Below are positions 1 to 64,000 of a stretch of 64,000 bases of DNA, one piece after another. How positions within the stretch are numbered: the first letter of the stretch is position 1; each line of letters begins with the position of its first letter. The notes under the pieces are model-generated. The model was not told the origin of the DNA. It worked only from the letters and a program-made list of their open reading frames with translations, and did not search any database. The stretch comes from Halalkalicoccus jeotgali B3 (GTDB lineage Archaea; Halobacteriota; Halobacteria; Halobacteriales; Halalkalicoccaceae): positions 1,784,295-1,848,294 of the forward strand of contig NC_014297.1 in the NCBI RefSeq assembly GCF_000196895.1, written 5' to 3'. Position numbers and translations under genes: made by a program.

Positions 1-905
1 AGGTACCACAGCACGTAGCCGTTGGCCTCGGCGGCGAGTGCGGGCGTGTACTCGACGGCGTGTTCGAGGAGCCGTCGCCGACCGAACCCAGGTCCGTCCA
101 TCGGCGCGAACGCCGCGTACGGAAAGACGAGCGCCGATCCCGTGAGAGAGGCGTTGTACGCAAGCGTCAGTCCGACGAAGGCCAGCCCACCGCCGGCGGT
201 GAGCGCGTTTCGCACCAGCGGGTCGGGAACCGGGCCGCCCTTGTGCTTGCGAACCGTCGTCACGACCGACCACAGCGCGTGGGCGATGAAGGGCGCGGCG
301 AACAACACGGCGGTGTAGGGCCGGGCGAAAAAGGCCAGCCCGATCGCCACTCCCGCGAGGGCCGCACTCGTCCGGCTTCCCGTCCGGACGCCGGAGAGAT
401 AACAGACGGCAAAGAGCAGGTTTAACAGCGTCGTCGGGGCGTATGGCAGGAACACCGACGTGGTCACGAGCGCCATCGGCGCGGCCGCGAAGATCGCCGC
501 GGCCGCGACGCCGACCGACCGGTCGAACGCCATCGCGCCCAGCGCATAGACGCACAACGCGTTGCCAGCCGCGACGGCCGCGAGCGTCACGCGGGGCTCG
601 CCGAACAGCGCCATCGAGGCGGCGTACATCGCTGCGGGCACCGGCGAGTACTTCGGATACAGGGTCCCGCCGTCCTCGACGAAGAACCACGGCCGGAACG
701 CCCCCGATAGCTCGCCGGGGAACAGCCGCAGTTGCTCCTCCAACAGCATCGCGGCCTGCTGGAGGTAGACGCCCTCGTCGTGGTTGATCGAGTGATAGGG
801 GAAGACTCGGGTCGCGATCGCGAACACCGCGACGCCGGCGACGAGTGCGACCAGAAGGGCCGCGATCCGCCGGCGCTCGGGTGGATCCGTCGGGAGGGAT
901 CTCAC
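1..905 (-). CDS. Membrane glycosyltransferase (GT-C/ArnT-like), 3' end outside window
   Basis: Reading the minus strand from a GTG at 905 gives about 301 codons that run off the left edge without a stop. After a short arginine-rich start there is a hydrophobic helix, then an exposed loop with NHDEGVY (Asp43-Glu44). The Asp-Glu pair after the first membrane helix is typical of GT-C glycosyltransferases that use lipid-linked sugar donors (PMT/ArnT type). Repeated Ala/Leu/Val-rich segments follow, indicating many membrane passes. The GTG lies 13 bases after the stop of the iron-binding lipoprotein gene, so the two may be co-transcribed. Donor and acceptor are unknown. The GTG start is inferred from spacing. 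Confidence 0.7.
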   Translation of the reverse strand, partial: MRSLPTDPPERRRIAALLVALVAGVAVFAIATRVFPYHSINHDEGVYLQQAAMLLEEQLRLFPGELSGAFRPWFFVEDGGTLYPKYSPVPAAMYAASMALFGEPRVTLAAVAAGNALCVYALGAMAFDRSVGVAAAAIFAAAPMALVTTSVFLPYAPTTLLNLLFAVCYLSGVRTGSRTSAALAGVAIGLAFFARPYTAVLFAAPFIAHALWSVVTTVRKHKGGPVPDPLVRNALTAGGGLAFVGLTLAYNASLTGSALVFPYAAFAPMDGPGFGRRRLLEHAVEYTPALAAEANGYVLWY

Positions 906-918
906 GGCGGCGGGACGA

Positions 919-2061
919 TCAGACGTCGGCTCCGGCCTGGCGCATCAGGTCGATCGTCGGTTCGAGGTTCGACAGCTGTGTCAGGTCCAGTTCCGAGGGC
1001 GGGTTGAGTTCGTCGATCGTCGGTAGGTCGCCGATCGGCTGGACCTCTGGGTGCAGCGGGTACTCGAAGGTCGTCCGGGCGAAGTAGTCCTGGGCCTCGG
1101 CCGACAGCAGGTGCCGAACGAAGTTCGCCGCCAGATCCGCGTCGGCGGCGGCGTCCAACACGGCTCCGCCCGCGACGTTGAAGATCGCGCCGGCGTCGCC
1201 CTCGGTGAAGGCCGTATCGATCGGGGCCCCGGGTGAGCCGTCGAGGACGCGCTGGATGTAGTAGTGGTTGGTGAACCCGGCATCGATCTCGCCGTCGGCG
1301 ATCGCCTGACAGACCGCGAACTCGTCGGGGTAGCTGGCGATGCCGTTCTCGACGACGCTCTCGACCCACTGGCGGGCCCGTTCCTCGCCCTGTAACAGTC
1401 GCATCGCGGTGACGAACGCCTGGCAGGAGCCATACGAGGGCGCCCAGCCCAGGTCCGCGCCGAACTCCTCGTAGGCATAGATGTCACTCGGCATCTCCTC
1501 GGCCGACAGTGCCTCCGTGTTGTACGGGACCGTCCGGGCGCGCCCCGAGATTCCGATCCAGTCCTCCGTGGCGAACTCCTCGGGAACGACCCCGACCAGG
1601 TCCTCGGGAAGCGACTGGGTGCGTCCCTCGTCAGCCAACACGCCGAGCGAACCGGCGTTGACCGAGTAGAAGACGTCCGCCGGGGTGCCCGACCCCTCGC
1701 TGAGGATCTGGTTGACCAGGTCTGCGGAGTTACCGTAGCGCACCTCCATCGAGAAGTCCCCGTAGAGGTCGTCGATGTAGTTCACGAGGTCGCCGATGAG
1801 GAACTCGTTGCGACCCGAGTACAGCGTCAACTCGCCCTCGAGTGCTGGCATCTCCTCCATGGGGGTGCCGCCGGGCGCGCCCCGACCCTCGCGTCCCGAG
1901 CCGATCTGGCCGATGTCGGAGTCCGGGGATCCACCGTCCTCACCCCCGTCGCCGCCACCGCCGAACAGACCCGTACAGCCCGCCGCGCCGGCCGCGCCGA
2001 CGGCCGCCACGCCGCCCAAAACCGCCCGCCGCCCACCGTCGATCCGGTCTCCGTCGTCCAT
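919..2061 (-). CDS. Iron(III) ABC transporter substrate-binding lipoprotein (FbpA-like)
   Basis: A 380-residue extracytoplasmic binding protein. It begins with a Tat/lipoprotein signal (GRRAVLGGVAAVGAAGAAGC), a Gly/Asp-rich linker, and then LTLYSGRNEFLIGDLVNY, the start of a periplasmic-binding fold of the FbpA/FutA iron(III) class. The middle segment (PADVFYSVNAGSLGVLADEG) and the late Tyr-rich NHYYIQRVL stretch also fit that family. A TTTAGG-N4-CCTAAA palindrome lies between the TATA-like box (about 2087-2093) and the start codon, so iron-responsive repression is likely. The partner ATPase is nearby on the other strand, but no permease gene is visible. A related cation or sulfate-type substrate cannot be excluded. 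Confidence 0.85.
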   Translation of the reverse strand: MDDGDRIDGGRRAVLGGVAAVGAAGAAGCTGLFGGGGDGGEDGGSPDSDIGQIGSGREGRGAPGGTPMEEMPALEGELTLYSGRNEFLIGDLVNYIDDLYGDFSMEVRYGNSADLVNQILSEGSGTPADVFYSVNAGSLGVLADEGRTQSLPEDLVGVVPEEFATEDWIGISGRARTVPYNTEALSAEEMPSDIYAYEEFGADLGWAPSYGSCQAFVTAMRLLQGEERARQWVESVVENGIASYPDEFAVCQAIADGEIDAGFTNHYYIQRVLDGSPGAPIDTAFTEGDAGAIFNVAGGAVLDAAADADLAANFVRHLLSAEAQDYFARTTFEYPLHPEVQPIGDLPTIDELNPPSELDLTQLSNLEPTIDLMRQAGADV

Positions 2062-2065
2062 GGTC

Positions 2066-2081
2066 TTTAGGCTACCCTAAA
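2066..2081. promoter_or_regulatory. Candidate iron-responsive operator 1
   Basis: TTTAGG CTAC CCTAAA, a perfect 6-bp inverted repeat with a 4-bp spacer, 4 bases upstream of the ATG of the iron-binding lipoprotein gene and just downstream of its TATA-like box. For a leaderless haloarchaeal transcript this position would block initiation. TTAGG/CCTAA-type inverted repeats are reported for haloarchaeal DtxR-family regulators (Idr/SirR). The assignment to such a regulator is inference. Confidence 0.75.
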
Positions 2082-2105
2082 TTCACTTATATCCGTCGGT
2101 CCCGA

Positions 2106-3254
2106 TCAGTTCCCGGCGAGCGCGGCCGGCCGGTCGAGTTCCTCGAGACACGCGAGCCAATCGAGCATGTGTTCGCCGACGTACGTGAGGAACTCGCCGT
2201 TCCGATAGGAATCCCATTCGCTCTCGGCGAGGCGCCGCCCCATCGCCTCATAGACCTCGGCGTAGCTCCCAGCGTCGGGGTCCACGCTGTCGACGATCTC
2301 CCAGAGGTGTTCGTTGAGTTCCAGGCCCGCGACCTCGTTGTGGAGGTCGTCGAACGTCGAGCGCGGCGCCTTGTTGTGCTCGCACAGCGGCGCGCCGTTG
2401 TAGATCTCCGAGTCCAGCAGGTCGCAGGCTCGCTTGAGGAAGACGCCGCTCCAGATGTCGTCGAACCGCCCGACCTCCCACGGGTTGTCGTCCATGGGCA
2501 ACTGGTAGAACGCGGGGATCACCTCCCGACGGAAGGCGAGGTTCATCGAACAGACGGTAAGGTAGTCGCCCCGCGCGGCGACGAAGTCCGTTCCGAAGTC
2601 CTCTGCCGTCGTCCGGGTCCGGGCCTGGCCCTCCAGATCGCCGTCCATCAGGATGCGCACGGCGTCCAGATCCGGCACGTTCGTCCACAGCCCCTGGGAG
2701 GCGACCACCCCGTCGACCTCCCGGCGGTCGGTCTCGACGGTCTCGTCCATCGCCGAGTAGGGGTACCCGCGGGGGTACAGCCCGTGCTCGTCGGCGTTCC
2801 GATACAGGACGTTCACCCACCGCTTTTTTGAGGAGACGGTCTCGATCTCGCCCTCGAACGCGAGGTTTTCCAGATGGCGCCCGAAGAAATCCCACTCCCC
2901 GTGGGGCAGGGTGTCGTCGTCGATGAACACGCCGTACTCGAAGTCGTTGGCCCACATGTACAACAACCCGAAACTCGTCTGGGCGTGGCTCGCTTCCGGC
3001 ACGAGGTGCTCGTACTCCGCGATCCCCCGCCGCTCGAACCACTCCTCTCGGCGCGTACCGTCGAAGACCTCCCCCGAGACGCCCTCCGCCTCGAGCATTG
3101 CGGCCATCGCGCCGGTCTCACAGAAGTCCTCGGTAACGAGCACGACCTGCAAGCGCGAGACGTCGAACCCGTGGACACGGGCGTTTTCGACGTACGCGCG
3201 CACGCATTCGTACTCCCTGATCGTCGGCACGATTACGCAGACGTCCTGATCCAT
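2106..3254 (-). CDS. GT75-like glycosyltransferase (reversibly glycosylated polypeptide / UDP-arabinopyranose mutase family)
   Basis: 382 residues beginning DVCVIVPTIREYECVRAYV, a GT-A-like nucleotide-binding start. GVFIDDDTLPHGEWDF around residue 112 carries the DDD metal/nucleotide-sugar motif characteristic of reversibly glycosylated polypeptides (GT75, often labelled alpha-1,4-glucan-protein synthase). DDIWSGVFLKRACD near residue 265 also matches the family. Plant members interconvert UDP-arabinopyranose and furanose and self-glycosylate; the role of archaeal members is not established. The gene has its own copy of the iron-type palindrome just upstream and sits in line with the iron-binding protein gene, which suggests iron-dependent expression of a sugar-modifying enzyme. 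Confidence 0.75.
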   Translation of the reverse strand: MDQDVCVIVPTIREYECVRAYVENARVHGFDVSRLQVVLVTEDFCETGAMAAMLEAEGVSGEVFDGTRREEWFERRGIAEYEHLVPEASHAQTSFGLLYMWANDFEYGVFIDDDTLPHGEWDFFGRHLENLAFEGEIETVSSKKRWVNVLYRNADEHGLYPRGYPYSAMDETVETDRREVDGVVASQGLWTNVPDLDAVRILMDGDLEGQARTRTTAEDFGTDFVAARGDYLTVCSMNLAFRREVIPAFYQLPMDDNPWEVGRFDDIWSGVFLKRACDLLDSEIYNGAPLCEHNKAPRSTFDDLHNEVAGLELNEHLWEIVDSVDPDAGSYAEVYEAMGRRLAESEWDSYRNGEFLTYVGEHMLDWLACLEELDRPAALAGN

Positions 3255-3265
3255 GGCTCCGTCTC

Positions 3266-3281
3266 TTTAGGCTCCCCTAAA
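3266..3281. promoter_or_regulatory. Candidate iron-responsive operator 2
   Basis: TTTAGG CTCC CCTAAA, the same architecture and half-sites as the site at 2066. It lies 11 bases upstream of the start codon of the GT75-like gene, in the divergent promoter region shared with the ABC ATPase gene. Confidence 0.72.
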
Positions 3282-3308
3282 AGATTGCCGGTTGGCCCGC
3301 GACCCACC

Positions 3309-3324
3309 TTTAGGAAGACCTAAA
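3309..3324. promoter_or_regulatory. Candidate iron-responsive operator 3
   Basis: TTTAGG AAGA CCTAAA, a third copy of the palindrome, 27 bases from operator 2 and 66 bases upstream of the ATPase start at 3391. Only the spacer differs between the three sites, which is the pattern expected for binding sites of one dimeric repressor. Confidence 0.72.
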
Positions 3325-3390
3325 CGGGAGGGAGTAGTAGGCGAGAAGCGAACGGGCGGACCGGTCGCGGTTCCGCTCGATGGGTGGACC

Positions 3391-4527
3391 ATGGTATCCG
3401 AATCAGTACACGCCGACCCGTCGCGAGTCGGGGTCGATCGCGACGACCGGAGTGGCGAGACGGGAACGACCGTCCTCGAACTCGACGGGATCACCAAGCG
3501 ATACGGCCCCGAGACCGCGGTCTCGGACCTCTCGCTGTCGGTCCGGGACGGCGAATTGCTCACGCTGCTCGGTCCCTCCGGTTGCGGGAAGACGACGACA
3601 CTGCGGATGATCGCGGGTCTCGAACGTCCCGACGAGGGTGCGATCCGCATCGACGAGGACCCCGTCGCTGGCGAGGAGTTCGTCGACCCGGAGGACCGGG
3701 ACGTCGGGATCGTCTTCCAGAACTTCGCGCTGTTTCCCCACCTCACCGCCGCCGAGAACGTCGGGTTCGGGCTCGAGAGTTGGGATCGCGAGGCCCGCGA
3801 GGCCCGCGTCGCGGAACTGCTCGATCTGGTCGGTCTCGCCGACCACGCCGACAGCACGCCCACTGAACTCTCGGGCGGCCAACAACAGCGCATCGCGCTC
3901 GCGCGCTCGCTCGCGCCCGAACCGGAGATCCTCCTGCTCGACGAGCCGTTCTCGAACCTCGACGTCGACCTCAGGGTCGAGATGCGAGAGGAGGTCCGCC
4001 GGATCCTCACCGAGACGGGCGTGACCGGGATCTCCGTGACCCACGATCAGGAGGAAGCGATGTCGATCTCGGATCGTGTCGCCGTGATGAGCGAGGGGCG
4101 CCTGATGCAGGTCGGCCGTCCCGAGGCGGTCTTCCAGCACCCTGAATCCCGGTTCGTCGCCGGTTTTCTCGGTCACGCGAGCTTCCTCTCGGGGTACGTC
4201 ACGGACGATCTGGTCGAAACCGAACTCGGAAGCGTCGGTCGCGACCGGATCCACGGACTAGCCCCCGAGTACGACCGGACTAGGATCGACGTGTTGGTGC
4301 GGCCGGACGACGTGTTGGTGCGGCCCGCCGACGGCGAGACGGCCGACGGCCGCGTGACCTACCGGCGGTATCTCGGCCCGACGGTGCTCTACCGCGTAGA
4401 ACTCGACGACGGCGAAGTCGTCGAGGCGATGCACAACCACGCCCAGCAGGTCTCGCTCGACACGCCCGTCACGGTCGATCTCGCGGCGACCCACGAGTTG
4501 GCGTGGTTCCCCACCGAAGATCACTGA
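3391..4527 (+). CDS. Iron-type ABC transporter ATP-binding protein (FbpC/PotA class)
   Basis: 378 residues. The Walker A is GPSGCGKTT, the signature LSGGQQQRIALARSLA, Walker B ILLLDEPFSNLD and the switch histidine SVTHDQEEA. The C-terminal ~110 residues form the TOBE-type regulatory region of the iron/polyamine/sulfate ATPase class (GFLGHASFLSGYV onward, then VLVRPDDVLVRPADG). The ATG at 3391 is chosen because upstream in-frame codons run back through the operator region and have no homology. It energises import of the ligand bound by the lipoprotein at 919-2061, with which it shares the palindromic operator type. The cognate permease is absent from this window. The 3' end overlaps the convergent ferredoxin gene by 7 bases. 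Confidence 0.88.
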   Translation: MVSESVHADPSRVGVDRDDRSGETGTTVLELDGITKRYGPETAVSDLSLSVRDGELLTLLGPSGCGKTTTLRMIAGLERPDEGAIRIDEDPVAGEEFVDPEDRDVGIVFQNFALFPHLTAAENVGFGLESWDREAREARVAELLDLVGLADHADSTPTELSGGQQQRIALARSLAPEPEILLLDEPFSNLDVDLRVEMREEVRRILTETGVTGISVTHDQEEAMSISDRVAVMSEGRLMQVGRPEAVFQHPESRFVAGFLGHASFLSGYVTDDLVETELGSVGRDRIHGLAPEYDRTRIDVLVRPDDVLVRPADGETADGRVTYRRYLGPTVLYRVELDDGEVVEAMHNHAQQVSLDTPVTVDLAATHELAWFPTEDH

Positions 4528-4841
4528 TCGACGTTCTGTCCCCAGAACCCCCCGTATTTCCTGACCTCGACGTCACCCTCGATGTGGGTCTGACAGGCCA
4601 GCCTGAGCCCCGAATCGAGGTCGTGGGGCCACTTCGAGAGGCGCTTTCGCTCGGCCTCACTCATCTCGCTTACGGCCCCGTCGACCGCGACCGCACAGGT
4701 GCCACAGACCGCCCAGCCACCGCAGTTGGCGTAGTTCGACGCGCCGTTGTGTGGCGATAGTCCCGCTTCGAGCAGGGCCTCCCGGAGTTCTGTTCCCACC
4801 GCACACTCGATGCGCTCGCCCTCGTAACTGATCGTGGGCAT
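4521..4841 (-). CDS. 2Fe-2S ferredoxin
   Basis: 106 residues with a plant/adrenodoxin-type beta-grasp fold. The cluster ligands are visible as NCGGWAVCGTC followed by LACQTH, i.e. C-x5-C-x2-C then a fourth Cys 34 residues later. The C-x5-C spacing is that of the adrenodoxin/Isc branch rather than the C-x4-C of photosynthetic ferredoxins. It is a small soluble one-electron carrier; the partner is unknown. The start is placed at the ATG encoding MPTISYEGE; an ATG three codons upstream is also possible. The gene converges on the ABC ATPase with a 7-base overlap, and the iron-rich context is notable because the product itself needs iron. Confidence 0.88.
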   Translation of the reverse strand: MPTISYEGERIECAVGTELREALLEAGLSPHNGASNYANCGGWAVCGTCAVAVDGAVSEMSEAERKRLSKWPHDLDSGLRLACQTHIEGDVEVRKYGGFWGQNVDQ

Positions 4842-4921
4842 AGGTCTCATACGACACCGGAGGGCAAAACGATTGGCACGCTATCGACGCGTTCGTATGG
4901 CCCGCGACCGTCGGACCCCTC

Positions 4922-5974
4922 ATGCAAGCAGTCGTTCTCGAATCACACGGTGACCCGCTCGCGCTGCGTGACGTTCCGGAGCCCGACCTCGAACCCGACG
5001 GCGTGATCGTCGACGTCGAGGCCTGCGGGATCTGTCGCTCGGACTGGCACGCCTGGAAGGGCCACGGCGAGTGGGTCGACGACGTCCCCCCCGAGGGGCA
5101 GATCCTCGGGCACGAACCCGCCGGGACCGTCCTCGAGGTGGGCGATCGAATCGAAACCCTCGAAGAGGGCGATCGGGTCGCCGTCCCGTTCAGCCTCGGG
5201 GACGGCACCTGCTCGCGGTGTCGAAACGGCCACGGGAACGTCTGTCCCAATGGAACGGCTCTCGGGTTCGAGCCCGCCGGTCAGGGCGCGTTCGCCGACC
5301 GGATCGCGGTGCCACACGCCGACTACAACCTCACGACGCTCCCGGAGGGGGTCTCTGCGAGCGCGGCCGCCGCGCTCGGCTGTCGGTACATGACCGCCTA
5401 TCACGGGCTGGCCCACCGCGCCGACCTCGCCCCCGGCGACTGGGTTGCGGTCCACGGCTGTGGCGGGGTCGGCCTCTCGGCGGTCCAGATCGCGAACGCA
5501 CTCGGCGCGCGCGTCCTCGCCGTCGACGTTCGGTCGGCGCCCCTCGAAAAGGCCACCGAACTGGGTGCCCACGAGACGGTCCACGGCGGGGGTGACGTCC
5601 CCGGGAAGATCCGCGAGCTGACGGGTGGCGGGGCGGCGATCTCGATCGACGCGTTGGGTATCTCTGAGACCTGTCGCAACTCCGTGGCCTGCCTCGCCAG
5701 CCTCGGCCAACACCTCCAGCTGGGGTTGACGACCGATGCCGAGCGCGGCGAGGTTTCCCTGCCGACCGACTCGATGGTCGGCCGAGAGATCGACTTCCTC
5801 GGTTCGCGCGGGATGCCTCCGACCCGTTACGACGAACTGCTGGGGTTCGTCGAAAGCGGCGCGATCGACCCCGGTGCGCTCGTGAGCCACAAGGTCCCGC
5901 TCGCGGAGGTCCCCGAGCGGATCGCCGCGATGGACGAGTTCAGTGCGGTCGGGATCGAAGTCTACGAGCGCTAG
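4922..5974 (+). CDS. Zinc-dependent alcohol dehydrogenase (MDR family)
   Basis: 350 residues of the medium-chain dehydrogenase/reductase family. Catalytic zinc ligands are visible as GICRSD (Cys38) and LGHEPAG (His64-Glu65). A structural-zinc lobe is partly present as CSRCRNGHGNVC around residues 98-111, with three of the usual four Cys obvious. The Rossmann motif HGCGGVGLSAVQIA near residue 180 binds NAD(P). The family oxidises alcohols or polyols to aldehydes or ketones; the substrate is not evident. The gene starts 72 bases after the divergent ferredoxin start codon region and appears monocistronic. Confidence 0.88.
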   Translation: MQAVVLESHGDPLALRDVPEPDLEPDGVIVDVEACGICRSDWHAWKGHGEWVDDVPPEGQILGHEPAGTVLEVGDRIETLEEGDRVAVPFSLGDGTCSRCRNGHGNVCPNGTALGFEPAGQGAFADRIAVPHADYNLTTLPEGVSASAAAALGCRYMTAYHGLAHRADLAPGDWVAVHGCGGVGLSAVQIANALGARVLAVDVRSAPLEKATELGAHETVHGGGDVPGKIRELTGGGAAISIDALGISETCRNSVACLASLGQHLQLGLTTDAERGEVSLPTDSMVGREIDFLGSRGMPPTRYDELLGFVESGAIDPGALVSHKVPLAEVPERIAAMDEFSAVGIEVYER

Positions 5975-6144
5975 TCGGGGATTCTATATAGCGCTATCCA
6001 GTTTAATGAGTATGTGATAATACAACATAAACTACCGCAAAAACGGTCGCGGATCGACCGACCCGTCCGAAACCGACCGCTCTCGGCGGACCCGCCACGA
6101 ACGGTGGCCTAAAATATAATTAGTTGTAATCAGAAGGGAGACTA
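5975..6144 (+). promoter_or_regulatory. AT-rich intergenic region with promoter for the HTH gene
   Basis: 170 bases between the alcohol dehydrogenase and the HTH gene. The part around 6000-6042 is AT-rich without an obvious reading frame. AAAATATAAT at 6111-6120 is a good TATA box about 25-30 bases from the ATG at 6145, consistent with a leaderless or very short-leader transcript. Confidence 0.5.
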
Positions 6145-6558
6145 ATGGGCAAGCTCGAGGACGTTTCGGCCGCGGATCTCCGCGAGGCGCTGGCGACGAC
6201 GGAAAACCACAAGGCGGTCAGGCGGTTGATGGTCGCACTCGCCTACAAGGACGGCGATCGGGTCAAGCACCTGTGTCGGCTGTACGGGATCCCCGAATCG
6301 ACGCTCTACTACTGGCTCGACCGGTTCGAGACTCGCGGGCTCGACGGCGCTCTCGAGGACGAACCGCGCCCCGGTCGCCCACCGAAAGTCGACGAGAGCA
6401 CGCGGAACTCGCTCGCGGCCGATCTCACGGACTCGCCGGCAAAGTTCGGGTACGACCGAGCGAAATGGACTCCCGAACTGGTCAAGGATCACCTCGAACG
6501 CGAGTACGGCGTCGAGTACTCGCTCGGACACGTCCGCCGGGTCCTTCGGGATCGTTAG
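6145..6558 (+). CDS. IS630-type helix-turn-helix protein (transposase N-terminal half)
   Basis: 137 residues containing two helix-turn-helix units. The first (VKHLCRLYGIPESTLYYWLDRF) and the proline/arginine hinge RPGRPPKVDE, followed by the second winged-helix-like part (WTPELVKDHLEREYGVEYSLGHVRRVL), match the DNA-binding N-terminus of IS630-type transposases. The DDE catalytic domain that would follow is absent: the ORF stops and the next gene is on the other strand. No flanking terminal repeats were seen. It may be a domesticated DNA-binding protein, since such stand-alone ORFs are common in haloarchaea, or an IS remnant. Confidence 0.75.
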   Translation: MGKLEDVSAADLREALATTENHKAVRRLMVALAYKDGDRVKHLCRLYGIPESTLYYWLDRFETRGLDGALEDEPRPGRPPKVDESTRNSLAADLTDSPAKFGYDRAKWTPELVKDHLEREYGVEYSLGHVRRVLRDR

Positions 6559-6572
6559 TCCAACTATTTCTG

Positions 6573-8456
6573 CTAGATTTCGGTGATACGGGGGTACTCC
6601 TCGTCGAGGGCGGCGGCGTCTTCCGGCAGGAGCGCGACGACGATGTAGGGTGCGTACTGTTCGAGGTACTCGACGAGCGCGGCGATGCGTTCGGAATCGA
6701 GCGCTTCGAGGGAGTCGAGTAGCATGAACGGGACCCGTTCGTGGACGTCGTGGACGAGATACCCCGCGAGTGCGACGATCAAGCCGGTGACCTCGCGTTC
6801 GCTCTCGCTCAGGTGGGCAATCGAGTCCTCGTAGGTCGCGCCCGACTCCGTGCTTCGCGTGACGTGGAGTTCGAAGGTCGCCTCCTCGCCGGTCGCGAGG
6901 CGCTCGATCCAGATCCGTTCGAGGTTGGCGTATTCGAGCAGTCCCAGCACGGTCTCCATCTGTTCGTTGAACGCGCCGATGGCCTCGCGCTCGAGGCGCT
7001 CGATTCGGGTGCGCTGTTCTTCGAGTTCGTCGTTGATCTCCTCGCGGCGGTCGTTCAGTTCGGAGCGTTCGGCCAGTCGGTCTTCGATCTCCGCGAGGTC
7101 CTCGTCGATGGTGTCGAGTTCGCGCCGGAGGCGGTCGCGTTCGACCTCGTTTCGCGTCACGGCCTTCTGGGCGTCGAGGGTCTCGTCCTCGTCGGCTTCG
7201 ATCTCGGTTTCGAGGTCCTCGACCGTCGATAGCAGCGAGTCGCGCCGTTTTTCGAGTTCGTCGATGCGATCGCGGCGCTCCGTGAGCTCCGTTTCGAGGT
7301 CCGAGAGGGTGCGTTCGAGCCGGTCGTGTTCCTCGCGGCGCTGTCGGTGCTCGGTGCGCTCCTCGGTCAGCGATTCGAGCCGCGTGGAGACCTCGTTTCG
7401 CCGCTCGACTTTCTCCGTTCGGAGGTCGCGGAGGCTCGACAGCGTCTCCTCGATCCGCCCGGTCTCGACGCTGCTCCCGCAGGTCCAGCAGGTGACCTCG
7501 CGGTCGGCGAGCAGTCGGTCGGTGACCTCGCCCTCGTCTTCGCCGAGCAGTTCGGGATACTCCGCGTCGACCATGTCCTCGTTGAACTGGATCACGGTCT
7601 GGAGCTGCGAGACCGTCTCGTCGAGCTCCCGCTTGCGTCCCCTGAGACGCTCGATCTCGCCCGCCAGGTCGTCGATCGCGTCGCTCTCGACGGTGAGATC
7701 CGACAGCTCGTCGCGTACCTCCTCGCGCTCGGTCTCGAGCGACTCGACGCTCGCGCGCTCGGTTTCGAGGTCGTAGGTCACGTCTTCGAGGTCGGTCTGG
7801 GCCGCCCGGAGCCGGTCGAATCGCTCGGATCCCTCCGTCTCCGTGTCCTCCTCGGCCAGCGCCTCCCGAGCCTCCGAGAGGCGCTCCTCGACGGATTCGA
7901 GTTCGTTCTCGAGGCGGGCGCGTTCCTCCTCGAGGGAGCCGTGTTCGCGCTCGGCCGCCGACAGGCTCGACAGCTCCTCGTCGATCCCGCGTTTCTCAGC
8001 CTGTAGGCGCTCGATAGTCGCCTCGATCTCGTCGACGTCGATGGGACGAAGGATGAGTTCGCGCAGATCGTCGCCGCGGACGACCGCCCGTCGGGCCTCG
8101 TTCGATTCGAGCAGGAACGCAAAGAGGTCCGCGAGCTGTGGCCGATCGAGGTACGGGTCGCCGCCGAACGCGATCGAGCCGTTCTCCCGCGAGAGCGTCC
8201 GGCTGTAGCTTCGGCCGCCGATCTCCATCTCGACGCGCCCGCGCTCGGCGTCGCCCTTTAGCGACGCGCGGTCGCTCCCCATGGCGGCCATGATCGCCTG
8301 CAGGAAGGAGGTTCGATTCGTCGCGTTCCGCCCGGCCAGAGCCGTCACGCCGGCGTCGAACTCGACGCTCGTGGCGTCGATCCCGCCGATCTTCTCGGCT
8401 CGAACGGTGACCGACTCACGTTCAGTGGTTCGCTCGGGCTCCTCGGTCGAGGACAT
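6573..8456 (-). CDS. Archaea-specific SMC-related protein (Rad50-like)
   Basis: 627 residues with an SMC/Rad50 layout: an N-terminal ATPase half, about 400 residues of Glu/Arg-rich coiled coil, and a C-terminal ATPase half. A CWTC motif in mid-coil (about residue 320) resembles a Rad50 zinc hook. The nucleotide motifs are degenerate: Walker A reads AGRNATNRTS (Lys replaced by Arg), and Walker B reads FMLLDSLEALDS (no Glu after the Asp). The signature region is HLSESEREVTGLIVALAGY. The ATG at 8456 is preferred over one at 8483 because of its distance from the TATA-like AATATGA near 8494. It lies next to an rdfA family gene on the same strand, a recurrent haloarchaeal pairing, and may act in DNA organisation or cell-shape control. 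Confidence 0.85.
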   Translation of the reverse strand: MSSTEEPERTTERESVTVRAEKIGGIDATSVEFDAGVTALAGRNATNRTSFLQAIMAAMGSDRASLKGDAERGRVEMEIGGRSYSRTLSRENGSIAFGGDPYLDRPQLADLFAFLLESNEARRAVVRGDDLRELILRPIDVDEIEATIERLQAEKRGIDEELSSLSAAEREHGSLEEERARLENELESVEERLSEAREALAEEDTETEGSERFDRLRAAQTDLEDVTYDLETERASVESLETEREEVRDELSDLTVESDAIDDLAGEIERLRGRKRELDETVSQLQTVIQFNEDMVDAEYPELLGEDEGEVTDRLLADREVTCWTCGSSVETGRIEETLSSLRDLRTEKVERRNEVSTRLESLTEERTEHRQRREEHDRLERTLSDLETELTERRDRIDELEKRRDSLLSTVEDLETEIEADEDETLDAQKAVTRNEVERDRLRRELDTIDEDLAEIEDRLAERSELNDRREEINDELEEQRTRIERLEREAIGAFNEQMETVLGLLEYANLERIWIERLATGEEATFELHVTRSTESGATYEDSIAHLSESEREVTGLIVALAGYLVHDVHERVPFMLLDSLEALDSERIAALVEYLEQYAPYIVVALLPEDAAALDEEYPRITEI

Positions 8457-8510
8457 ACCTGTTCGATCGGCCCGTTCGGCCATAAGCCTTCATATTCCCC
8501 GTACAGTCGG

Positions 8511-8530
8511 TTACACGCGTATTCGTGTAA
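8511..8530. repeat. 20-bp palindromic site, left copy
   Basis: TTACACGCGTATTCGTGTAA: 7-bp inverted arms around a 6-bp asymmetric centre CGTATT. It lies in the short gap between the rdfA stop and the SMC-related gene. A copy with 18 of 20 identical bases, in the same orientation, is at 14208-14227 beyond the integrase gene. It could be an operator for the SMC-related gene or a recombinase site (see findings). Confidence 0.6.
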
Positions 8531-8533
8531 GCG

Positions 8534-9151
8534 TCAGCGTCGACACGAACAGCCGCCCTCCTCGAGGAAGGTCGTCGCTGAGATCGAGCGACCACAGGCC
8601 TCACAGGTGACCTGTACGTCGACGAAAACGCCCGATATCCCGCCCGAGAGGGCGTCCCTGGCCGCCAGCCGGTCGATCGAGTCCTCGGTGACGACGCTCG
8701 TCCGGGTGATGAGCGCCCCGATCTTGTCGAGTTCGCGCTCGCGGCGTTCCTCCGGGGTGAGCTCGACACTCGAGGGATGGGTCGCCTCGCGGTACTCGGT
8801 CAGGTAGGTGTAGATCGACTGATGGGAGACGAAATCGGATTCGAGTTCCTCGATGTCGAGGCCGGCGCGGTCGAGTTCGCGGCGGGTCTGCTCGCGCATC
8901 CCCGCGCTCACGTCGTCGTCGCTGAGCAGGCGGTACCGGTTTTCGACCTCGCCGTCGAGCGAGCGCATCCCCGCCGCGTCCATCGCCGCCTCCAGCACGC
9001 GCCGGTTGAACAGGTCCGCGAGCGCACGGAGACTGTACTGTTCGCCGTCCTCCCCGGTCCAGTACGCCTCCAGTTGCGTGCCGAACCCGTCGAGACCGTA
9101 TTTTTCGATGACGCGTCCGACCTTCCCCTGGGATCGTCCTTCGCTGGACAT
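8534..9151 (-). CDS. rdfA: RdfA family protein (rod-determining factor-like)
   Basis: 205 residues matching the haloarchaeal RdfA family: GKVGRVIEKYGLDGFGTQLEAYW, then SLRALADLFNRRVLEAAM, GEVENRYRLLSDDDVSAGMR, and FVSHQSIYTYLTEYREA. A C-terminal zinc-finger-like segment (CEACG then CSC) ends the protein. One family member is known to influence rod versus disk shape in Haloferax volcanii; the molecular function is unknown. The start is set at MSSEGRSQ because the 12 upstream codons look non-conserved. The stop lies three bases from the palindrome at 8511-8530, and the SMC-related gene follows on the same strand, consistent with a functional pair. Confidence 0.82.
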   Translation of the reverse strand: MSSEGRSQGKVGRVIEKYGLDGFGTQLEAYWTGEDGEQYSLRALADLFNRRVLEAAMDAAGMRSLDGEVENRYRLLSDDDVSAGMREQTRRELDRAGLDIEELESDFVSHQSIYTYLTEYREATHPSSVELTPEERRERELDKIGALITRTSVVTEDSIDRLAARDALSGGISGVFVDVQVTCEACGRSISATTFLEEGGCSCRR

Positions 9152-9227
9152 TGCGCGGTAGTTCTCGCCCAACACCAATAAACACATGGCACCGTTCCGG
9201 GCGCGTTCGTCCCGCTCGGCGTAGCGC

Positions 9228-10382
9228 TTACCACTCCGCGACGCTGCCGTCGTCGTGGCGCCAGACCGGGTTGTGCCAGTCGACGGTTTTGTCGGCCTGC
9301 TCTTCGATGTACGTCTCGTTGAGGTCGATCCCCAGTCCCGGCCCGTCGGGCGCGGCGACGTATCCCGCCTCGTACTCGAAGACGGCCGGATCCGCCAGAT
9401 AATCCAGTACGTCGCCGCCCTGATTGTAGTGGATGTCGAGGCTCTGCTCCTGGATCAGCGCGTTCGGCGAGCAGACGTCGATCTGCACGCAGGACGCCAG
9501 CGCGATCGGCCCCAGCGGGCAGTGTGGTGCCAGTGCCACGTCGTAGGCCTCGGCCATGTCCGCGATCTTCTTGACCTCGGTGATCCCGCCCGCATGCGAG
9601 AGGTCCGGCTGGATGACGTCCACACTTCCGGATTCGAAGACTGCCTTGAAGTCCCACCGCGAGAACATCCGCTCGCCCGTCGCGATGGGAATCGAGGTGT
9701 GGGCGGCGATCGAAGCGAGAGCGTCGTTGTGTTCGGGGAGGACCGGCTCCTCGATGAACATCGGGTCGTAGGGTTCGAGCGCCTCGGCCAGCCGCTTGAC
9801 CATCGGTTTTGCGACCCGTCCGTGGAAGTCCACGCCGATGTCGACCTCGGGGCCGACCGCCTCACGGACCTCCTCGAGTCGGTCTTCAGCTTCTCGGACC
9901 GCAGCGGGCGTGTCCACCCGCCGTAGTTCGCTCGTGGCGTTCATCTTCAGGCCGGTAAAGCCCTCCCGGACCTTTTCTTTCGCCGCTTCGCCCACCTCGC
10001 TGGGACGATCCCCGCCGATCCATTGATACACCCTGATCCGGTCGCGGGCCCGGCCGCCGAGCAGTTCGTAGACCGGCGCGCCGAAACGCTTGCCCTTGAT
10101 GTCCCAGAGGGCCTGATCGATCCCGGCGATGGCGCTCATGAGCACCGGCCCGCCCCGGTAGAAGCCCCCGCGATACATCGTCTGCCAGTGGTCCTCGATC
10201 CGCGAGGGGTCCTCGCCGAGCAAGTAGGTCTCGAGTAGCTCCTCGACGGCCGCCCGCACCGTCTTCGCTCGCCCCTCGACGACGGGTTCGCCCCAGCCGA
10301 CCAGTCCGTCGCTCGTTTCGAGACGCAGGAACAGCCAGCGCGGCGGTACCTCGTACAGTTCGTAGTCGGTGATCTCCGTCAT
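9228..10382 (-). CDS. dgoD: D-galactonate dehydratase (enolase superfamily)
   Basis: 384 residues, very close to bacterial DgoD over its whole length: PPRWLFLRLET, GFYRGGPVLMSAIAGIDQAL and the terminal WRHDDGSVAEW. The enolase-superfamily acid ligands appear as VDFHGR, IEEPVLPE and ATGERMFSR, and the catalytic histidine as LAPHCPLGPIALA. It dehydrates D-galactonate to 2-keto-3-deoxygalactonate in the De Ley-Doudoroff pathway. The kinase and aldolase are not nearby, so the pathway must be completed elsewhere. Closely related sugar acids are possible substrates. Confidence 0.9.
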   Translation of the reverse strand: MTEITDYELYEVPPRWLFLRLETSDGLVGWGEPVVEGRAKTVRAAVEELLETYLLGEDPSRIEDHWQTMYRGGFYRGGPVLMSAIAGIDQALWDIKGKRFGAPVYELLGGRARDRIRVYQWIGGDRPSEVGEAAKEKVREGFTGLKMNATSELRRVDTPAAVREAEDRLEEVREAVGPEVDIGVDFHGRVAKPMVKRLAEALEPYDPMFIEEPVLPEHNDALASIAAHTSIPIATGERMFSRWDFKAVFESGSVDVIQPDLSHAGGITEVKKIADMAEAYDVALAPHCPLGPIALASCVQIDVCSPNALIQEQSLDIHYNQGGDVLDYLADPAVFEYEAGYVAAPDGPGLGIDLNETYIEEQADKTVDWHNPVWRHDDGSVAEW

Positions 10383-10525
10383 CGATCCCCCGATCCGCTC
10401 TCAGTCGCGCACTCGTCTGTCGGTTTCGCTCGCCGTCTCGCCCGGCACGGTCCGTGCCGAGAGTCGTCGGTCGCCATACCGGCTCTTGACCGTGTACCCG
10501 GATTAAATGATGTGGTCGCCGGGCG

Positions 10526-10945
10526 TCAGGTTTCGAGGATCTCGACGAGGTTTCCCTCGGGATCGCGGACGAACAGGATCCGAGTGCCGCTCTCGGTCGT
10601 CCGGGGCTCGCTGAGCGTCTCGATGCCCTCTGGCAGACCCTCGTAGAACCCATCGAGGTCCGAAACCCCGAGGCCGACGTGTGTCGCGCCGGGCTGGTTC
10701 ACGTCCGGTTCGGGTCGCCGGTCGCCCTCGGGATCGTACTCGATCAGCTCGATACGAGCACCGTCACCGTCGAGATGAACGAACTGCCCGGTCGCGTCCT
10801 CGACGCCGACTCCGGCTGAGAACGCCTCCCCGGAGACGGTAAACCGCTCCAGTACGTCGAGTCCGAGCACGTCCCGGTAGAACTCGACCGCCCGTTCGAG
10901 GTCCGAGACCGTCACGCCGACGTGGTGTGCATGCGCGTTCGTCAT
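10526..10945 (-). CDS. VOC superfamily protein (glyoxalase/bleomycin-resistance type)
   Basis: 139 residues with two beta-alpha-beta-beta-beta modules. The first begins AHHVGVTVSDLERAVEFYRDVLGL (metal His near residue 6), the second THVGLGVSDLDGFYEGLP, ending FVRDPEGNLVEILET, where the last Glu is a typical metal ligand. Members bind a divalent metal and act as glyoxalases, epimerases or dioxygenases; no specific activity can be assigned. The ATG at 10945 is chosen because upstream in-frame sequence is arginine-rich shadow sequence. Confidence 0.82.
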   Translation of the reverse strand: MTNAHAHHVGVTVSDLERAVEFYRDVLGLDVLERFTVSGEAFSAGVGVEDATGQFVHLDGDGARIELIEYDPEGDRRPEPDVNQPGATHVGLGVSDLDGFYEGLPEGIETLSEPRTTESGTRILFVRDPEGNLVEILET

Positions 10946-11219
10946 ACGGGATTGACGAATGCGCGGCGAGAAGTGCCTTTCGAGTCGCCGGCCGCGCCGC
11001 TGGAATCGCTCTCGCAGGGCGCCCGAACGCTTGAGGCCGTCCGCCGTCCGCCGTCCGCCGGGGCGGTGGCGAGTCATCCCGGACCGAAATCGTATATTTC
11101 GCCGCGGCTTGACTACTGAACGAATAGAACAGGGAACCCCAGTCTCCGGGAACGAAAAGACGCGGCCTCGTTCCGACGAACGATATATCAGAAAGAGGTT
11201 TATCCGATCAACGAGGCCC

Positions 11220-11477
11220 CTATCGGTCGCCCAACCGGGCTCGCTCGGCCCGTGCTTGATCCATAATGGCCTGCCGTATGTAGGCGGTCCTGTCGCGCGT
11301 CGATTCGATCTCGATGTCCTGAGAGTCGAGCGCTCGTTCGACGGCGATACCGGTCCGCAGAAGCTCTCGCATCCGCGCGCTCCGCGAGTCGCCGTACTCT
11401 AGCTCCGAGACGATCGCCTCGTAGAGTTCCCGGTCCTCCTCGTCGTCGGAGAAGTGAACACCGATCGACTGGATCAT
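11220..11477 (-). CDS. Small haloarchaeal protein, possible ribbon-helix-helix regulator
   Basis: 85 residues, highly charged, beginning MIQSIGVHFSDDEEDRELYE and containing YGDSRSARMRELLRTGIAVERAL, which looks like the helical part of a ribbon-helix-helix DNA-binding fold, then a long charged helix. The GC-rich, acidic coding style is that of the host chromosome, unlike the adjacent AT-rich island, so this gene probably marks the island boundary. Function unknown. Confidence 0.6.
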   Translation of the reverse strand: MIQSIGVHFSDDEEDRELYEAIVSELEYGDSRSARMRELLRTGIAVERALDSQDIEIESTRDRTAYIRQAIMDQARAERARLGDR

Positions 11478-11609
11478 ATTCTTTCTACGAATCGCGCTAG
11501 GTCAAACACCCCGTCACGGGTATTGGAGCCCAACCCTTCGTCCATCTCTTACAGTAATATAATTTATATTTCAGTTGCATCGTAACAGTCATTTTCCTAC
11601 ACTGTTTAT

Positions 11610-12503
11610 TTGTATATATGTATGGACCCTACTGATGAGACACGCATAATGGATGGTGAATGGGCCAAACTGAGACAAGAAGTATTATCAAGAGATACAC
11701 ATCAGTGTGTAAATTGCGGCTCATCAGAGGAACTTGAAGTTCATCATGTAGTACCTATTAATGATTTTGGTACAAATAAAAAATCGAATCTAGCAACTCT
11801 CTGCTCACGCTGCCACTATTCCGCACACAGTAAAGAATCTGCAGGAGATAAGAAGGACCGGCCAAAGAATGTGAGATGGACTCCGTCTCGCGTAGACATG
11901 TCTAATTTTATTAATAGCGTACAGCACCCTCTTAAGAAAGCTATCGCATCAACAGTTGTCAAGACTGGAATTGGAGTTGGTGAGTTATGCAATTTAACTG
12001 TAGATGATGTATATTTGACCAAGGAGTGGACAGCACGACCATTTTACCAAGAACGTCCAGACTGGCTTACGGCAAATATAGCAGCCCTTCGCGTACGGAA
12101 TTCTTCAGCGGACCAAAACTACAATATTCGAAGAGACAGAGAGCATAACTCAGTTATCCCAATAGACAACGAATTGCATCAGGCCTTAGCACAATGGATG
12201 GCACTCCGTCCAGATGCTCACGACTCTCAGCCATTCTTTATGAGTACCTCCAATTGGGGTGATCCCCTATCTCCAGATTCAATCCATCATATTATTGAAT
12301 CTAGTGCAAAGCCTCTTGGCATGCATAACAAGGGACAGGAATTGGAAAATCTGACTCCATATACCTTAAGACATTTCTTTATTGAGCGATTCCGAGGTAA
12401 GGCTACTGTTAGAGAGTATATATTAGGCCATTTTTCAGCGAACTCTATGCCACTTAGTGATATAGCTTCTCATTATCAAGAGGAGATTTTTACAATTACA
12501 TAA
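11610..12503 (+). CDS. HNH nuclease domain fused to a degenerate tyrosine recombinase domain
   Basis: 297 residues. Residues about 20-75 form an HNH zinc-finger nuclease module: CVNCGSSEELEVHHVVPI, then N...LCSRCHYSAH. Residues about 100-297 are homologous to the catalytic domain of the integrase two genes downstream (HPLKKAIASTVVKTG, SVIPIDNELHQALAQWMALRPD, LTPYTLRHFF). Key recombinase residues are changed: the first catalytic Arg of TGIRVGEL is Gly here (TGIGVGEL), and the His of HxxR is Tyr (PYTLR). The usual SAM-like core-binding domain is replaced by HNH. Codon use is AT-rich, unlike the host. In-frame ATGs at 11622 and 11649 are alternative starts. The role is unknown; it could be a DNA-binding accessory or nuclease of an integrative element. 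Confidence 0.8.
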   Translation: MYICMDPTDETRIMDGEWAKLRQEVLSRDTHQCVNCGSSEELEVHHVVPINDFGTNKKSNLATLCSRCHYSAHSKESAGDKKDRPKNVRWTPSRVDMSNFINSVQHPLKKAIASTVVKTGIGVGELCNLTVDDVYLTKEWTARPFYQERPDWLTANIAALRVRNSSADQNYNIRRDREHNSVIPIDNELHQALAQWMALRPDAHDSQPFFMSTSNWGDPLSPDSIHHIIESSAKPLGMHNKGQELENLTPYTLRHFFIERFRGKATVREYILGHFSANSMPLSDIASHYQEEIFTIT

Positions 12504-12654
12504 TCTCTCTCTATAGTACTACTCCAGAATAGATGGAGCTATTTTCATCGAATTGGCCAGCAAAGTCCGGGGTAATATAGACCTTTGAATGTTGATTAAA
12601 ACCCTAATCGATGAATATAGGAACATTAATTGTCGAGAGATGATTACTATATCT

Positions 12655-13038
12655 ATGGCAAGTGAGGACGCGACAGAGCGAACCACCGTAAAGACATATG
12701 TCCCCAAATACCAAAAAGAAATCTGGAAAGAAGACGCGGAGGATTTTGATATGTCTCAGAGTGAATTTATACGAACAATGGTCCAAGCTGGTCGTCGTGG
12801 CTTCAATTTAGAACAGCCGAAGGATACTTCTTCGGACGCAAACCCCAGGGGTAATGGTGTGAAAGAAGGGGTGCTCAACGCTCTTCAAAACGAAGTCCAC
12901 ACGTGGGATGAACTCCTATCCAAAATGTCTGAGGGCATAGAGGATAGGTTAGAAGAGTCTCTTCAAGAATTACAAGAAAATAACCGTATTCAATACAGTG
13001 GACGGCTTGGTGGATACAAGATTGTCGATAATGAATGA
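12655..13038 (+). CDS. DUF5805-like DNA-binding protein paired with integrase
   Basis: 127 residues. The N-terminus ERTTVKTYVPKYQKEIWKED and FDMSQSEFIRTMVQAGRRGF fit a ribbon-helix-helix type fold of the DUF5805 kind that recurs beside haloarchaeal integrases. The C-terminal ~60 residues (GVLNALQNEVHTWDELLSKM ... LQENNRIQYSGRLGGYKIV) look like a winged helix. The ATG at 12655 is preferred over 12589 by homology. The stop overlaps the integrase start as ATGA (13035-13038), so the two are translationally coupled, and this protein is probably the integrase's regulatory or accessory partner. Base composition is AT-rich. Confidence 0.8.
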   Translation: MASEDATERTTVKTYVPKYQKEIWKEDAEDFDMSQSEFIRTMVQAGRRGFNLEQPKDTSSDANPRGNGVKEGVLNALQNEVHTWDELLSKMSEGIEDRLEESLQELQENNRIQYSGRLGGYKIVDNE

Positions 13039-14090
13039 AGAAAATCGGTTTTAAGATGGTAAACAATGAGCAGAAGAATGACCTAGTATCCTACTTCCTT
13101 AAAGACATGAAATACCATGGGCGAAGTGAACGAACTCGACGTTGGTATGGCCGAGTATTGCGGCAGTTTGAAGATTTTGTACTATCTCAAGGAGAAAAAA
13201 TTGATTCCATTCAGGAAGCAACCTCTCGACAGTGCTTGAGATGGTTGCATATGCTCCGCGAAGAACATTCAACAGGTACAATTGCTACATACGCGTCCTG
13301 TATTAATCGGTTCTATACGTACATGATCTCTATCGACATAGTTGATCGAAATCCAATGAACGTCGTTATGGAAGAGATGAATGAAAGCATAGAAAGCGAC
13401 CCAGAACGGCGGGATATTTCGATTGCTGAGATGAGATCGTTCATTAGGAACATTACCCATCCATTAGATCGAGCAATTATTACAACCTTTCTGAAAACAG
13501 GAATACGAGTTGGGGAATTAGTCAATCTTGACCTACGTGATTTGAATATCAATATCGAATATACAAACTTCAGTAACCAACCGCAATGCCGACCCCAGAT
13601 TACACACGAGTCGAATAGTATATATATAACAAAAGACATATCTTATAAAGATACCATAAACGGAGAAAAAAGATTGGCATCGAATAAAAGGAAGCGTTCT
13701 ACTATTATTCCTGTAGATGAGGAATTGCAATTCGAACTTGAGCGTTGGCTAGCGATTCGACCAGATTCAATTACGACAGCGCAACCACTTTTTCTCAATG
13801 TGAATGATTCTTGGGGGAAGCGGCTCACACCTTCCATCATTAGGTCAATAATAAAGAAACATGCTCAGAGAAGAGAGTGGTACCAGGAAGGAGGTGACGC
13901 GACTCAAAACGTCACGCCACATTACTTCCGCCATTTCTTCACCACCCATCTCCGCAACGCCACCGGCGAACGGGGAATCGTGAAGTACCTCCGTGGGGAT
14001 GTCGCCGACGACATCATCGACACCTATACCCATAACTGGGGGAATAACGTCCGTGAGACGTACGAGCGGAGCATCTACCGCTTGTTGTAA
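13035..14090 (+). CDS. Tyrosine recombinase/integrase
   Basis: 351 residues. The N-terminal ~100 residues are a SAM-like core-binding domain (YFLKDMKYHGRSERTRRWYGR). The catalytic domain has KTGIRVGELVNL (first Arg), a Lys-rich hairpin region, VTPHYFRHFF (His-x-x-Arg) and a C-terminal ETYERSIYRLL that supplies a candidate nucleophilic Tyr. The usual LGH box reads LRGD, as in other haloarchaeal integrases. The start overlaps the upstream gene by 4 bases. Composition changes abruptly near 13890: upstream is AT-rich, while the last ~200 bases are GC-rich with host-like codons, so the gene looks mosaic. Confidence 0.88.
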   Translation: MKKIGFKMVNNEQKNDLVSYFLKDMKYHGRSERTRRWYGRVLRQFEDFVLSQGEKIDSIQEATSRQCLRWLHMLREEHSTGTIATYASCINRFYTYMISIDIVDRNPMNVVMEEMNESIESDPERRDISIAEMRSFIRNITHPLDRAIITTFLKTGIRVGELVNLDLRDLNINIEYTNFSNQPQCRPQITHESNSIYITKDISYKDTINGEKRLASNKRKRSTIIPVDEELQFELERWLAIRPDSITTAQPLFLNVNDSWGKRLTPSIIRSIIKKHAQRREWYQEGGDATQNVTPHYFRHFFTTHLRNATGERGIVKYLRGDVADDIIDTYTHNWGNNVRETYERSIYRLL

Positions 14091-14136
14091 GTAATCACTG
14101 TCGCCCTCATACGGTCATAAATCGGGTGTCGCTACA

Positions 14137-14195
14137 TGAAATTCGACACGCACGCCGACCGTACGTATTACTTCTGACATATAAATCGAATTTCA
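14137..14195. repeat. Inverted repeat downstream of integrase
   Basis: TGAAATTCGA (14137-14146) and its exact reverse complement TCGAATTTCA (14186-14195) are separated by 39 bases in the 138-bp gap between the integrase and IclR genes. They are 13 bases from the palindromic site at 14208-14227. They could be integrase arm-binding sites or a transcriptional terminator/regulatory structure. Confidence 0.5.
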
Positions 14196-14207
14196 CGCGG
14201 AATACAA

Positions 14208-14227
14208 TTACACTCGTATTTGTGTAA
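14208..14227. repeat. 20-bp palindromic site, right copy
   Basis: TTACACTCGTATTTGTGTAA, differing at only two positions (7 and 14) from the site at 8511-8530 and in the same orientation (shared CGTATT centre). It begins 117 bases after the integrase stop and ends one base before the IclR stop codon on the minus strand. That position is wrong for an IclR promoter operator and suits an integration junction. Confidence 0.6.
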
Positions 14228-14228
14228 T

Positions 14229-14990
14229 CTACGCGTAGGTACTGTTGATCTCGATGACGTTGGCCGCACTCGTCGTCAGGGCGGGCAGTTCGTCGGTGTA
14301 CCACTCGCCGGTCATCCGGCTCTTCGGGCCCGAAACGCTCACCGCGCCGAGTACATCGCCGTCGACGATGACCGGGGCGGCGATACATCGCAGTCCCTCC
14401 AGTCGTTCCTCGTCGTCGTACGCGTAGCCCTGTTCGCGAACCTCCTCGAGTTCGCCCAGCAACTGCTCGCGGTCGGTGATCGTGTTCGGGGTGATCCGAG
14501 GGAGGCCATGGCGGTCGAGGATCGACTCGACGCGTTCGTCGGGTAGGTGTGCGAGCATGGCCTTGCCGAACCCGGTAGTGTGAAGGTGAACCCGCTTTCC
14601 GGCGTGGGTGTCCATGTGGACGGCGTCGGCCCCCTTCGCCCGGTAGAGGAACACGCCCCGGCCGTGTTCTTCGACCAGCAAGTTCGCCATTTCGCGGGTC
14701 TCTTCGGCGAGTTTTTCGATCTCCGGCGGGCCGATAGTAGCGATCTGTCGGCGGTCACGTGCGTACTCCCCCAACTGGAGAAATCGCAACCCCACATCGT
14801 ACTCCGACCCGTGTTTGATGACGTATTCGTTTCGGCGGAGCGTCTGGAGGTGGTTGTGGACCGTGCTCTTGGGGAAGCCGAGGTGACTCGACAGTTCGGT
14901 CACACCCGCACCGTCGAGTGCCCGAAGGGCGTCGAGGATCAGAAAACTGGTTTCGGTCGCCCGCACCGTCGTCGGTTCGTCAGTCGACAT
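14229..14990 (-). CDS. IclR family transcriptional regulator
   Basis: 253 residues. The N-terminal winged helix-turn-helix reads RATETSFLILDALRALDGAGVTELSSHL followed by FPKSTVHNHLQTLRRNEYV. The effector domain contains FGKAMLAHLPDERVESIL and GLRCIAAPVIVDGDVLGAVSVSGP, both typical of IclR. Such regulators usually sense small organic acids and control adjacent catabolic genes. The start at 14990 is set by homology; further upstream codons are non-conserved. It is divergent from the CoA-ester lyase at 15423 and is the best candidate regulator of the carboxylate island. Confidence 0.9.
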   Translation of the reverse strand: MSTDEPTTVRATETSFLILDALRALDGAGVTELSSHLGFPKSTVHNHLQTLRRNEYVIKHGSEYDVGLRFLQLGEYARDRRQIATIGPPEIEKLAEETREMANLLVEEHGRGVFLYRAKGADAVHMDTHAGKRVHLHTTGFGKAMLAHLPDERVESILDRHGLPRITPNTITDREQLLGELEEVREQGYAYDDEERLEGLRCIAAPVIVDGDVLGAVSVSGPKSRMTGEWYTDELPALTTSAANVIEINSTYA

Positions 14991-15422
14991 GCCGTGATCT
15001 ATTCCACGGGGACTATTAGTTCTACAGGTCGGATAGGTGTTCAGATAGGGTGAACAATATCCTCTCGCGACGGGACACTCGCCGAGACGTACGGTGAAGC
15101 ACCGTTTATTCGGCCAGTCGGCTGTCGCGTTCGTCTGGGAAACACCACCTTTCTGCTCAGAGAATGATTCGTTCATTCTAGCCGAATACCGCCGACCGGC
15201 GAACCCGATCCGAATTCGGATCGGAATCGGATCAGAACCCCCACTAATTGTCGAATAATACACGTTCGTCCAAGAATAGAGTATAGTATTCATTGAATAC
15301 TTTTATCCGAGGCGTTCAATGAGACTGAATGCGTCGAACGCACTCGAAAAATGACGTTCTACCATGTTCCAGGGATATCTTTATGGGCCGGCCTCGTCCA
15401 GTACCGAACGGAGTGAACCAGC
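14991..15422. promoter_or_regulatory. Divergent control region between IclR and lyase genes
   Basis: 432 bases without a supported gene, containing three palindromes: AGAATGA-N5-TCATTCT (15161-15179), GATCCGAATTCGGATC (15207-15222, perfect) and GTATTCATTGAATAC (15286-15300). A TATA-like ATCTTTATG near 15376-15384 is suitably placed for a short-leader transcript of the lyase at 15423. The palindromes are candidate binding sites for the IclR protein; which one is used is unknown. Confidence 0.55.
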
Positions 15423-16334
15423 ATGAGTGACGTGACACTACGACGCACACAGTTAGCGACACCGGCGAGCGACGAGAAGTTCATGGAGAGCGCTTCGAAC
15501 AGCGCCGCCGACGAGGTCTTTCTCGATCTCGAGGACAGCGTCGCACCGAACGCCAAGCCCGACGCCCGCGAGCCCCTGATCAACGCCGCCCAAACCCACG
15601 ACTGGAGCGGCAAGGTGCTTTCCTACCGGATGAACGGGATCGACACCGAGTGGTGGTACGACGACGTCATCGACGTCGTGAGCGCCGCCGGCGAACACAT
15701 CGACGACATCATCATCCCCAAGGTCAAGGGCGAAAGCGACATCCACACCGTCGAGAACCTCCTGACGCAGGTCGAGAAGAACGCCGGCCTCGAAGTCGGC
15801 GCGATCGGCCTCGAACCCCAGATCGAGGACGGCGAGGGGATGCACAACGTCCACGAGATCGCCCACGCGAGCGATCGCCTCTCGAGCATCATCTTCGGGC
15901 CCGGCGACTACTCGGCGGCGATGGGCACACCGGGATTGGACATCGGGCAGTTCCCCGACTACCCCGGCCACTACTGGCATCACGCGCTCTCGGAGTGTAA
16001 CGCCGCCGCGAAAAGCGCCGGTCTGCCCTGCCTGGACGGCCCGTACGCCGACATCGAGGACGAACAGGGCTTTCGCGACTCGTGTAACAACGCGAGCATG
16101 ATCGGCTGTGACGGCAAGTGGGCGATCCACCCCAGCCAGATCGAGATCGCGAACGAGATCTTCGCGCCCGACCCGGAGACCGCAGAACGCGCCCAGCGTA
16201 TCGTCGAGGCCTACGCCGACGCGATGGACGAGGGCAAGGGCGCGGTGAAGGTCGACGGCCAGATGGTCGACGAGGCGACCAACAAGATGGCCCAGGACAT
16301 CGTCGAGAAGGCAAAAGCCGCCGACATCCTCTAA
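15423..16334 (+). CDS. HpcH/HpaI-type CoA-ester lyase (malyl-CoA / citramalyl-CoA lyase family)
   Basis: 303 residues of the CitE-like TIM-barrel family. EVFLDLEDSVAPNAK near residue 30 is the N-terminal acidic/Mg region. GLEPQIEDGEGMHNVHEIA near residue 130 provides the metal Glu, IIFGPGDYSAAMG the metal Asp, and KWAIHPSQIEIANEIF is the conserved C-terminal CoA/substrate block. Members cleave malyl-, beta-methylmalyl- or citramalyl-CoA to acetyl- or propionyl-CoA plus glyoxylate or pyruvate. CoA-transferase genes further along the island could supply the CoA ester. The exact substrate cannot be read from sequence. It is probably under IclR control. Confidence 0.85.
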   Translation: MSDVTLRRTQLATPASDEKFMESASNSAADEVFLDLEDSVAPNAKPDAREPLINAAQTHDWSGKVLSYRMNGIDTEWWYDDVIDVVSAAGEHIDDIIIPKVKGESDIHTVENLLTQVEKNAGLEVGAIGLEPQIEDGEGMHNVHEIAHASDRLSSIIFGPGDYSAAMGTPGLDIGQFPDYPGHYWHHALSECNAAAKSAGLPCLDGPYADIEDEQGFRDSCNNASMIGCDGKWAIHPSQIEIANEIFAPDPETAERAQRIVEAYADAMDEGKGAVKVDGQMVDEATNKMAQDIVEKAKAADIL

Positions 16335-16369
16335 GACGCGGCGTTCAGTTTTCGATTCTTTTTTCGGAC

Positions 16370-16738
16370 TTAGTCGAGCGACTCGACCAGTTCGACCCGG
16401 CGACCGTCGGGGTCGCGCACGAACGCGGTACGAGCGCCCGCCTCGGGCTGATCGCCGGGCTCCTTGTCGACGCCGTAGTGGTCGATTTCCTCGAAGACCT
16501 CGTCGACGCTGTCGACCCCGATCGCGAGGTGATCCCACGCCGTGCCGGGTTCGAACTCCTCGTCGCCGTCGGTGTCCGAAAGCTGGAGTTCGGTTCCGTT
16601 CTCGTCGGCGATATATCGGTTCTGTGTCTCGCCGTCGGGTGTCTCGAACTCCCAGGACTCCTCGAAGCCGAACTGCTCGTAGAAGGCGATGGTCTCCTCT
16701 GCGTCCGCGACGTTGACGTTGACATGGATGAGTTCCAT
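16370..16738 (-). CDS. Glyoxalase I-like VOC protein
   Basis: 122 residues. MELIHVNVNVADAEETIAFYEQFGF begins the first VOC module and AWDHLAIGVDSVDEVFEEIDHYG the second, ending FVRDPDGRRVELVESLD. Metal ligands His5 and the C-terminal Glu are present, as in lactoylglutathione lyase-like proteins. It may handle methylglyoxal or a related 2-oxoaldehyde, or epimerise a CoA ester. The gene is tail-to-tail with the lyase. The start at 16738 is set by homology. Confidence 0.82.
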   Translation of the reverse strand: MELIHVNVNVADAEETIAFYEQFGFEESWEFETPDGETQNRYIADENGTELQLSDTDGDEEFEPGTAWDHLAIGVDSVDEVFEEIDHYGVDKEPGDQPEAGARTAFVRDPDGRRVELVESLD

Positions 16739-16842
16739 GAGTCCACTCCCGACCACCGACCCCTTAAATCCGTGGGTCCGGCCGCCGTGACTGGGTTCAC
16801 CAAACACAGTATTTATCACCATCAACCCCCGACCGGAAGCTA

Positions 16843-19800
16843 ATGGCCGTCGAAAAGCCCCACGGGGACATGAGTAATTTCGAACGGTATCGAGAGGCGC
16901 AGGGCCACGAACATCCGGACGCGAGCGAGTACGCGGAACTCGCCGCGGACCTGCGGGCAGTCGTCGACGGCGAGGTCCGATTCGACGAGTACGCGCAGGT
17001 TCTGTACGCGACCGACGGCAGCATCTACAAGGCCAAACCCGCCGGCGCGGTGCTCCCGCGCGACAGGGATGACGTCAGGAACGCGGTGAAGATCGCTGCC
17101 GAACACGAGGTACCGATCATGGCCCGCGGGGCGGGGTCCTCGCTTGGCGGTCAGGGCGTCGGTCCGGGCTGTATCGTCCTCGACATGACGACGTACATGG
17201 ACGAGATCCTCGAGATCGATCCCGAAAACCAGCGCGCGCGCGTCCAGCCCGGCGTCGTTCAGGACCACTTCGACGACGCTGCCAAAGAGTACGGCCTGAA
17301 GTTCGCGCCCGATCCGGCCTCCTCGAACCGCGCGACCATCGGGGGCGGGATCGGCAACAACTCGACGGGGGCGCACTCGGTGCGCTACGGCATCACCGAC
17401 GCCTACACCGAGGAACTGGACGTGATCCTCTCGGATGGCACCGAGATCAGAACACGAGAAGTCGTGCTGGATTCGCCCGAGTACGAGGGGATCGTCTCGA
17501 AGGAGGATCGAGAAGCCGAGATCTACGAGACGGTTCGGGGGATCGTCGAGGACAACGAAAGCGAGATCGAAAATCGGTATCCCAACCTCAAGCGGGTCGT
17601 CTCGGGCTATAACCTCAACCGGGTGATCTACGAGAACGAGAACGGCCAGCAGGTCATCAACCTCTCGAAGCTGCTCGTGGGAGCCGAGTCCACCCTCGGA
17701 ATCGTCGTCGAGGCCGAGATCTCGCTGGTGAGCGTTCCCGAGGAGACGGCGCTCGCGCTGTACTTCTTCGACGACCTCGTCGACTCGATGAAGGCGGTCC
17801 CCCAGGCCCTCGAATACGACGTCAGCGCCGTCGAGTTGATGGACGACGAGGTGTTCCGGATGGCCGCCGAATCCGACGGGTACTCCCAGTACGTCGAGCC
17901 GATCCCCGAAGAAGCGAAAGCCGCGATCATGCTCGAGTACGACTCCGAGATGGTCGAGAACTTCGAGGACGCGATCGGCGAGACGAACGAGCGGTTCGTC
18001 GAGAACGGCGACGCTTTCGACGTCCTTGAGGCCTATACCGAGGAGGACCAGGGGAAGATCTGGAAGCTCCGCAAAGCCGCGATTCCCCTGCTGATGAGTC
18101 TGGAGGGCGACCCGAAACCGTATCCGTTCATCGAGGACGCGACGGTCCCGCCGGAGGAACTCGCCGAGTACGTTCAGTCGTTCAAGAAGGTCCTCGAGAA
18201 TCACGGCACCTCGGCGGCGTATTTCGCTCACGCCGGGTCGGGAACGCTTCACATCCGGCCGATCCTCAACCTCAAGGACGGCGAGGGCATCGAGACGATG
18301 CACTCGATCACCGACGAGATCACCGACCTCGTCGTCGAGCACCACGGCGCCTTCTCGGGCGAGCACGGCGACGGGATGGCCCGCACGGAGTTCAACCCGA
18401 AGATGTTCGGCGACGACCTGTGGGGCGCGTTCAAGGAGCTGAAGACGGCGTTCGACCCCGAGTGGCTGATGCACCCGGGCAACGTCGTCTATCGCGACGG
18501 TCCCGAGGACCCCGGTCCCGACACCGAACGCGGGGTCGGCGCGGACAACCGCGAGAACCTCCGCTACGGCGCGGGCTACCAGTCGATCGAGCCCCAGACC
18601 AAACTGGATTTTACCGACGAGGGCGGCTTCTCGCACCTCGTTGAGCTCTGTAACGGCTGTGGGACCTGCCGGCAGACCGACGACGTGATGTGTCCCACCT
18701 ACCGGGGGATGAAAGACGAGATCGCGACCACCCGCGGTCGGGCGAACATGCTCCGGGCGGCGATCTCGGGCGATCTGTCCGAAGAGGAGATGTACACCGA
18801 GCAGTTCCAGGAGGAGGTACTCGACCTCTGTGTGGGTTGTAAGGGCTGTAAATCCGACTGTCCCACCGGGGTCGACCTCGGGAAGCTCAAAGCCGAGACG
18901 AAACACCAGTACCACGAGCGCGAGGGGATCGGGCTCCGGACGCGCGTGTTCGGCAACATCGACACGCTCTCGAAACTCGGCAGCGCGCTCGCGCCGGTTT
19001 CGAACCTCGGGACGAAGGTGCCCGGCGCGCGCAAGGCGATGGAGAAAATCGTCGGGATCGCCCCCGACCGGGAGCTCCCGCCGTTCCGCCGGGAGTCCCT
19101 CGAGGACTGGTACGACGCGCGCGGCCCACGCGTGAGCGAAGCCGAAGCCGACCGCAAGGTCGTGTTGTTCCCGGATACCTACACCAACTACAGCTACCCC
19201 GACCCGGGCAAGGCCGCCATTAGGGTGCTCGAAGCCGCCAACACCCATGTAAAGATCCCCGGCGACCTCGGCCCCAGCGGCCGGGCGGCCTACTCGAAGT
19301 CGATGCTCGACGAAGCCGAGAAGCGCGCCCGGCACAACGTCGAGCGCTTCGAGGAGTACATCGACGACGGCTACGAGGTCGTCGTCGTCGAGCCCTCGGA
19401 CGCGGTCGTCTTCCAGGACGAGTATCTCGACCTGCTCTCGACGACGGCCGCGGAGCGCGTCGCCGCCCACTCGTACGGTATCTGTGAGTACCTCGACGTC
19501 CACCGGCTGGTCGACGACTTGGAGACGACCGAGACCGACGAAGCGCTCACCTATCACGGTCACTGCCACCAGAAGGCGACCAACAAGGACCACCACGCGG
19601 TGGGCGTCCTCCGGCGCGCGGGCTACGCGGTCGATCCGTTGGACTCGACGTGCTGTGGGATGGCCGGTTCCTTCGGCTACGAGACCGAACACTACGACCT
19701 CTCGAAGTCGATCGCGAACCGGCTGTTCGACCAGATCGACGAGAGCGGCGGGACGCCGGTCGCGCCCGGCGGCTCCTGTCGCAGCCAGATCGGTGAGGAG

Positions 19801-19854
19801 TACGACGGCAACCCGTCCCACCCCATCGAGAAGGTGGCGGCAGCCGTTCGATAA
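16843..19854 (+). CDS. Fused FAD-linked / Fe-S D-2-hydroxyacid dehydrogenase, copy 1 (YdiJ/GlcD-GlcF type)
   Basis: 1003 residues. The N-terminal half is a PCMH-type FAD domain (ARGAGSSLGGQGVGPG near 95, GGGIGNNSTGAHSVRYG near 170) and an FAD-oxidase C-terminal domain (HAGSGTLHIRPILN, GEHGDGMARTEFNPKMFG). Then come two Fe-S motifs, CNGCGTC...CP near 605 and CVGCKGCKSDCP near 664, and two CCG-type repeats ending GHCHQK and CCGMAGSFGYETEH. The family oxidises D-lactate, glycolate or D-2-hydroxyglutarate and passes electrons to the respiratory chain. It is the most divergent of three paralogues here. A lactate-permease gene follows 134 bases later, favouring lactate or glycolate. Confidence 0.9.
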   Translation: MAVEKPHGDMSNFERYREAQGHEHPDASEYAELAADLRAVVDGEVRFDEYAQVLYATDGSIYKAKPAGAVLPRDRDDVRNAVKIAAEHEVPIMARGAGSSLGGQGVGPGCIVLDMTTYMDEILEIDPENQRARVQPGVVQDHFDDAAKEYGLKFAPDPASSNRATIGGGIGNNSTGAHSVRYGITDAYTEELDVILSDGTEIRTREVVLDSPEYEGIVSKEDREAEIYETVRGIVEDNESEIENRYPNLKRVVSGYNLNRVIYENENGQQVINLSKLLVGAESTLGIVVEAEISLVSVPEETALALYFFDDLVDSMKAVPQALEYDVSAVELMDDEVFRMAAESDGYSQYVEPIPEEAKAAIMLEYDSEMVENFEDAIGETNERFVENGDAFDVLEAYTEEDQGKIWKLRKAAIPLLMSLEGDPKPYPFIEDATVPPEELAEYVQSFKKVLENHGTSAAYFAHAGSGTLHIRPILNLKDGEGIETMHSITDEITDLVVEHHGAFSGEHGDGMARTEFNPKMFGDDLWGAFKELKTAFDPEWLMHPGNVVYRDGPEDPGPDTERGVGADNRENLRYGAGYQSIEPQTKLDFTDEGGFSHLVELCNGCGTCRQTDDVMCPTYRGMKDEIATTRGRANMLRAAISGDLSEEEMYTEQFQEEVLDLCVGCKGCKSDCPTGVDLGKLKAETKHQYHEREGIGLRTRVFGNIDTLSKLGSALAPVSNLGTKVPGARKAMEKIVGIAPDRELPPFRRESLEDWYDARGPRVSEAEADRKVVLFPDTYTNYSYPDPGKAAIRVLEAANTHVKIPGDLGPSGRAAYSKSMLDEAEKRARHNVERFEEYIDDGYEVVVVEPSDAVVFQDEYLDLLSTTAAERVAAHSYGICEYLDVHRLVDDLETTETDEALTYHGHCHQKATNKDHHAVGVLRRAGYAVDPLDSTCCGMAGSFGYETEHYDLSKSIANRLFDQIDESGGTPVAPGGSCRSQIGEEYDGNPSHPIEKVAAAVR

Positions 19855-19987
19855 CGCGGGTTCGCTTTCCCTCGTATTCGGCAGACGGAGAAGCGAGTTC
19901 ATCCATCATATTTATTAGCCACCGTTGAACACGTAGGCGTGAGTCGTTCACAATGATCACGAGGGTACGGAAAAACGGTGGTCGAGC

Positions 19988-21727
19988 ATGGTACTAGAGA
20001 TAGTTCTAGCGGCGTTGCCGCTGTTGGTGGTGGCGGTGTTGCTGGTCGGCCTGCTGTGGCCGGCGACGCGGGCGATGCCGATCGCGTGGATCATCGCGCT
20101 GGGCGTGGGTTTTTTCGCCTGGAACATGCCCCCGGACTGGCTCGCGGCGGCCTCGATTACCGGTGTGATGACCGCCCTCGAGATCCTCTGGATCGTCTTC
20201 GGCGCGCTCTTGCTCCTGTACACGCTAATGCAGGCCGGCGCGTTCGATCGGATCAACCAGGGATTCGCCACGATCAGCGACGACCGCCGCGTACAGATCG
20301 TTCTCCTGGGGTTCTTCCTCGCAACGTTCATCGAGGGAGCGGCGGGCTTCGGGACGCCCGCCGCGGTCGTCGCACCCCTCCTGTTGGGACTCGGATTCCC
20401 GGCGCTGGCGGCGGTCATCGCGGCGATCATCGGCCACGTCATCGCCGTCACGTACGGCGCGGTGGGGACGCCCATCATCGTCGGCATTCAGGACCCGCTG
20501 GCCTCGGCCGGCTTCCAAGACGAGATCGCTCAAGGGGGCTACACCGTGCCCGAGTACTCGACGGAGGTAGCTGCTTGGGCGGCGACCTACCACACGCTCG
20601 TCGGCTTCGTGATGCCGCTGTTCGCCGTGGGAATGGTGGTGTACTTCTTCGGCGATCGTAACGAGCGTTCGCTCTCGCCCGCCTGGGAGGTCGCGCCGTT
20701 GTGTCTGGCCTCGGGGATCGCCTTCGCGGTTCCGTACTGGCTGTCGGCGTGGTTCTTCACCGCGGAGTTCCCGAGTCTCATCGGGTCGATGGTCGGCGGG
20801 GCGATCATCGTCAGCGTGCTGAAGGCGGGCTACCTCCTCCCCGATTCCCACTGGGATTTCCCGCCGCGTAGCGAGTGGCCGAGCCACTGGGTCGGAACCA
20901 TCGAGCCCGGTGAGAACGGCGCGACGACGGGCCGGCCGAACAAGGCGACGGCCACCGACGGCGGCATCCCCAGCGGCCCGGAGATGTCGCTCGCTCGCGC
21001 GTGGTCGCCGTACGTCCTCGTCGTCGTGTTGCTCGTGGTCACCCGGGCGGTCGGCCCGATCTCGTCGTTCATCAACCGACCGGCCTTCATCGTCGAGTGG
21101 CAGGAGATCCTTGGCACTGGGATCTCCGGTAGTATCGCGTGGATGAACGTTCCCGGGTTCTGGCTGATCGTCAGCGCGGTGCTCGCGATCCCGATCTTCG
21201 GCATGAGCGGCGGACAGGTCTCTGCAGCATGGCGCGAGGCCGGGCAGAAGATCGTCTCGCCGCTCATCGCGCTGATCTTCGTCATCGCGATGGTGCAAGT
21301 GATGATCAACTCCGGTGCCCACCCCGGCGCCCCGGCGGGCGGCAGCATGATCGTCGTGCTCGCGACGGCGACCGCGGACCTGCTCGGTCCGGTCTACCCG
21401 GCGGTCGCGGCGCTGATCGGCGCGCTCGGCGCGGCGATGGCCGGTTCGAACACCGTCTCGAACATCACCTTCGGCGGCTTCCAGTTCGAGGCCGCCCAGC
21501 AACTGGGCCTGCCGACTCAGATCATCGTGGGCGCACAGGCCGTCGGCGGCGCGATCGGCAACCTCGTGGCCATCCACAACGTCGTCGCGGCGCTGGCGAC
21601 GGTCGGTCTGGTCGGGCAAGAGGGCCGCGTCATGCGCCTGAACCTGATTCCGCTGGTCTACTACTCGATCTTCGTCGGGTTCTGGGCGCTGCTGTTCTCG
21701 TACGTGCTGTTCCCAAGCGCCTTCTGA
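19988..21727 (+). CDS. lctP: Lactate/glycolate permease (LctP family)
   Basis: 579 residues, highly hydrophobic with about 12-14 membrane segments. TFIEGAAGFGTPAAVVAPLLLGLGFP, GHVIAVTYGAVGTPI and, late, AAMAGSNTVSNITFGGFQFEAA with QAVGGAIGNLVAIHNVVAALATVGL are hallmark LctP/GlcA motifs. It imports L- or D-lactate, and often glycolate, by proton or sodium symport. Its place directly after the first FAD/Fe-S dehydrogenase suggests it feeds that enzyme. An AT-rich stretch near 19908-19918 may hold its promoter. Confidence 0.93.
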   Translation: MVLEIVLAALPLLVVAVLLVGLLWPATRAMPIAWIIALGVGFFAWNMPPDWLAAASITGVMTALEILWIVFGALLLLYTLMQAGAFDRINQGFATISDDRRVQIVLLGFFLATFIEGAAGFGTPAAVVAPLLLGLGFPALAAVIAAIIGHVIAVTYGAVGTPIIVGIQDPLASAGFQDEIAQGGYTVPEYSTEVAAWAATYHTLVGFVMPLFAVGMVVYFFGDRNERSLSPAWEVAPLCLASGIAFAVPYWLSAWFFTAEFPSLIGSMVGGAIIVSVLKAGYLLPDSHWDFPPRSEWPSHWVGTIEPGENGATTGRPNKATATDGGIPSGPEMSLARAWSPYVLVVVLLVVTRAVGPISSFINRPAFIVEWQEILGTGISGSIAWMNVPGFWLIVSAVLAIPIFGMSGGQVSAAWREAGQKIVSPLIALIFVIAMVQVMINSGAHPGAPAGGSMIVVLATATADLLGPVYPAVAALIGALGAAMAGSNTVSNITFGGFQFEAAQQLGLPTQIIVGAQAVGGAIGNLVAIHNVVAALATVGLVGQEGRVMRLNLIPLVYYSIFVGFWALLFSYVLFPSAF

Positions 21728-21753
21728 AACGCCGGCTCGCTGCCGGCGGTTTT

Positions 21754-21900
21754 TTATTTGAGGTCCGGCGCGATCAGTTCGATCGGATGGTGCGGTTTTC
21801 GTTCCAACAGCGCGTCCAACTGATCCGTACAGGAAGTCCCGCTCGCGAGCACGGTCCGGTCGCGCTCGCCAGCGTCCTCGAACGTGTCAAGTGTAGACAT
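21754..21900 (-). pseudogene. C-terminal remnant of a fourth FAD/Fe-S hydroxyacid dehydrogenase
   Basis: A 48-codon minus-strand frame ends TVLASGTSCTDQLDAL...HHPIELIAPDLK. It aligns with the last ~35 residues of the three full-length dehydrogenases in this window, e.g. VVAPGASCRGQLEDL...PPHPIEVLAAGLS at the end of the 41097-44117 product. Nothing homologous to the remaining ~950 residues lies upstream of it: the preceding frame is unrelated and the malic enzyme gene begins at 22017. It is best read as the 3' stub left by deletion of a fourth copy. The alternative, an independent small protein, is less likely. Confidence 0.6.
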
Positions 21901-22016
21901 ACCGGTTCGTTCGACCACAGAGACATGGGTGTTTTCATCCGAGTGGTTCGTCGATCGTCGAATGTAGAGTCTGCCCCTGTCGATACCTTTTTGTCCGTCT
22001 CGAAAGTGGGTCCGGT

Positions 22017-24266
22017 ATGTCACTGGAGGACGACTCCCTCGACTACCACGAGGCCGACCCACCGGGCAAGATCGAGATCGCGACCACCAAACCGACGAAC
22101 ACCCAGCGCGACCTCTCGCTCGCGTACTCGCCGGGAGTTGCCGGCCCCTGCCGAGCTATCGACGAGAACCCCGACGACGTCTATCGCTACACCGCCAAGG
22201 GCAATCTGGTCGGTGTGGTGTCCAACGGAAGCGCGGTCCTCGGGTTGGGCGACATCGGCGCGAGCGCCTCGAAGCCGGTTATGGAAGGGAAGGGCGTCCT
22301 GTTCAAGCGCTTTGCCGATATCGACGTCTTCGACATCGAACTCGATCTGGAGGACCCCGAATCGATGATCGCCGCGACGAAGGCCATGGAGCCCACCTTC
22401 GGCGGGATCAACTTAGAGGACATCAAGGCTCCCGAGTGTTTCCAGATCGAGGAAACCCTCCGAGAGGAGATGTCGATCCCGGTCTTCCACGACGACCAAC
22501 ACGGCACTGCGATCATCTCCGGAGCGGGGCTGCTCAACGCCGCGGAGATCGCCGGTAAGGAACTCGCGGACCTCGATGTGGTGCTCTCGGGGGCGGGCGC
22601 GAGCGCGATCGCCACGGCGCGGTTTTACGTCTCGCTCGGGGTCAAACGGGAGAACATCACGATGTGTGACTCCTCGGGGATCATCACCGAGGCGCGCGCC
22701 GAGGAGGTCAACGAGTACAAACGCCAGTTCGCTCGCGACCTCCCCGAGGGCGGCCTCGCGGACGCGATGGAGGGCGCGGACGTGCTCGTCGGCCTCTCGG
22801 TCGCCGGCATCGTCTCGCCGGAGATGGTCCGGTCGATGGCCGCCGACCCGATCATCTTCGCGATGGCCAACCCCGACCCCGAGATCACCTACGAGGACGC
22901 GAAGGGTGCCCGCGACGATACGGTGATCATGGCGACCGGGCGCTCCGATTACCCCAACCAGGTCAACAACGTGCTCGGCTTCCCGTTCATTTTCCGAGGG
23001 GCCTTGGACGTCCGGGCGACCGAGATCAACGAGGAGATGAAGGTCGCCTGTGCGGAGGCGCTTGCGGACCTCGCAAAACAGGACGTCCCGGACGCGGTCC
23101 GGAAGGGCTACGGCGACCAGCCACTGCAGTTCGGCTCCGAGTACATCCTCCCCAAGCCGATCGATCCCAGAGTCCTCTTCGAGGTCGCACCCGCGGTCGC
23201 ACAGGCGGCGATCTCCAGTGACGTCGCGCGCCGCGAGGTCGAACTCGACGAGTACAAAGAACAACTCGAAGCCCGCCTCGGGAAGTCCCGCGAGATGATG
23301 CGGGTGGTGCTGAACAAGGCCCGTAGCGACCCCAAGCGGGTCGCGCTTGCGGAGGGCGAGGACGAGAAGATGATCCGCGCGGCCTACCAGATGCAGGAGG
23401 AGGGGATCGCCCAACCCGTTCTCATCGGCGACCGCGAGGAGATCGAAACGACGCTCCGACGGCTCGGGCTCGCCTTTGAGCCCGACGTGGTCGATCTCTC
23501 GGAGGCCGAGTACGACGAGTACGCCGAACGCCTCTACGACCTGCGCCAGCGCAAGGGCTTTACCCGCAGCGAGGCCGCAGACATGGTCCGCCGGGACTCG
23601 AACTACCTCGGAAGCGTGATGGTCGAAGCCGGCGACGCCGACGCCCTGCTGACGGGGCTGACGCATCACTACCCCTCGGCGCTTCGCCCGCCGCTCCAGA
23701 CCATCGGTACCGCCGAGGACGCCAACTACGCCGCCGGGGTCTACCTGCTGGCGTTCAAGGATCAGGTCGTCTTCTGTGCGGACGCGACCGTCAACCAGAA
23801 CCCCGACGAGGACGTCCTCGCGGAGGTCACGCGCCACACCGCGGACCTCGCCCGCCGCTTCAACGTCGAGCCGCGTGCGGCGATGCTCTCGTATTCGAAC
23901 TTCGGTTCGGTCGACAACGAGGGGACGCGAAAACCCCGCGAAGCCGCCCGACTCCTCCGCCGGGATCCGGACGTGGACTTCCCGGTCGACGGGGAAATGC
24001 AGGCCGACACGGCCGTCGTCGAGGAGATCCTCAACGGTACCTACGACTTCGCGGAGCTAGAGGAGCCGGCGAACGTGCTCGTCTTCCCGAACCTCGAGGC
24101 GGGCAACATCGGCTACAAACTGCTCCAGCGTCTGGGCGGAGCCGAAGCCATCGGCCCGATGCTCGTCGGCATGGACAAACCGGTCCACGTCCTCCAGCGT
24201 GGCGACGAGGTCAAGGACATCGTCAACCTGGCGGCGGTCGCCGTGGTGGACGCACAGAACCAGTAG
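22017..24266 (+). CDS. maeB: Malic enzyme with phosphotransacetylase-like C-terminal domain
   Basis: 749 residues. The N-terminal malic domain reads [15 protein letters not shown] and [19 protein letters not shown]; the NAD(P) domain has [23 protein letters not shown]. From about residue 430 onward is a Pta-like domain ([23 protein letters not shown] ... [23 protein letters not shown]) that is usually regulatory and lacks transferase activity in MaeB proteins. The enzyme oxidatively decarboxylates malate to pyruvate with CO2 and NAD(P)H. In this island it would drain malate made from C4 acids, or from glyoxylate, into pyruvate. The start at 22017 gives the expected N-terminus. Confidence 0.93.
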
Positions 24267-24311
24267 TCCGGCGGCCGCGCCCGCCGTTCCCGGACGAACA
24301 CCTGCCCCAAC

Positions 24312-24322
24312 ACAATTAATTA
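24312..24322 (+). promoter_or_regulatory. TATA-like box before the small upstream ORF
   Basis: AATTAATTAAG in a GC-rich surround, 28-38 bases before the ATG at 24350. That is the usual distance for a leaderless start there, rather than for the MFS gene ATG at 24388. Confidence 0.45.
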
Positions 24323-24349
24323 AGAGGGTCCGTGACGCTCCTTCCTAAC

Positions 24350-24391
24350 ATGAAACGGGAGAACGGAACAGACCGGCCGGGGCCGGCATGA
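24350..24391 (+). CDS. 13-residue upstream ORF coupled to the MFS gene
   Basis: ATG at 24350 opens MKRENGTDRPGPA and stops at TGA (24389-24391), which overlaps the ATG of the transporter gene as ATGA. A TATA-like box about 30 bases upstream would make this the leaderless start. It could provide translational coupling or attenuation for the transporter. The peptide itself resembles nothing known, and it might be chance. Confidence 0.4.
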   Translation: MKRENGTDRPGPA

Positions 24392-25614
24392 ACGGCAACG
24401 ACCGCTCGATCGCCGGGTTCACCATGCTCGCCCACGGGACCTTCCACACCTACGAGCTGTCGATTCCGCTCTTTATCGTGATCTGGCTCGATGTCTTCGA
24501 CGTCTCGGCGTTCGTCCTCGGAGTCGTCGTCAGCGTCGGGTACGGGCTGATCGGCGTCGGCGCGCTGCCGAGCGGCGTGCTCGCCGACCAGTACGGCTCG
24601 CGCCGACTGATCGTCGCCGCGGTCGTCGGAATGGGCGGCGGTTTCTTCCTGCTCGCGCTCGCGCCCAACGTCTACACGCTCTGTGGGGCGATCGTCGTCT
24701 GGGGCGCCGCGGCGAGCATCTACCACCCCGCGGGTCTGTCGTTGATCAGTCGCGGGGCCGAGGAGCGCGGTACGGTGTTCGCGTACCACGGCGTCGGCGG
24801 CAACGTCGGCACCGCGTTCGGCCCGCTGCTTGCGGCACTCCTCCTCGTTTTTTTCGACTGGCGGATCGTCATCGTCGCGCTCGCGATCCCGGCGGTCGTC
24901 GTCGTGGCGGTCGGTTCCGCGATCGAGTTCGACGAGACTGCCGCGACCGCCGCCGACGGCGGCGAACGACCCGACACCCACGATAGCGACGACGGGTTCG
25001 ATCTCGGGGGGATCGTCGCCGATTCCCGGCTGCTCTTTACGACGGGATTCGCCCTCGCGTTCGTGATCGTCATGCTCTATGGAACCTACTATCGTGGGTT
25101 GTTGACGTTCATGCCCGACATGATCGCGAACCTCCCGCAGTTTAGCACGTACACGGTCATGGGTCAGGCGGCCGAACCCGCCCAGTACATCTACACCGGC
25201 CTGCTGATGGTCGGCATCCTCGGCCAGTACGCCGGCGGCCGGATCACCGACCATATCAGAACGGAGTACGCGCTGTTGGCGACGCTGACGTCGCTCGCGG
25301 TCCTTGCGGTCGTCTTCCTTCCCGCGGCCGGTTGGGGGGTCGTTCCGTTTCTCACGGTGTGTGCGATCCTCGGGTTCTGTCTGTACGCGACCGCGCCGAT
25401 CTACCAGGTCGTGATCGCTGAATACGCCGCAGAAGACGTCCACGGGCTCTCCTACGGCTTTACGTACCTCGGGATGTTCGGCGTCGGTGCGGGCGGGGCG
25501 GCGCTGGCGGGCGCGCTGTTGACGTACTTCAGCGCCGCCGTGTTGCTCGGAACCCTCGGCGCGATCGCGCTTCTGGCGGCGGGGCTCGTGGTGGTCGTCC
25601 TCGAATTCGTCTGA
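24388..25614 (+). CDS. MFS transporter
   Basis: 408 residues with 12 predicted membrane helices in two halves. The cytoplasmic loop after helix 2 reads GVLADQYGSRRLIV, the MFS motif-A equivalent. A hydrophilic loop of about 40 residues (EFDETAATAADGGERPDTHDSDDGFDLGG) separates the halves. Substrate unknown; given the neighbours, an organic acid or its export product is plausible. The start codon overlaps the 13-codon upstream ORF. Confidence 0.88.
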   Translation: MNGNDRSIAGFTMLAHGTFHTYELSIPLFIVIWLDVFDVSAFVLGVVVSVGYGLIGVGALPSGVLADQYGSRRLIVAAVVGMGGGFFLLALAPNVYTLCGAIVVWGAAASIYHPAGLSLISRGAEERGTVFAYHGVGGNVGTAFGPLLAALLLVFFDWRIVIVALAIPAVVVVAVGSAIEFDETAATAADGGERPDTHDSDDGFDLGGIVADSRLLFTTGFALAFVIVMLYGTYYRGLLTFMPDMIANLPQFSTYTVMGQAAEPAQYIYTGLLMVGILGQYAGGRITDHIRTEYALLATLTSLAVLAVVFLPAAGWGVVPFLTVCAILGFCLYATAPIYQVVIAEYAAEDVHGLSYGFTYLGMFGVGAGGAALAGALLTYFSAAVLLGTLGAIALLAAGLVVVVLEFV

Positions 25615-25619
25615 AATCC

Positions 25620-26555
25620 TCAGGCGACGCGGTTTCGCAGTTCTTCACCCGCCCAGTAGTGCTCGACGTTCTCCTTCACTAGATCGGCGATGTCGAGGTG
25701 ATAGCGGTTGGTCGCAGAGCCCTTGTGAGGCATGACGAGTACCTCCTCCATGTCCCACAGCGGCGACTGGTCGGGGAGGGGCTCGGTCTCGAAGACGTCG
25801 AGTGCCGCCCCCGCGATCTCGCCGTCCTCGATCGCCGAGACGAGTGCGTCCTCGTCGACGATCGGGCCCCGAGCGACGTTCACGAGATACGAATCCTCGC
25901 GCATCGCCTCGAACTCCGGCGTCGAGAGCAGCCCGTCCGTCTCGGGGGTGTGGGGTAGCGTGATCGCGACGAACCGGGCGTCAGAGATGGCCTCGTGGAG
26001 GTCATCGGGGCCGTAGATCTCCGAGACGCCAGGGACTGGTTCATCAGAGCGCCGCACGCCGACGACCTCCATTCCCAACCCGTCCGCACGCGTGGCGATC
26101 CCCTCGCCGATGGTACCCAGTCCGAGCACACAGAGGCGCTCGTTCTCGACGGTGAAGGGGCGCTCGTAGTCGGGAGTGTACCAGTGGGTCTCGTTCTGGT
26201 TGTCCCGGTAGACGTGCAACATGCGTGCAAGCGAGAGCATGCAACCGATGGCGACCTCGCCGACGGTCGCACCGTGGATGCCCGAACTGTTCGTCAGAGG
26301 GACCCCGGCCTCGGCGTAGGCCTCGGTGTCGAAGGCGTCGTAGCCCGCCCGGGCGCAGTGGACCCACCCGGCGTCGAGGAACTCCTCGCCGGGGACGTAG
26401 GTGACCACGCCGTCGCGCTCGTCGTACTCCTCGCCGTCGCCGACGAGTTCGACCGGGATCGGGAAGTCCGAAAAGGCCTCGACGAACGCTTCCTTCGGGA
26501 TGACGTTCTCGACGGATTCGTGGACGTACAACTGCTCGAGGTCGTTTGTAGCCAT
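25620..26555 (-). CDS. NAD(P)-dependent D-2-hydroxyacid dehydrogenase
   Basis: 311 residues of the D-isomer-specific 2-hydroxyacid dehydrogenase family. The Rossmann motif is GLGTIGEGIATRADGLGMEV near residue 140. NVARGPIVDEDALV carries the catalytic Arg, IAGAALDVFETEPLP the Glu, and VLMPHKGSATNRYH the His. It interconverts 2-oxoacids and D-2-hydroxyacids such as glyoxylate/glycolate, pyruvate/D-lactate or hydroxypyruvate/glycerate. It lies tail-to-tail, 5 bases from the MFS gene, and is divergent from the ThDP enzyme. The start at 26555 (MATNDLEQ) is preferred over one 23 codons upstream. A cytosolic counterpart to the respiratory FAD/Fe-S dehydrogenases is suggested. Confidence 0.9.
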   Translation of the reverse strand: MATNDLEQLYVHESVENVIPKEAFVEAFSDFPIPVELVGDGEEYDERDGVVTYVPGEEFLDAGWVHCARAGYDAFDTEAYAEAGVPLTNSSGIHGATVGEVAIGCMLSLARMLHVYRDNQNETHWYTPDYERPFTVENERLCVLGLGTIGEGIATRADGLGMEVVGVRRSDEPVPGVSEIYGPDDLHEAISDARFVAITLPHTPETDGLLSTPEFEAMREDSYLVNVARGPIVDEDALVSAIEDGEIAGAALDVFETEPLPDQSPLWDMEEVLVMPHKGSATNRYHLDIADLVKENVEHYWAGEELRNRVA

Positions 26556-26716
26556 GCGCGTGAGTGTATCACTCCCGGGGTTGAAGCTTTCGGAACAGGG
26601 CTCCTCTATATCATGATCTATCATCGGGAATTCGGTGTTCGAGCTTGACAGAATTGGTAACTCTTATCACATAGTCGGACAGCATATTGGATAGTCACCG
26701 TAACGGTGAGGATATC

Positions 26717-28333
26717 ATGGACGTCAACGAAGCGATCGCGCAGACGCTACGAGAGGAGGGTGTAGAGTACTTGTTCGGGTTCCCGAGCAATCCGCTGTTC
26801 GATACGGATTCGGCGGAGGAGGCGGGGGTTCGATCCATCATCACGCGCCAGGAGCGCACGGCCGTCCACATGGCCGACGCGGTCGGCCGGCTGACCTCCG
26901 GCGAGCAGGTCGGTGCCTTCGCCTGCCAGCACGGGCCGGGCACCGAGAACTCCATCGGCGGCGTCGCCCAGGCCTACGGCGAGTCCGCGCCCATCGTCGC
27001 GGTCCCCGCGGGCTACGACCTGGCGAAGACCGACGTGGATCCGAAGTTCAACTCCCTGGTGAGCTACCAGTCGGTGAGCAAGTCCTGCGAGCAGCTCGCG
27101 GATCCCGAGGCCGTAAGCGAGACGATGCGCCGGGCCTTTAGCTCGGCGCGAAACGGCCGGCCCCGTCCCTCCGTGGTCGAGGTCCCCAAGGACGTCTTCT
27201 ATACGGATCTCGAAGAGGAGTTCGAGTATACGCCCTCGAAAGCACGACGCTCGGGGCCGGACCCGGCCGACGTCGAGACGGCGGCCGAGACGCTGGCCGA
27301 GGCCGAGCGCCCGGTGATCTTCGCCGGACAGGGCGTCCACTACGCGAAGGGCTGGGACGCTCTGAAAGAACTCGCAGAAACCCTCGAAGCGCCGGTGGCG
27401 ACGAGTCTGAACGGGAAGAGCGCGTTCCCCGAGGACCACCCCCTCTCGCTGGGCGCCGCGAGCAAGAGCGAACCGGGACAGCTCACCCACTTCGTCCGGG
27501 AGGCCGACGTGCTGTTCGGGATCGGCTGTTCGTTCACCGAGACCGCTTACGGGCTAACGATGCCCGAAACGAGCGACAAGACGGTGATCCACTCGACGCT
27601 CGATCCGACCGACATCGACAAGGACGTCGTCTCGGACCATTCATTGGTCGGCGACGCCGACCTCACCCTCACAGCGCTGATCGAGGAACTCGACGGCCGC
27701 GTCGACGAGGACCGGGGACGGGCCGACGATGTCGCAAGCGAAATCGAGGAGGTTCGCGAGGAATGGCTCGCCGAGTGGGAGTCCAAACTCACCGCCGAGG
27801 ACACCCCGATCAACCCCTACCGCGTGATCCGCGAACTCGACGAGACGGTCGACAAAGAGGAGGTCGTCATCACCCACGACGCGGGCAACCCGCGCGACTT
27901 CCTCGCGCCCTTCTTCGAAGTCACCGAACCCCTCTCGTATATCGGCTGGGGAAAGACCACTCAGTTGGGCTACGGGCTGGGGCTGACGATGGGTGCGAAG
28001 CTAGTCAATCCGGAGAAGCTCTGCATCAACGTCTGGGGCGACGGCGCGATCGGGATGACGGCCCTCGATCTGGAGACCGCAGCCCGCGAGGACATCCCGA
28101 TCCTCTCGATCCATCTGAGCAACTTCGAGATGGCCTCGTATGACACGCCCTTCGGCGGGCACTGGGCGGACGTCGCGGAGGGGCTTGGCTGCTACGGCGA
28201 GCGCGTCGAGGACCCCGACGAACTCGGGGCCGCCATCGAGCGCGCCATCGAGAAGACCGAGGAGGGCACGCCTGCGCTGCTCGAAGTCATCACCTCGAAG
28301 GAGACCGAACTCTCGCGGCCGGACCTCGAATAA
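26717..28333 (+). CDS. Thiamine diphosphate-dependent enzyme (acetolactate synthase/2-oxoacid decarboxylase superfamily)
   Basis: 538 residues with the three-domain ThDP layout. The N-terminal PYR domain has YLFGFPSNPLFD and RQERTAVHMADAVGRLTS, containing the proton-relay Glu. The central domain has RPVIFAGQGVHYAKGWDALKEL, and the C-terminal PP domain has the cofactor motif WGDGAIGMTALDLETAAREDI followed by HLSN. The catalytic Glu rules out a glyoxylate-carboligase-like loss. The reaction is decarboxylation or carboligation of a 2-oxoacid; which one is not decidable. In the island it could process oxoacids made by the hydroxyacid dehydrogenases, or act on oxalyl-CoA with the next-door class III CoA-transferase. 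GGTGAGG before the ATG is a fair ribosome-binding site. Confidence 0.83.
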   Translation: MDVNEAIAQTLREEGVEYLFGFPSNPLFDTDSAEEAGVRSIITRQERTAVHMADAVGRLTSGEQVGAFACQHGPGTENSIGGVAQAYGESAPIVAVPAGYDLAKTDVDPKFNSLVSYQSVSKSCEQLADPEAVSETMRRAFSSARNGRPRPSVVEVPKDVFYTDLEEEFEYTPSKARRSGPDPADVETAAETLAEAERPVIFAGQGVHYAKGWDALKELAETLEAPVATSLNGKSAFPEDHPLSLGAASKSEPGQLTHFVREADVLFGIGCSFTETAYGLTMPETSDKTVIHSTLDPTDIDKDVVSDHSLVGDADLTLTALIEELDGRVDEDRGRADDVASEIEEVREEWLAEWESKLTAEDTPINPYRVIRELDETVDKEEVVITHDAGNPRDFLAPFFEVTEPLSYIGWGKTTQLGYGLGLTMGAKLVNPEKLCINVWGDGAIGMTALDLETAAREDIPILSIHLSNFEMASYDTPFGGHWADVAEGLGCYGERVEDPDELGAAIERAIEKTEEGTPALLEVITSKETELSRPDLE

Positions 28334-28393
28334 GCACCTCGCCCTCCAAGGGCGACGGGAACGTTTAACATCGACAGCTGAAACCACTACATC

Positions 28394-29653
28394 ATGGAAT
28401 CCGATAGCACGAGTCAGGAGAAGATACTCGACGGGATCACCGTCGTCGATCTGACGACGTTCGTCACCGGCGGTTTCGCCACACTAATGCTCGCGAACCA
28501 GGGCGCTGAGGTCATCAAGGTCGAACGTCCCGAACTCGGCGACGACAGTCGCCACTCGGGCCCGCCGTTCGTCTCGACTGAGAACTACGAAGGGCCCGGA
28601 AAGTCGGCCGCATCCCAGGGCGAGTCGCCGTACTTCTGGACGGTCAACTACGACAAGCAGAGCATCGAACTCAACCTCAAAAGCGAGGAGGGCCTGTCGA
28701 TCTGCAAGGAGCTGATCGAGGAGGCGGACGTCGTCGTCGAGAACTACCGACCGGGCACCGCCGAACGGCTGGGCCTGGGCTACGACGATCTCCAAGATCT
28801 GAACCCCGAACTCGTCTACTGTTCGATCTCCGCCTTCGGCGAAACCGGCCCCTGGAGCGACCGACCGGGCTACGACCTGCTCGTCCAGGGCATGAGCGGG
28901 ATCATGAGCGTCACCGGCGAGGAGGGGGGCGACCCGGTGAAAGTCGGCCTTCCTCAAACGGACCTCATCACGGCGATGTGGGCGGCCTTCGGGATCGTCG
29001 GCGCGCTGTTCCGGCGCGAACGCACGGGCGAGGGCGAGCGTGTCGAGTTGGGAATGCTCGATTCGTCGCTGCCGTGGCTCACCAAACAGGCCGCAAAGGC
29101 GTTCGTCGGCGAGGAAACGAGCAGAATGGGCACTAAAGACCCCGTGCTCGCGCCGTACCAGAGCTATCCCACCGCGGACGGGTATCTGAACGTCGCCTGC
29201 GGAAATCAAAAACTCTGGGAGGGGTTTTGCACCGAAATCGGGCGGGAGGACCTCCTCGAAGACCCCCGCTTTAGCGAGAACGCAGACCGCGTCGAACACA
29301 TGGACGAACTGGAAGGGGAACTCTCGGAGACGCTCCGCGAGCGCACGACCGACGAGTGGGTCGAGACGCTGGCCGAGGAGGCGGGTCTGCCCGTCGGGCC
29401 GGTCTACGAGGTCGATGAGGCACTGGAGAGCGAGCAGGTCGAGGCCCGCGGCGCGGTCGGCTCGCTTTCCCATCCCGCGGCGGGCGAGATCCCGAGCCTC
29501 GAACACCCGCTGAACTTCGAGGGCGCAGACAGCGGGTTCGACGACGCACCGCCGTTGCTCGGCGAGGATACCGAGGCTATCCTCGACCGACTTGGCTACT
29601 CCGAGGAACAGGTTGCGGAGCTGCGTGAAGCGGGTGCGATACCCGACGCGTAG
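28394..29653 (+). CDS. Class III (CaiB/BaiF) CoA-transferase, copy 1
   Basis: 419 residues. GITVVDLTTFVTGGFATLMLANQGAEVIKVE is the classic N-terminal CoA-binding block. NYDKQSIELNLKSEEGL, VVVENYRPGTAERLGLGYDDL and GYDLLVQGMSGIMSVTG follow in family order. The catalytic Asp is in GLPQTDLITAMWAAF. These enzymes move CoA between carboxylates (formate/oxalate, carnitine, succinate/itaconate or mesaconate). It starts 60 bases after the ThDP enzyme gene and is followed by a FAD/Fe-S dehydrogenase, so these are probably co-regulated. The substrate pair cannot be assigned. Confidence 0.9.
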   Translation: MESDSTSQEKILDGITVVDLTTFVTGGFATLMLANQGAEVIKVERPELGDDSRHSGPPFVSTENYEGPGKSAASQGESPYFWTVNYDKQSIELNLKSEEGLSICKELIEEADVVVENYRPGTAERLGLGYDDLQDLNPELVYCSISAFGETGPWSDRPGYDLLVQGMSGIMSVTGEEGGDPVKVGLPQTDLITAMWAAFGIVGALFRRERTGEGERVELGMLDSSLPWLTKQAAKAFVGEETSRMGTKDPVLAPYQSYPTADGYLNVACGNQKLWEGFCTEIGREDLLEDPRFSENADRVEHMDELEGELSETLRERTTDEWVETLAEEAGLPVGPVYEVDEALESEQVEARGAVGSLSHPAAGEIPSLEHPLNFEGADSGFDDAPPLLGEDTEAILDRLGYSEEQVAELREAGAIPDA

Positions 29654-29821
29654 AACGACAGTGAGGTTCGGACGCAACACATTTATCCGTGTGTTACGAT
29701 CTCTCATTCGACACCCAACCGGCGTGACCCGTCCTTGCTGTGTTCCAGCCGGGACCTCTGGGTGCGTCGACGGAATACGGACCGGAACGCGGAGACGATC
29801 ACAGAGGAGACACGCTTGACA

Positions 29822-32797
29822 ATGGCAACAACCGACCGAAACGATCCTGCGACCGACGACCGAGCGAACTACGACTACACGAACGGCGACGTCGAGCGCC
29901 CCGACCTCGTGGCCGACCTCGAAGCCCGTGTTGAGGGCGACGTGCGCTTCGACGAGTACTCCCGGGAGCTGTACGCGACCGACGCCAGCGCCTACGAGGT
30001 CACGCCCATCGGCGTGGTCTTTCCGGCCTCGACCGAGGACATCGCCGCGGTGATGGGCTACTGTGCCGACCGGGAGATTCCCGTGTTGCCCCGTGGCGGC
30101 GGGACGAGCCTCGCGGGCCAGTCGGTCAACGAGGCGGTCGTACTGGACCTCTCCCGATACATGACCGACATCACCGACGTCGATCCCGACGCGATGCGCG
30201 CACGCGCTCAGACCGGCATCACGCTCGGCGAGCTCAACCGCACCCTCGAACCCGAGGGGATCAAGTTCGCGCCCGACCCATCGACGGCCGACCGCAGCGC
30301 CCTCGGGGGTGCCATCGGCAACAACACGACCGGCGCCCACTCGCTGTTGTACGGTAAGACCGACGCCTACGTCGAGGAGTGTGAGGCCGTCCTCTCCGAT
30401 GGCTCGGTCCATACCTTCGGTGAGGTGAGCGTCGAGGAACTGCGCGAAAGCGCCGATCCCGACGGCGAGCTGATCGAGCGGATCCACGCCGAAGTGGTTC
30501 GCATCATCGACGAGGAAAGCGACGCCGTCGCGGAGCGCTACCCGAGCATGAAGCGAAACGTCTCGGGGTACAACCTCGACGTGCTTGTCGAGGAAGCCCG
30601 GGGGGAGGGGGCGACGGAGGAAGGGACAGTGAACCTCGCGCGCCTGTTGGTCGGCAGCGAGGGCACCCTCGCCATCGTCACCGAGGCCGAGGTAGCGCTC
30701 GAAACCATCCCCGAGACGAAGTCGATCGGACTGCTGACCTACCACAGCCTGCTGGAGGCGATGGAGGACGTCGGCCCGATCCTCGAACACGAGCCTGCCG
30801 CCCTCGAAGTGCTCGACGGCGTACTCGTCGACCTCGCGCGCGGGCTCGACGAGTTCAAGGACGTCATCGGGATGTTGCCCGACGAGACCGACACGTTCCT
30901 GCTCGTCGAGTTCTACGCCGATTCCGACGAGGAGCGCCGCGAGAAGGTCGAAACCCTGCTCGAAGACCGAGTGGATGAGATCGCCTTCGACGGCTACGAG
31001 GCCTACGACAAAGAGACCCAGAAGGACTTCTGGAAGATGCGCAAGGCCTCGACGCCGATCCTCCTTTCCAGAACCGGCGACGAGAAACACATCGCCTTCA
31101 TCGAGGACGTCGCCATCCCACCCGAGCACCTCCCCGAGTACACCGCCGACTTCAAGCAGGTCTTCGAGGACCACGACACGTTCGGGAGCTTCTATGCGCA
31201 TGCCGGTCCGGGCTGTATGCACGTCCGCCCACTGATCAACACCAAGACGGCGGAGGGCGTCGAAACGATGGTCTCGATCTCGGACGCCGCAACGGACCTC
31301 GCAGTCAAATATGGCGGCAGCGTTTCCGGGGAGCACGGCGACGGCAGAGCCAGAACCCAGTGGAACAAAAAGCTCTACGGCGAGCACCTCTGGGACGTCT
31401 TCCGCGACCTGAAGACGGCCTTCGACCCCGATTGGTTGTTGAACCCCGGTTCGGTCTGTGGGGACTTCGACATGAGCGAGAACCTCCGGTTCGGCCCGGA
31501 CTACGAGTTCGAGGCGGGCTTCGAGCCCTCGCTCAACTGGGAGAACGACAACGGGTTTCAGGGGATGGCCGAGCTCTGCCATGGGTGTGGCGGCTGTCGT
31601 ACGAGCCAGGACGGTGCGGGCGGGGTGATGTGTCCGACCTATCGCGCCGCCGACGAGGAGATCACGAGTACGAGAGGTCGGGCGAACATGCTCCGGCAAG
31701 CGATGAGCGGCGACTTACCTGACGAAGAGCAGTTCGACGTCGAGTTCATGCACGAGGTGATGGACCTCTGTGTGGGCTGTAAGGGCTGTGCGCGGGACTG
31801 TCCCTCCGAGGTGGACATGGCGAAGATGAAAGTCGAGGTCGAACACGAGTACCTGAAGCGTCACGGGGTCGACCTGCGCTCGCGCGTCTTCGCGCGGATC
31901 GACTGGCTCTCGGATCTCGGGAGCGCGACCGCGCCGCTCTCGAACCTCGCGAGTTCGCTGCCCGGGTCGGGGCTCCTCACCGAGAAGGTGCTGGGGATCG
32001 CCCGCGAGCGCACTCTGCCCGCCTTCGAGCCAGAGACGCTCACCGAGTGGTACGAAAAGCGCGGCCCGAAAGTGAGTGAGGAGCAAGCGGACCGGAAGGT
32101 CCTGCTTTTTCCCGATACGTTCACCGACCACAACAACACGAAGGCGGGTAAGGCCGCAATCGAAGTGCTGGAGGCCGCGAACGTCCACGTGCGGATTCCT
32201 GAGGGTGTGACCGGCAGTGGGCGGCCCGCCCATTCGAAAGGGCTGATCGGCCTCGCGAAGGAGAAGGCCGACCGGAACGTCACCGCGCTCGCACCGGACG
32301 TCAACGCCGACTGGGACGTCGTCGTCGTCGAGCCCTCCGACGCCGTGATGTTCCAGCTCGACTACCGGGACCTGCTCTCGGGTGAGGCGGTCGAACGGAT
32401 CGCACAGAACACCTACGGCGTCATGGAGTACATAGACCGGTTCCGCCTCGACGAGGCGATGAGCTTCGGCGCGCTCGACGAGTCGCTTACGTATCACGGC
32501 CACTGCCACCAGAAGGCGGTCAAGAAGGACCACCACACCGTCGGCGTCCTGCGCCGGGCGGGCTACCGGGTCGACCCCCTCGATTCGGGCTGCTGTGGCA
32601 TGGCGGGCTCCTTCGGCTACGAGGCCGAACACTACTCGATGAGCCAGGCGGTCGGCTCCATGCTGTTCGGCCAGATCGAGGAAAGCAGTGGAGAGAGCGT
32701 CGTCGCCCCCGGCTCGTCGTGTCGCAGTCAGATCGGCGACGAATACGGGGAGAAGCCGCCCCACCCGGTCAGGAAACTCGCCGAGGCGTTGGCTTAA
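29822..32797 (+). CDS. Fused FAD-linked / Fe-S D-2-hydroxyacid dehydrogenase, copy 2
   Basis: 991 residues with the same domain order as the copy at 16843: FAD-binding (LPRGGGTSLAGQSVNEAVVLD; GGAIGNNTTGAHSLLYGKTDAY), FAD-oxidase C-terminal (YAHAGPGCMHVRPLINTK; GEHGDGRARTQWN), Fe-S sites CHGCGGCRTSQDGAGGVMCP and CVGCKGCARDCP, and CCG repeats (HGHCHQK; CCGMAGSFGYEAEH). It is much closer to the copy at 41097 than to copy 1, sharing the GGGTSLAGQSVNEAVVLD and HAGPG forms. The ATG at 29822 follows non-conserved codons. The stop codon overlaps that of the opposing CoA-transferase (TTAA, 32794-32797). Its own substrate, D-lactate, D-malate or D-2-hydroxyglutarate, is undetermined. Confidence 0.9.
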   Translation: MATTDRNDPATDDRANYDYTNGDVERPDLVADLEARVEGDVRFDEYSRELYATDASAYEVTPIGVVFPASTEDIAAVMGYCADREIPVLPRGGGTSLAGQSVNEAVVLDLSRYMTDITDVDPDAMRARAQTGITLGELNRTLEPEGIKFAPDPSTADRSALGGAIGNNTTGAHSLLYGKTDAYVEECEAVLSDGSVHTFGEVSVEELRESADPDGELIERIHAEVVRIIDEESDAVAERYPSMKRNVSGYNLDVLVEEARGEGATEEGTVNLARLLVGSEGTLAIVTEAEVALETIPETKSIGLLTYHSLLEAMEDVGPILEHEPAALEVLDGVLVDLARGLDEFKDVIGMLPDETDTFLLVEFYADSDEERREKVETLLEDRVDEIAFDGYEAYDKETQKDFWKMRKASTPILLSRTGDEKHIAFIEDVAIPPEHLPEYTADFKQVFEDHDTFGSFYAHAGPGCMHVRPLINTKTAEGVETMVSISDAATDLAVKYGGSVSGEHGDGRARTQWNKKLYGEHLWDVFRDLKTAFDPDWLLNPGSVCGDFDMSENLRFGPDYEFEAGFEPSLNWENDNGFQGMAELCHGCGGCRTSQDGAGGVMCPTYRAADEEITSTRGRANMLRQAMSGDLPDEEQFDVEFMHEVMDLCVGCKGCARDCPSEVDMAKMKVEVEHEYLKRHGVDLRSRVFARIDWLSDLGSATAPLSNLASSLPGSGLLTEKVLGIARERTLPAFEPETLTEWYEKRGPKVSEEQADRKVLLFPDTFTDHNNTKAGKAAIEVLEAANVHVRIPEGVTGSGRPAHSKGLIGLAKEKADRNVTALAPDVNADWDVVVVEPSDAVMFQLDYRDLLSGEAVERIAQNTYGVMEYIDRFRLDEAMSFGALDESLTYHGHCHQKAVKKDHHTVGVLRRAGYRVDPLDSGCCGMAGSFGYEAEHYSMSQAVGSMLFGQIEESSGESVVAPGSSCRSQIGDEYGEKPPHPVRKLAEALA

Positions 32798-34002
32798 TCG
32801 GAGCCGAACGCGCCGCCCGCGGTCCACTCCTCCAACGTCGTCTGATCCTCCGCGACCTCCGAGAAGACCTCTTCCGTGTGCTCGCCGAGTCGCGGTGCGG
32901 GCTCCCTGATCTCGGGTTCGTAGTCCGCGAAGTCGATCGGGTGACCCGGGAGCAGGCACTCGCCCCAGTCGGGGTCCTCGTGGGGGATCGTCAGGTCGCG
33001 CGCGTCGGTCTGTTCGTGCTCGACGACGTCCTCAACGTCGTTGATCGGCCCGCAGGGAAAGCCATAGTCTGTGAGCGAATCGAGCCAGTGTTCCGTACTC
33101 TCCGTCTCGAACTCCGATTCGATGATCTCCAGAACCTCCTCGGCATGCTCCTGTCGGTCGTCGTTGGTCGGGTACTCCGCGAGTTCCTCGCGGCCCACCA
33201 ACTCGACGAAATCGTCCCAGCGGTCGTCGCTCGGGACGCCCGTGACGAGCGCTCCATTCGAGGTTTCGAAGCGCTGGTAGGGCACGAGCGTCTGGTGGCT
33301 CGTCCCCTGTGGGCCCGGCACGCTCCCGTCCATCGAGTACTCCGTGAGGTACTCGTTCATGAGCGTCACGATCGAATCGAACAGCCCGACGTCGAACTTG
33401 CCGACGAACTCGTCGCTCCGCTCGCCCATGCGCTCGCGCTCGTAGAGCCGCGTGAGGACGCCCATCGCCGCGAACATCCCCGTCGTGAGGTCGCCGATGG
33501 CCTGGCCCACCTTCACGGGCTGGCCGCCCTCGGGTCCGGTGACGCTCATGATCCCGCCTTCCGCTTGGAGAATGAGGTCGAGACCCGGTTTCTCCTTATA
33601 CGGTCCGCTCTCGCCGTAGCCCTTGATGCTCGCGTAGACGATCCCCGGGTTCTCCTCGCGGAGGTCCTCGTAGCCGATACCGAGTTTGTCGGTGACGCCG
33701 TAGCCGAAGTTCTCGACGAAGACGTCGGCCGCCGAAAGCAGCGATCGGGCGGCCTCGACGCCCGCCTCGCTCTTCAGATCGAGCGTCACCGACCGCTTGT
33801 TCCTGTTGTTCGCCATGAAGTACCCCGACTTCCCTTCGGGGCCGACGCCCTGGGTGCGTGCGGGGTCACCCGCGCCGGGCCGTTCGATCTTCACGACCTC
33901 CGCGCCCATGTCCGCGAGCAACGCGCCACAGAAGGGGCCTGCACGGTGGGCGGTCATCTCGACGACCGACACTCCCGAAAGCGGGCCCTGATTCCCGTTC
34001 AT
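32794..34002 (-). CDS. Class III (CaiB/BaiF) CoA-transferase, copy 2
   Basis: 402 residues. GVSVVEMTAHRAGPFCGALLADMGAEVVKIERP starts the protein. ANNRNKRSVTLDLKSEAGVEAARSLL and VFVENFGYGVTDKLGIGYEDL follow, and the catalytic Asp is in GQAIGDLTTGMFAAMG. Despite the shared family it is clearly different from copy 1, so a distinct acyl pair is likely. The gene lies 2 bases downstream of the crotonase gene on the same strand, i.e. one transcription unit. The start at 34002 (MNGNQGPLSG) is chosen by homology. Confidence 0.9.
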   Translation of the reverse strand: MNGNQGPLSGVSVVEMTAHRAGPFCGALLADMGAEVVKIERPGAGDPARTQGVGPEGKSGYFMANNRNKRSVTLDLKSEAGVEAARSLLSAADVFVENFGYGVTDKLGIGYEDLREENPGIVYASIKGYGESGPYKEKPGLDLILQAEGGIMSVTGPEGGQPVKVGQAIGDLTTGMFAAMGVLTRLYERERMGERSDEFVGKFDVGLFDSIVTLMNEYLTEYSMDGSVPGPQGTSHQTLVPYQRFETSNGALVTGVPSDDRWDDFVELVGREELAEYPTNDDRQEHAEEVLEIIESEFETESTEHWLDSLTDYGFPCGPINDVEDVVEHEQTDARDLTIPHEDPDWGECLLPGHPIDFADYEPEIREPAPRLGEHTEEVFSEVAEDQTTLEEWTAGGAFGSD

Positions 34003-34004
34003 GC

Positions 34005-34787
34005 TCACTCGTCCTCGTTGAACTCGTCGACCAGTTCCCGGCGCTCGTCGGTGGCGAACTGCTCCCACCAGAGGTCGGCTTCGAACTCCCGGGCGTCGGC
34101 CGCGTCGGTCGCGTCCGCCGCGTAGTTGAGCGCGCGCTTCGAGTTCTTGACCGCCTTCCGCCCTGTGTCCTGGATCCCGTCGATGATTCCCTGTACCGTT
34201 TCGTCAAGCTCCTCGCGCGCAACGGCGTGGTTGATCAGCCCGATCCGCTCGGCCTCGGCGGCATCGACGTAGCCCGCGGTGAAGACCAGTTCCTTGGCTT
34301 TGGCCTCGCCGACGAGTTCGATCGCCCGCTTGTTCGCCCCTCCTGTCGGTATCTGGCCGATGTTCGCGGTCGGCACGCCGAACTTCGCGTCCTCGACCGC
34401 CACACGGAGGTCACAGAACATCGCGAGGATCAGCCCGCCACCCACACAATACCCGTTGATCTTCGCGATCACGGGCGCGTGACAGTGCAGGGCCTTCCGG
34501 TACATCTCGTAGAACAGTTCCTGGCGGTCCTGCTGGTGGGCGTGGTCCTCGGTCGTGCCGGCGTATTCCGTTATATCCGCGCCCGCAGAGAAGGCGTCCT
34601 CGCCCTCTCCCGTGATGACGACCGCATCGATCTTCCTGTCGAGTTGGATCTCGTCGAAGGCGCGCGAGAGGTCCAGCATTACCTCGTCGTTCAACGCGTT
34701 GTACACCTCGGGGCGGTGGAACTCGATCGTAGCGACGCTGTCTTCGACATCGACGCTGATGCTCTCGTAGGCCGTATAGCTGACCAT
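34005..34787 (-). CDS. Crotonase superfamily protein lacking both classical hydratase glutamates
   Basis: 260 residues with the crotonase fold: ATIEFHRPEVYNALNDEV, the oxyanion-hole segment GEDAFSAGADITEYAG, and INGYCVGGGLILAMFCDLRVA. Compared with enoyl-CoA hydratase, the two catalytic Glu positions (GGGCELAM and GQPE) are Ile and Thr here (GGGLILAM, GVPT). Simple syn-hydration by the canonical mechanism is therefore doubtful; isomerase, decarboxylase, hydrolase or another crotonase chemistry is possible. It is in an operon with the CoA-transferase 2 bases downstream, so it acts on the CoA ester that enzyme forms. A multi-hairpin segment lies just upstream. Confidence 0.85.
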   Translation of the reverse strand: MVSYTAYESISVDVEDSVATIEFHRPEVYNALNDEVMLDLSRAFDEIQLDRKIDAVVITGEGEDAFSAGADITEYAGTTEDHAHQQDRQELFYEMYRKALHCHAPVIAKINGYCVGGGLILAMFCDLRVAVEDAKFGVPTANIGQIPTGGANKRAIELVGEAKAKELVFTAGYVDAAEAERIGLINHAVAREELDETVQGIIDGIQDTGRKAVKNSKRALNYAADATDAADAREFEADLWWEQFATDERRELVDEFNEDE

Positions 34788-35115
34788 GTGGAGTCACCGC
34801 ACACCCGGGGGAAAAGTCTTCCCGAAAGCCCTCGGCCGGACTTGGCAGTTCGACCTCGCCCTTTGCATTTCCCAAGAAAAGACCGCTTCGCGGTCCTTTC
34901 GGGTCCCGAAAATCGAAGATTTCCGAGGACCGCCAGGCCGCATTGCGAGCAGTCCGGATTCGAACTGCTCGCTGGGGACGCCAGCCCTTCCCCGCCCCAC
35001 TCGCGGTGCCGTCGGGAGTGACGGCACCGCTCGCGCCGGCCATAGCGAGGACCCTCCCGAACTCACGCTCCGACTCCGTAACGGCTTAATCCTCTCCCCG
35101 GATGTGTGCGAGTGC
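34788..35115. other. 328-bp divergent intergenic region
   Basis: It lies between the crotonase (minus strand) and the tartrate/malate dehydrogenase (plus strand). A frame is open through it on both strands, but neither matches a known family and the sequence is dominated by inverted repeats (see the hairpin cluster entry). No convincing TATA box was found next to either start; CGGCTTAAT at about 35083 might serve the plus-strand gene. Confidence 0.5.
34876..35030 (-). ncRNA. Cluster of four hairpins, candidate minus-strand structured RNA or leader
   Basis: Four stem-loops in 155 bases: 35003-35030 (11-bp perfect stem GCGGTGCCGTC/GACGGCACCGC), 34945-34972 (9-bp stem GCGAGCAGT/ACTGCTCGC, extendable), about 34902-34929 (GGTCC outer stem with an inner CGGAAATC/GATTTTCG stem on the minus strand), and 34876-34900 (11-bp stem around a 3-base loop). 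In three of them, the single imperfect pair is A-C on the plus strand but G-U on the minus strand, so only a minus-strand RNA forms them fully. It could be the leader of the crotonase/CoA-transferase operon, an independent small RNA or a mobile miniature element. Confidence 0.45.
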
Positions 35116-36171
35116 ATGTCTTACGAGATCGCCACGATTCCCGGCGACGGGATCGGGCCGGAAGTCGTAGAGGCGACCCTCCCGCTGTTCGAGGAGGTCG
35201 CCGGGAATCACGGCGTCGAGGTCGAGTTCACGCGCTACGATTGGGGCAGCGACCGCTACCTCGAAGAGGGCGCGATGATGCCCGAGGACGGCCTCGAACG
35301 GATCGAGGGAAGCGACGCCATCCTGCTGGGGGCCGTTGGCCACCCCGAGGTGCCCGATCACGTCACGCTGCATGGGTTGCTTCTGCCTATCCGTAAGGAG
35401 TTCAACCAGCAGGTCTGCGAGCGTCCGTCGATCCTCTTCGAGGGCGTCGAGAGTCCACTCAAGGGTTACGAGGGTGGAGACGTGGATTTCGTCGTCTACC
35501 GGGAGAACACAGAGGGCGAGTACGCCGACGTCGGTGGGCGCGAACACGTCGGCTTCGGCCACGAGATCGCGGTCCAGAGCTCGGTGTTCACCCGCCAGGG
35601 AACCGAGGCGATCCTCCGGGCGGCCTTCGAGGCCGCAGAGGAACGCGAGGGTCACCTCACGAGCATCACGAAGTCCAACGCCCAGGCCTACAGCATGGTC
35701 TTCTGGGACGACGTGGTCGCCGAGGTGGCAGCGGACTACCCCGACGTCGAGGTCGAGAGCCTGCTGGTCGACGCCGCCTCGATGGACTTCATCCGCCGAC
35801 CCGAGGAGTTCGACGTGGTCGTCGCCTCGAACCTCTTCGGGGACATTCTGACGGACATCGGTGCGATCGTCACGGGAAGCATGGGGCTGGCTCCCTCGGG
35901 CAACATCAACCGTTCTGGCACCTACCCATCGATGTTCGAGCCGGTCCATGGAAGCGCCCCCGACATCACGGGCGAGGGCGTTGCGAACCCGATCGCAACC
36001 GTGCTCTCGGGAGCGATGCTGTTCGAGAACGTCAGCGAAGAGGCGGTCTCGGCGGATCTCTGGGGAGCAGTTCGCGAGGTGCTCGCCGACGAGTCGGCCC
36101 CGACGCCGCCTGATCTGGGCGGATCGGCAGGAACCGAAGAAATGATCGGGGCGCTTTCGGGCCGGCTCTAG
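35116..36171 (+). CDS. Tartrate / D-malate dehydrogenase (isocitrate/isopropylmalate dehydrogenase family)
   Basis: 351 residues beginning YEIATIPGDGIGPEVVEATL. FTRYDWGSDRYLEEGAMMPEDGLE and LGAVGHPEVPDHVTLHGLLLPIRKEFNQ are diagnostic of the TtuC/DmlA branch rather than LeuB or Icd. VVYRENTEGEYADVGGR, FTRQGTEAILRAAFE, SNLFGDILTDIGA and PVHGSAPDITGEGVANP supply the active-site Arg/Tyr/Lys and Mg Asp residues. The branch oxidises tartrate, or D-malate to pyruvate plus CO2, with NAD. The start at 35116 fits the family N-terminus. The stop overlaps that of the UspA gene (CTAG, 36168-36171). The neighbouring tricarboxylate transporter may supply its substrate. Confidence 0.87.
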   Translation: MSYEIATIPGDGIGPEVVEATLPLFEEVAGNHGVEVEFTRYDWGSDRYLEEGAMMPEDGLERIEGSDAILLGAVGHPEVPDHVTLHGLLLPIRKEFNQQVCERPSILFEGVESPLKGYEGGDVDFVVYRENTEGEYADVGGREHVGFGHEIAVQSSVFTRQGTEAILRAAFEAAEEREGHLTSITKSNAQAYSMVFWDDVVAEVAADYPDVEVESLLVDAASMDFIRRPEEFDVVVASNLFGDILTDIGAIVTGSMGLAPSGNINRSGTYPSMFEPVHGSAPDITGEGVANPIATVLSGAMLFENVSEEAVSADLWGAVREVLADESAPTPPDLGGSAGTEEMIGALSGRL

Positions 36172-36602
36172 TCCGATTCGGCCCGTATCGAAACGACGGG
36201 ACACTCCGAATCCAAGAGCACGGATTGAACGACGCTGCCGAACAGCGCCTTCCCCACCGGCGAGCGTTTCCGCCCGGCGACGACGACGTATCTCGCCGCC
36301 TGCTGGCGGGCGTACTCGACGATCTCGTCGGCCGGGTCGCCGATGAGCCCGACCGGCGTGGCGTCGGCGTCCGCCGTCGCGATGGCTTCGGCAGCGATGT
36401 TCTCGGCGGTCCCGACGACGCGTTCGACGGGGACCGCCTCTCCGGTCTCCCCTACGTTCGTCCGTTCGAGCGAGACGAACTCCTCGCGTGTGAGGACGTG
36501 GACCACGTCGACGGGCTCGTCGAACGCATCGCCGAGGGTGACGGCCTCGCGGACGACGGTACCCGCCCTGTCGCTTCGGTCGATTGCTGCAACGATGACC
36601 AT
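36168..36602 (-). CDS. UspA-type universal stress protein
   Basis: 144 residues, beginning VIVAAIDRSDRAGTVVREAV and ending with the ATP-binding consensus VVAGRKRSPVGKALFGSVVQSVLLDSECPVVSI (G-2x-G-9x-G(S) form). It is a single-domain nucleotide-binding stress protein of unknown partner. It is convergent with, and overlaps by 4 bases, the tartrate/malate dehydrogenase gene. Usp genes commonly accompany transport loci. Confidence 0.88.
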   Translation of the reverse strand: MVIVAAIDRSDRAGTVVREAVTLGDAFDEPVDVVHVLTREEFVSLERTNVGETGEAVPVERVVGTAENIAAEAIATADADATPVGLIGDPADEIVEYARQQAARYVVVAGRKRSPVGKALFGSVVQSVLLDSECPVVSIRAESD

Positions 36603-36777
36603 GGCTCGTGTTGACTGCCACCAGTATTAAACGGTCCGGAACTATTTGATCGTTGGTACGATACGCGCGGTAGGGGGGCGACCGTCGGCCGATATTCCTC
36701 GACTACCTCGTCCCCGTCGACGGGCGATGGGGAGTTTCGTCAGGATCCGCGCTCGCCGGGTAAATCATACGGAAAGA
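36603..36777. other. Intergenic stretch upstream of the tct promoter
   Basis: The first part of a 335-bp gap between the uspA-like gene and tctC. No gene or strong repeat was seen. It may hold activator or repressor sites for the transporter operon and the promoter of the minus-strand uspA-like gene. Confidence 0.4.
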
Positions 36778-36791
36778 TTTATATATCTACT
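36778..36791 (+). promoter_or_regulatory. TATA box of the tctCBA operon
   Basis: TTTATATATCTACT, an excellent archaeal TATA box. The identical 14 bases recur at 53441-53454 before another gene. Transcription would begin near 36805-36810, leaving a leader of about 130 bases before the tctC ATG at 36938, which is long for a haloarchaeon. Confidence 0.65.
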
Positions 36792-36845
36792 CTATAATCA
36801 TGATAGTGAGACCCTACCGTACAGGATCGGCGGCGGGCGGCCTCG

Positions 36846-36918
36846 CCTGTCGGGGTGATAATCGGACGACCACACTCACCCCGACGGGATCCGACGCTCC
36901 CAGTCCGATTGTCGTCCG
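36846..36918 (+). promoter_or_regulatory. Structured leader of tctC: hairpin with pseudoknot-capable loop
   Basis: A 13-bp stem (36846-36858 with 36876-36888; core GTCGGGGTGA/TCACCCCGAC, one G-U pair) encloses a 17-base loop. Within the loop AATCGGAC (36860-36867) is complementary to GTCCGATT (36903-36910), and the overlapping CGGACGAC (36863-36870) is complementary to GTCGTCCG (36911-36918). These two pairings exclude each other, which is switch-like. The element sits inside the predicted 5' leader, 20 bases before the start codon. It matches no riboswitch class that I can recognise. Confidence 0.4.
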
Positions 36919-36937
36919 GGGTCGGAAACGAGAATCC

Positions 36938-38023
36938 ATGAGAAATCAAGACAACGATTCGACATCACAGGGGGTAGCGAACCGAGCGATAGCCGGACGC
37001 CGACGGTTCTTACAGTTGGCAGGCGCCGGATCCGTTGCCGCGCTCGCGGGCTGTCTGGCCGGCGACAACGGCGGTGGCGGCGGCGGCGAGGGCGAGGGCG
37101 ACTGGGAGCCGAGCCAGTCGATCCGGTATATCGTCCCGTACGACCAGGGTGGCGGCACCGACGTCTACGCCCGGGGGATTCAGGAGGGGCTAGCCAACGC
37201 GACCGGCCAGTCGATCCAGATCGACAACGTCCCCGGCGCGGGCGGGCTCAACGGCTACGGCGAACTGATGGGTGCCCAGCCCGACGGCCACACCATCCTC
37301 GGGAGCGCGACCCCCCTGGAGGTCGCCCCACAACTGCTGGAGGACCCCGGGTTCGACCAGCGTGACGCCGAGGGGGTTTCGATCTTCGGACAGTCGGTCT
37401 GGACGCTCGTCGTCAACGAGCAGTACCAGGGTCAGGTCGAGACGTTCGACGACGTCATGGAGATGTACAACTCCGGCGAATGGGAGTCACTCGGTGTCCA
37501 AGAACCCGGCAGCTCCCAGGACGTGATCGCCCTCCTGGCGAAGTATCAGTACGCCGATGAGTGGGGCTGGAACTGGACCGAACGCGTCCAATACACCGGG
37601 ACCGGTCCCGTTTCGCAGGCGGTCGCGAGCGGCGAGGTCCCCGCCGGCATCGGGACCGACGCGGGGACGCAGTCCGTCGTCGACAACGGCCGGATCTACC
37701 CGGTCGTCACGTTCGTCAGCGACGGTTCGCAGGTCTATCCCGACGTGGAGTCGGTGACCGATGCGGGCTACCCCGAGATCGACTTCGTCGGCGGGCTGAG
37801 TCGAGGGGTCTTCGCCCCACCGGAAACCGAGGAAAGCCGCAGACAGACGCTTTCGGACATGTTCGCGGAGGCCGTTGAATCCGACAGTACCCAGAGCTGG
37901 TCCGACGAGACCGGCAACCCGGTCTTCCACGAGGGGCCCGAGGCGGCGAACCAACTCCTCGACGACGTCTTCGCGGCCTACGAGGAGAACAACGTCATCG
38001 ACCTCGTCCAGCAGTACTCCTGA
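36938..38023 (+). CDS. tctC: Tripartite tricarboxylate transporter, extracytoplasmic binding lipoprotein
   Basis: 361 residues with a Tat lipoprotein signal (GRRRFLQLAGAGSVAALAGC), a Gly/Glu-rich linker, and then the TctC/Bug binding fold: IRYIVPYDQGGGTDVYARGI, IDNVPGAGGLNGYGELMGAQPDGHTIL. It captures a di- or tricarboxylate and delivers it to TctAB. The ATG at 36938 gives a normal signal peptide; an upstream in-frame ATG at 36800 is too close to the TATA box. It is followed by tctB and tctA on the same strand as one operon. The ligand (citrate, tricarballylate, tartrate, itaconate or similar) is unknown. Confidence 0.9.
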   Translation: MRNQDNDSTSQGVANRAIAGRRRFLQLAGAGSVAALAGCLAGDNGGGGGGEGEGDWEPSQSIRYIVPYDQGGGTDVYARGIQEGLANATGQSIQIDNVPGAGGLNGYGELMGAQPDGHTILGSATPLEVAPQLLEDPGFDQRDAEGVSIFGQSVWTLVVNEQYQGQVETFDDVMEMYNSGEWESLGVQEPGSSQDVIALLAKYQYADEWGWNWTERVQYTGTGPVSQAVASGEVPAGIGTDAGTQSVVDNGRIYPVVTFVSDGSQVYPDVESVTDAGYPEIDFVGGLSRGVFAPPETEESRRQTLSDMFAEAVESDSTQSWSDETGNPVFHEGPEAANQLLDDVFAAYEENNVIDLVQQYS

Positions 38024-38056
38024 CCGATCGCCATCGTGGCGACCTCTCCCTCAAAT

Positions 38057-38662
38057 ATGTCAATAAAAAATAAGTACGAACAGGCGACGCCAGAGCACGT
38101 GATGCTCGTCGTCCTCCTCGTTCTCAGTGCGGTGTTCCTGATCGAACCGATCGTCTCGAACTACCCGGACGACGCCCGCGTGTTTCCCCAGATGACCGCG
38201 GCTGTCGTCCTCGTGGGATCGCTGTTGTTGCTCGTGCGGAACTACCTCCCGGGGGCGCTCGGTACGGTCGTCAACGAGAGCATCAACATCACGACTAGCG
38301 ACTCGTCGGCCCAAGAACAGGTCGCCCAGCGCGAGGCAGAACAGACCGGTTCGGCACCCAAACGAACGCTCGGTCGGGAGTACGGCTACGAGGTAAACGA
38401 CACCGTGTTCATGGTCGTCTCCTCGACGATCTACTTCTTCGCCGGCTGGGCGGCCGGGTTCCTGTTCGTCACGCCGTTGTTCGTGCTGGCGTACACCGCC
38501 TGGTTTCGGATTCGACCGCTGCTGTGTGTCGCGCTCGCGGTGTTGTCGACCGTCATCGTCTACCTGTTCATCGAGTTCCTGCTCCTGCCGTTGGATCAGG
38601 GCCAGATACTCGACTTCAGTCCGTTTCTCGACCCGATCGGACTGGTCGTCGGGGTGATCTAG
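38057..38662 (+). CDS. tctB: Tripartite tricarboxylate transporter small membrane subunit
   Basis: 201 residues with four predicted helices: VMLVVLLVLSAVFLIEPIV near the start, AAVVLVGSLLLLV, and after a ~60-residue hydrophilic loop FMVVSSTIYFFAGWAAGFLFV and LAVLSTVIVYLFIEFLLLPL. That is the layout of the poorly conserved TctB subunit. The ATG at 38057 is preferred to a GTG seven codons upstream. Its stop codon is followed immediately by the tctA ATG. Confidence 0.82.
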   Translation: MSIKNKYEQATPEHVMLVVLLVLSAVFLIEPIVSNYPDDARVFPQMTAAVVLVGSLLLLVRNYLPGALGTVVNESINITTSDSSAQEQVAQREAEQTGSAPKRTLGREYGYEVNDTVFMVVSSTIYFFAGWAAGFLFVTPLFVLAYTAWFRIRPLLCVALAVLSTVIVYLFIEFLLLPLDQGQILDFSPFLDPIGLVVGVI

Positions 38663-40198
38663 ATGGTCGTCGAAGCCGTCGTCGAGAGCCAAGTGCTCCT
38701 CCAGCTCGACACCATCACCGAGGGGCTTCGGATCGCGATCAGTTGGCCCGTGATCGGGTGGATGGCCGTCGGGCTGCTGTTGGGGATCGTCCTCGGCGCG
38801 CTGCCGGGGATCGGCTCGCCGGTCGGGATGGCGATCGTCCTGCCGCTGACCCTGCCGCTCGATGCGACCGCCGCGATCATCCTCCTCGTTGCGATCTACA
38901 GCGGGGCGATGTTCGGGGGATCGATCGCCGCGATCCTGATCAACGCGCCGGGGACCGAGTCGGCGGCGGCGACCACGCTCGACGGCTACCCGATGGCCAA
39001 ACAGGGCCTCGCGAAGAACGCGCTGGCGATCGCGACGACCGCCTCGGCGCTCAACGGCTTCCTGGCCGCGATCGTGCTCATCCTGATCTCGCCGATCCTG
39101 ATCGGAGTCGTCCTCGCCTTTGGCTCGCCCGAGTACTTCCTGCTCGCGATCCTCGGCATCTCGCTGATCACGATCGTCACGCAGGGCTCGCTCGTCAAGG
39201 GGCTCGTCGCCGGTGCGCTCGGACTCATGATCTCGACGATCGGAACCGGGATCCTGAGCCCGACGCCGCGATTTACCTTCGGCCAGTTCGGCCTCTACAA
39301 CGGCATCAGCTTCGTCGCCGCACTGATCGGGATGTTCGCGTTCGCGGAGATGATGAAACTCGCCGCCAGGAGCCAGATCGCAGAAAGCGACATCGAACTC
39401 GGCGGCAGCATCAAGGACGGCGTCATGACCGTCTTCAAATACCCGAAGACGGTGCTCAAAGCCGGACTGATCGGCATGGGGATCGGGATGATCCCCGGGT
39501 CGGGCGCGACCACCTCTACGTTCGTCGCCTACGCCGAGGAGGCCCGCTCGTCGGCCACGGACGGGCGCTTCGGCGAGGGAGATCCCCGCGGCGTGATCGC
39601 CCCCGAGGGGGCGAACAACCCGACGGTAAGCGGCTCGCTCGTTCCGACCCTTTCGTTCGGGATCCCCGGCAGCGGTTCGACGGCGGTCCTGCTCGGTGGC
39701 CTGTTGATGCACGGTCTCCAGCCCGGCCCGACCCTGTTCGGCGATCAACTCCAGATCACGTATGCGATCTTCGTCTCGCTGTTCCTCAGCAACATCCTCA
39801 TCGTCCTCGTCGGACTATCGGTCATCCCGTATGCGAGCCGGCTCACCGAGATCGACACCAACATCATCATCCCGGTGGTGGTGGTGCTCTCGTTTATCGG
39901 CGCGTACACGCTGAACCGGAACTGGTTCGACGTCGGTGCGGTACTCGCACTCGGCGTGCTCGGGTTCTACATGGTGCGGTACAACTACTCGGTGATCGCG
40001 TTCGTCCTCGGGATCGTACTGGGGCCGATCGCCGAGGAGAACTTCTTCCGATCCTTGCAGATCTCCGGCGGGAGCTACGACATCTTCTTCGATCCGATCA
40101 ACCGCCCGCTGTCGTTCCTGCTCGTGCTCGGTATCCTCTTCATCCTCGTCGGGCCGTTCCTCAAACCCGCTATCGAGCGCGCCCTCAACCGGGCCTGA
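38663..40198 (+). CDS. tctA: Tripartite tricarboxylate transporter large membrane subunit
   Basis: 511 residues, about 12 membrane helices. LGALPGIGSPVGMAIVLPLTLPL, GGSIAAILINAPGTESAAATTLDGYPMAKQG and GMGIGMIPGSGATTSTFVAYAEE followed by PTLSFGIPGSGSTAVLLGGLLMHGLQPG are the repeated TctA signatures that form the ion/substrate pathway. It works with TctC and TctB as a secondary, sodium- or proton-coupled importer. It starts one base after the tctB stop. Confidence 0.93.
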   Translation: MVVEAVVESQVLLQLDTITEGLRIAISWPVIGWMAVGLLLGIVLGALPGIGSPVGMAIVLPLTLPLDATAAIILLVAIYSGAMFGGSIAAILINAPGTESAAATTLDGYPMAKQGLAKNALAIATTASALNGFLAAIVLILISPILIGVVLAFGSPEYFLLAILGISLITIVTQGSLVKGLVAGALGLMISTIGTGILSPTPRFTFGQFGLYNGISFVAALIGMFAFAEMMKLAARSQIAESDIELGGSIKDGVMTVFKYPKTVLKAGLIGMGIGMIPGSGATTSTFVAYAEEARSSATDGRFGEGDPRGVIAPEGANNPTVSGSLVPTLSFGIPGSGSTAVLLGGLLMHGLQPGPTLFGDQLQITYAIFVSLFLSNILIVLVGLSVIPYASRLTEIDTNIIIPVVVVLSFIGAYTLNRNWFDVGAVLALGVLGFYMVRYNYSVIAFVLGIVLGPIAEENFFRSLQISGGSYDIFFDPINRPLSFLLVLGILFILVGPFLKPAIERALNRA

Positions 40199-40235
40199 CC
40201 CATAGCACTATTTCCTCTCGCGCCCGTACTCGTGT

Positions 40236-40628
40236 ATGCATCCCACCGGCATCGATCACCTCGTACTCACCGTCCACGACCTCGAGGCGACGTGTGGCTT
40301 TTACGGCGACGCGCTCGGCGCGACCGTCATCACGTTCGGCCCCGAGGACAGGACCGCCCTGCAGTTCGACGAGCAGAAGATAAACCTCCACGAGGCCGGC
40401 GCCGAGTTCGACCCGCACGCCCGCTCGCCGACGCCCGGGTCCGGCGATTTCTGCCTGCTCGTCGAGCCACCCATCGAGGCCCTCGCCGACCGCCTCGGGG
40501 AACACGACATCGAGATCGTCGACGGACCCGTCGAAAAACACGGCGCACGGGGGTCGATGCGGTCGGTGTACGTCCGCGATCCGGACGGCAACCTCGTCGA
40601 GCTCGCCGCCTACGAGGAAACCGATTAG
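40236..40628 (+). CDS. VOC family protein, STM3117-like glyoxalase
   Basis: 130 residues: GIDHLVLTVHDLEATCGFYGDALGA, LQFDEQKINLHEAGAEFDPHA, GSGDFCLLVEPP and GARGSMRSVYVRDPDGNLVELAAY. The INLHE and GSGDFC spacing matches the STM3117 group of VOC proteins (metal His, His and Glu present). The activity of that group is not firmly known. The gene lies 38 bases after tctA and 23 before a cupin gene, so it may be the fourth gene of the transporter operon. Confidence 0.85.
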   Translation: MHPTGIDHLVLTVHDLEATCGFYGDALGATVITFGPEDRTALQFDEQKINLHEAGAEFDPHARSPTPGSGDFCLLVEPPIEALADRLGEHDIEIVDGPVEKHGARGSMRSVYVRDPDGNLVELAAYEETD

Positions 40629-40651
40629 TCCTCGCGCTACCTCGGGCCGGT

Positions 40652-41092
40652 ATGGCCGATGGATGTCACCGCGTCTCGCTTTCGGATCTGACCACGAACC
40701 CCGAGAAACCCGGCGATCGCTGGGAGATCTCGCCCGAACTCGGGATCGGGGCGTTCAACTTCAACGTCGCGATCCTCGAACCGGAGGATCGCCTCTCGCA
40801 GAACCACTACCACTACCACGAGAACCAACGGGAGCTGTTTTTCGTGATCGAGGGGCGATGTCGCATCGAGACGGTCGAGGAGGGCTTCGAGATGGGTATC
40901 GACGAGGCGGTGGCCTTCGAGAAGGGGGAGGCGGGTGCACACGTGCTCTACAACCCCTTCGAGGAGCCGTGTAAGGTCGTCGCGATCGGCTGGCCCGCCG
41001 ACGGACGCTACCCGGTCTACCAACTGGAGACCACCGACACGGTAAGCGAGGACCGCGATCCACAGAGTAATGGGTCGTCCCCGGAGAACTAG
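40652..41092 (+). CDS. Cupin domain protein
   Basis: 146 residues with one double-stranded beta-helix. The metal box reads QNHYHYHENQRELFFVIEGRCRIE (His/His/Glu) and the second box GAHVLYNPFEEPCKVVAIGWP. It is a small cytosolic protein that could be a sugar or hydroxyacid isomerase or a dioxygenase-like enzyme. The stop lies 4 bases before the start of the third FAD/Fe-S dehydrogenase, indicating co-translation. Confidence 0.83.
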   Translation: MADGCHRVSLSDLTTNPEKPGDRWEISPELGIGAFNFNVAILEPEDRLSQNHYHYHENQRELFFVIEGRCRIETVEEGFEMGIDEAVAFEKGEAGAHVLYNPFEEPCKVVAIGWPADGRYPVYQLETTDTVSEDRDPQSNGSSPEN

Positions 41093-41096
41093 GGCC

Positions 41097-44000
41097 ATGG
41101 CGACGAACCCCACGACGAACGCCCCGCCGGCGCGCGACGAGCGTGCCTCCTACGACTACGCCGACACCGAGGAGGCGGTCCCGGAGGCGCTGTCGGCGCT
41201 GCCCCGATTGGTCGGCGGCGAGGTCCGATTCGACGACTACTCGCGGGAGCTGTACGCGACCGACGCCAGCGCCTACGAGATGACTCCTATCGGCGTTGTC
41301 TTCCCGACCTCGACCCGTGACGTGCAGGTGGTGATGCGCCACTGTGGGAAAAACGGGGTCCCCGTGTTGCCGCGTGGCGGCGGGACGAGCCTCGCGGGCC
41401 AGTCGGTCAACGAGGCGGTCGTGCTCGATTTTACCCGCCACATGGACGGCGTCGTCGAGGTCGACCCCGACGGGCGGCGCGCCACGGCGGAGGCGGGCGT
41501 CTATCTCGGCGACCTCAACGCCGAACTCGCACCCCACGGTCTGAAGTTCGCACCCGACCCCGCCTGGCGCGATAAGAGCGCCCTTGGTGGTGCGATCGGC
41601 AACAACTCGACGGGCGCGCACTCGCTGAAGTACGGCAAGACCGACGCCTACGTCGAGTCCTGCGAGGTCGTCCTCGCCGACGGCACCCGGACGACCTTCG
41701 GGGAGGTCACGCCCGAGGAACTCGACGCGCGGGCCGACCCCGAGGGGGATCTGGAGGCACGCATTTACGCCGAGATCAGGCGGATCATCGAGGAGGAGGC
41801 CGGGGCGATCGAGGCGGCCTACCCCGACCTGAAGCGGAACGTCTCGGGGTACAACCTCGATATGCTGATCGAGGAGGCGCGTGCGGTCCGGGACGGCTCC
41901 GCGGAGACGATCAACATCGCGCGCCTGCTCGCCGGCAGCGAGGGCACCCTCGCCATCGTCACCGAGGCCGAGGTGAGCCTCGAAGCGATCCCCGAGACGA
42001 AGGCGATGGCGCTTTTGACCTACGACAGCCTGATCGACGCGATGGAGGACGTCGCGCCGATCCTCGAACACGATCCTGCGGCGGTCGAAGTGATGGACGA
42101 CGTCCTCTTGGATCTGGCCCGCGAGACCGAGGAGTTCGCGGACGTCGTCTCGATGCTACCTCCCGAAGCCTCCTCCGTACTGCTGGTGGAGTTCTACGCC
42201 GACAGCGACCCCGAGGGCGTCAGGAAGGTCGCGGGACTGCTCGCCGACCGGATGCCCGACGCCGACCACGAGGGCGAACCGGGCGAGGATCGAGTCAGAA
42301 CCGACGCCACGATCAACGCGACCGCGGCGATGGAGGCCCACGACGCCGACGAGCGCGCGCTGTTCTGGAAGATGCGAAAGAGCGGGCTGCCGATCCTGCT
42401 CTCCCGGACCACCGACGAGAAACACATCTCCTTCATCGAGGACTGTGCGGTCCCGCCCGAGCACCTCCCCGAATACGCCCGCGAGTTCCAGGAGATCCTC
42501 GAAGACAACGGTACCTTCGCGAGCATCTACGCCCACGCCGGCCCCGGCGTGCTCCACGTCCGCCCGCTGATCAACACCAAGGACGTCGCGGGCGTCGACG
42601 CGATGGTCGACATCGCCGACCGGGTGACCGACGCCGTCGCTCGGTTCGGCGGAAGCGTCTCGGGCGAGCACGGCGACGGGCGGGCGCGTACCCAGTGGAA
42701 CGAGAAACTCTACGGCGAGCATCTGTGGGGCGTTTTCCGTGATCTGAAGACGGCCTTCGACCCCGACTGGCTGCTCAATCCTGGTTCCGTCTGTGGGGAC
42801 TTCGACATGAGCGAGCACCTCCGCTTTGACCCCGACTACGAGTTCGAGATGGGGTTCGACCCGGTCTTGGAGTGGGACAACGACAACGGCTTTCAGGGGA
42901 TGGCCGAGCTTTGCCATGGGTGTGGCGGCTGTCGGGGCCCTCAGGAGACCACCGGCGGAGTGATGTGCCCGACGTTCCGCGCCAGCGAGGAGGAGATCAC
43001 CTCGACGCGGGGCCGCGCGAACATGCTCCGGCAGGCCATGAGCGGCGACCTTCCCGAGGGTGAGGCGTTCTCCGAGGAGTTCGTCACCGAGGTGATGGAC
43101 CTCTGTATCGGCTGTAAGGGCTGTGCGAAGGACTGCCCCTCGGAGGTGGATATGGCCAAACTCAAGGCCGAAGTGACCCACGAGTACCACCAACGCCACG
43201 GTGCGGGACTGCGCTCGCGGATATTCGCGAACATCGACACCCTCTCGACACTCGGCAGCGCCACGGCCCCGCTCTCGAACTGGCTGCCCGAACTCCCGGG
43301 CGCCCGACTGGCGATGGAGAAGACGATCGGAATCGCCCGCGAGCGCTCGCTGCCCGAGTTCCACCGCGAAACCCTCGAAGACTGGTTCGATGCGCGCGGC
43401 CCGCAGGTGCGTGAGGCTGACGCGGATCGCAAAGCCCTGCTCGTGCCCGACACCTACACCAACCACAACCACCCGGCGGTCGGCAAGGCCGCCGTCCGCA
43501 TCCTCGAGAACGCGGACGTCCACGTCGAACTCGCCGACGTGGGCGACAGCGGGCGTCCGGCCTTCTCGAAGGGCTTTCTCGACGCCGCCCGCGAGCGCGC
43601 CGAAGAGAACGTCGCGGCGCTCGCACCCGAAATCGAGGCGGGCTGGGACGTGGTGGTGTGTGAGCCCTCGGACGCCGTGATGTTCCAGTCGGACTACCTC
43701 GACCTGCTGTCCGGTTCGGCGGTCGAGTCAGTCGCAATCAACACGTACGGGGTCATGGAGTATCTCAACGCCTTCGATCTCGACCTGCCGGCGGGCACGG
43801 GATCGCTCGCGTATCACGGCCACTGCCACCAGAAGGCGACGAGAAAGGACGTCCACGCCGCGGCGGTGCTCTCGAAGGCGGGCTACGACGTCGATATACT
43901 CGATTCGGGCTGTTGTGGGATGGCCGGTTCGTTCGGGTACGAGGCCGACCACTACGCGATGAGTGAAGCGATCGGCTCGATCCTCGTCGATCAGGTGAAG

Positions 44001-44117
44001 GCGAGTCCCGGCGAACGGGTCGTCGCACCCGGCGCTTCCTGTCGGGGCCAACTGGAAGACCTCACCGACGACGAACCACCCCACCCGATCGAGGTGCTCG
44101 CAGCGGGGCTGTCCTGA
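41097..44117 (+). CDS. Fused FAD-linked / Fe-S D-2-hydroxyacid dehydrogenase, copy 3
   Basis: 1006 residues. Domain order and motifs match copy 2: LPRGGGTSLAGQSVNEAVVLDFTRHMDG, GGAIGNNSTGAHSLKYGKTDAYVE, YAHAGPGVLHVRPLINTKD, Fe-S sites CHGCGGCRGPQETTGGVMCP and CIGCKGCAKDCP, and CCG repeats ending HGHCHQK and CCGMAGSFGYEADH. It has a ~20-residue insertion after ADRMPDADHEGEPGEDR compared with copy 2. It lies at the end of a tctCBA-VOC-cupin run with tiny gaps, so the substrate probably enters through TctCBA, favouring a multi-carboxylate 2-hydroxyacid such as D-malate or D-2-hydroxyglutarate. Confidence 0.9.
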   Translation: MATNPTTNAPPARDERASYDYADTEEAVPEALSALPRLVGGEVRFDDYSRELYATDASAYEMTPIGVVFPTSTRDVQVVMRHCGKNGVPVLPRGGGTSLAGQSVNEAVVLDFTRHMDGVVEVDPDGRRATAEAGVYLGDLNAELAPHGLKFAPDPAWRDKSALGGAIGNNSTGAHSLKYGKTDAYVESCEVVLADGTRTTFGEVTPEELDARADPEGDLEARIYAEIRRIIEEEAGAIEAAYPDLKRNVSGYNLDMLIEEARAVRDGSAETINIARLLAGSEGTLAIVTEAEVSLEAIPETKAMALLTYDSLIDAMEDVAPILEHDPAAVEVMDDVLLDLARETEEFADVVSMLPPEASSVLLVEFYADSDPEGVRKVAGLLADRMPDADHEGEPGEDRVRTDATINATAAMEAHDADERALFWKMRKSGLPILLSRTTDEKHISFIEDCAVPPEHLPEYAREFQEILEDNGTFASIYAHAGPGVLHVRPLINTKDVAGVDAMVDIADRVTDAVARFGGSVSGEHGDGRARTQWNEKLYGEHLWGVFRDLKTAFDPDWLLNPGSVCGDFDMSEHLRFDPDYEFEMGFDPVLEWDNDNGFQGMAELCHGCGGCRGPQETTGGVMCPTFRASEEEITSTRGRANMLRQAMSGDLPEGEAFSEEFVTEVMDLCIGCKGCAKDCPSEVDMAKLKAEVTHEYHQRHGAGLRSRIFANIDTLSTLGSATAPLSNWLPELPGARLAMEKTIGIARERSLPEFHRETLEDWFDARGPQVREADADRKALLVPDTYTNHNHPAVGKAAVRILENADVHVELADVGDSGRPAFSKGFLDAARERAEENVAALAPEIEAGWDVVVCEPSDAVMFQSDYLDLLSGSAVESVAINTYGVMEYLNAFDLDLPAGTGSLAYHGHCHQKATRKDVHAAAVLSKAGYDVDILDSGCCGMAGSFGYEADHYAMSEAIGSILVDQVKASPGERVVAPGASCRGQLEDLTDDEPPHPIEVLAAGLS

Positions 44118-44317
44118 CGGTCCGATCGGGACGCTTACCCCGAGGTGAACGCATTGGATGAAACTAATTGAAACCGCTCGAGGCGGGCTTCGGCGGACAT
44201 GAGCTACGATACCGGACGAGTCTCGTCACGCGTATTCGAAACGGATCCAAAACGTCTATAGTTTCGGCTTTTCGCGCCCGCCGGGGAACGCTGTCCCGTC
44301 GCTGATTCCAACTACTT

Positions 44318-45226
44318 CTAGACGCTGATCTCCGTTTCGATGTCGGTTCCGTCGAACAGTGCCTTCGCTCGGCGCGCGGCCTCGTGGCCGGCCTCGGGAA
44401 TGTTCTCCATCAGAACCGTCTCGCTCGGGAAGAGCCGTTCACCGACGTCGAGACCGTGATCGCGGGCGGTCGAGCCGGTGACGGTCAGGTAGACCCCGAG
44501 CCCCACGTCCGCGATGTCGGCTTCCTCCTCGCGGCCGGTCGTCGGATACTCGAACGTGATGTTCTCGACGACATCGGTCCCGAGGACGGCCCGAACGAGC
44601 CGCTCGTACCGCGGGGAGATACACAGCGAGCCGTCGTACCCGCGGAGGAACTCCCGCGAGGGGCGCGGTTCACCCTCACCGTTCGGGACGACGTCGGGTC
44701 GACCGAGCAGCGTGTGGTGGACGGTATCGCCGAGGCCGGCCACGACCCGAACGTCCGTATCGCGGGGGTCGATTCGTTCGTTGATGTCGGCGATCGTCGA
44801 AAGCGGTTCGGGTTCGAGCGAGACGACCTCCTCGAGGACGAGGTCCGCGCTATCGAAACCCAGCGCGAACTCGTGGGTACGAAGCGCCCGGAACGGCTCC
44901 TCGCGTCCGACCAGTTGGAGACGGAGATCCCCCTGTGAGAGGGTGAGGCTGTCGAAGACGACCCGTCGGGGCTTCCCGTCACGGTCGTCCCGGAGCAGCG
45001 TGTACTCCGGCCGAGCGGGATCCGTGAGGTCGCTGTAGGCGGCGAGGCGCTCGTAGACGTCCCGATCGGGCGCGGCGGTACCCTTCGTAATCGATTTCTC
45101 GTAGCGCAACGTCGAACAGATCTCGTCGGCCACCTCGGTCGCGTCCATCCGCGCGGCGAGTCGGTCGAGTACGGCCTCCAGCGGCCGGCCCTTACGGGGT
45201 ACGGCTACCGGAATCGTCGCTGTCAT
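44318..45226 (-). CDS. HisG-like (ATP phosphoribosyltransferase-related) protein
   Basis: 302 residues. The N-terminus IPVAVPRKGRPLEAVLDRL resembles the HisG opening AVPNKGR, and the C-terminal third, ADVGLGVYLTVTGSTARDHGL, resembles the PRPP-binding segment (DI..TG.TL..N.L) of HisG, followed by SETVLMEN. The C-terminal ACT-like regulatory domain of long HisG is not evident, and the middle is divergent. It is not adjacent to other his genes (hisF is 11 kb away). It may be a paralogue with a different nucleotide or sugar-phosphate role. It shares strand and a 47-bp gap with the coiled-coil gene upstream, so an operon is likely. Confidence 0.55.
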   Translation of the reverse strand: MTATIPVAVPRKGRPLEAVLDRLAARMDATEVADEICSTLRYEKSITKGTAAPDRDVYERLAAYSDLTDPARPEYTLLRDDRDGKPRRVVFDSLTLSQGDLRLQLVGREEPFRALRTHEFALGFDSADLVLEEVVSLEPEPLSTIADINERIDPRDTDVRVVAGLGDTVHHTLLGRPDVVPNGEGEPRPSREFLRGYDGSLCISPRYERLVRAVLGTDVVENITFEYPTTGREEEADIADVGLGVYLTVTGSTARDHGLDVGERLFPSETVLMENIPEAGHEAARRAKALFDGTDIETEISV

Positions 45227-45273
45227 TGTCCCAACCAGGGAGTTCTCCGATAAACGGATTACGCCTCGGCGGT

Positions 45274-46215
45274 CTACTCGCTATCGAACGCCACGCCAAG
45301 TTGGTCGCGCCAGCGTCGCAGTTCGTCGACCTGCTCGTAGAGCGCATCGAGGTCGTCGCTGACGGCGTCGACGTCCGCCGCGATCTCCCCGCGGTCGGCG
45401 ACCGACCCCTCGAGCGAATCGAGATCGGATTCGAGCGATTCGATGGCCGCCCCGTGGCGGTCGGTCGTCGCCGCGAGGTCCGCCTCGGCCGCCTCGACGG
45501 CCTCCCGGAGGTCCTCACACTCGGTGCGGAGGTCGTCGACGAGCCGGTCTGCGGTCCCGTTCTCGTCGAGGAACGAGCCGAACGCGTCGGCGTAGGCTTC
45601 GAGTTCGCTCACGCGCGCCTGGAGGTGCCCGAGTTGGACCCGCTGGCGTTCGGGCGGGGTCGCTCCGAGCGCCTCCCGGAGCGCCTCTCGATCGGCTTCC
45701 GGGACCGACCCCGAGCGAAGCTCCGCCGCCAGTGCCGCCGCGACGCTCGCGGTGTCGTCGTCGGCCGGGCTCTCGACGCGCGATACCGGAATGGGTGCTG
45801 TCTCTCCAGCGCCGTCGGCGACGATCGGTGCCTCGATATCGCTTCGCTCCCCGTCAGGCCCGAGTGTGCTCACCGCGAGTTCGGGTTCGGTCATGAAGGC
45901 CGCGGCCTCCTCGTCCGTCGTGATGCGGACGCCATAGACGGTCACGAGCGTCGTTTCCGGGTCGATCCGGCTCTCGAAGACGACTCGCCCATCGGTGCGA
46001 GCCTCCCAGTGCTCGCTATCGTAGTCGGGGTGAAATCCGATTCTCTCGGGCGAGAACTGCTCCGGCAGTCGGTCCTCGAGACGGACTTCGACGGGTGACT
46101 CACCCGCAGACCGGATCTCGAAACTGATCGTCGGGACCGCGAACTCCTCGGGCACGTACCGCTTCGTCACCGTCACGTCCCCGCTGGCGATACTGATCGG
46201 TTCGGCTTCGTCCAT
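45274..46215 (-). CDS. Haloarchaeal hypothetical with beta-rich N-domain and coiled coil
   Basis: 313 residues. Residues 1-115 look beta-rich (VTKRYVPEEFAVPTISFEIRSA, EVRLEDRLPEQF) like a CARDB/DUF11-type domain. Residues 160-305 are a charged heptad-rich coiled coil (QLGHLQARVSELEAYADAF, RLVDDLRTECEDLREAVEAAEADLA, AIESLESDLDSLEG). No signal peptide or membrane segment is seen. Function unknown. A clear TATA sequence, TTTATATAATA (minus strand, about 46233-46243), lies upstream. Confidence 0.75.
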   Translation of the reverse strand: MDEAEPISIASGDVTVTKRYVPEEFAVPTISFEIRSAGESPVEVRLEDRLPEQFSPERIGFHPDYDSEHWEARTDGRVVFESRIDPETTLVTVYGVRITTDEEAAAFMTEPELAVSTLGPDGERSDIEAPIVADGAGETAPIPVSRVESPADDDTASVAAALAAELRSGSVPEADREALREALGATPPERQRVQLGHLQARVSELEAYADAFGSFLDENGTADRLVDDLRTECEDLREAVEAAEADLAATTDRHGAAIESLESDLDSLEGSVADRGEIAADVDAVSDDLDALYEQVDELRRWRDQLGVAFDSE

Positions 46216-46264
46216 ACAATAATATGCAAGTAATATTATATAAAATACACGACCGTTCAGATAC

Positions 46265-47095
46265 TCAGAGATCGACCCGGTCGCCGATCTCGACGAGCTC
46301 CAGCCGTCGGGGGTACTCGAAGCTCGCAGCGTGGTGGTGGAGGTTCTTCGGGTCAGCCGTCAGTCCCTTCCACATGTCCCAGTGGCTCGGCAGGAGGCGG
46401 TCGAGTCGCAGGTCGTTCGCGCTCTCGATGATCTGGGTCTCGTCGCTGTACCACTTGGTTCTCTGGGGCTCGCCCGTCTCCTTATCGGGAATCGTTCCCA
46501 CTGTGCCGAAGGCCAGCACTCCGAGGTCGATGTCGTAGTCCTCGCCGATCGGCGCGAACTCGCCGGGCCGGGCGTCCCCGCCATGGAAGAACGTGCCCGC
46601 CTCGTGTTCGATGACGTAGCTCACAGGGTGGGAGGCGTCGGGGTCGTTCGCGGGTTCGACGTTCACCGTAAACGAGCCGATATTGTGGACTTCGTCCTCG
46701 TAGACGTCGACGAACTGCTCCTCTGTGAGGTCCCACGCCTCGTGCCACGCCTCCTGTGTGCGGACGACGTCGAGGCTGTCCTCGGGGGCGTACATCGTCG
46801 CGCCGGTGTTCTGGAGGATCGGGGCCTGACTCTCGCCGTGGACGTGATCCGTGTGCTCGTGGGTGACGAGCAACGCGTCGGCCTCCCCGACGTCCTCGGG
46901 GTCGAACGGGACGGGAATCATCCTGACCGTTCGCGGCGGGTCGCCGGTCCCCAGATACGGATCGATAAAGAGGGTGGTCCCGTCCGCGGCCTTCAGGACG
47001 AACCCGTTGCAGCCAAGATACCAGACGGCTACTCCGTCGGGGGAACTCTCCTCGATCTCGCGCACCAGCCAGTCGCCCCAGTCGCTTCGTGGCAT
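46265..47095 (-). CDS. Metallo-beta-lactamase fold hydrolase, UlaG-like
   Basis: 276 residues. VWYLGCNGFVLKAADGTTLFIDPYLG opens the fold, LLVTHEHTDHVHGES is the HxHxDH metal motif, and FFHGGDARPGEF supplies the bridging Asp, with the final ligand in LLPSHWDMW. The sequence resembles the L-ascorbate 6-phosphate lactonase (UlaG) branch, but haloarchaeal members have unproven substrates. The start at 47095 is chosen as the first ATG before conserved sequence. Confidence 0.85.
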   Translation of the reverse strand: MPRSDWGDWLVREIEESSPDGVAVWYLGCNGFVLKAADGTTLFIDPYLGTGDPPRTVRMIPVPFDPEDVGEADALLVTHEHTDHVHGESQAPILQNTGATMYAPEDSLDVVRTQEAWHEAWDLTEEQFVDVYEDEVHNIGSFTVNVEPANDPDASHPVSYVIEHEAGTFFHGGDARPGEFAPIGEDYDIDLGVLAFGTVGTIPDKETGEPQRTKWYSDETQIIESANDLRLDRLLPSHWDMWKGLTADPKNLHHHAASFEYPRRLELVEIGDRVDL

Positions 47096-47264
47096 ACCCG
47101 GCCATGGTCCGGACAGCGCCCTAATTGTACCGATCGCTCCCGCCGACCGGGACGACAGACGGGAACGCGGCCGATCGAACCGTCGTCCGCGTTTGGACAC
47201 GGGGACGGCTAAGCCTCCACGAGGCGATCCGACCGCGAGCACAGCCGAGAAAACAGGTGGGCGT

Positions 47265-47660
47265 TCAGTCCTGACAGCAGCCGCCGGCCTGCTCGCCGAA
47301 GTCGACGCTGAGCGGCTGGGAGATCGCCTCGTTGAGCGCTTCGAGCTTCGCGTCGAGTTCCGCCTGCGCTTCGAGGTACTCGGCCATTACGGGAATCGAG
47401 TGCAGTTCCTGTTGGGCCTCCTGCAGCCGCCGGAGGTCCTCCTGGGTCGCGTCGCCGGTCTGTCGGGCGAGCATGAACTCCTGACGCAGGGACTCGAACT
47501 CGTCGATCTTGTCCTGTGCGTGTTCGCTCTCCGTGACCTGCTCTTGGGCCTCCTCGTAGGCGGCGTACTCCTCGGTCCGGGCGATCGCCTCGCCGAGTTC
47601 GCCCGCAAGCCCCTCGATGTCGGTCGTCTCGGCCGTCGTCGACTCGGTTTCGACGCTCAT
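47265..47660 (-). CDS. YlbF/YmcA family protein
   Basis: 131 residues, nearly all helical and Glu/Gln-rich: ELGEAIARTEEYAAYEEAQEQVTESEHAQDKIDEFESLR, then LQEAQQELHSIPVMAEYLEAQAELD. This matches the YlbF fold (DUF964). The last residues, EQAGGCCQD, hold a Cys pair. Bacterial YlbF/YmcA form a complex that affects RNA processing; the archaeal role is unknown. Monocistronic, divergent from trkH. Confidence 0.8.
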   Translation of the reverse strand: MSVETESTTAETTDIEGLAGELGEAIARTEEYAAYEEAQEQVTESEHAQDKIDEFESLRQEFMLARQTGDATQEDLRRLQEAQQELHSIPVMAEYLEAQAELDAKLEALNEAISQPLSVDFGEQAGGCCQD

Positions 47661-47739
47661 CGTCCGCCCTTGGAACGCCGACGGTTTCAACCTGCCGATA
47701 GGTGAACAGTAATGCGACCGGCGGGCGAATCGGAACCGA

Positions 47740-49266
47740 ATGGGGGGAACTCCGGCGACGGTCGGGCGCGACCTCGGACGGGTACTGCTCGCGTTCTCCG
47801 GGCTGGTCTTCGTCTCGGTGGCCGTCTCGCTGGTCTGGGGCGAGTACTACGCGATCCCCGGGCTCCTGGTCTCGGGAGCGATCCCGCTCTCGCTCGGGTG
47901 GGCGCTCTCGCGGCGGTACGCCGACGCGCGCGAACCCGGGAAGTTCCACGGAATGGTGATCGCCGCCTCGGGCTGGCTTCTGATCGCGCTGTTCGGTTCG
48001 CTTCCCTTTCTCGCGGTCGCCTGGACGGTTACGCTGGCCCCCGACCGGTTCGGCACACCCGAAATGACGTCGACGCTCCGGGCGTTTCGATCGCCACTGA
48101 ACGCCCTCTTCGAGAGCATGAGCGGCTTTACCGGAACGGGACTGACCATGGCCGACCGCGAGAGCGTGCTTCCCCGCACGCTGCAGTGGTGGCGCTCGTT
48201 TAGCGAGTGGGTCGGCGGTGTCGGCGTGATCGTGCTCACGACCGCGATCCTCACACGGGCGGGAAGCGGTTCGCTCACGCTGTACGAGAGCGAAGCCCGC
48301 TCCGAGCGGATCCACCCCAGCATCGTCTCGACGGTGCGGACGATCTGGTGGATCTTCCTGCTGTTTACGTTCCTCTCGATCAGCGCCCTTTGGCTCGCCG
48401 GAATGCCGCTGTGGCACGCGATCAACCACGCGATGACCGGGCTCTCGACCGGTGGCTTTTCGGTCACCGACGCGAGTATCGCGACCTACGACAGCGCGTC
48501 CATCGACGCGGCGCTGCTCCCGGTGATGGTCGCCGGCTCGATCGCCTTCCCGGTCCACTATCTCGTTCTCCGGGGCGACCTGGCGGCGATCCGCGGGGAC
48601 GTCCAGACGCGATGGCTGCTCGTGGGATTCTCGGCGCTCGCGCTTTTGCTCTCTGCCCTGCTGTACGTCGAGGGGACCTACGAGACGGCGAGCGAAGCGC
48701 TGCGGTTCGGTGCGTTCCAGTTCGTCTCGGCTGCGACGTGTACGGGCTTTCAGACCGCAAACGACCTGGGAACCGGGTGGTCGCCGCTGGCACAACTGAC
48801 GGTCGCGGCGGGGATGGTCGTCGGCGGGGCGGCCGGATCGACCGCGGGCGGGATCAAACTCATCCGGTTGATCACGCTCTCGAAAGGGACGGTCTACCGG
48901 ATCGGCGGCGTCTTCTACCCACGAAACGCGGTTCGTCACCTCCGGATCGACGGGCGGACCCTCGACGACGCGGCGGCCTCCCGGGAGTTCGAGGAGGCGG
49001 CGATCATCGCGTTGCTCTGGGGGGTGTTTCTGGGGGCGGGCACGGTGGTCCTGTTGCTGTCGGTCCGTGCGCCGCTCGAAAACGTCCTCTTCGAGGTGGC
49101 AAGCGCCCAGAGCAACGTTGGCCTCTCGACGGGGATCACCGGTCCTGCCATGCCGACGGTAGTGAAAGTGGCCTTCCTGTTCAACATGTGGATCGGGCGC
49201 CTCGAGATCGTCCCCGTTCTCGTCGTGCTCAGGGCGCTGATCTCACGCCGGGGTCTGTACGCGTGA
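47740..49266 (+). CDS. trkH: Potassium uptake membrane subunit TrkH
   Basis: 508 residues, with four membrane-pore-membrane repeats. Selectivity-filter-like loops are visible: FESMSGFTGTGLTMA, NHAMTGLSTGGFSV, SAATCTGFQTAN and, late, ASAQSNVGLSTGIT. GAAGSTAGGIKLIRL is the conserved gating region. It forms the potassium pathway, gated by TrkA. Its stop overlaps a small membrane ORF (GTGA), and trkA follows at 49495, making a potassium-uptake operon important for a salt-in osmoadapter. Confidence 0.93.
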   Translation: MGGTPATVGRDLGRVLLAFSGLVFVSVAVSLVWGEYYAIPGLLVSGAIPLSLGWALSRRYADAREPGKFHGMVIAASGWLLIALFGSLPFLAVAWTVTLAPDRFGTPEMTSTLRAFRSPLNALFESMSGFTGTGLTMADRESVLPRTLQWWRSFSEWVGGVGVIVLTTAILTRAGSGSLTLYESEARSERIHPSIVSTVRTIWWIFLLFTFLSISALWLAGMPLWHAINHAMTGLSTGGFSVTDASIATYDSASIDAALLPVMVAGSIAFPVHYLVLRGDLAAIRGDVQTRWLLVGFSALALLLSALLYVEGTYETASEALRFGAFQFVSAATCTGFQTANDLGTGWSPLAQLTVAAGMVVGGAAGSTAGGIKLIRLITLSKGTVYRIGGVFYPRNAVRHLRIDGRTLDDAAASREFEEAAIIALLWGVFLGAGTVVLLLSVRAPLENVLFEVASAQSNVGLSTGITGPAMPTVVKVAFLFNMWIGRLEIVPVLVVLRALISRRGLYA

Positions 49267-49457
49267 GCCCCCCATCAACCCCGTTTGCGCGCTTTCGCGG
49301 CCCCGATCCGGTCTTCGATCTGTTGATGATTGTCGGGCCGCTGGTTCTGGCTGCGATCGCGCTGTGGGGACGGACCCTCGTGACGAGCGCTCTCGCCGGC
49401 AGTTATCTGCTCGCGTTCGTCGGGTACGTCCTCTATAGCGGATCCAGGGGTTTCTGA
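49263..49457 (+). CDS. Small two-helix membrane protein between trkH and trkA
   Basis: 64 residues from a GTG at 49263 that overlaps the trkH stop (GTGA). The sequence has two membrane segments, DLLMIVGPLVLAAIALWG and LAGSYLLAFVGYVLYSG. The overlap and the 37-base gap to trkA indicate a bona fide operon member, perhaps a small Trk accessory. It resembles no family I can name. Confidence 0.65.
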   Translation: MSPPSTPFARFRGPDPVFDLLMIVGPLVLAAIALWGRTLVTSALAGSYLLAFVGYVLYSGSRGF

Positions 49458-49494
49458 GGACAAGAGCGATCAACGGCGCGCCGGTACTACCCGT

Positions 49495-50175
49495 ATGTAC
49501 CTGATCGTCGTGGGCGCGGGCAGCATCGGCACCGAAATCCTCTCGGTGGGCGCGACCTCGGGCCACGAGATCGTCGTTATCGACCGCGACAGGGAGCGAG
49601 CCGAGCGCGCGGGTCGCGAGTTCGACTGTCTGGTGTTGCACGCCGACGCCACCGACAGGGAGGTGCTCCGGGAGGCGGGTGCCGACCGGGCGGACGCGAT
49701 CATTTGTACTACCGAGGCCGACCCGACGAACATCATGGTGCTGTTGCTCGCAAAAGAACTGGGTATCCCCTCACTGATCTCGGTGGTACAGGACCCCCAG
49801 CACACGAAGGTCTTCGAGGAGGCCGGCGCGACCACCCTCGGAAACCCCCAGCGTCTGATCGCCGAACACCTCTACCGGGCGGCAGAACGCCCCTCGATCG
49901 TCGACGTGATGCACCTCTCGGGTGAGGCGGAGGTATTCGAGGTGATGGTCACCGAGGGCGCGCCGATCGCCGGGCGAACCCTCCTGGAGGCCGATACGGC
50001 GGGGCTGCTCAACGAGGGGGTGTTGATTGTCGCCGTCGAGCGCGGCGAGGCGGTACTCACGCCCCGCGGAGAGACGGAAATCCACGCCGGGGACGTGCTG
50101 ACGATCTTCTCACAGGCGGGCATCACGCCGGCAGTGATGGGCCCCTTCGAGGACGGGCGAAAGCGCCGAGGTTAA
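49495..50175 (+). CDS. trkA: Potassium uptake regulatory subunit TrkA
   Basis: 226 residues. The RCK/TrkA-N Rossmann domain starts MYLIVVGAGSIGTEIL and holds IVVIDRDRERAER and ADATDREVLREAGADRADAIICTT. The TrkA-C domain spans about residues 145-215 (VFEVMVTEGAPIAGRTLLEA ... GDVLTIFSQAG). It binds NAD(H)/ATP and gates TrkH. Gene order and spacing indicate one transcription unit with trkH. Confidence 0.93.
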   Translation: MYLIVVGAGSIGTEILSVGATSGHEIVVIDRDRERAERAGREFDCLVLHADATDREVLREAGADRADAIICTTEADPTNIMVLLLAKELGIPSLISVVQDPQHTKVFEEAGATTLGNPQRLIAEHLYRAAERPSIVDVMHLSGEAEVFEVMVTEGAPIAGRTLLEADTAGLLNEGVLIVAVERGEAVLTPRGETEIHAGDVLTIFSQAGITPAVMGPFEDGRKRRG

Positions 50176-50200
50176 ACGCTCGCGGCCGATAGACGGGATA

Positions 50201-51235
50201 ATGAGCCAGAACGAGTTCTCCGAGGGCGATCTGCGAAATACGGGGATGGCGCTGAAACACGACCGGGAGTGGGACTACGAACTCGACCGGATCGTCGAAG
50301 CGGTCCACGACCGGGACGCGAAAAAAGTGGGCCTACAGTTCCCCGAGGGGCTCAAACGCCGCGGCCCGAAGGTGACCGACGACCTTCGAGAGCTCCTGCC
50401 CGAGGACGTCACCGTCATGATGTCGGGCCAGCCCTGCTATGGCGCCTGCGACCTCGACACCTACATGATGCGCCGGACCGACGTGTTCGTCCACTTCGGG
50501 CACTCCCCGATGAAGGAATCGGAGAAGATCATTTATGTTCCCCTCTTCTCGAACGTCGAGGTCCTCCCCATCATCGAGGAGTCCCTCGAAGAGATCGAGG
50601 GCGAGGAGGTCGGCCTCGTCACCACCGCCCAGCACATGAACCGATTCGAGGAGATGCGCGAGTTCCTCGAAGAACGTGGCTACGAAGTCCACACCCGCAA
50701 GGGCGACGACCGGCTGACCCACGAGGGGCAGGTGCTTGGCTGTAACTACGCTTCCGCCGATATCGACGCCGACAACGTGCTCTACGTCGGCGGCGGGAAG
50801 TTCCACCCGCTCGGGCTGGCGATGGAACACCCCGAGAAGAACGTCGTGATCGCGGACCCCGTCAACAACGTCGTCACCGTGGCGGACACCGAGAAGTTCA
50901 TGAAACAGCGTTACGGCGCGGTCCACCGCGCGATGGACGCCGAGAAGTGGGGCGTGATCTTCTGTACGAAGATCGGGCAGGGCCGGTGGGACCAGGCCGA
51001 GGAGATCGTTGATAACAACGAGAACGCCTACCTGATCACGATGGACGAGGTCACCCCCGATCGCCTGCGAAACTTCGACATGGACGCCTTCGTCAACACG
51101 GGCTGTCCGCGGATCACCACCGACGACGGCCCGCAGTTCCACAAGCCCATGCTCACCCCCGGCGAGTACGAGATCGCGGTCGGGAACAAGCCGTTGGACG
51201 CCCTCGAATTCGACACGTTCCACGGCACCTGGTAG
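50201..51235 (+). CDS. dph2: 2-(3-amino-3-carboxypropyl)histidine synthase (diphthamide biosynthesis)
   Basis: 344 residues of the Dph2 radical-SAM family, beginning YELDRIVEAVHDRDAKKVGLQFPEGLKRR. The three cluster cysteines are in QPCYGACDLD, VLGCNYASAD and NTGCPRITTD, one per domain, as in the archaeal homodimer. It transfers the 3-amino-3-carboxypropyl group of SAM to the target histidine of elongation factor 2. It lies 25 bases after trkA, possibly reading through from it. Confidence 0.93.
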   Translation: MSQNEFSEGDLRNTGMALKHDREWDYELDRIVEAVHDRDAKKVGLQFPEGLKRRGPKVTDDLRELLPEDVTVMMSGQPCYGACDLDTYMMRRTDVFVHFGHSPMKESEKIIYVPLFSNVEVLPIIEESLEEIEGEEVGLVTTAQHMNRFEEMREFLEERGYEVHTRKGDDRLTHEGQVLGCNYASADIDADNVLYVGGGKFHPLGLAMEHPEKNVVIADPVNNVVTVADTEKFMKQRYGAVHRAMDAEKWGVIFCTKIGQGRWDQAEEIVDNNENAYLITMDEVTPDRLRNFDMDAFVNTGCPRITTDDGPQFHKPMLTPGEYEIAVGNKPLDALEFDTFHGTW

Positions 51236-51275
51236 ATCTCTGCACCCCACTCTCATCGATCCACTCATATCTGAA

Positions 51276-51285
51276 ATTATATATT
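51276..51285 (+). promoter_or_regulatory. TATA box for lipoprotein gene
   Basis: ATTATATATT about 20-27 bases before the ATG at 51303, consistent with leaderless transcription. Confidence 0.5.
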
Positions 51286-51302
51286 GGCGGTGTAGACGGG
51301 TT

Positions 51303-51821
51303 ATGAATACCAGCCGACGGGAAGTTCTCGGTCTCGCCGCGGTCAGTGCCGGGTCCGTTGCGGGCTGTCTCGATCTCCCGTTCACGGGGAGATACCAGTT
51401 CAGACGGGGTGGATTGCTCCGAACCGAGGAGGCGCTGATCGCCGACACCGCGATCAGCTTCGACAGCGCGTATCCCCACCAGTACTTCGCGCTGATCACG
51501 ACCCGAAGCGAGGCCGAGCGCGTCCGCTGGGAGTATTTCCGCGAGGAGGACCCGGTGTTCGCCGGGAAGTTCGAGGACACGGATTTCGAGGAGGGATTTC
51601 TCGCGTTCGCCGGGCTCGTGTTGCCGAAGACGAAGCAACTGGAGAGCGGCGAGACGACGTTCGACGGATCGACGATGGAATCGACCTACCGCGTGATGGA
51701 CACGCGGGACGAATCGGACGACCTCGCGGTCCAGACCGTCGTCGAGTACTGGGAGCGCGACGCGAAAGCGCCGACCGAGTTCTCGGTGTCCTACACCTAC
51801 AACCCCCAGCGTCCCGACTGA
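51303..51821 (+). CDS. Haloarchaeal Tat lipoprotein, function unknown
   Basis: 172 residues. NTSRREVLGLAAVSAGSVAGC is a twin-arginine lipobox signal, so the protein is anchored outside the membrane. The rest is beta-rich (FDSAYPHQYFALITTRSEAERVRWEYF, ending TEFSVSYTYNPQRPD), with no recognised enzyme motif. Its own promoter suggests independent expression. Confidence 0.78.
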   Translation: MNTSRREVLGLAAVSAGSVAGCLDLPFTGRYQFRRGGLLRTEEALIADTAISFDSAYPHQYFALITTRSEAERVRWEYFREEDPVFAGKFEDTDFEEGFLAFAGLVLPKTKQLESGETTFDGSTMESTYRVMDTRDESDDLAVQTVVEYWERDAKAPTEFSVSYTYNPQRPD

Positions 51822-51863
51822 GATCAGTTTTTGAGTCTCCGTATTCGGTCGGAGCGGGACGAC

Positions 51864-52793
51864 CTACCGGAACGCCTCGTCGAGATCCGCCCCGAGCGCG
51901 TCGATCGCCTCGCCCGCGGCGTCGAGGTGGTCGAGCAGGTTCACGAACCCGTGGATCATCCCCTCGTATTCGTGGCGCTCGACCGGAACGCCCGCTGATT
52001 CCAGTCGGTCGGCGTACTCCCGGCCCTCGTCGCGAAGCGGGTCGAAGCCTGCGGTCAGGACGGTCGCCGGAGGAAGGTCCGAGTAATCGCGCGCGAGCAG
52101 CGGCGCGGCGTAGGCGTTTCTGTGATCGACGGGATCGGGGAGGTAGCGCTCTACGAACCACTCGATGCTCGCGGCTTCGAGCAGGTAGCCCTCGGCGTTC
52201 TCCTCGTGGCTCGGGAACTCGTGGACGGCGGGCGAAGCGACGGCGGGGTAGATCAACAGTTGGTAGGCGATCTCCGGGCCGTCCCGATCCCGGCTCATCA
52301 GCGAGGTGGCCGCCGCGAGGTTGCCCCCGGCGCTGTCGCCGCCGACGGCCACCCTCCGAGGATCGCAGTTGATCCGCTCGGCGTACTCGGCGGCCCACTC
52401 CAAGGCGGTGTAGGCGTCCTCGACGGCCGCCGGAAACGGGTGTTCGGGCGCGAGGCGGTAGTCCACCGAGAGCACCGCACAGTCGGCAGCGTTCGAGAGG
52501 GCGCGACAGACCGCGTCGTACGTCTCGACGTCGCCGATAACCCACCCGCCGCCGTGGTAGAACACCAACAGGGGGTGATCCTCACCCGCAGGCGCGTAGA
52601 GTCGGACGGGGATCGATCCGTCGGGTCCGGAAATCGAGAAGTCCTCGACCCGGTCGACGGGATCGCCCTCGCTCGCGAACAGTTCGGCGAGTTGCTCGCG
52701 GGCGCTCTCGGGGGAGAGCGCGTACGTCGGCGGTCGGCTCATCGTCTCGACGGTTTCGAGCAACGCCTCGGCCTGCGGGTCGAGTTCGCCCAT
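51864..52793 (-). CDS. Alpha/beta hydrolase, hormone-sensitive lipase family
   Basis: 309 residues. VFYHGGGWVIGDVETYD is the HGGGW oxyanion-hole motif of the HSL family, VAVGGDSAGGNLAAA the nucleophile elbow with catalytic Ser, VLTAGFDPLRDEG the acid, and YEGMIHGFVNLL the catalytic His. It is a carboxylesterase of unknown substrate, and cytosolic since no signal peptide is seen. Confidence 0.92.
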   Translation of the reverse strand: MGELDPQAEALLETVETMSRPPTYALSPESAREQLAELFASEGDPVDRVEDFSISGPDGSIPVRLYAPAGEDHPLLVFYHGGGWVIGDVETYDAVCRALSNAADCAVLSVDYRLAPEHPFPAAVEDAYTALEWAAEYAERINCDPRRVAVGGDSAGGNLAAATSLMSRDRDGPEIAYQLLIYPAVASPAVHEFPSHEENAEGYLLEAASIEWFVERYLPDPVDHRNAYAAPLLARDYSDLPPATVLTAGFDPLRDEGREYADRLESAGVPVERHEYEGMIHGFVNLLDHLDAAGEAIDALGADLDEAFR

Positions 52794-52891
52794 ACTTCGC
52801 CCCTCGAATGCCCCGCCCTTAGCGTTCGTCGTATAATCTCAATACTAATAATAAAAAATATTGGTATTAAGGCGCGAATACTAGTTCGTCA

Positions 52892-53332
52892 ATGGTCACC
52901 GATTCCCGAGTATCGGTCCTCATCGAGTGGTACGAGCGGTATATCGGCGAACCCGACGCACAGACGGATATCTACACCGGGTTCGGGCTGTTTTTCGGAG
53001 GGATCGCGCTCGCGATCTATTACCAGAACCTCCTCGACTACGTCATCGAGAACATCTCCCGCGAGGTCAACGAGGGCGACATCGAGGAAGGTCTGGACGT
53101 GCCGGTCGTCGTCACCGGCGGGACCTCCAGGCCCCGCGGCTTCGAGAATCACCTCCTGTCGGCGTCGATCCCCTTCTCGATCAGCGGCGTCCAGCGAGCG
53201 AGCGAACCGCTCTACAGCGTGGCCCGCGGCGCACTCGTGGCCGCCCGCTCGGACGAACAGGAACGGGCTCCGAGCGAGGAGACCGCCGCGGCCGACGGCG
53301 GCGACGAGATCGAAGCGGAAGCCGAAGAATAA
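52892..53332 (+). CDS. Chimeric small ORF: membrane-protein-like start, actin-like ATPase C-terminus
   Basis: 146 residues. The first ~40 ([30 protein letters not shown]) look like the start of a small haloarchaeal membrane protein, cut in its hydrophobic segment. From about residue 45, [43 protein letters not shown] and [19 protein letters not shown] resemble the last domain of actin/MreB/Hsp70-fold ATPases, the phosphate-2/adenosine-binding GGTS region onward. The ~200-residue front half of an actin-like protein is missing. It is either a deletion-made fusion or a family of its own. A TATA-like AT-rich tract lies at 52840-52870. Confidence 0.6.
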
Positions 53333-53440
53333 GCCGAACCGGCCGCACACGGTCTGTCCCCCGATTGTCGGTTTTTCGGACCCATCCCCCGTACCTCCTC
53401 CGGTGCCACGTGGAATTACTACTGAGCATTTAAGAAGATT

Positions 53441-53454
53441 TTTATATATCTACT
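53441..53454 (+). promoter_or_regulatory. TATA box of the 53472 gene
   Basis: TTTATATATCTACT, identical over 14 bases to the tctC promoter at 36778-36791, about 25-30 bases before the ATG at 53472 (leaderless geometry). Confidence 0.6.
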
Positions 53455-53471
53455 GTGTATGGTCCGACGAT

Positions 53472-53861
53472 ATGAGCACGCTACAGCGTCCCGCGGTCGA
53501 GCCGTGTCGCTCGGAGGAGGCCACCCCCGTTCGAGTCGACGGCGAGGTGCTCGACTCGACCGCACCCGAGTACCTGCGCGAGTTCAAGCAGGGGCTGGCC
53601 GCCGATCGGCTCGTCCCGGCTCGCCTGACCGTCGAGGCCCGCTTCGAGGAGGACTGTTCGCTCTCGACCCAGCGGGAGGCCGAACGGATCCGCGAGCACA
53701 TCCGGGCGGCGGCCTTCCTCGGGGCCGGCACGCTCACCGTCTCGTTCGGCGACGTGGCCGACGAGCGCAAGGTCCGCCCGGCGCTGGCCGCCTGCGCCGA
53801 GCGCGCGCGACGTGACGGCGTGACCCTCGATCTCGACGGCCCCCTCACGCTCGAACCCTAA
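53472..53861 (+). CDS. Conserved haloarchaeal hypothetical protein
   Basis: 129 residues beginning MSTLQRPAVEPC. The middle AEYLREFKQGLAADRL-like segment (PEYLREFKQGLAADRLVPAR) and TLTVSFGDVADERKVRPALAACAERARRDGV suggest an alpha/beta fold without catalytic motifs. It has a strong TATA box. It lies 31 bases upstream of the methyltransferase gene and may be co-transcribed with it. I do not recognise the family. Confidence 0.75.
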   Translation: MSTLQRPAVEPCRSEEATPVRVDGEVLDSTAPEYLREFKQGLAADRLVPARLTVEARFEEDCSLSTQREAERIREHIRAAAFLGAGTLTVSFGDVADERKVRPALAACAERARRDGVTLDLDGPLTLEP

Positions 53862-53892
53862 GCTTTCTGCGTTCGGTCCGCTTCCCCTCGAC

Positions 53893-54510
53893 ATGGACAC
53901 GAAGCGGGCGCTCGAACGGCATCTCTCGCGGGTCCGGGGGTTCGACGAGCCGCGCGTCGAACTCGAACAGTATCCCACGCCGGCCGGCATCGCCGCCCAC
54001 CTCGTCCACATCGCGGACCTCCGGGGCGACCTCGGAGGGACGGTACTCGACCTCGGGACCGGCACCGGGATGTTGGCGCTGGGGGTCGCGCTCCGGTCTC
54101 CAGAGCGGGTGATCGGCCTGGACGCCGACCCCGCGGCGATCGAAACCGCCCGCGAGAACGCCCGTCGGGTCGATCCACCCCGAGACCCCGACTGGGTGCT
54201 CGGGGACGGCGGGCGTCCCGGGTTGTGTCCCGCGGGCGCGACCGTGCTCATGAACCCGCCCTTCGGCGCCCAGCGGGGCCGACGCGGCGCCGACAGGCGG
54301 TTCCTTGCGAGTGCGCTCGACGTCGCGGACGTGGTCTACTCGATCCACAACGCCGGCAGCCGAGGGTTCGTCGAGTCGTTCGCCGCGGATCGCGGCTGGC
54401 GGATGACTCACGCCTACGGGCTCGCGTTCGACCTCGACAGGCAGTTCGAGTTCCACGAGCGCGAGCGGACGACGATCGAGGCCGAGTGCTACCGGCTCGT
54501 CCGCGAGTAG
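53893..54510 (+). CDS. METTL5-like RNA N6-adenine methyltransferase
   Basis: 205 residues. An N-terminal helix reads ALERHLSRVRGFDEPRVELEQYPTPAGIAAHL; SAM motif I is VLDLGTGTGMLALGVALRSP and the acidic residue GLDADPAA follows. The target-amine motif is LMNPPFGAQRGR, i.e. NPPF. VYSIHNAGSRGFVE is typical of the METTL5 group, which in eukaryotes modifies one adenine of small-subunit rRNA. An rRNA adenine target is likely but unproven here. It overlaps the convergent rhomboid gene by 22 bases. Confidence 0.88.
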   Translation: MDTKRALERHLSRVRGFDEPRVELEQYPTPAGIAAHLVHIADLRGDLGGTVLDLGTGTGMLALGVALRSPERVIGLDADPAAIETARENARRVDPPRDPDWVLGDGGRPGLCPAGATVLMNPPFGAQRGRRGADRRFLASALDVADVVYSIHNAGSRGFVESFAADRGWRMTHAYGLAFDLDRQFEFHERERTTIEAECYRLVRE

Positions 54511-56135
54511 GTCTCCTCGCGGGCGATCGGGACGGTCGTCGCCCCGTCGCTCGCGATCAGCGTCCCCTCGTCGTTCCGGATCGCGATCCCTCCGACCGCT
54601 CGTTCCTCGCCGGGTTCGGGGACCGGTACACGCCCGGTTGCGCTCGCGCCGTCGACCTCGACGAGAAAGCGCCCCGACTCGCTGTGGAGCGTGATCGTCC
54701 GACCGTCGACGACGGCGTCGACCCGAACGGGCTCGGAGTCGAAGGCGTGGACCCGCTCGCCGCCTGTTTCGAAGTGCACGGCGTAGACCGTTCCGTTGGC
54801 GACTTCCCAGCCCGTCCGCTCGACCGCGATCGTCTCGCTCCACGTCAGTCCGCCGACCCTGACGGCCGCGCTCCCGTCGGTTTCGAGCGTTGCAGCCGAG
54901 ACCTGCTGACTCCAGACGCCTCGCTTGGGATTGGTGACGATCACCCCGCTCGTCGTCACCCCGGTGGTCTCGCCGAAGGCCTCGACGTCGACGACCGAGA
55001 ACATCCGGTTTTCGACCTCCTCATCGTAGAAGACGGTGTACTCGCCGGCATCCACCCCCGCCTCGCGGGGCTGAGTGTCGACCGTCGTCAGGTTCAGCGG
55101 GATCGCGATCAGACACATCGCGACCAGCGGGACGACGAGTGCCGCCGTCGCCACCCGCCTGTGGGTCACCGACCCCCACAGTGGGCGGTCGGTCGCGGCG
55201 AGTGCGGCGACGACGGCCGCCGCGAGCGCGAACACGAGGACGACCCCGAGGGCCCGATAGAGGACGTACGTCTGCGGGCCGCGGACCCACCAGACCGCCC
55301 ACAACGACAACGAGAGCGTCGTGAGGACGGTCCCGAGCCAGAGCGCGATCGGGTCCGTCCCCGTTTCGCGGCGCCGACAGAGCACCACGCCGGCGAGCAC
55401 CCCGATGAGGAAGCCGAGCGCGTGGCCCTGAATCGCGATCCCGTACCACCACGGCGGGGAGACGGCCGGGGTCACCTCGACGACGCTGACGGGTGCTCCC
55501 AGCGCGTCGAGGACAGTCCCCACGGCGCTTCTGACAGCGAGGGCGACCACTGTGAGGAATGGGTGGCGCACGAGGACGAACCCGACCAGCGCGAAGACGA
55601 CCCCCGAGAAACCGATCACGGGTCCCCACGAGAACAGCCCCGTCGCGAGGCCCGCTCCGACCACGCCGAGCGGGAAGAGCACGAACGCGCGGACCCGCGG
55701 GTCCGAACGCGCGCCACGGGCACCGTCCGGTTCGGAGCCGTCTTCGGGGACGTGTCCCCAGACGTACTCCGCGAGCGGGGCGAAGACGAGGGCGGTGGTG
55801 AGGTTCCCGAGCAGGTGGTCGGGGCCGGCGTGGGAGAACGCCGAGAAGGCCACGCCGAAGGGGTAGGAGTACGACCACGCCGAAAACGGAATCGAGAGGG
55901 GGTCGGACCAGTGGTTCAGCCCGCCCTGGACGAACAGGTAGACCGCGAGGACGCCACCGAGAACGATCAGGGATCCCCACGGGACGCCGAGGTAAAAGCG
56001 CTCGCGCAGGGCCGAGCGGACGCGCCGGTCGCGACCCGCGATTCGGAGGGCGACCCACGCCGATCCGACCAGCGCGAGGGCGAGGAGGGCCTGCCACGCG
56101 AGGGCACCGACCGCGTCCGCGACCGACATACCCAT
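54489..56135 (-). CDS. Rhomboid family intramembrane serine protease with extracytoplasmic tail
   Basis: About 548 residues from the ATG at 56135 (another ATG at 56129). The rhomboid core has HAGPDHLLGNLTTALVFAPL, the active-site GFSGVVFALVGF (Ser) and IQGHALGFLIGVL (His). After 8 or so membrane helices, the last ~190 residues are a hydrophilic beta-rich domain (DAGEYTVFYDEEVENRMFSVVDVEAFGETTG onward), probably outside the cell. The family cleaves membrane-embedded helices; the tail is an addition to the standard domain. The stop overlaps the methyltransferase gene by 22 bases. Confidence 0.88.
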   Translation of the reverse strand: MGMSVADAVGALAWQALLALALVGSAWVALRIAGRDRRVRSALRERFYLGVPWGSLIVLGGVLAVYLFVQGGLNHWSDPLSIPFSAWSYSYPFGVAFSAFSHAGPDHLLGNLTTALVFAPLAEYVWGHVPEDGSEPDGARGARSDPRVRAFVLFPLGVVGAGLATGLFSWGPVIGFSGVVFALVGFVLVRHPFLTVVALAVRSAVGTVLDALGAPVSVVEVTPAVSPPWWYGIAIQGHALGFLIGVLAGVVLCRRRETGTDPIALWLGTVLTTLSLSLWAVWWVRGPQTYVLYRALGVVLVFALAAAVVAALAATDRPLWGSVTHRRVATAALVVPLVAMCLIAIPLNLTTVDTQPREAGVDAGEYTVFYDEEVENRMFSVVDVEAFGETTGVTTSGVIVTNPKRGVWSQQVSAATLETDGSAAVRVGGLTWSETIAVERTGWEVANGTVYAVHFETGGERVHAFDSEPVRVDAVVDGRTITLHSESGRFLVEVDGASATGRVPVPEPGEERAVGGIAIRNDEGTLIASDGATTVPIAREETYSRTSR

Positions 56136-56247
56136 CCCAGGGGGCCGACCGGGTTGAGAATTGCGCTTCCCGCTTCGCGGCCCGGTCGACGGTTGGTCCA
56201 CGAGGGGTTTCGAAGGCTTGAAACGCGCTACGGACCAACGACGACCC

Positions 56248-56529
56248 ATGGAACTGCGCGTACTCTCCCGGGAGGATCGGGAGCTGGCACTGGAGATCGC
56301 CGGCGAGGACCACACCTTCATGAACGTCCTCAAGGGATCGCTGCTCGAAACCGAGGGCGTCACCGCCGCGACCTACGACGTCAACCCCGAGCAGTCGGGC
56401 GGGCAGACCGATCCGGTCCTGACCGTGACCACCGCGGAAGGCGTCGATCCGCTCGATGCCATCTCGGAGGCGGCCGCCAATATTCAGGAGACGACCGACG
56501 CGTTCCGCGACGCCTTCGCCGCGGCCTAA
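56248..56529 (+). CDS. rpoL: DNA-directed RNA polymerase subunit L (Rpo11)
   Basis: 93 residues: [45 protein letters not shown], then [20 protein letters not shown]. This is the archaeal Rpo11/L fold, homologous to the bacterial alpha N-terminus, which pairs with Rpo3 for RNA polymerase assembly. The ATG at 56248 gives the family N-terminus. It lies divergent from the rhomboid gene and convergent with hisF (9-base gap). Confidence 0.95.
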
Positions 56530-56538
56530 GCGCGCTCC

Positions 56539-57351
56539 TTACCGTCTGACGGGGACCCCCCGCTCGTCGAGATACTCCTTTACCTCCTCGATGGAGTACT
56601 CCCCGAAGTGGAAGATGGAGGCCGCGAGCGCGGCGTCGGCGTCCGCCTCCTCGAAGACCTCGTGCATGTGCTCGGGTCCACCGGCACCCGAGGAGGCGAT
56701 CACCGGCGTCGAGACCGCCTCACAGACTGCGCTCGTGACGGGCAGGTCGTAGCCCGATTTCGTACCGTCGGTGTCGATGGAGTTGACGAACAGCTCGCCG
56801 GCACCGCGGGATTCAGCCTCCTCGGCCCACTCGATCACGTCGATTCCCGTCCCTTCGCGCCCGCCCTTGACGGTGCACTCGAACCAGCACGATTCGCCGT
56901 CGATCTCGGCGTAGTGTTCGCCCCGCTCGTCGAACCGGCGTTTCGAATCGACGCTGATGACGATACACTGGCTGCCGAAGGCGCGCGCGCCCTCGGTGAT
57001 CAGTTCCGGCCGCTCTAGGGCCCCGGTGTTGATCGAAACCTTGTCCGCGCCGGCTCGCAGGGTCTCCTTGATGTCCTCCTTTTCTCGGATCCCGCCACCC
57101 ACTGTCAGAGGGATGAACACCTCGTCGGCGACCTGCGAGACGGTGTCGAGCATGGTCTCGCGGCCCTCCGCCGAAGCGGTGATATCCAGAAAGACGAACT
57201 CGTCGGCGCCCGATTCGTTGTAGGCTTTCGCCATCTCGACGGGATCGCCGGTGTACTCGAGGTCCTCGAAGTTGACACCGGTGTAGACCGCGGCGTTGCC
57301 CTCCTCGTCGACGTCGACGTCAATACAGGGGATGATCCGTTTCGTGAGCAT
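56539..57351 (-). CDS. hisF: Imidazole glycerol phosphate synthase cyclase subunit
   Basis: 270 residues beginning [13 protein letters not shown], with the catalytic Asp in CIDVD and in [19 protein letters not shown] and SINTGALE carry phosphate-binding loops, and [17 protein letters not shown] the second one. The TIM barrel cyclises PRFAR to imidazole glycerol phosphate and AICAR in histidine synthesis. It is slightly longer than bacterial HisF (~255), as is common in haloarchaea. HisH is not nearby. Confidence 0.96.
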
Positions 57352-57435
57352 TCGTTGCCGGGGATTCGCGCGACGCCGGGTTGAGGGTTTCGACCGGATG
57401 GGTGCGTTTAAGAGTTGCGCGCGACGATTGGGGGT

Positions 57436-57693
57436 ATGAGCGACCGAGCCGAGCGGGAGGACCGCGTCGACGCCACCGGCGAGGAGGCGACCGGAATGAC
57501 CGATGAGGACCCCGGCACCCAGAAGGCCGCCGTCAGCGCCCCCGAGAAGGAACAGCCAACGGTCAAAGCACCCCTTGCAAAGCGCACCACCGCCCCCCAG
57601 AGCCCCTACTCGATGCGCCAGGCCGGGATCGGCGCCGCGGTGCTGCTGGTCGGGCTGTTGGTCACCTTCGCCGTTCCCCTTCTGCTGTTGTAG
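57436..57693 (+). CDS. Small C-tail-anchored haloarchaeal membrane protein
   Basis: 85 residues. The first ~60 are acidic and disordered ([20 protein letters not shown]), then [30 protein letters not shown] forms one terminal membrane helix that ends the protein. The tail helix faces outward or inward depending on insertion. Function unknown. The ATG at 57436 is chosen over a TTG/GTG upstream. It is divergent from hisF. Confidence 0.7.
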
Positions 57694-57737
57694 CCGCGAG
57701 AACGCCCGCAGGCGATCCCGGGTCACTAGTCCGGCCG

Positions 57738-58454
57738 TCAGTCGAGGTGCTCGATCGGTTCTCGCTCGCCGTACGTGGGCTCGGGTCCCTCGGTGGGGGC
57801 GGCCCACCGGACGGCGTTTGCGATCACCTGCTGGATCTCGGGACGACGATAGATCGGATACGTCTCGTGGCCCGGCCGGAAGTAGAATATCTTCCCCGAC
57901 CCGCGGCGGTAGCAACACCCCGAGCGAAAGACGTTACCCCCCTCGAACCACGAGTTGAAAACCAGCGTCTCGGGTTCGGGAACGTCGAAGCGCTCGCCGT
58001 ACATCTCGGCCTCGGACAGTTCGATGAACTCCTCGACGCCGGCAGCGATCGGGTGGCTCGGCTCGACGACCCACAGGCGCTCTCGTTCGCCCTCCTCGCG
58101 CCACTTGAGCGAGCAGGAGGTTCCCATCAGGCGCTTGAAGATCTTCGAGTAGTGGGCCGAATGGAGGACGAGCAGCCCCATCCCGTCGAGGACGCGCTCG
58201 TGGACCCGCTCAACGATCGCGTCTTCGACCTCGTCGTGGGCGGCGTGACCCCACCACAGGAGGACGTCGGTGTCCTCGAGAACCGCCTCGGTGAGTCCGT
58301 GTTCGGGTTCGTCGAGCGTCGCCGTCCGGGTCTCGAACCCGCGCTCGGCGAGGCACTCGGCGAGGACCTCGTGGATGCCGTCGGGGTACTGCTCTTTGAC
58401 GGCTTCGTCCTCGCGTTCGTGGCGGAACTCGTTCCAGACGGTGACCTGAACCAT
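57738..58454 (-). CDS. ThuA-like domain protein
   Basis: 238 residues of the ThuA (trehalose utilisation) family with a class I glutamine amidotransferase-like fold: [23 protein letters not shown] at the start, [36 protein letters not shown], and [26 protein letters not shown] at the end. The usual nucleophile Cys is not obvious. Members are implicated in disaccharide metabolism; the haloarchaeal substrate is unknown. Confidence 0.85.
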
Positions 58455-58498
58455 ACGCGAGTCTCGCCGCGGAAACAAAAGGACCTACCGGTGCGGTC

Positions 58499-59155
58499 TC
58501 AGCGTACGAAGTACAGTTCGTCGGTGCCCAGAAACCGACTCAGATCCGCCGTCCGGCGGTAGTCGCTGCCCCGGATCGCCGCGATGGTCTCGATAAACGC
58601 CTCGCCGTCGCCCTCGCTCCAGTCGGTCGGCTCCCTGACGGGAACGACCAGAAAGCCGCTGCCGCGGATCTCCGTCGCGTGAAGCGTCGCCATGTCGAGC
58701 TCGATTCGTCCGTTTCGGGCGGTGTACTGGTCGATGACGTGTTCGGTCGCGCGTTCGCCGACGGACACGAGAACGTGGGCGGCGATCGCCCGGAGTTCGG
58801 CGTCGAAAAAGCGCTCCATGTTCGCGTAGCTCTCGGCGGTCGGGTCACCGTCGGGCGGACAGCACATATGGAGGTAGCTCAGAAAGCAGTTCGAGAGGTG
58901 GGGCTCGTCGCTGTAGGGCTCGCCCGCGAAGCCGGTCTCGAACAGCGCCCGCTGGATCGCCTCGCCCGCGGGCGTTTGGGTGAACGGAACCGCGGTGTTC
59001 GCGCCGCCGTGGATCGCGGGATGGTCGCCGATGACGTGGAAATCGGCGTTGGCGTCGCCGTAGCCGAAGACCGCCTCGACGCCCGCAGAACAGGCCGTCT
59101 CGCAGGCGGGGCGCATTCCGAAGGGGTTGCTCGTCCGGTCGGTTACGTTCTCCAC
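58499..59155 (-). CDS. Uracil-DNA glycosylase superfamily protein
   Basis: 218 residues. FHVIGDHPAIHGGANTAVPFTQTPAGEAIQRAL resembles the UDG motif (V.G..PG....  GRAG..L) around the uracil pocket, and NCFLSYLHMCCPPDGDPTAESYANMERFFDAEL the following block. The N-terminus has a Cys cluster (CETACSAG) with further Cys later, which may bind an Fe-S cluster as in type IV/V UDGs. The GTG at 59155 (ENVTDRTSNPFGM) is preferred; an ATG lies at 59116. DNA repair of uracil is the likely role. Confidence 0.78.
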   Translation of the reverse strand: MENVTDRTSNPFGMRPACETACSAGVEAVFGYGDANADFHVIGDHPAIHGGANTAVPFTQTPAGEAIQRALFETGFAGEPYSDEPHLSNCFLSYLHMCCPPDGDPTAESYANMERFFDAELRAIAAHVLVSVGERATEHVIDQYTARNGRIELDMATLHATEIRGSGFLVVPVREPTDWSEGDGEAFIETIAAIRGSDYRRTADLSRFLGTDELYFVR

Positions 59156-59200
59156 GGCCCGTCTACCCAACAGAGGGTCAAAACGCTCGCGATTTCGAGT

Positions 59201-59686
59201 TCACTCCGCGATCGCGACCGCCCCGCGCATCCCCTGTGCGTCGTGCGGGATACAGGTGTACCGCGAGACGCCCGGTTCTTCGAAGGCGTGCTCGAACGTA
59301 TAGCCCTCCTCGGTCTCGATGGGGCTCTCGTAGGCCTCGTTTTCCTCCGCGACGTTGTGCCCGCCGCCGTCGCCGGTCCACTCCCAGACCACCGTGGTGC
59401 CGGGATCGACCATGATCGCCGCCGGCGAGAACGACCGTCCGCGACTGCCGGTGCCGACCATGACGGTGACCTCGCTCTCGCCACGGAGGTCGGCGGTGCC
59501 GTCGTAGGTCCGCGCGGAATCGAGCCAGCCGCCGTAGTCGGGTTCTTCCTCGGAAGGGACCGTCTCGTAGTCGGGTCCGTCGTCGCCGCCTTCCTCCTGC
59601 CCGGTACAGCCCGCGAGCGCGGCAACCGAGAGCGTGCCGGCCGCCCGGAGGACGCTGCGCCGGTCGAGGAGCGGATCGGATTGCAT
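59201..59686 (-). CDS. Halocyanin-type blue copper protein
   Basis: 161 residues. A Tat lipobox (DRRSVLRAAGTLSVAALAGC) anchors the protein to the outer membrane face. The copper fold follows: WTGDGGGHNVAEE (His ligand) and YTCIPHDAQGMRGAVAI (Cys, His, Met ligands). It carries electrons between respiratory complexes outside the membrane. The copper-efflux pair 1-4 kb away makes a copper context. Confidence 0.92.
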   Translation of the reverse strand: MQSDPLLDRRSVLRAAGTLSVAALAGCTGQEEGGDDGPDYETVPSEEEPDYGGWLDSARTYDGTADLRGESEVTVMVGTGSRGRSFSPAAIMVDPGTTVVWEWTGDGGGHNVAEENEAYESPIETEEGYTFEHAFEEPGVSRYTCIPHDAQGMRGAVAIAE

Positions 59687-59760
59687 CTCGATCCCGCGTA
59701 CGCGACGAGCGAGCAAAAGCAACGTGAAACCGCCACAGGAGTGATGGATGGTACCGTATC

Positions 59761-60081
59761 CTACGGCGCGCCGGCCAGAACGAACCGGCTCTCGGTCTCG
59801 CCGTTTTCGATCCGGCGTGTGGCCTCGGCCGGGATCCGGACGGCCTCGCCCGCTTCCATTAGGACCGATTCGCCGTCGACGACGATCGTCGCCTCGCCCT
59901 CTACTAGCAGGTAGACCTCCTCGTGGTCCTCCTCGGCGTGATCGTGTTCCTTGCCGCTCCAGCCCGGCTCGCACTCGAGAACGCTCACGCCGAGGTTCTC
60001 ACAGCCGAGCGGTTCGCGCAGGAAGTACAGCGAGTCGGCGACCGGTTCGACCTCCGTGTAGTCGACTTTCGTATAGTCCAT
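59761..60081 (-). CDS. Cupin domain protein
   Basis: 106 residues with a single cupin fold: SVLECEPGWSGKEHDHAEEDHEEVYLLVEGEATIVVDGES gives the His/His/Glu metal box, and IPAEATRRIENGETESRFVLAGAP the second. A small soluble protein; function unknown. Confidence 0.85.
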   Translation of the reverse strand: MDYTKVDYTEVEPVADSLYFLREPLGCENLGVSVLECEPGWSGKEHDHAEEDHEEVYLLVEGEATIVVDGESVLMEAGEAVRIPAEATRRIENGETESRFVLAGAP

Positions 60082-60125
60082 CGGGTCCCCGTAGGGACGC
60101 CGGAACCAAATAGGTCCGGCCCGGC

Positions 60126-60353
60126 CTACAGGTATCGCAGGTACTCACAGCCCGTACAGCGCAGCTCGTCCCCGTCGTGGACGATCCAGCCCGACCGACA
60201 GCGATCGCACTCCCACGCGCGCTCGGTTCCGCCGGCCACGGGGGGCCTTGGCCGTCGTTCGGCCTGCTCTAAGCGCTCGATCCGACGCTGCTGGAGGGCG
60301 AGGCGACGCTCTAACTCACGGAGCGTCGTCTCGGAGTACGCCGTTCTGAGCAT
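60126..60353 (-). CDS. Small zinc-ribbon protein
   Basis: 75 residues. An N-terminal helix (TTLRELERRLALQQRRIERLEQAE) is followed by ECDRCRSGWIVHDGDELRCTGCEY, a four-Cys zinc ribbon (CxxC...CxxC). Probable nucleic-acid or protein binder. The next gene on this strand, downstream, is the cupin 44 bases away. Confidence 0.78.
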   Translation of the reverse strand: MLRTAYSETTLRELERRLALQQRRIERLEQAERRPRPPVAGGTERAWECDRCRSGWIVHDGDELRCTGCEYLRYL

Positions 60354-60620
60354 CCTGTGTCACCGCTTCTGGTACGCTATACGGTAGCATGAATCTATCG
60401 CGTCCCGTGAGGATCGTCAGAAACGGAAACGGTTCGCACCGTTTCCCTTCCGTCCGCGGCCGTCCGGGGCAATAGGTCGCCCCGAACGAAATGCTGGGGA
60501 CGGTCGTGGTGTGTCACGCCAACGCAGGTTGTCTATGGCCTCAAGTCTGCGATCTCCCAGCGTCCCTGCTTTCTCGCCGTGACGGAGTAAGTTTTGTGCT
60601 TCCTGATGACCGTACGACAC
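60354..60620. other. 267-bp region downstream of copA with hairpins and a decayed-looking frame
   Basis: Minus-strand reading of 60417-60602 gives an open frame (SYGHQEAQNLLRHGEKAGTL...) with no hit I can name. Three inverted repeats are visible: GGAAACGG/CCGTTTCC (60425-60446), CGTCCGGGGC/GCCCCGAACG (about 60450-60487, one mismatch) and CCCCAGC-type repeats nearby. It may be the terminator/3' region of copA, a small RNA, or an insertion-element remnant. Confidence 0.35.
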
Positions 60621-63218
60621 CTACCGGAACCGACCGAGCAGCCGGTAGTCCTCGTGGGGATCGTACGCGCGGAACGCGAGGCTGTTGGTCATCACCGAGA
60701 CCGAGGAGCCGGCCATCGCGAGCCCCGCCAGCGCGGGGTTGAGAAGCCCCAGCGAGGCGACCGGGATCAGCGTCGCGTTGTACGCCAGCGCCCAGAAGAG
60801 GTTCTGGTGGACCTTCCGGATGGTGGCCTCGGAGATCCGGATCGCCTTCAACACGTCCGCGGGGTCGTCGCGCATCAGGGTCACATCCGCGGATTCGATG
60901 GCAACGTCGGTGCCCGAGCCGACCGCGACGCCGATGTGAGCGGCGGTGAGCGCGGGCGCGTCGTTGACGCCGTCCCCGACCATCATCACGCGCTTGTCCC
61001 CGGCCTGGATCGACTCGACGGCGTCGGCCTTGTCCTCTGGCAACACGCCCGCGCGGACGTTCGCCTCGTCGATCCCGACCTCGCGGGCTACCGCGCGGGC
61101 GGTGCGCTCGTTGTCGCCGGTGATCATCAGCACGTCCAAACCCCGCTTTCCGAGTTCGGCGACGGTGCGTTTCGCGCTCTCTCGCACCGTGTCGGCGGCC
61201 GCGACGACCCCGACGAGCGCGCCGTCAGATGCGACCAGCATCGCTGTCTTGCCCTCGCGTTCGAGCCGTTCCATCGTCTCCGCGGCGGGCGCGGGGTCGA
61301 TTCCGTTCTCATCCATCAGCTTGCGGTTGCCCACGAGCACCTCGCGTCCCGCGACCGTCGCGCGAACCCCGTGGCCGGGGACGTTCTCGAACTCCTCGGC
61401 GTCGTCGAGTGCGATGCCGCGCGTGCGAGCCCCCTCGACGATGGCGCGCGCAAGCGGGTGTTCGGAGCCGGACTCGGCGCTTGCGGCCGCCGCGAGGACC
61501 GCCGTTTCGTCGCGCTCCGGTTCCGCCAGCAATCCGCCGTCGGAGGCGACCTCGCCACCGTCCGTCTCTGTTTCTCGAACCGGAACGACGTCGGTGAGCT
61601 CCATCTCGCCGCGGGTCAGCGTGCCGGTCTTATCGAAGACGACGGCGTCGATCCCGCGGGCACGCTCGAGGACGTCGCTACCCTTGAACAGGACGCCGTT
61701 GGTGGCCGCGATGGTCGAGCCGACCATCGTCGCTGCCGGGGTCGCGAGCCCCAGTGCACAGGGACAGGCGATCAACAGCGCGCTCGCGAGTACGACCATC
61801 GAGAACTCGCTTACGGGGATGCCCCCGGCCACTGGCCCGCCGCCGACGGGTTCGAGCACCGGGATCCACGCGCCGAGCGCCGAGGAGACGCCGTAGAGCG
61901 CGTTCGGCGCGAGCGCCCAGACGACCGCCCAGAGCACGGCGTTCGCGATCACCGCGGGCACGAAGTATGCGCTCACTTTGTCGACCAGCCGCTGGATGTC
62001 GGGCTGGCGCGACTGGGCCTCCTTGACCCGCTCGACGATCCCCTGGATCGCGGTGTCAGACCCGACCTTCGTGGCCTCGACCAGTAGAACGCCGTTCTCG
62101 TTGATCGTCGAGCCGATCACCTCCTCGCCCGCGGCCTTCTCGACCGGCACGGACTCGCCGGTGACCATCGACTCGTCGACCGCACTTTCTCCTTCCCGGA
62201 CGACGCCGTCCGTGGGCACGCGCTCGCCGGGGCGGACCTTCATCAGGTCGCTGACTGCGACCTCCTTCAGCGGGACCGTCCGCTCCTCGTCCCCGTCGAT
62301 GATGGTGGCCTCCTCGGCTTCCATCTCCAGTAGCGTCCGCAAGGCGTCGCTGGCCTGGGCCTTCGAGCGGGCTTCGAGCCAGTTGCCGAGCGTGATGAAC
62401 CAGAGGATGAAGGCGACGGCCTCGAAGTAGAGCCCGCCGGTGATCGCTCCGAGGAGAACGGCCGTCGAGTAGACGTACCCCACTGAAGTGCCCATCGCGA
62501 CCAGCGTGTCCATGTTCGCCCGGCGGCTCTTCGAGAGGGCGCGCCACGCCCCCGAGAGGAACTCCCGCCCGAGCGTCGCCATCAGCAGCGTCGCGAGGGC
62601 GAACTCGATCCACCCCACCGGGAGCCCGAGGACCGTCTCGGGAAGCACACCCACTCCGAGCATCGCGGCCATCACGAACACGAAGGGCGCGGTCAGGACG
62701 CCGCCGGCGATGACGAGGCGCCACTGCTTTTGCATCTCGCGCTGGGCGGCGCTTTCCCGTTCCTCCTCGTCGTCCCCGCGGACGGGCTCGTAGCCGGCGT
62801 CCTCGATCGCGTCGTAGACGGTCTCGAAGTCGGTCCCGGCGGGGTTGTACTCGACGCGGGCCTCGTCGGCGGCGAAGTTGACGCTCGCCTCGAGCACGCC
62901 CGGAACCGACTCGATGGCCCGTTCGTTGGTTTCGGCACAGGTCGCACACGACATCCCGCCGATCTCGATCGTTCGGCTCTCGCGGGCGGGTTCGTAGCCC
63001 GCCTCCTCGATCGCCGCGTAGATCTCCGCGAGCGAGACGACCTCGGGGTCGTACGCCACCGTCCCCTCGTCGGTGGCGAAGTTCGCGTCGACCTCTCCGA
63101 CGCCCGCGAGCGAGCCGACGGCCTCCTCGATGGTGCCAGAGCAGGTCGCACACGACATGCCGGAGATCTCCAGTTGGTGTGTCCTCACGATATCACTCGT
63201 CTCTAGAGAGGGGCGCAT
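60621..63218 (-). CDS. copA: Copper-exporting P1B-type ATPase
   Basis: 865 residues. Two N-terminal heavy-metal-binding domains each carry GMSCATC (residues about 22-28 and 92-98). The membrane metal site is IACPCALGLATP, the phosphorylation site DKTGTLT, and the hinge GDGVNDAPALTAAH; SGSEHPLARAIVEG is the HP motif of the nucleotide domain. This is the Cu(I) export class (CPC). The ATG at 63218 is used; a GTG at 63188 is an alternative. The metalloregulator gene 63 bases upstream on the same strand makes a two-gene copper-resistance unit. Confidence 0.95.
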   Translation of the reverse strand: MRPSLETSDIVRTHQLEISGMSCATCSGTIEEAVGSLAGVGEVDANFATDEGTVAYDPEVVSLAEIYAAIEEAGYEPARESRTIEIGGMSCATCAETNERAIESVPGVLEASVNFAADEARVEYNPAGTDFETVYDAIEDAGYEPVRGDDEEERESAAQREMQKQWRLVIAGGVLTAPFVFVMAAMLGVGVLPETVLGLPVGWIEFALATLLMATLGREFLSGAWRALSKSRRANMDTLVAMGTSVGYVYSTAVLLGAITGGLYFEAVAFILWFITLGNWLEARSKAQASDALRTLLEMEAEEATIIDGDEERTVPLKEVAVSDLMKVRPGERVPTDGVVREGESAVDESMVTGESVPVEKAAGEEVIGSTINENGVLLVEATKVGSDTAIQGIVERVKEAQSRQPDIQRLVDKVSAYFVPAVIANAVLWAVVWALAPNALYGVSSALGAWIPVLEPVGGGPVAGGIPVSEFSMVVLASALLIACPCALGLATPAATMVGSTIAATNGVLFKGSDVLERARGIDAVVFDKTGTLTRGEMELTDVVPVRETETDGGEVASDGGLLAEPERDETAVLAAAASAESGSEHPLARAIVEGARTRGIALDDAEEFENVPGHGVRATVAGREVLVGNRKLMDENGIDPAPAAETMERLEREGKTAMLVASDGALVGVVAAADTVRESAKRTVAELGKRGLDVLMITGDNERTARAVAREVGIDEANVRAGVLPEDKADAVESIQAGDKRVMMVGDGVNDAPALTAAHIGVAVGSGTDVAIESADVTLMRDDPADVLKAIRISEATIRKVHQNLFWALAYNATLIPVASLGLLNPALAGLAMAGSSVSVMTNSLAFRAYDPHEDYRLLGRFR

Positions 63219-63281
63219 CGTTAATCGGGGTTGTCCTTGTGATTCGTAACCCACACCAGGAATTCGCCGTCGATTCGAAGG

Positions 63282-63872
63282 TCAATCGGCGCCTTCCGCG
63301 ATGTCCTCGTAACGCTGGACGTAGAGGCGCTCACAGGAGCCACAGCAAAAGGGTTTGACGTCGCCGTCGATCCGTCGGGTGACGCCGTCGGCACCGACCT
63401 CGTTGCCACACTCGACGCAGGTGAGCGCGAAGTCGGTGTCGCCGTCGACCTGCAGGTTCCAGTCCGCGCCCGTCAGGAGTTCGACGTCGATCTCTCGGAT
63501 CGGGTCGGAATCGACGTGCTCGAACACCCACGACGCCACGTCCGTCGTCGGCGCGTGGGCGGTGATGACCACCTGCCCGCCGGCCGTGGTGAAGACGTGT
63601 TCGACGCCGTCGAGCCCGGACAGCGCCTCGCGGACCCTCTCGACCCCGTCGGGGGCGACCGAGAGCGTCACCAGCACCGGCGTTCCCTGCCGGAGTTGTG
63701 AGCGATCCAGATCCAGCGTGAACCGCCGGATAATGCCGTGGTTCTGGAGCTTCGAGACGCGATCGGAGACCGCCGGCGGCGAGAGGTCGACCCGCTCGCC
63801 GATCTCGCTGTAGGGACGCCGGGCGTCCTCGGTCAACAGCCTGAGGATCTCCACGTCGGTGTCGTCGAGCAT
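63282..63872 (-). CDS. Lrp/AsnC-type regulator with TRASH-like metal-binding tail (copper-responsive)
   Basis: 196 residues. The N-terminal helix-turn-helix DDTDVEILRLLTEDARRPYSEIGERVDLSPPAVSDRVSKL is Lrp-type. An effector domain follows (PVLVTLSVAPDGVERVREALSGLDGVEHVFTTAGG). The last ~45 residues (LTCVECGNEVGADGVTRR ... PFCCGSCERLYVQRY) hold CxxC plus CCGSC, the TRASH/metal-sensing arrangement. Regulators of this architecture control copper ATPases in haloarchaea (Halobacterium VNG1179C is the known case). It lies upstream of copA on the same strand and is probably autoregulated with it. Confidence 0.9.
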   Translation of the reverse strand: MLDDTDVEILRLLTEDARRPYSEIGERVDLSPPAVSDRVSKLQNHGIIRRFTLDLDRSQLRQGTPVLVTLSVAPDGVERVREALSGLDGVEHVFTTAGGQVVITAHAPTTDVASWVFEHVDSDPIREIDVELLTGADWNLQVDGDTDFALTCVECGNEVGADGVTRRIDGDVKPFCCGSCERLYVQRYEDIAEGAD

Positions 63873-64000
63873 ACGCCCCGTTTCGACCCTCGATACTAAA
63901 GCCACTTCGCCATGATCGGTTTCGGTTTGTAGATCCTACCGGGATCTGACTTCGATATCGAATGGACAATGCCAGAAAAGGTCGAGGGCCTCCGTAGGGA
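63873..64000. other. Right-hand edge of the window, probable regulator promoter
   Basis: 128 bases upstream of the copper regulator. TAAAG at 63897 and an AT-poor surround give no clear TATA box. A plus-strand ATG at 63969 (MPEKVEGLRR) might begin a gene beyond the window, but ten codons are too few to support a call. Confidence 0.25.

Follow-up and report, generated by a model that had tools for sequence, protein, structure and literature searches.

A fusion of an HNH nuclease module and a degenerate Xer-like domain as a candidate selfish gene in the core DUF5805-recombinase locus of haloarchaea

In Halalkalicoccus jeotgali B3, an HNH nuclease module is joined to a tyrosine recombinase domain that is a paralog of the integrase (Int) encoded downstream, and a DUF5805 gene lies between the two genes. 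What does a protein of this kind do beside an intact recombinase? The initial annotation of the window (the whole stretch of DNA analysed here, 64,000 nucleotides) proposed that nuclease activity may have replaced strand exchange and that the three genes could form a compact mobile or defence-like module. We compared the gene, its neighbours and the surrounding sites with those of other haloarchaeal genomes.

Domains and catalytic residues of the fusion

The frame from 11610 to 12503 is open without interruption. The initial annotation began at a TTG codon (11610); the ATG at 11622, which is at about the same position as the starts of the homologues, is the likelier start. The features of the fusion are as follows.

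11622..12503, plus strand: fusion of an HNH module and a recombinase half predicted to be dead, 293 aa, ATG start
11655..11843, plus strand: HNH nuclease module, aa 12-74, CxxC..HH..N..CxxCH..H
11883..12500, plus strand: degenerate Xer-like catalytic domain, aa 88-293, with Arg-I replaced by Gly118 and the HxxR His by Tyr247

Residues 29-70 match the Pfam HNH family PF01844 (E=1.5e-12, 47.9 bits against a cut-off of 21.4) and the C-terminal part matches Phage_integrase PF00589 over the curated cut-off (E=1.6e-6). Pfam found a SAM-like core-binding domain in the downstream integrase only; the initial annotation had read the HNH module as replacing this domain. The closest solved folds to the predicted structure (AlphaFold, mean pLDDT 77.6) were archaeal XerA (5hxy and 4a8e), followed by XerH and Cre. 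The fusion is present as a single copy in the B3 genome.

The HNH residues had been described as intact, and we confirmed this: the PF01844 match is over its cut-off, and C29, C32, H41, H42, N56, C61, C64, H65 and H69 are invariant in eight homologues. The reported loss of the first catalytic Arg was also confirmed. The fusion has KTGIGVGEL as compared with KTGIRVGEL, this Gly sits on the catalytic Arg of XerA in a profile alignment with 5hxy, and in an alignment of fusions with integrases the position is Gly in every fusion protein and Arg in every Int. The HxxR His is Tyr in the B3 protein, as initially read. Across fusion proteins, however, it is Tyr, Val, Asn, Ser, Thr or Glu, and the Arg of HxxR is retained in most. 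In other words, of the two changes whose conservation was in question, the Arg-to-Gly change was general and the His was replaced variably. A third catalytic loss had been overlooked: the nucleophile block is missing, and the segment corresponding to IDTYTHNW of the integrase is a 6-residue gap in all fusions that extend that far. The C-terminal tail is retained, with an invariant Y285 and the pattern I/V-F/Y-x-L. It should be mentioned that pNOB8-type archaeal integrases read R..YxxR..Y (PMC8371274). Therefore, the His-to-Tyr change alone is no sign of a dead recombinase; what matter, as judged from the alignments, are the absent Arg-I and the absent nucleophile Tyr.

Most fusion pairs are saturated in dS, and usable dN/dS ratios came from comparisons within family f8 only: in close pairs with estimable dS, the HNH half had ratios of 0.11-0.20 and the recombinase half had ratios of 0.13-0.16. 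The low ratios in both halves, together with the same fusion in independent species, rule out two genes merged by a sequencing error. The combination of an intact nuclease and lost recombinase catalysis, as read from the residues, is conserved throughout the family. Thus the fusion is a conserved protein with a recombinase chemistry predicted to be dead, and its recombinase half is plausibly a module that binds DNA or a recombinase.

The core DUF5805-Int locus and its 28-bp sites

Int was found in 107 of 117 Halobacteriales genomes (E<=1e-60) and in 97 of 97 good genomes, mostly as one copy, and each of the 59 loci examined had a DUF5805 gene upstream of Int. The pair belongs to the chromosomal core of nearly all haloarchaea, usually as one copy, and its reading as a compact mobile or defence module is not supported. 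Nor is it a private set conserved beside the fusion, which joins this locus only in a minority. For the same reason, namely that the partner Int is core and usually single-copy, we rejected the ideas that Int is private to a small element and that the genes form an RIT-like element with three recombinases. The features around the fusion are as follows.

11178..11205, minus strand: left 28-bp recombination-type site GGATAAACCTCTTTCTGATATATCGTTC, a weak copy
11220..11477, minus strand: orf85, a small protein inside the segment
11478..13900, no strand: foreign AT-rich tract
12589..13038, plus strand: DUF5805 protein, likely start 12655, C-terminal PF19121 (E=6.8e-23)
13035..14090, plus strand: int, encoding the core Xer-like tyrosine recombinase of haloarchaea, which retains Arg, HxxR and Tyr
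14115..14142, plus strand: right 28-bp recombination-type site TCATAAATCGGGTGTCGCTACATGAAAT, located 28 bp 3' of int
14229..15293, minus strand: IclR-family regulator (PF01614); this right flank is conserved in the genus

The N-terminal part of the DUF5805 protein has a weak NikA-like match (E=0.045), from which we read it as ribbon-helix-helix-like. Against the XerA model NF040815, Int scored 117.5 bits (cut-off 220), and no match over this cut-off was found in B3 or its relatives, 31 genomes in all. Arch1, a group of Xer-like proteins with a short insertion that is specific to Halobacteria, may take the place of Xer (PMC8138268); given its haloarchaea-wide distribution, Int is probably a member of Arch1. 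In all aligned core haloarchaeal Ints, the His-III motif LGH of tyrosine recombinases is RGD (for example, at 13980-14060 in the window), followed by TYTHNW or TYTHDW, which is an unusual active-site feature.

All six congeners in the genus have Int adjoining the same IclR gene. On the left, orf85 has no Pfam match and is resident DNA, 87% identical in the congener G004. In many families, a conserved 300-aa gene adjoins the segment, at the DUF5805 end in some cases and at the Int end in others (L103 4281-5186, L106 7397-8323, L137 2772-3674). Its assignment as HisG was dropped because it has no Pfam match, and it was kept as an unnamed anchor.

A 28-bp motif with the consensus nnRTAAAYYRYATNYCGCTATAYCAAAT lies 0-180 bp 3' of int in 54 of 59 loci, and in 54 of 59 an inverted pair of such sites surrounds the DUF5805 and Int genes (the window at 11178-14142 and L044-L058, L092-L099 and L102-L141 carry the sites or segment). 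The matrix gave 124 matches above 23 bits in 843 kb and the reversed matrix gave none. In the window, the left site (19.3 bits with the right-site matrix) is in inverted orientation to the right site (27.5 bits), which is conserved in congeners. Both deviate at position 12 from an otherwise nearly invariant A, and they are identical to each other at 12 of 28 positions. These two sites may be decaying or adapting to a foreign Int. A third match, CATTAAACTGGATAGCGCTATATAGAAT (5981-6008, minus strand, 26.7 bits), lies about 0.6 kb away from the gene at 6573-8483, which is SMC/Rad50-like and adjoins a gene for the rod-determining factor RdfA (8534-9187).

In one two-flank comparison (G007 against G000 and G004), the segment of G007 was inverted relative to both flanks; between G007 and G004, flank homology on one side ends 92 and 36 bp from the sites. 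Most other flagged inversions were artefacts: they involved loci with two integrases, which had not all been oriented by the same copy. We read the DUF5805-Int locus as an invertible segment, in which recombination would take place at the 28-bp sites. Our literature search found nothing on the fusion, on DUF5805 or on an invertible Int locus in haloarchaea.

Distribution of the fusion and the foreign tract

Fusion copies were found in 15 of 392 Halobacteriales genomes and in 8 of 125 genomes of family f8, and the fusion is missing from about 96% of genomes with the same core locus. Outside the order, there was none in a 295-genome phylum sample at E<=1e-40. Single-sequence scans of genome-contig and viral-contig collections gave no relatives; the family emerged from whole-genome searches. 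Therefore the fusion, which might have been peculiar to B3, is a haloarchaeal family carried by independent species. Fusions form one clade (SH-aLRT 100) separate from the integrases, with some long branches. In about half of the carriers, the copy is broken (G129, G098, G065, G110, G334 and G132; truncated in G204, a remnant in G251).

The fusion is an optional passenger inside the core DUF5805-Int locus. In co-directional loci (B3, G041, G098, G110, G132 and G204), it lies between the left site and the DUF5805 gene. In G129, G153, G127, G337 and G334, the order is the fusion, a convergent foreign Int1 with DUF1, a resident DUF5805 gene without its N-terminal part, and Int2; the gene order of G644 is the same. 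The breakpoints in the resident DUF5805 genes coincide, and we do not claim a shared cut site from them because the linker is poorly alignable across families. In several genomes, the 3' ends of the fusion and Int overlap convergently.

Solo copies also exist. In G340, the fusion is on a 56-kb, extrachromosomal-looking contig next to a ParA-like ATPase gene and shares 62% identity with the copy at the core locus of G658; in G170, the contig that carries it is one that IMG/VR lists as viral. The solo copy of G065 is decayed. In G114, the fusion is directly behind a DUF5805 gene near succinate dehydrogenase genes, with no Int (L053 8280-9579), and this arrangement suggests that DUF5805 can partner the fusion itself.

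The tract at 11478-13900 has a GC content of 41.1%, as compared with 65.6% for the rest of the window, and it holds the fusion, DUF5805 and 80% of int. Its left end is directly after orf85 and its right end is inside int, at the codons for NVTPHYFRHFF; identity to congeners jumps there, at about 13,900. In the B3 int, the 5' part is xenologous and the 3' end to which it is joined is resident-like; in the tree, the product of int groups outside its genus. In f8 loci, Int1 beside the fusion forms a separate clade (SH-aLRT 99), and resident Ints mostly follow host families. In f6 loci, the fusion-linked Int alleles look resident. At the core locus, the flanks of the fusion are a foreign tract in B3 (G000), a foreign Int in f8 loci and a resident Int in f6 loci.

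A proposed homing-type gene and its alternatives

We estimate a probability of about 45% that the fusion is a parasite of the core DUF5805-Int locus and behaves there like a free-standing homing endonuclease gene, as in intronless homing. With the same confidence, we propose that its product is an HNH nuclease that uses an Xer-like catalytic domain, dead for cutting and rejoining by the tyrosine route, as a targeting or docking half. The dead half would bind the 28-bp site, or dock on Int there, and the HNH half would nick or cut the allele without the gene. Repair from the gene-bearing copy would then install the fusion at the locus, along with the DUF5805 and int genes that it brings. The foreign tract that we observed would have ended where the DNA was similar enough, here at the conserved 3' end of int. 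Afterwards, the gene would decay, as the broken copies illustrate, and then be lost. Free-standing homing enzymes are described to cut at a distance and to co-convert flanks (PMC2988022).

Several observations led us to this proposal. The HNH residues are invariant while the recombinase residues are consistently lost, and dN/dS is low in both halves of the f8 pairs. Presence is patchy and many copies are broken, which is the pattern that a homing gene should give. There is a foreign tract with a breakpoint inside int, with the B3 Int outside its genus and the f8 Int1 clade; the resident DUF5805 lacks its N-terminal part in six two-integrase loci; and fusions are also found on extrachromosomal-looking DNA (G340 and G170). 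However, co-conversion of int is inconstant, as judged from the resident-looking Ints of f6, and ordinary homologous recombination could be the source of the foreign tract.

Moreover, the low dN/dS and the conserved tail residues equally fit a working partner of Int. An accessory factor of Int is the main rival to homing, although we consider it rather unlikely. At the 28-bp site, the dead domain would use its retained C-terminal helix to associate with Int. The HNH half would nick one strand or block exchange, tuning inversion of the segment, so that the protein would serve the locus and not itself. In the main clade, the fusion lies within the Int segment or adjoins it; this position, the convergent 3' overlaps and the DUF5805-fusion pair of G114 are in line with this idea, as is the tail, which corresponds to the C-terminal helix region by which XerA is controlled (PMC3646895). 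An accessory subunit is harder to reconcile with three observations: about 96% of genomes with this locus lack the fusion, about half of the carriers have it in decayed form, and some copies are away from the core locus.

Could the dead half instead recognise core or att sites when these arrive on plasmids, viruses or rival alleles, so that the HNH half destroys the incoming DNA? The intact HNH, the patchy distribution and the mobile-looking contigs of some copies would suit such exclusion of competitors. We regard it as improbable: PADLOC matches were weak and confined to the HNH, which gives the idea of a defence-like module no support either, no defence genes were seen adjoining the fusion, and the host's own genome bears the 28-bp sites. 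Slightly more improbable is a neutral relic without present function, hitchhiking with a horizontally acquired DUF5805-int allele. The many broken copies are what it would leave, but the intact f8 copies have dN/dS of 0.11-0.20 in both halves, the HNH residues are invariant across families and the B3 copy is intact.

Taken as a whole, our more tentative proposal, somewhat below an even chance, is that a dead Xer-type domain has been repurposed as the module that directs an HNH nuclease to DNA or to a recombinase, in a selfish gene which invades and replaces a core DUF5805-Xer-like recombinase whose locus is itself an invertible segment between inverted 28-bp sites. If this is true, it is a new route to a site-specific nuclease, in which the host's own recombinase domain, its chemistry lost, is joined to a cutter. 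A nearly universal haloarchaeal recombinase with two conserved inverted flanking sites and at least one inversion between relatives is worth study in its own right. It also offers a concrete gene and site for testing Xer functions in haloarchaea, whose recombinase scores below the XerA cut-off.

The fusion resembles free-standing HNH homing endonucleases, such as the Mob proteins of phage T4, in having an HNH nuclease with a separate DNA-binding half and in being patchy, decaying and intergenic with a foreign flanking tract. It differs from them in its proposed targeting half, which is a degenerate Xer-type catalytic domain, in its location at a core recombinase locus of archaea and in that its cutting is a prediction. 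The HNH half is similar to those of IscB and Cas9 (E=1.5e-15 with the IscB model; IscB chains were matched in the PDB). However, RuvC was not found in the fusion, and the likeness is limited to the HNH region and a short extension. The fusion shares a Tyr in place of the HxxR His with pNOB8-type integrases, which, in contrast, retain Arg-I and the nucleophile Tyr. Its recombinase half is related to Xer recombinases through the neighbouring Int and the XerA folds, but it is without Arg-I, the HxxR His, the nucleophile Tyr and a core-binding domain. Int itself is Xer-like and haloarchaea-wide, as is Arch1 (PMC8138268), and, like the recombinase of Xer/dif systems, it is a nearly universal, mostly single-copy chromosomal enzyme. 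Unlike archaeal XerA, it reaches only 117 bits against the cut-off of 220, and unlike Xer/dif, its locus has two inverted flanking sites and not one dif.
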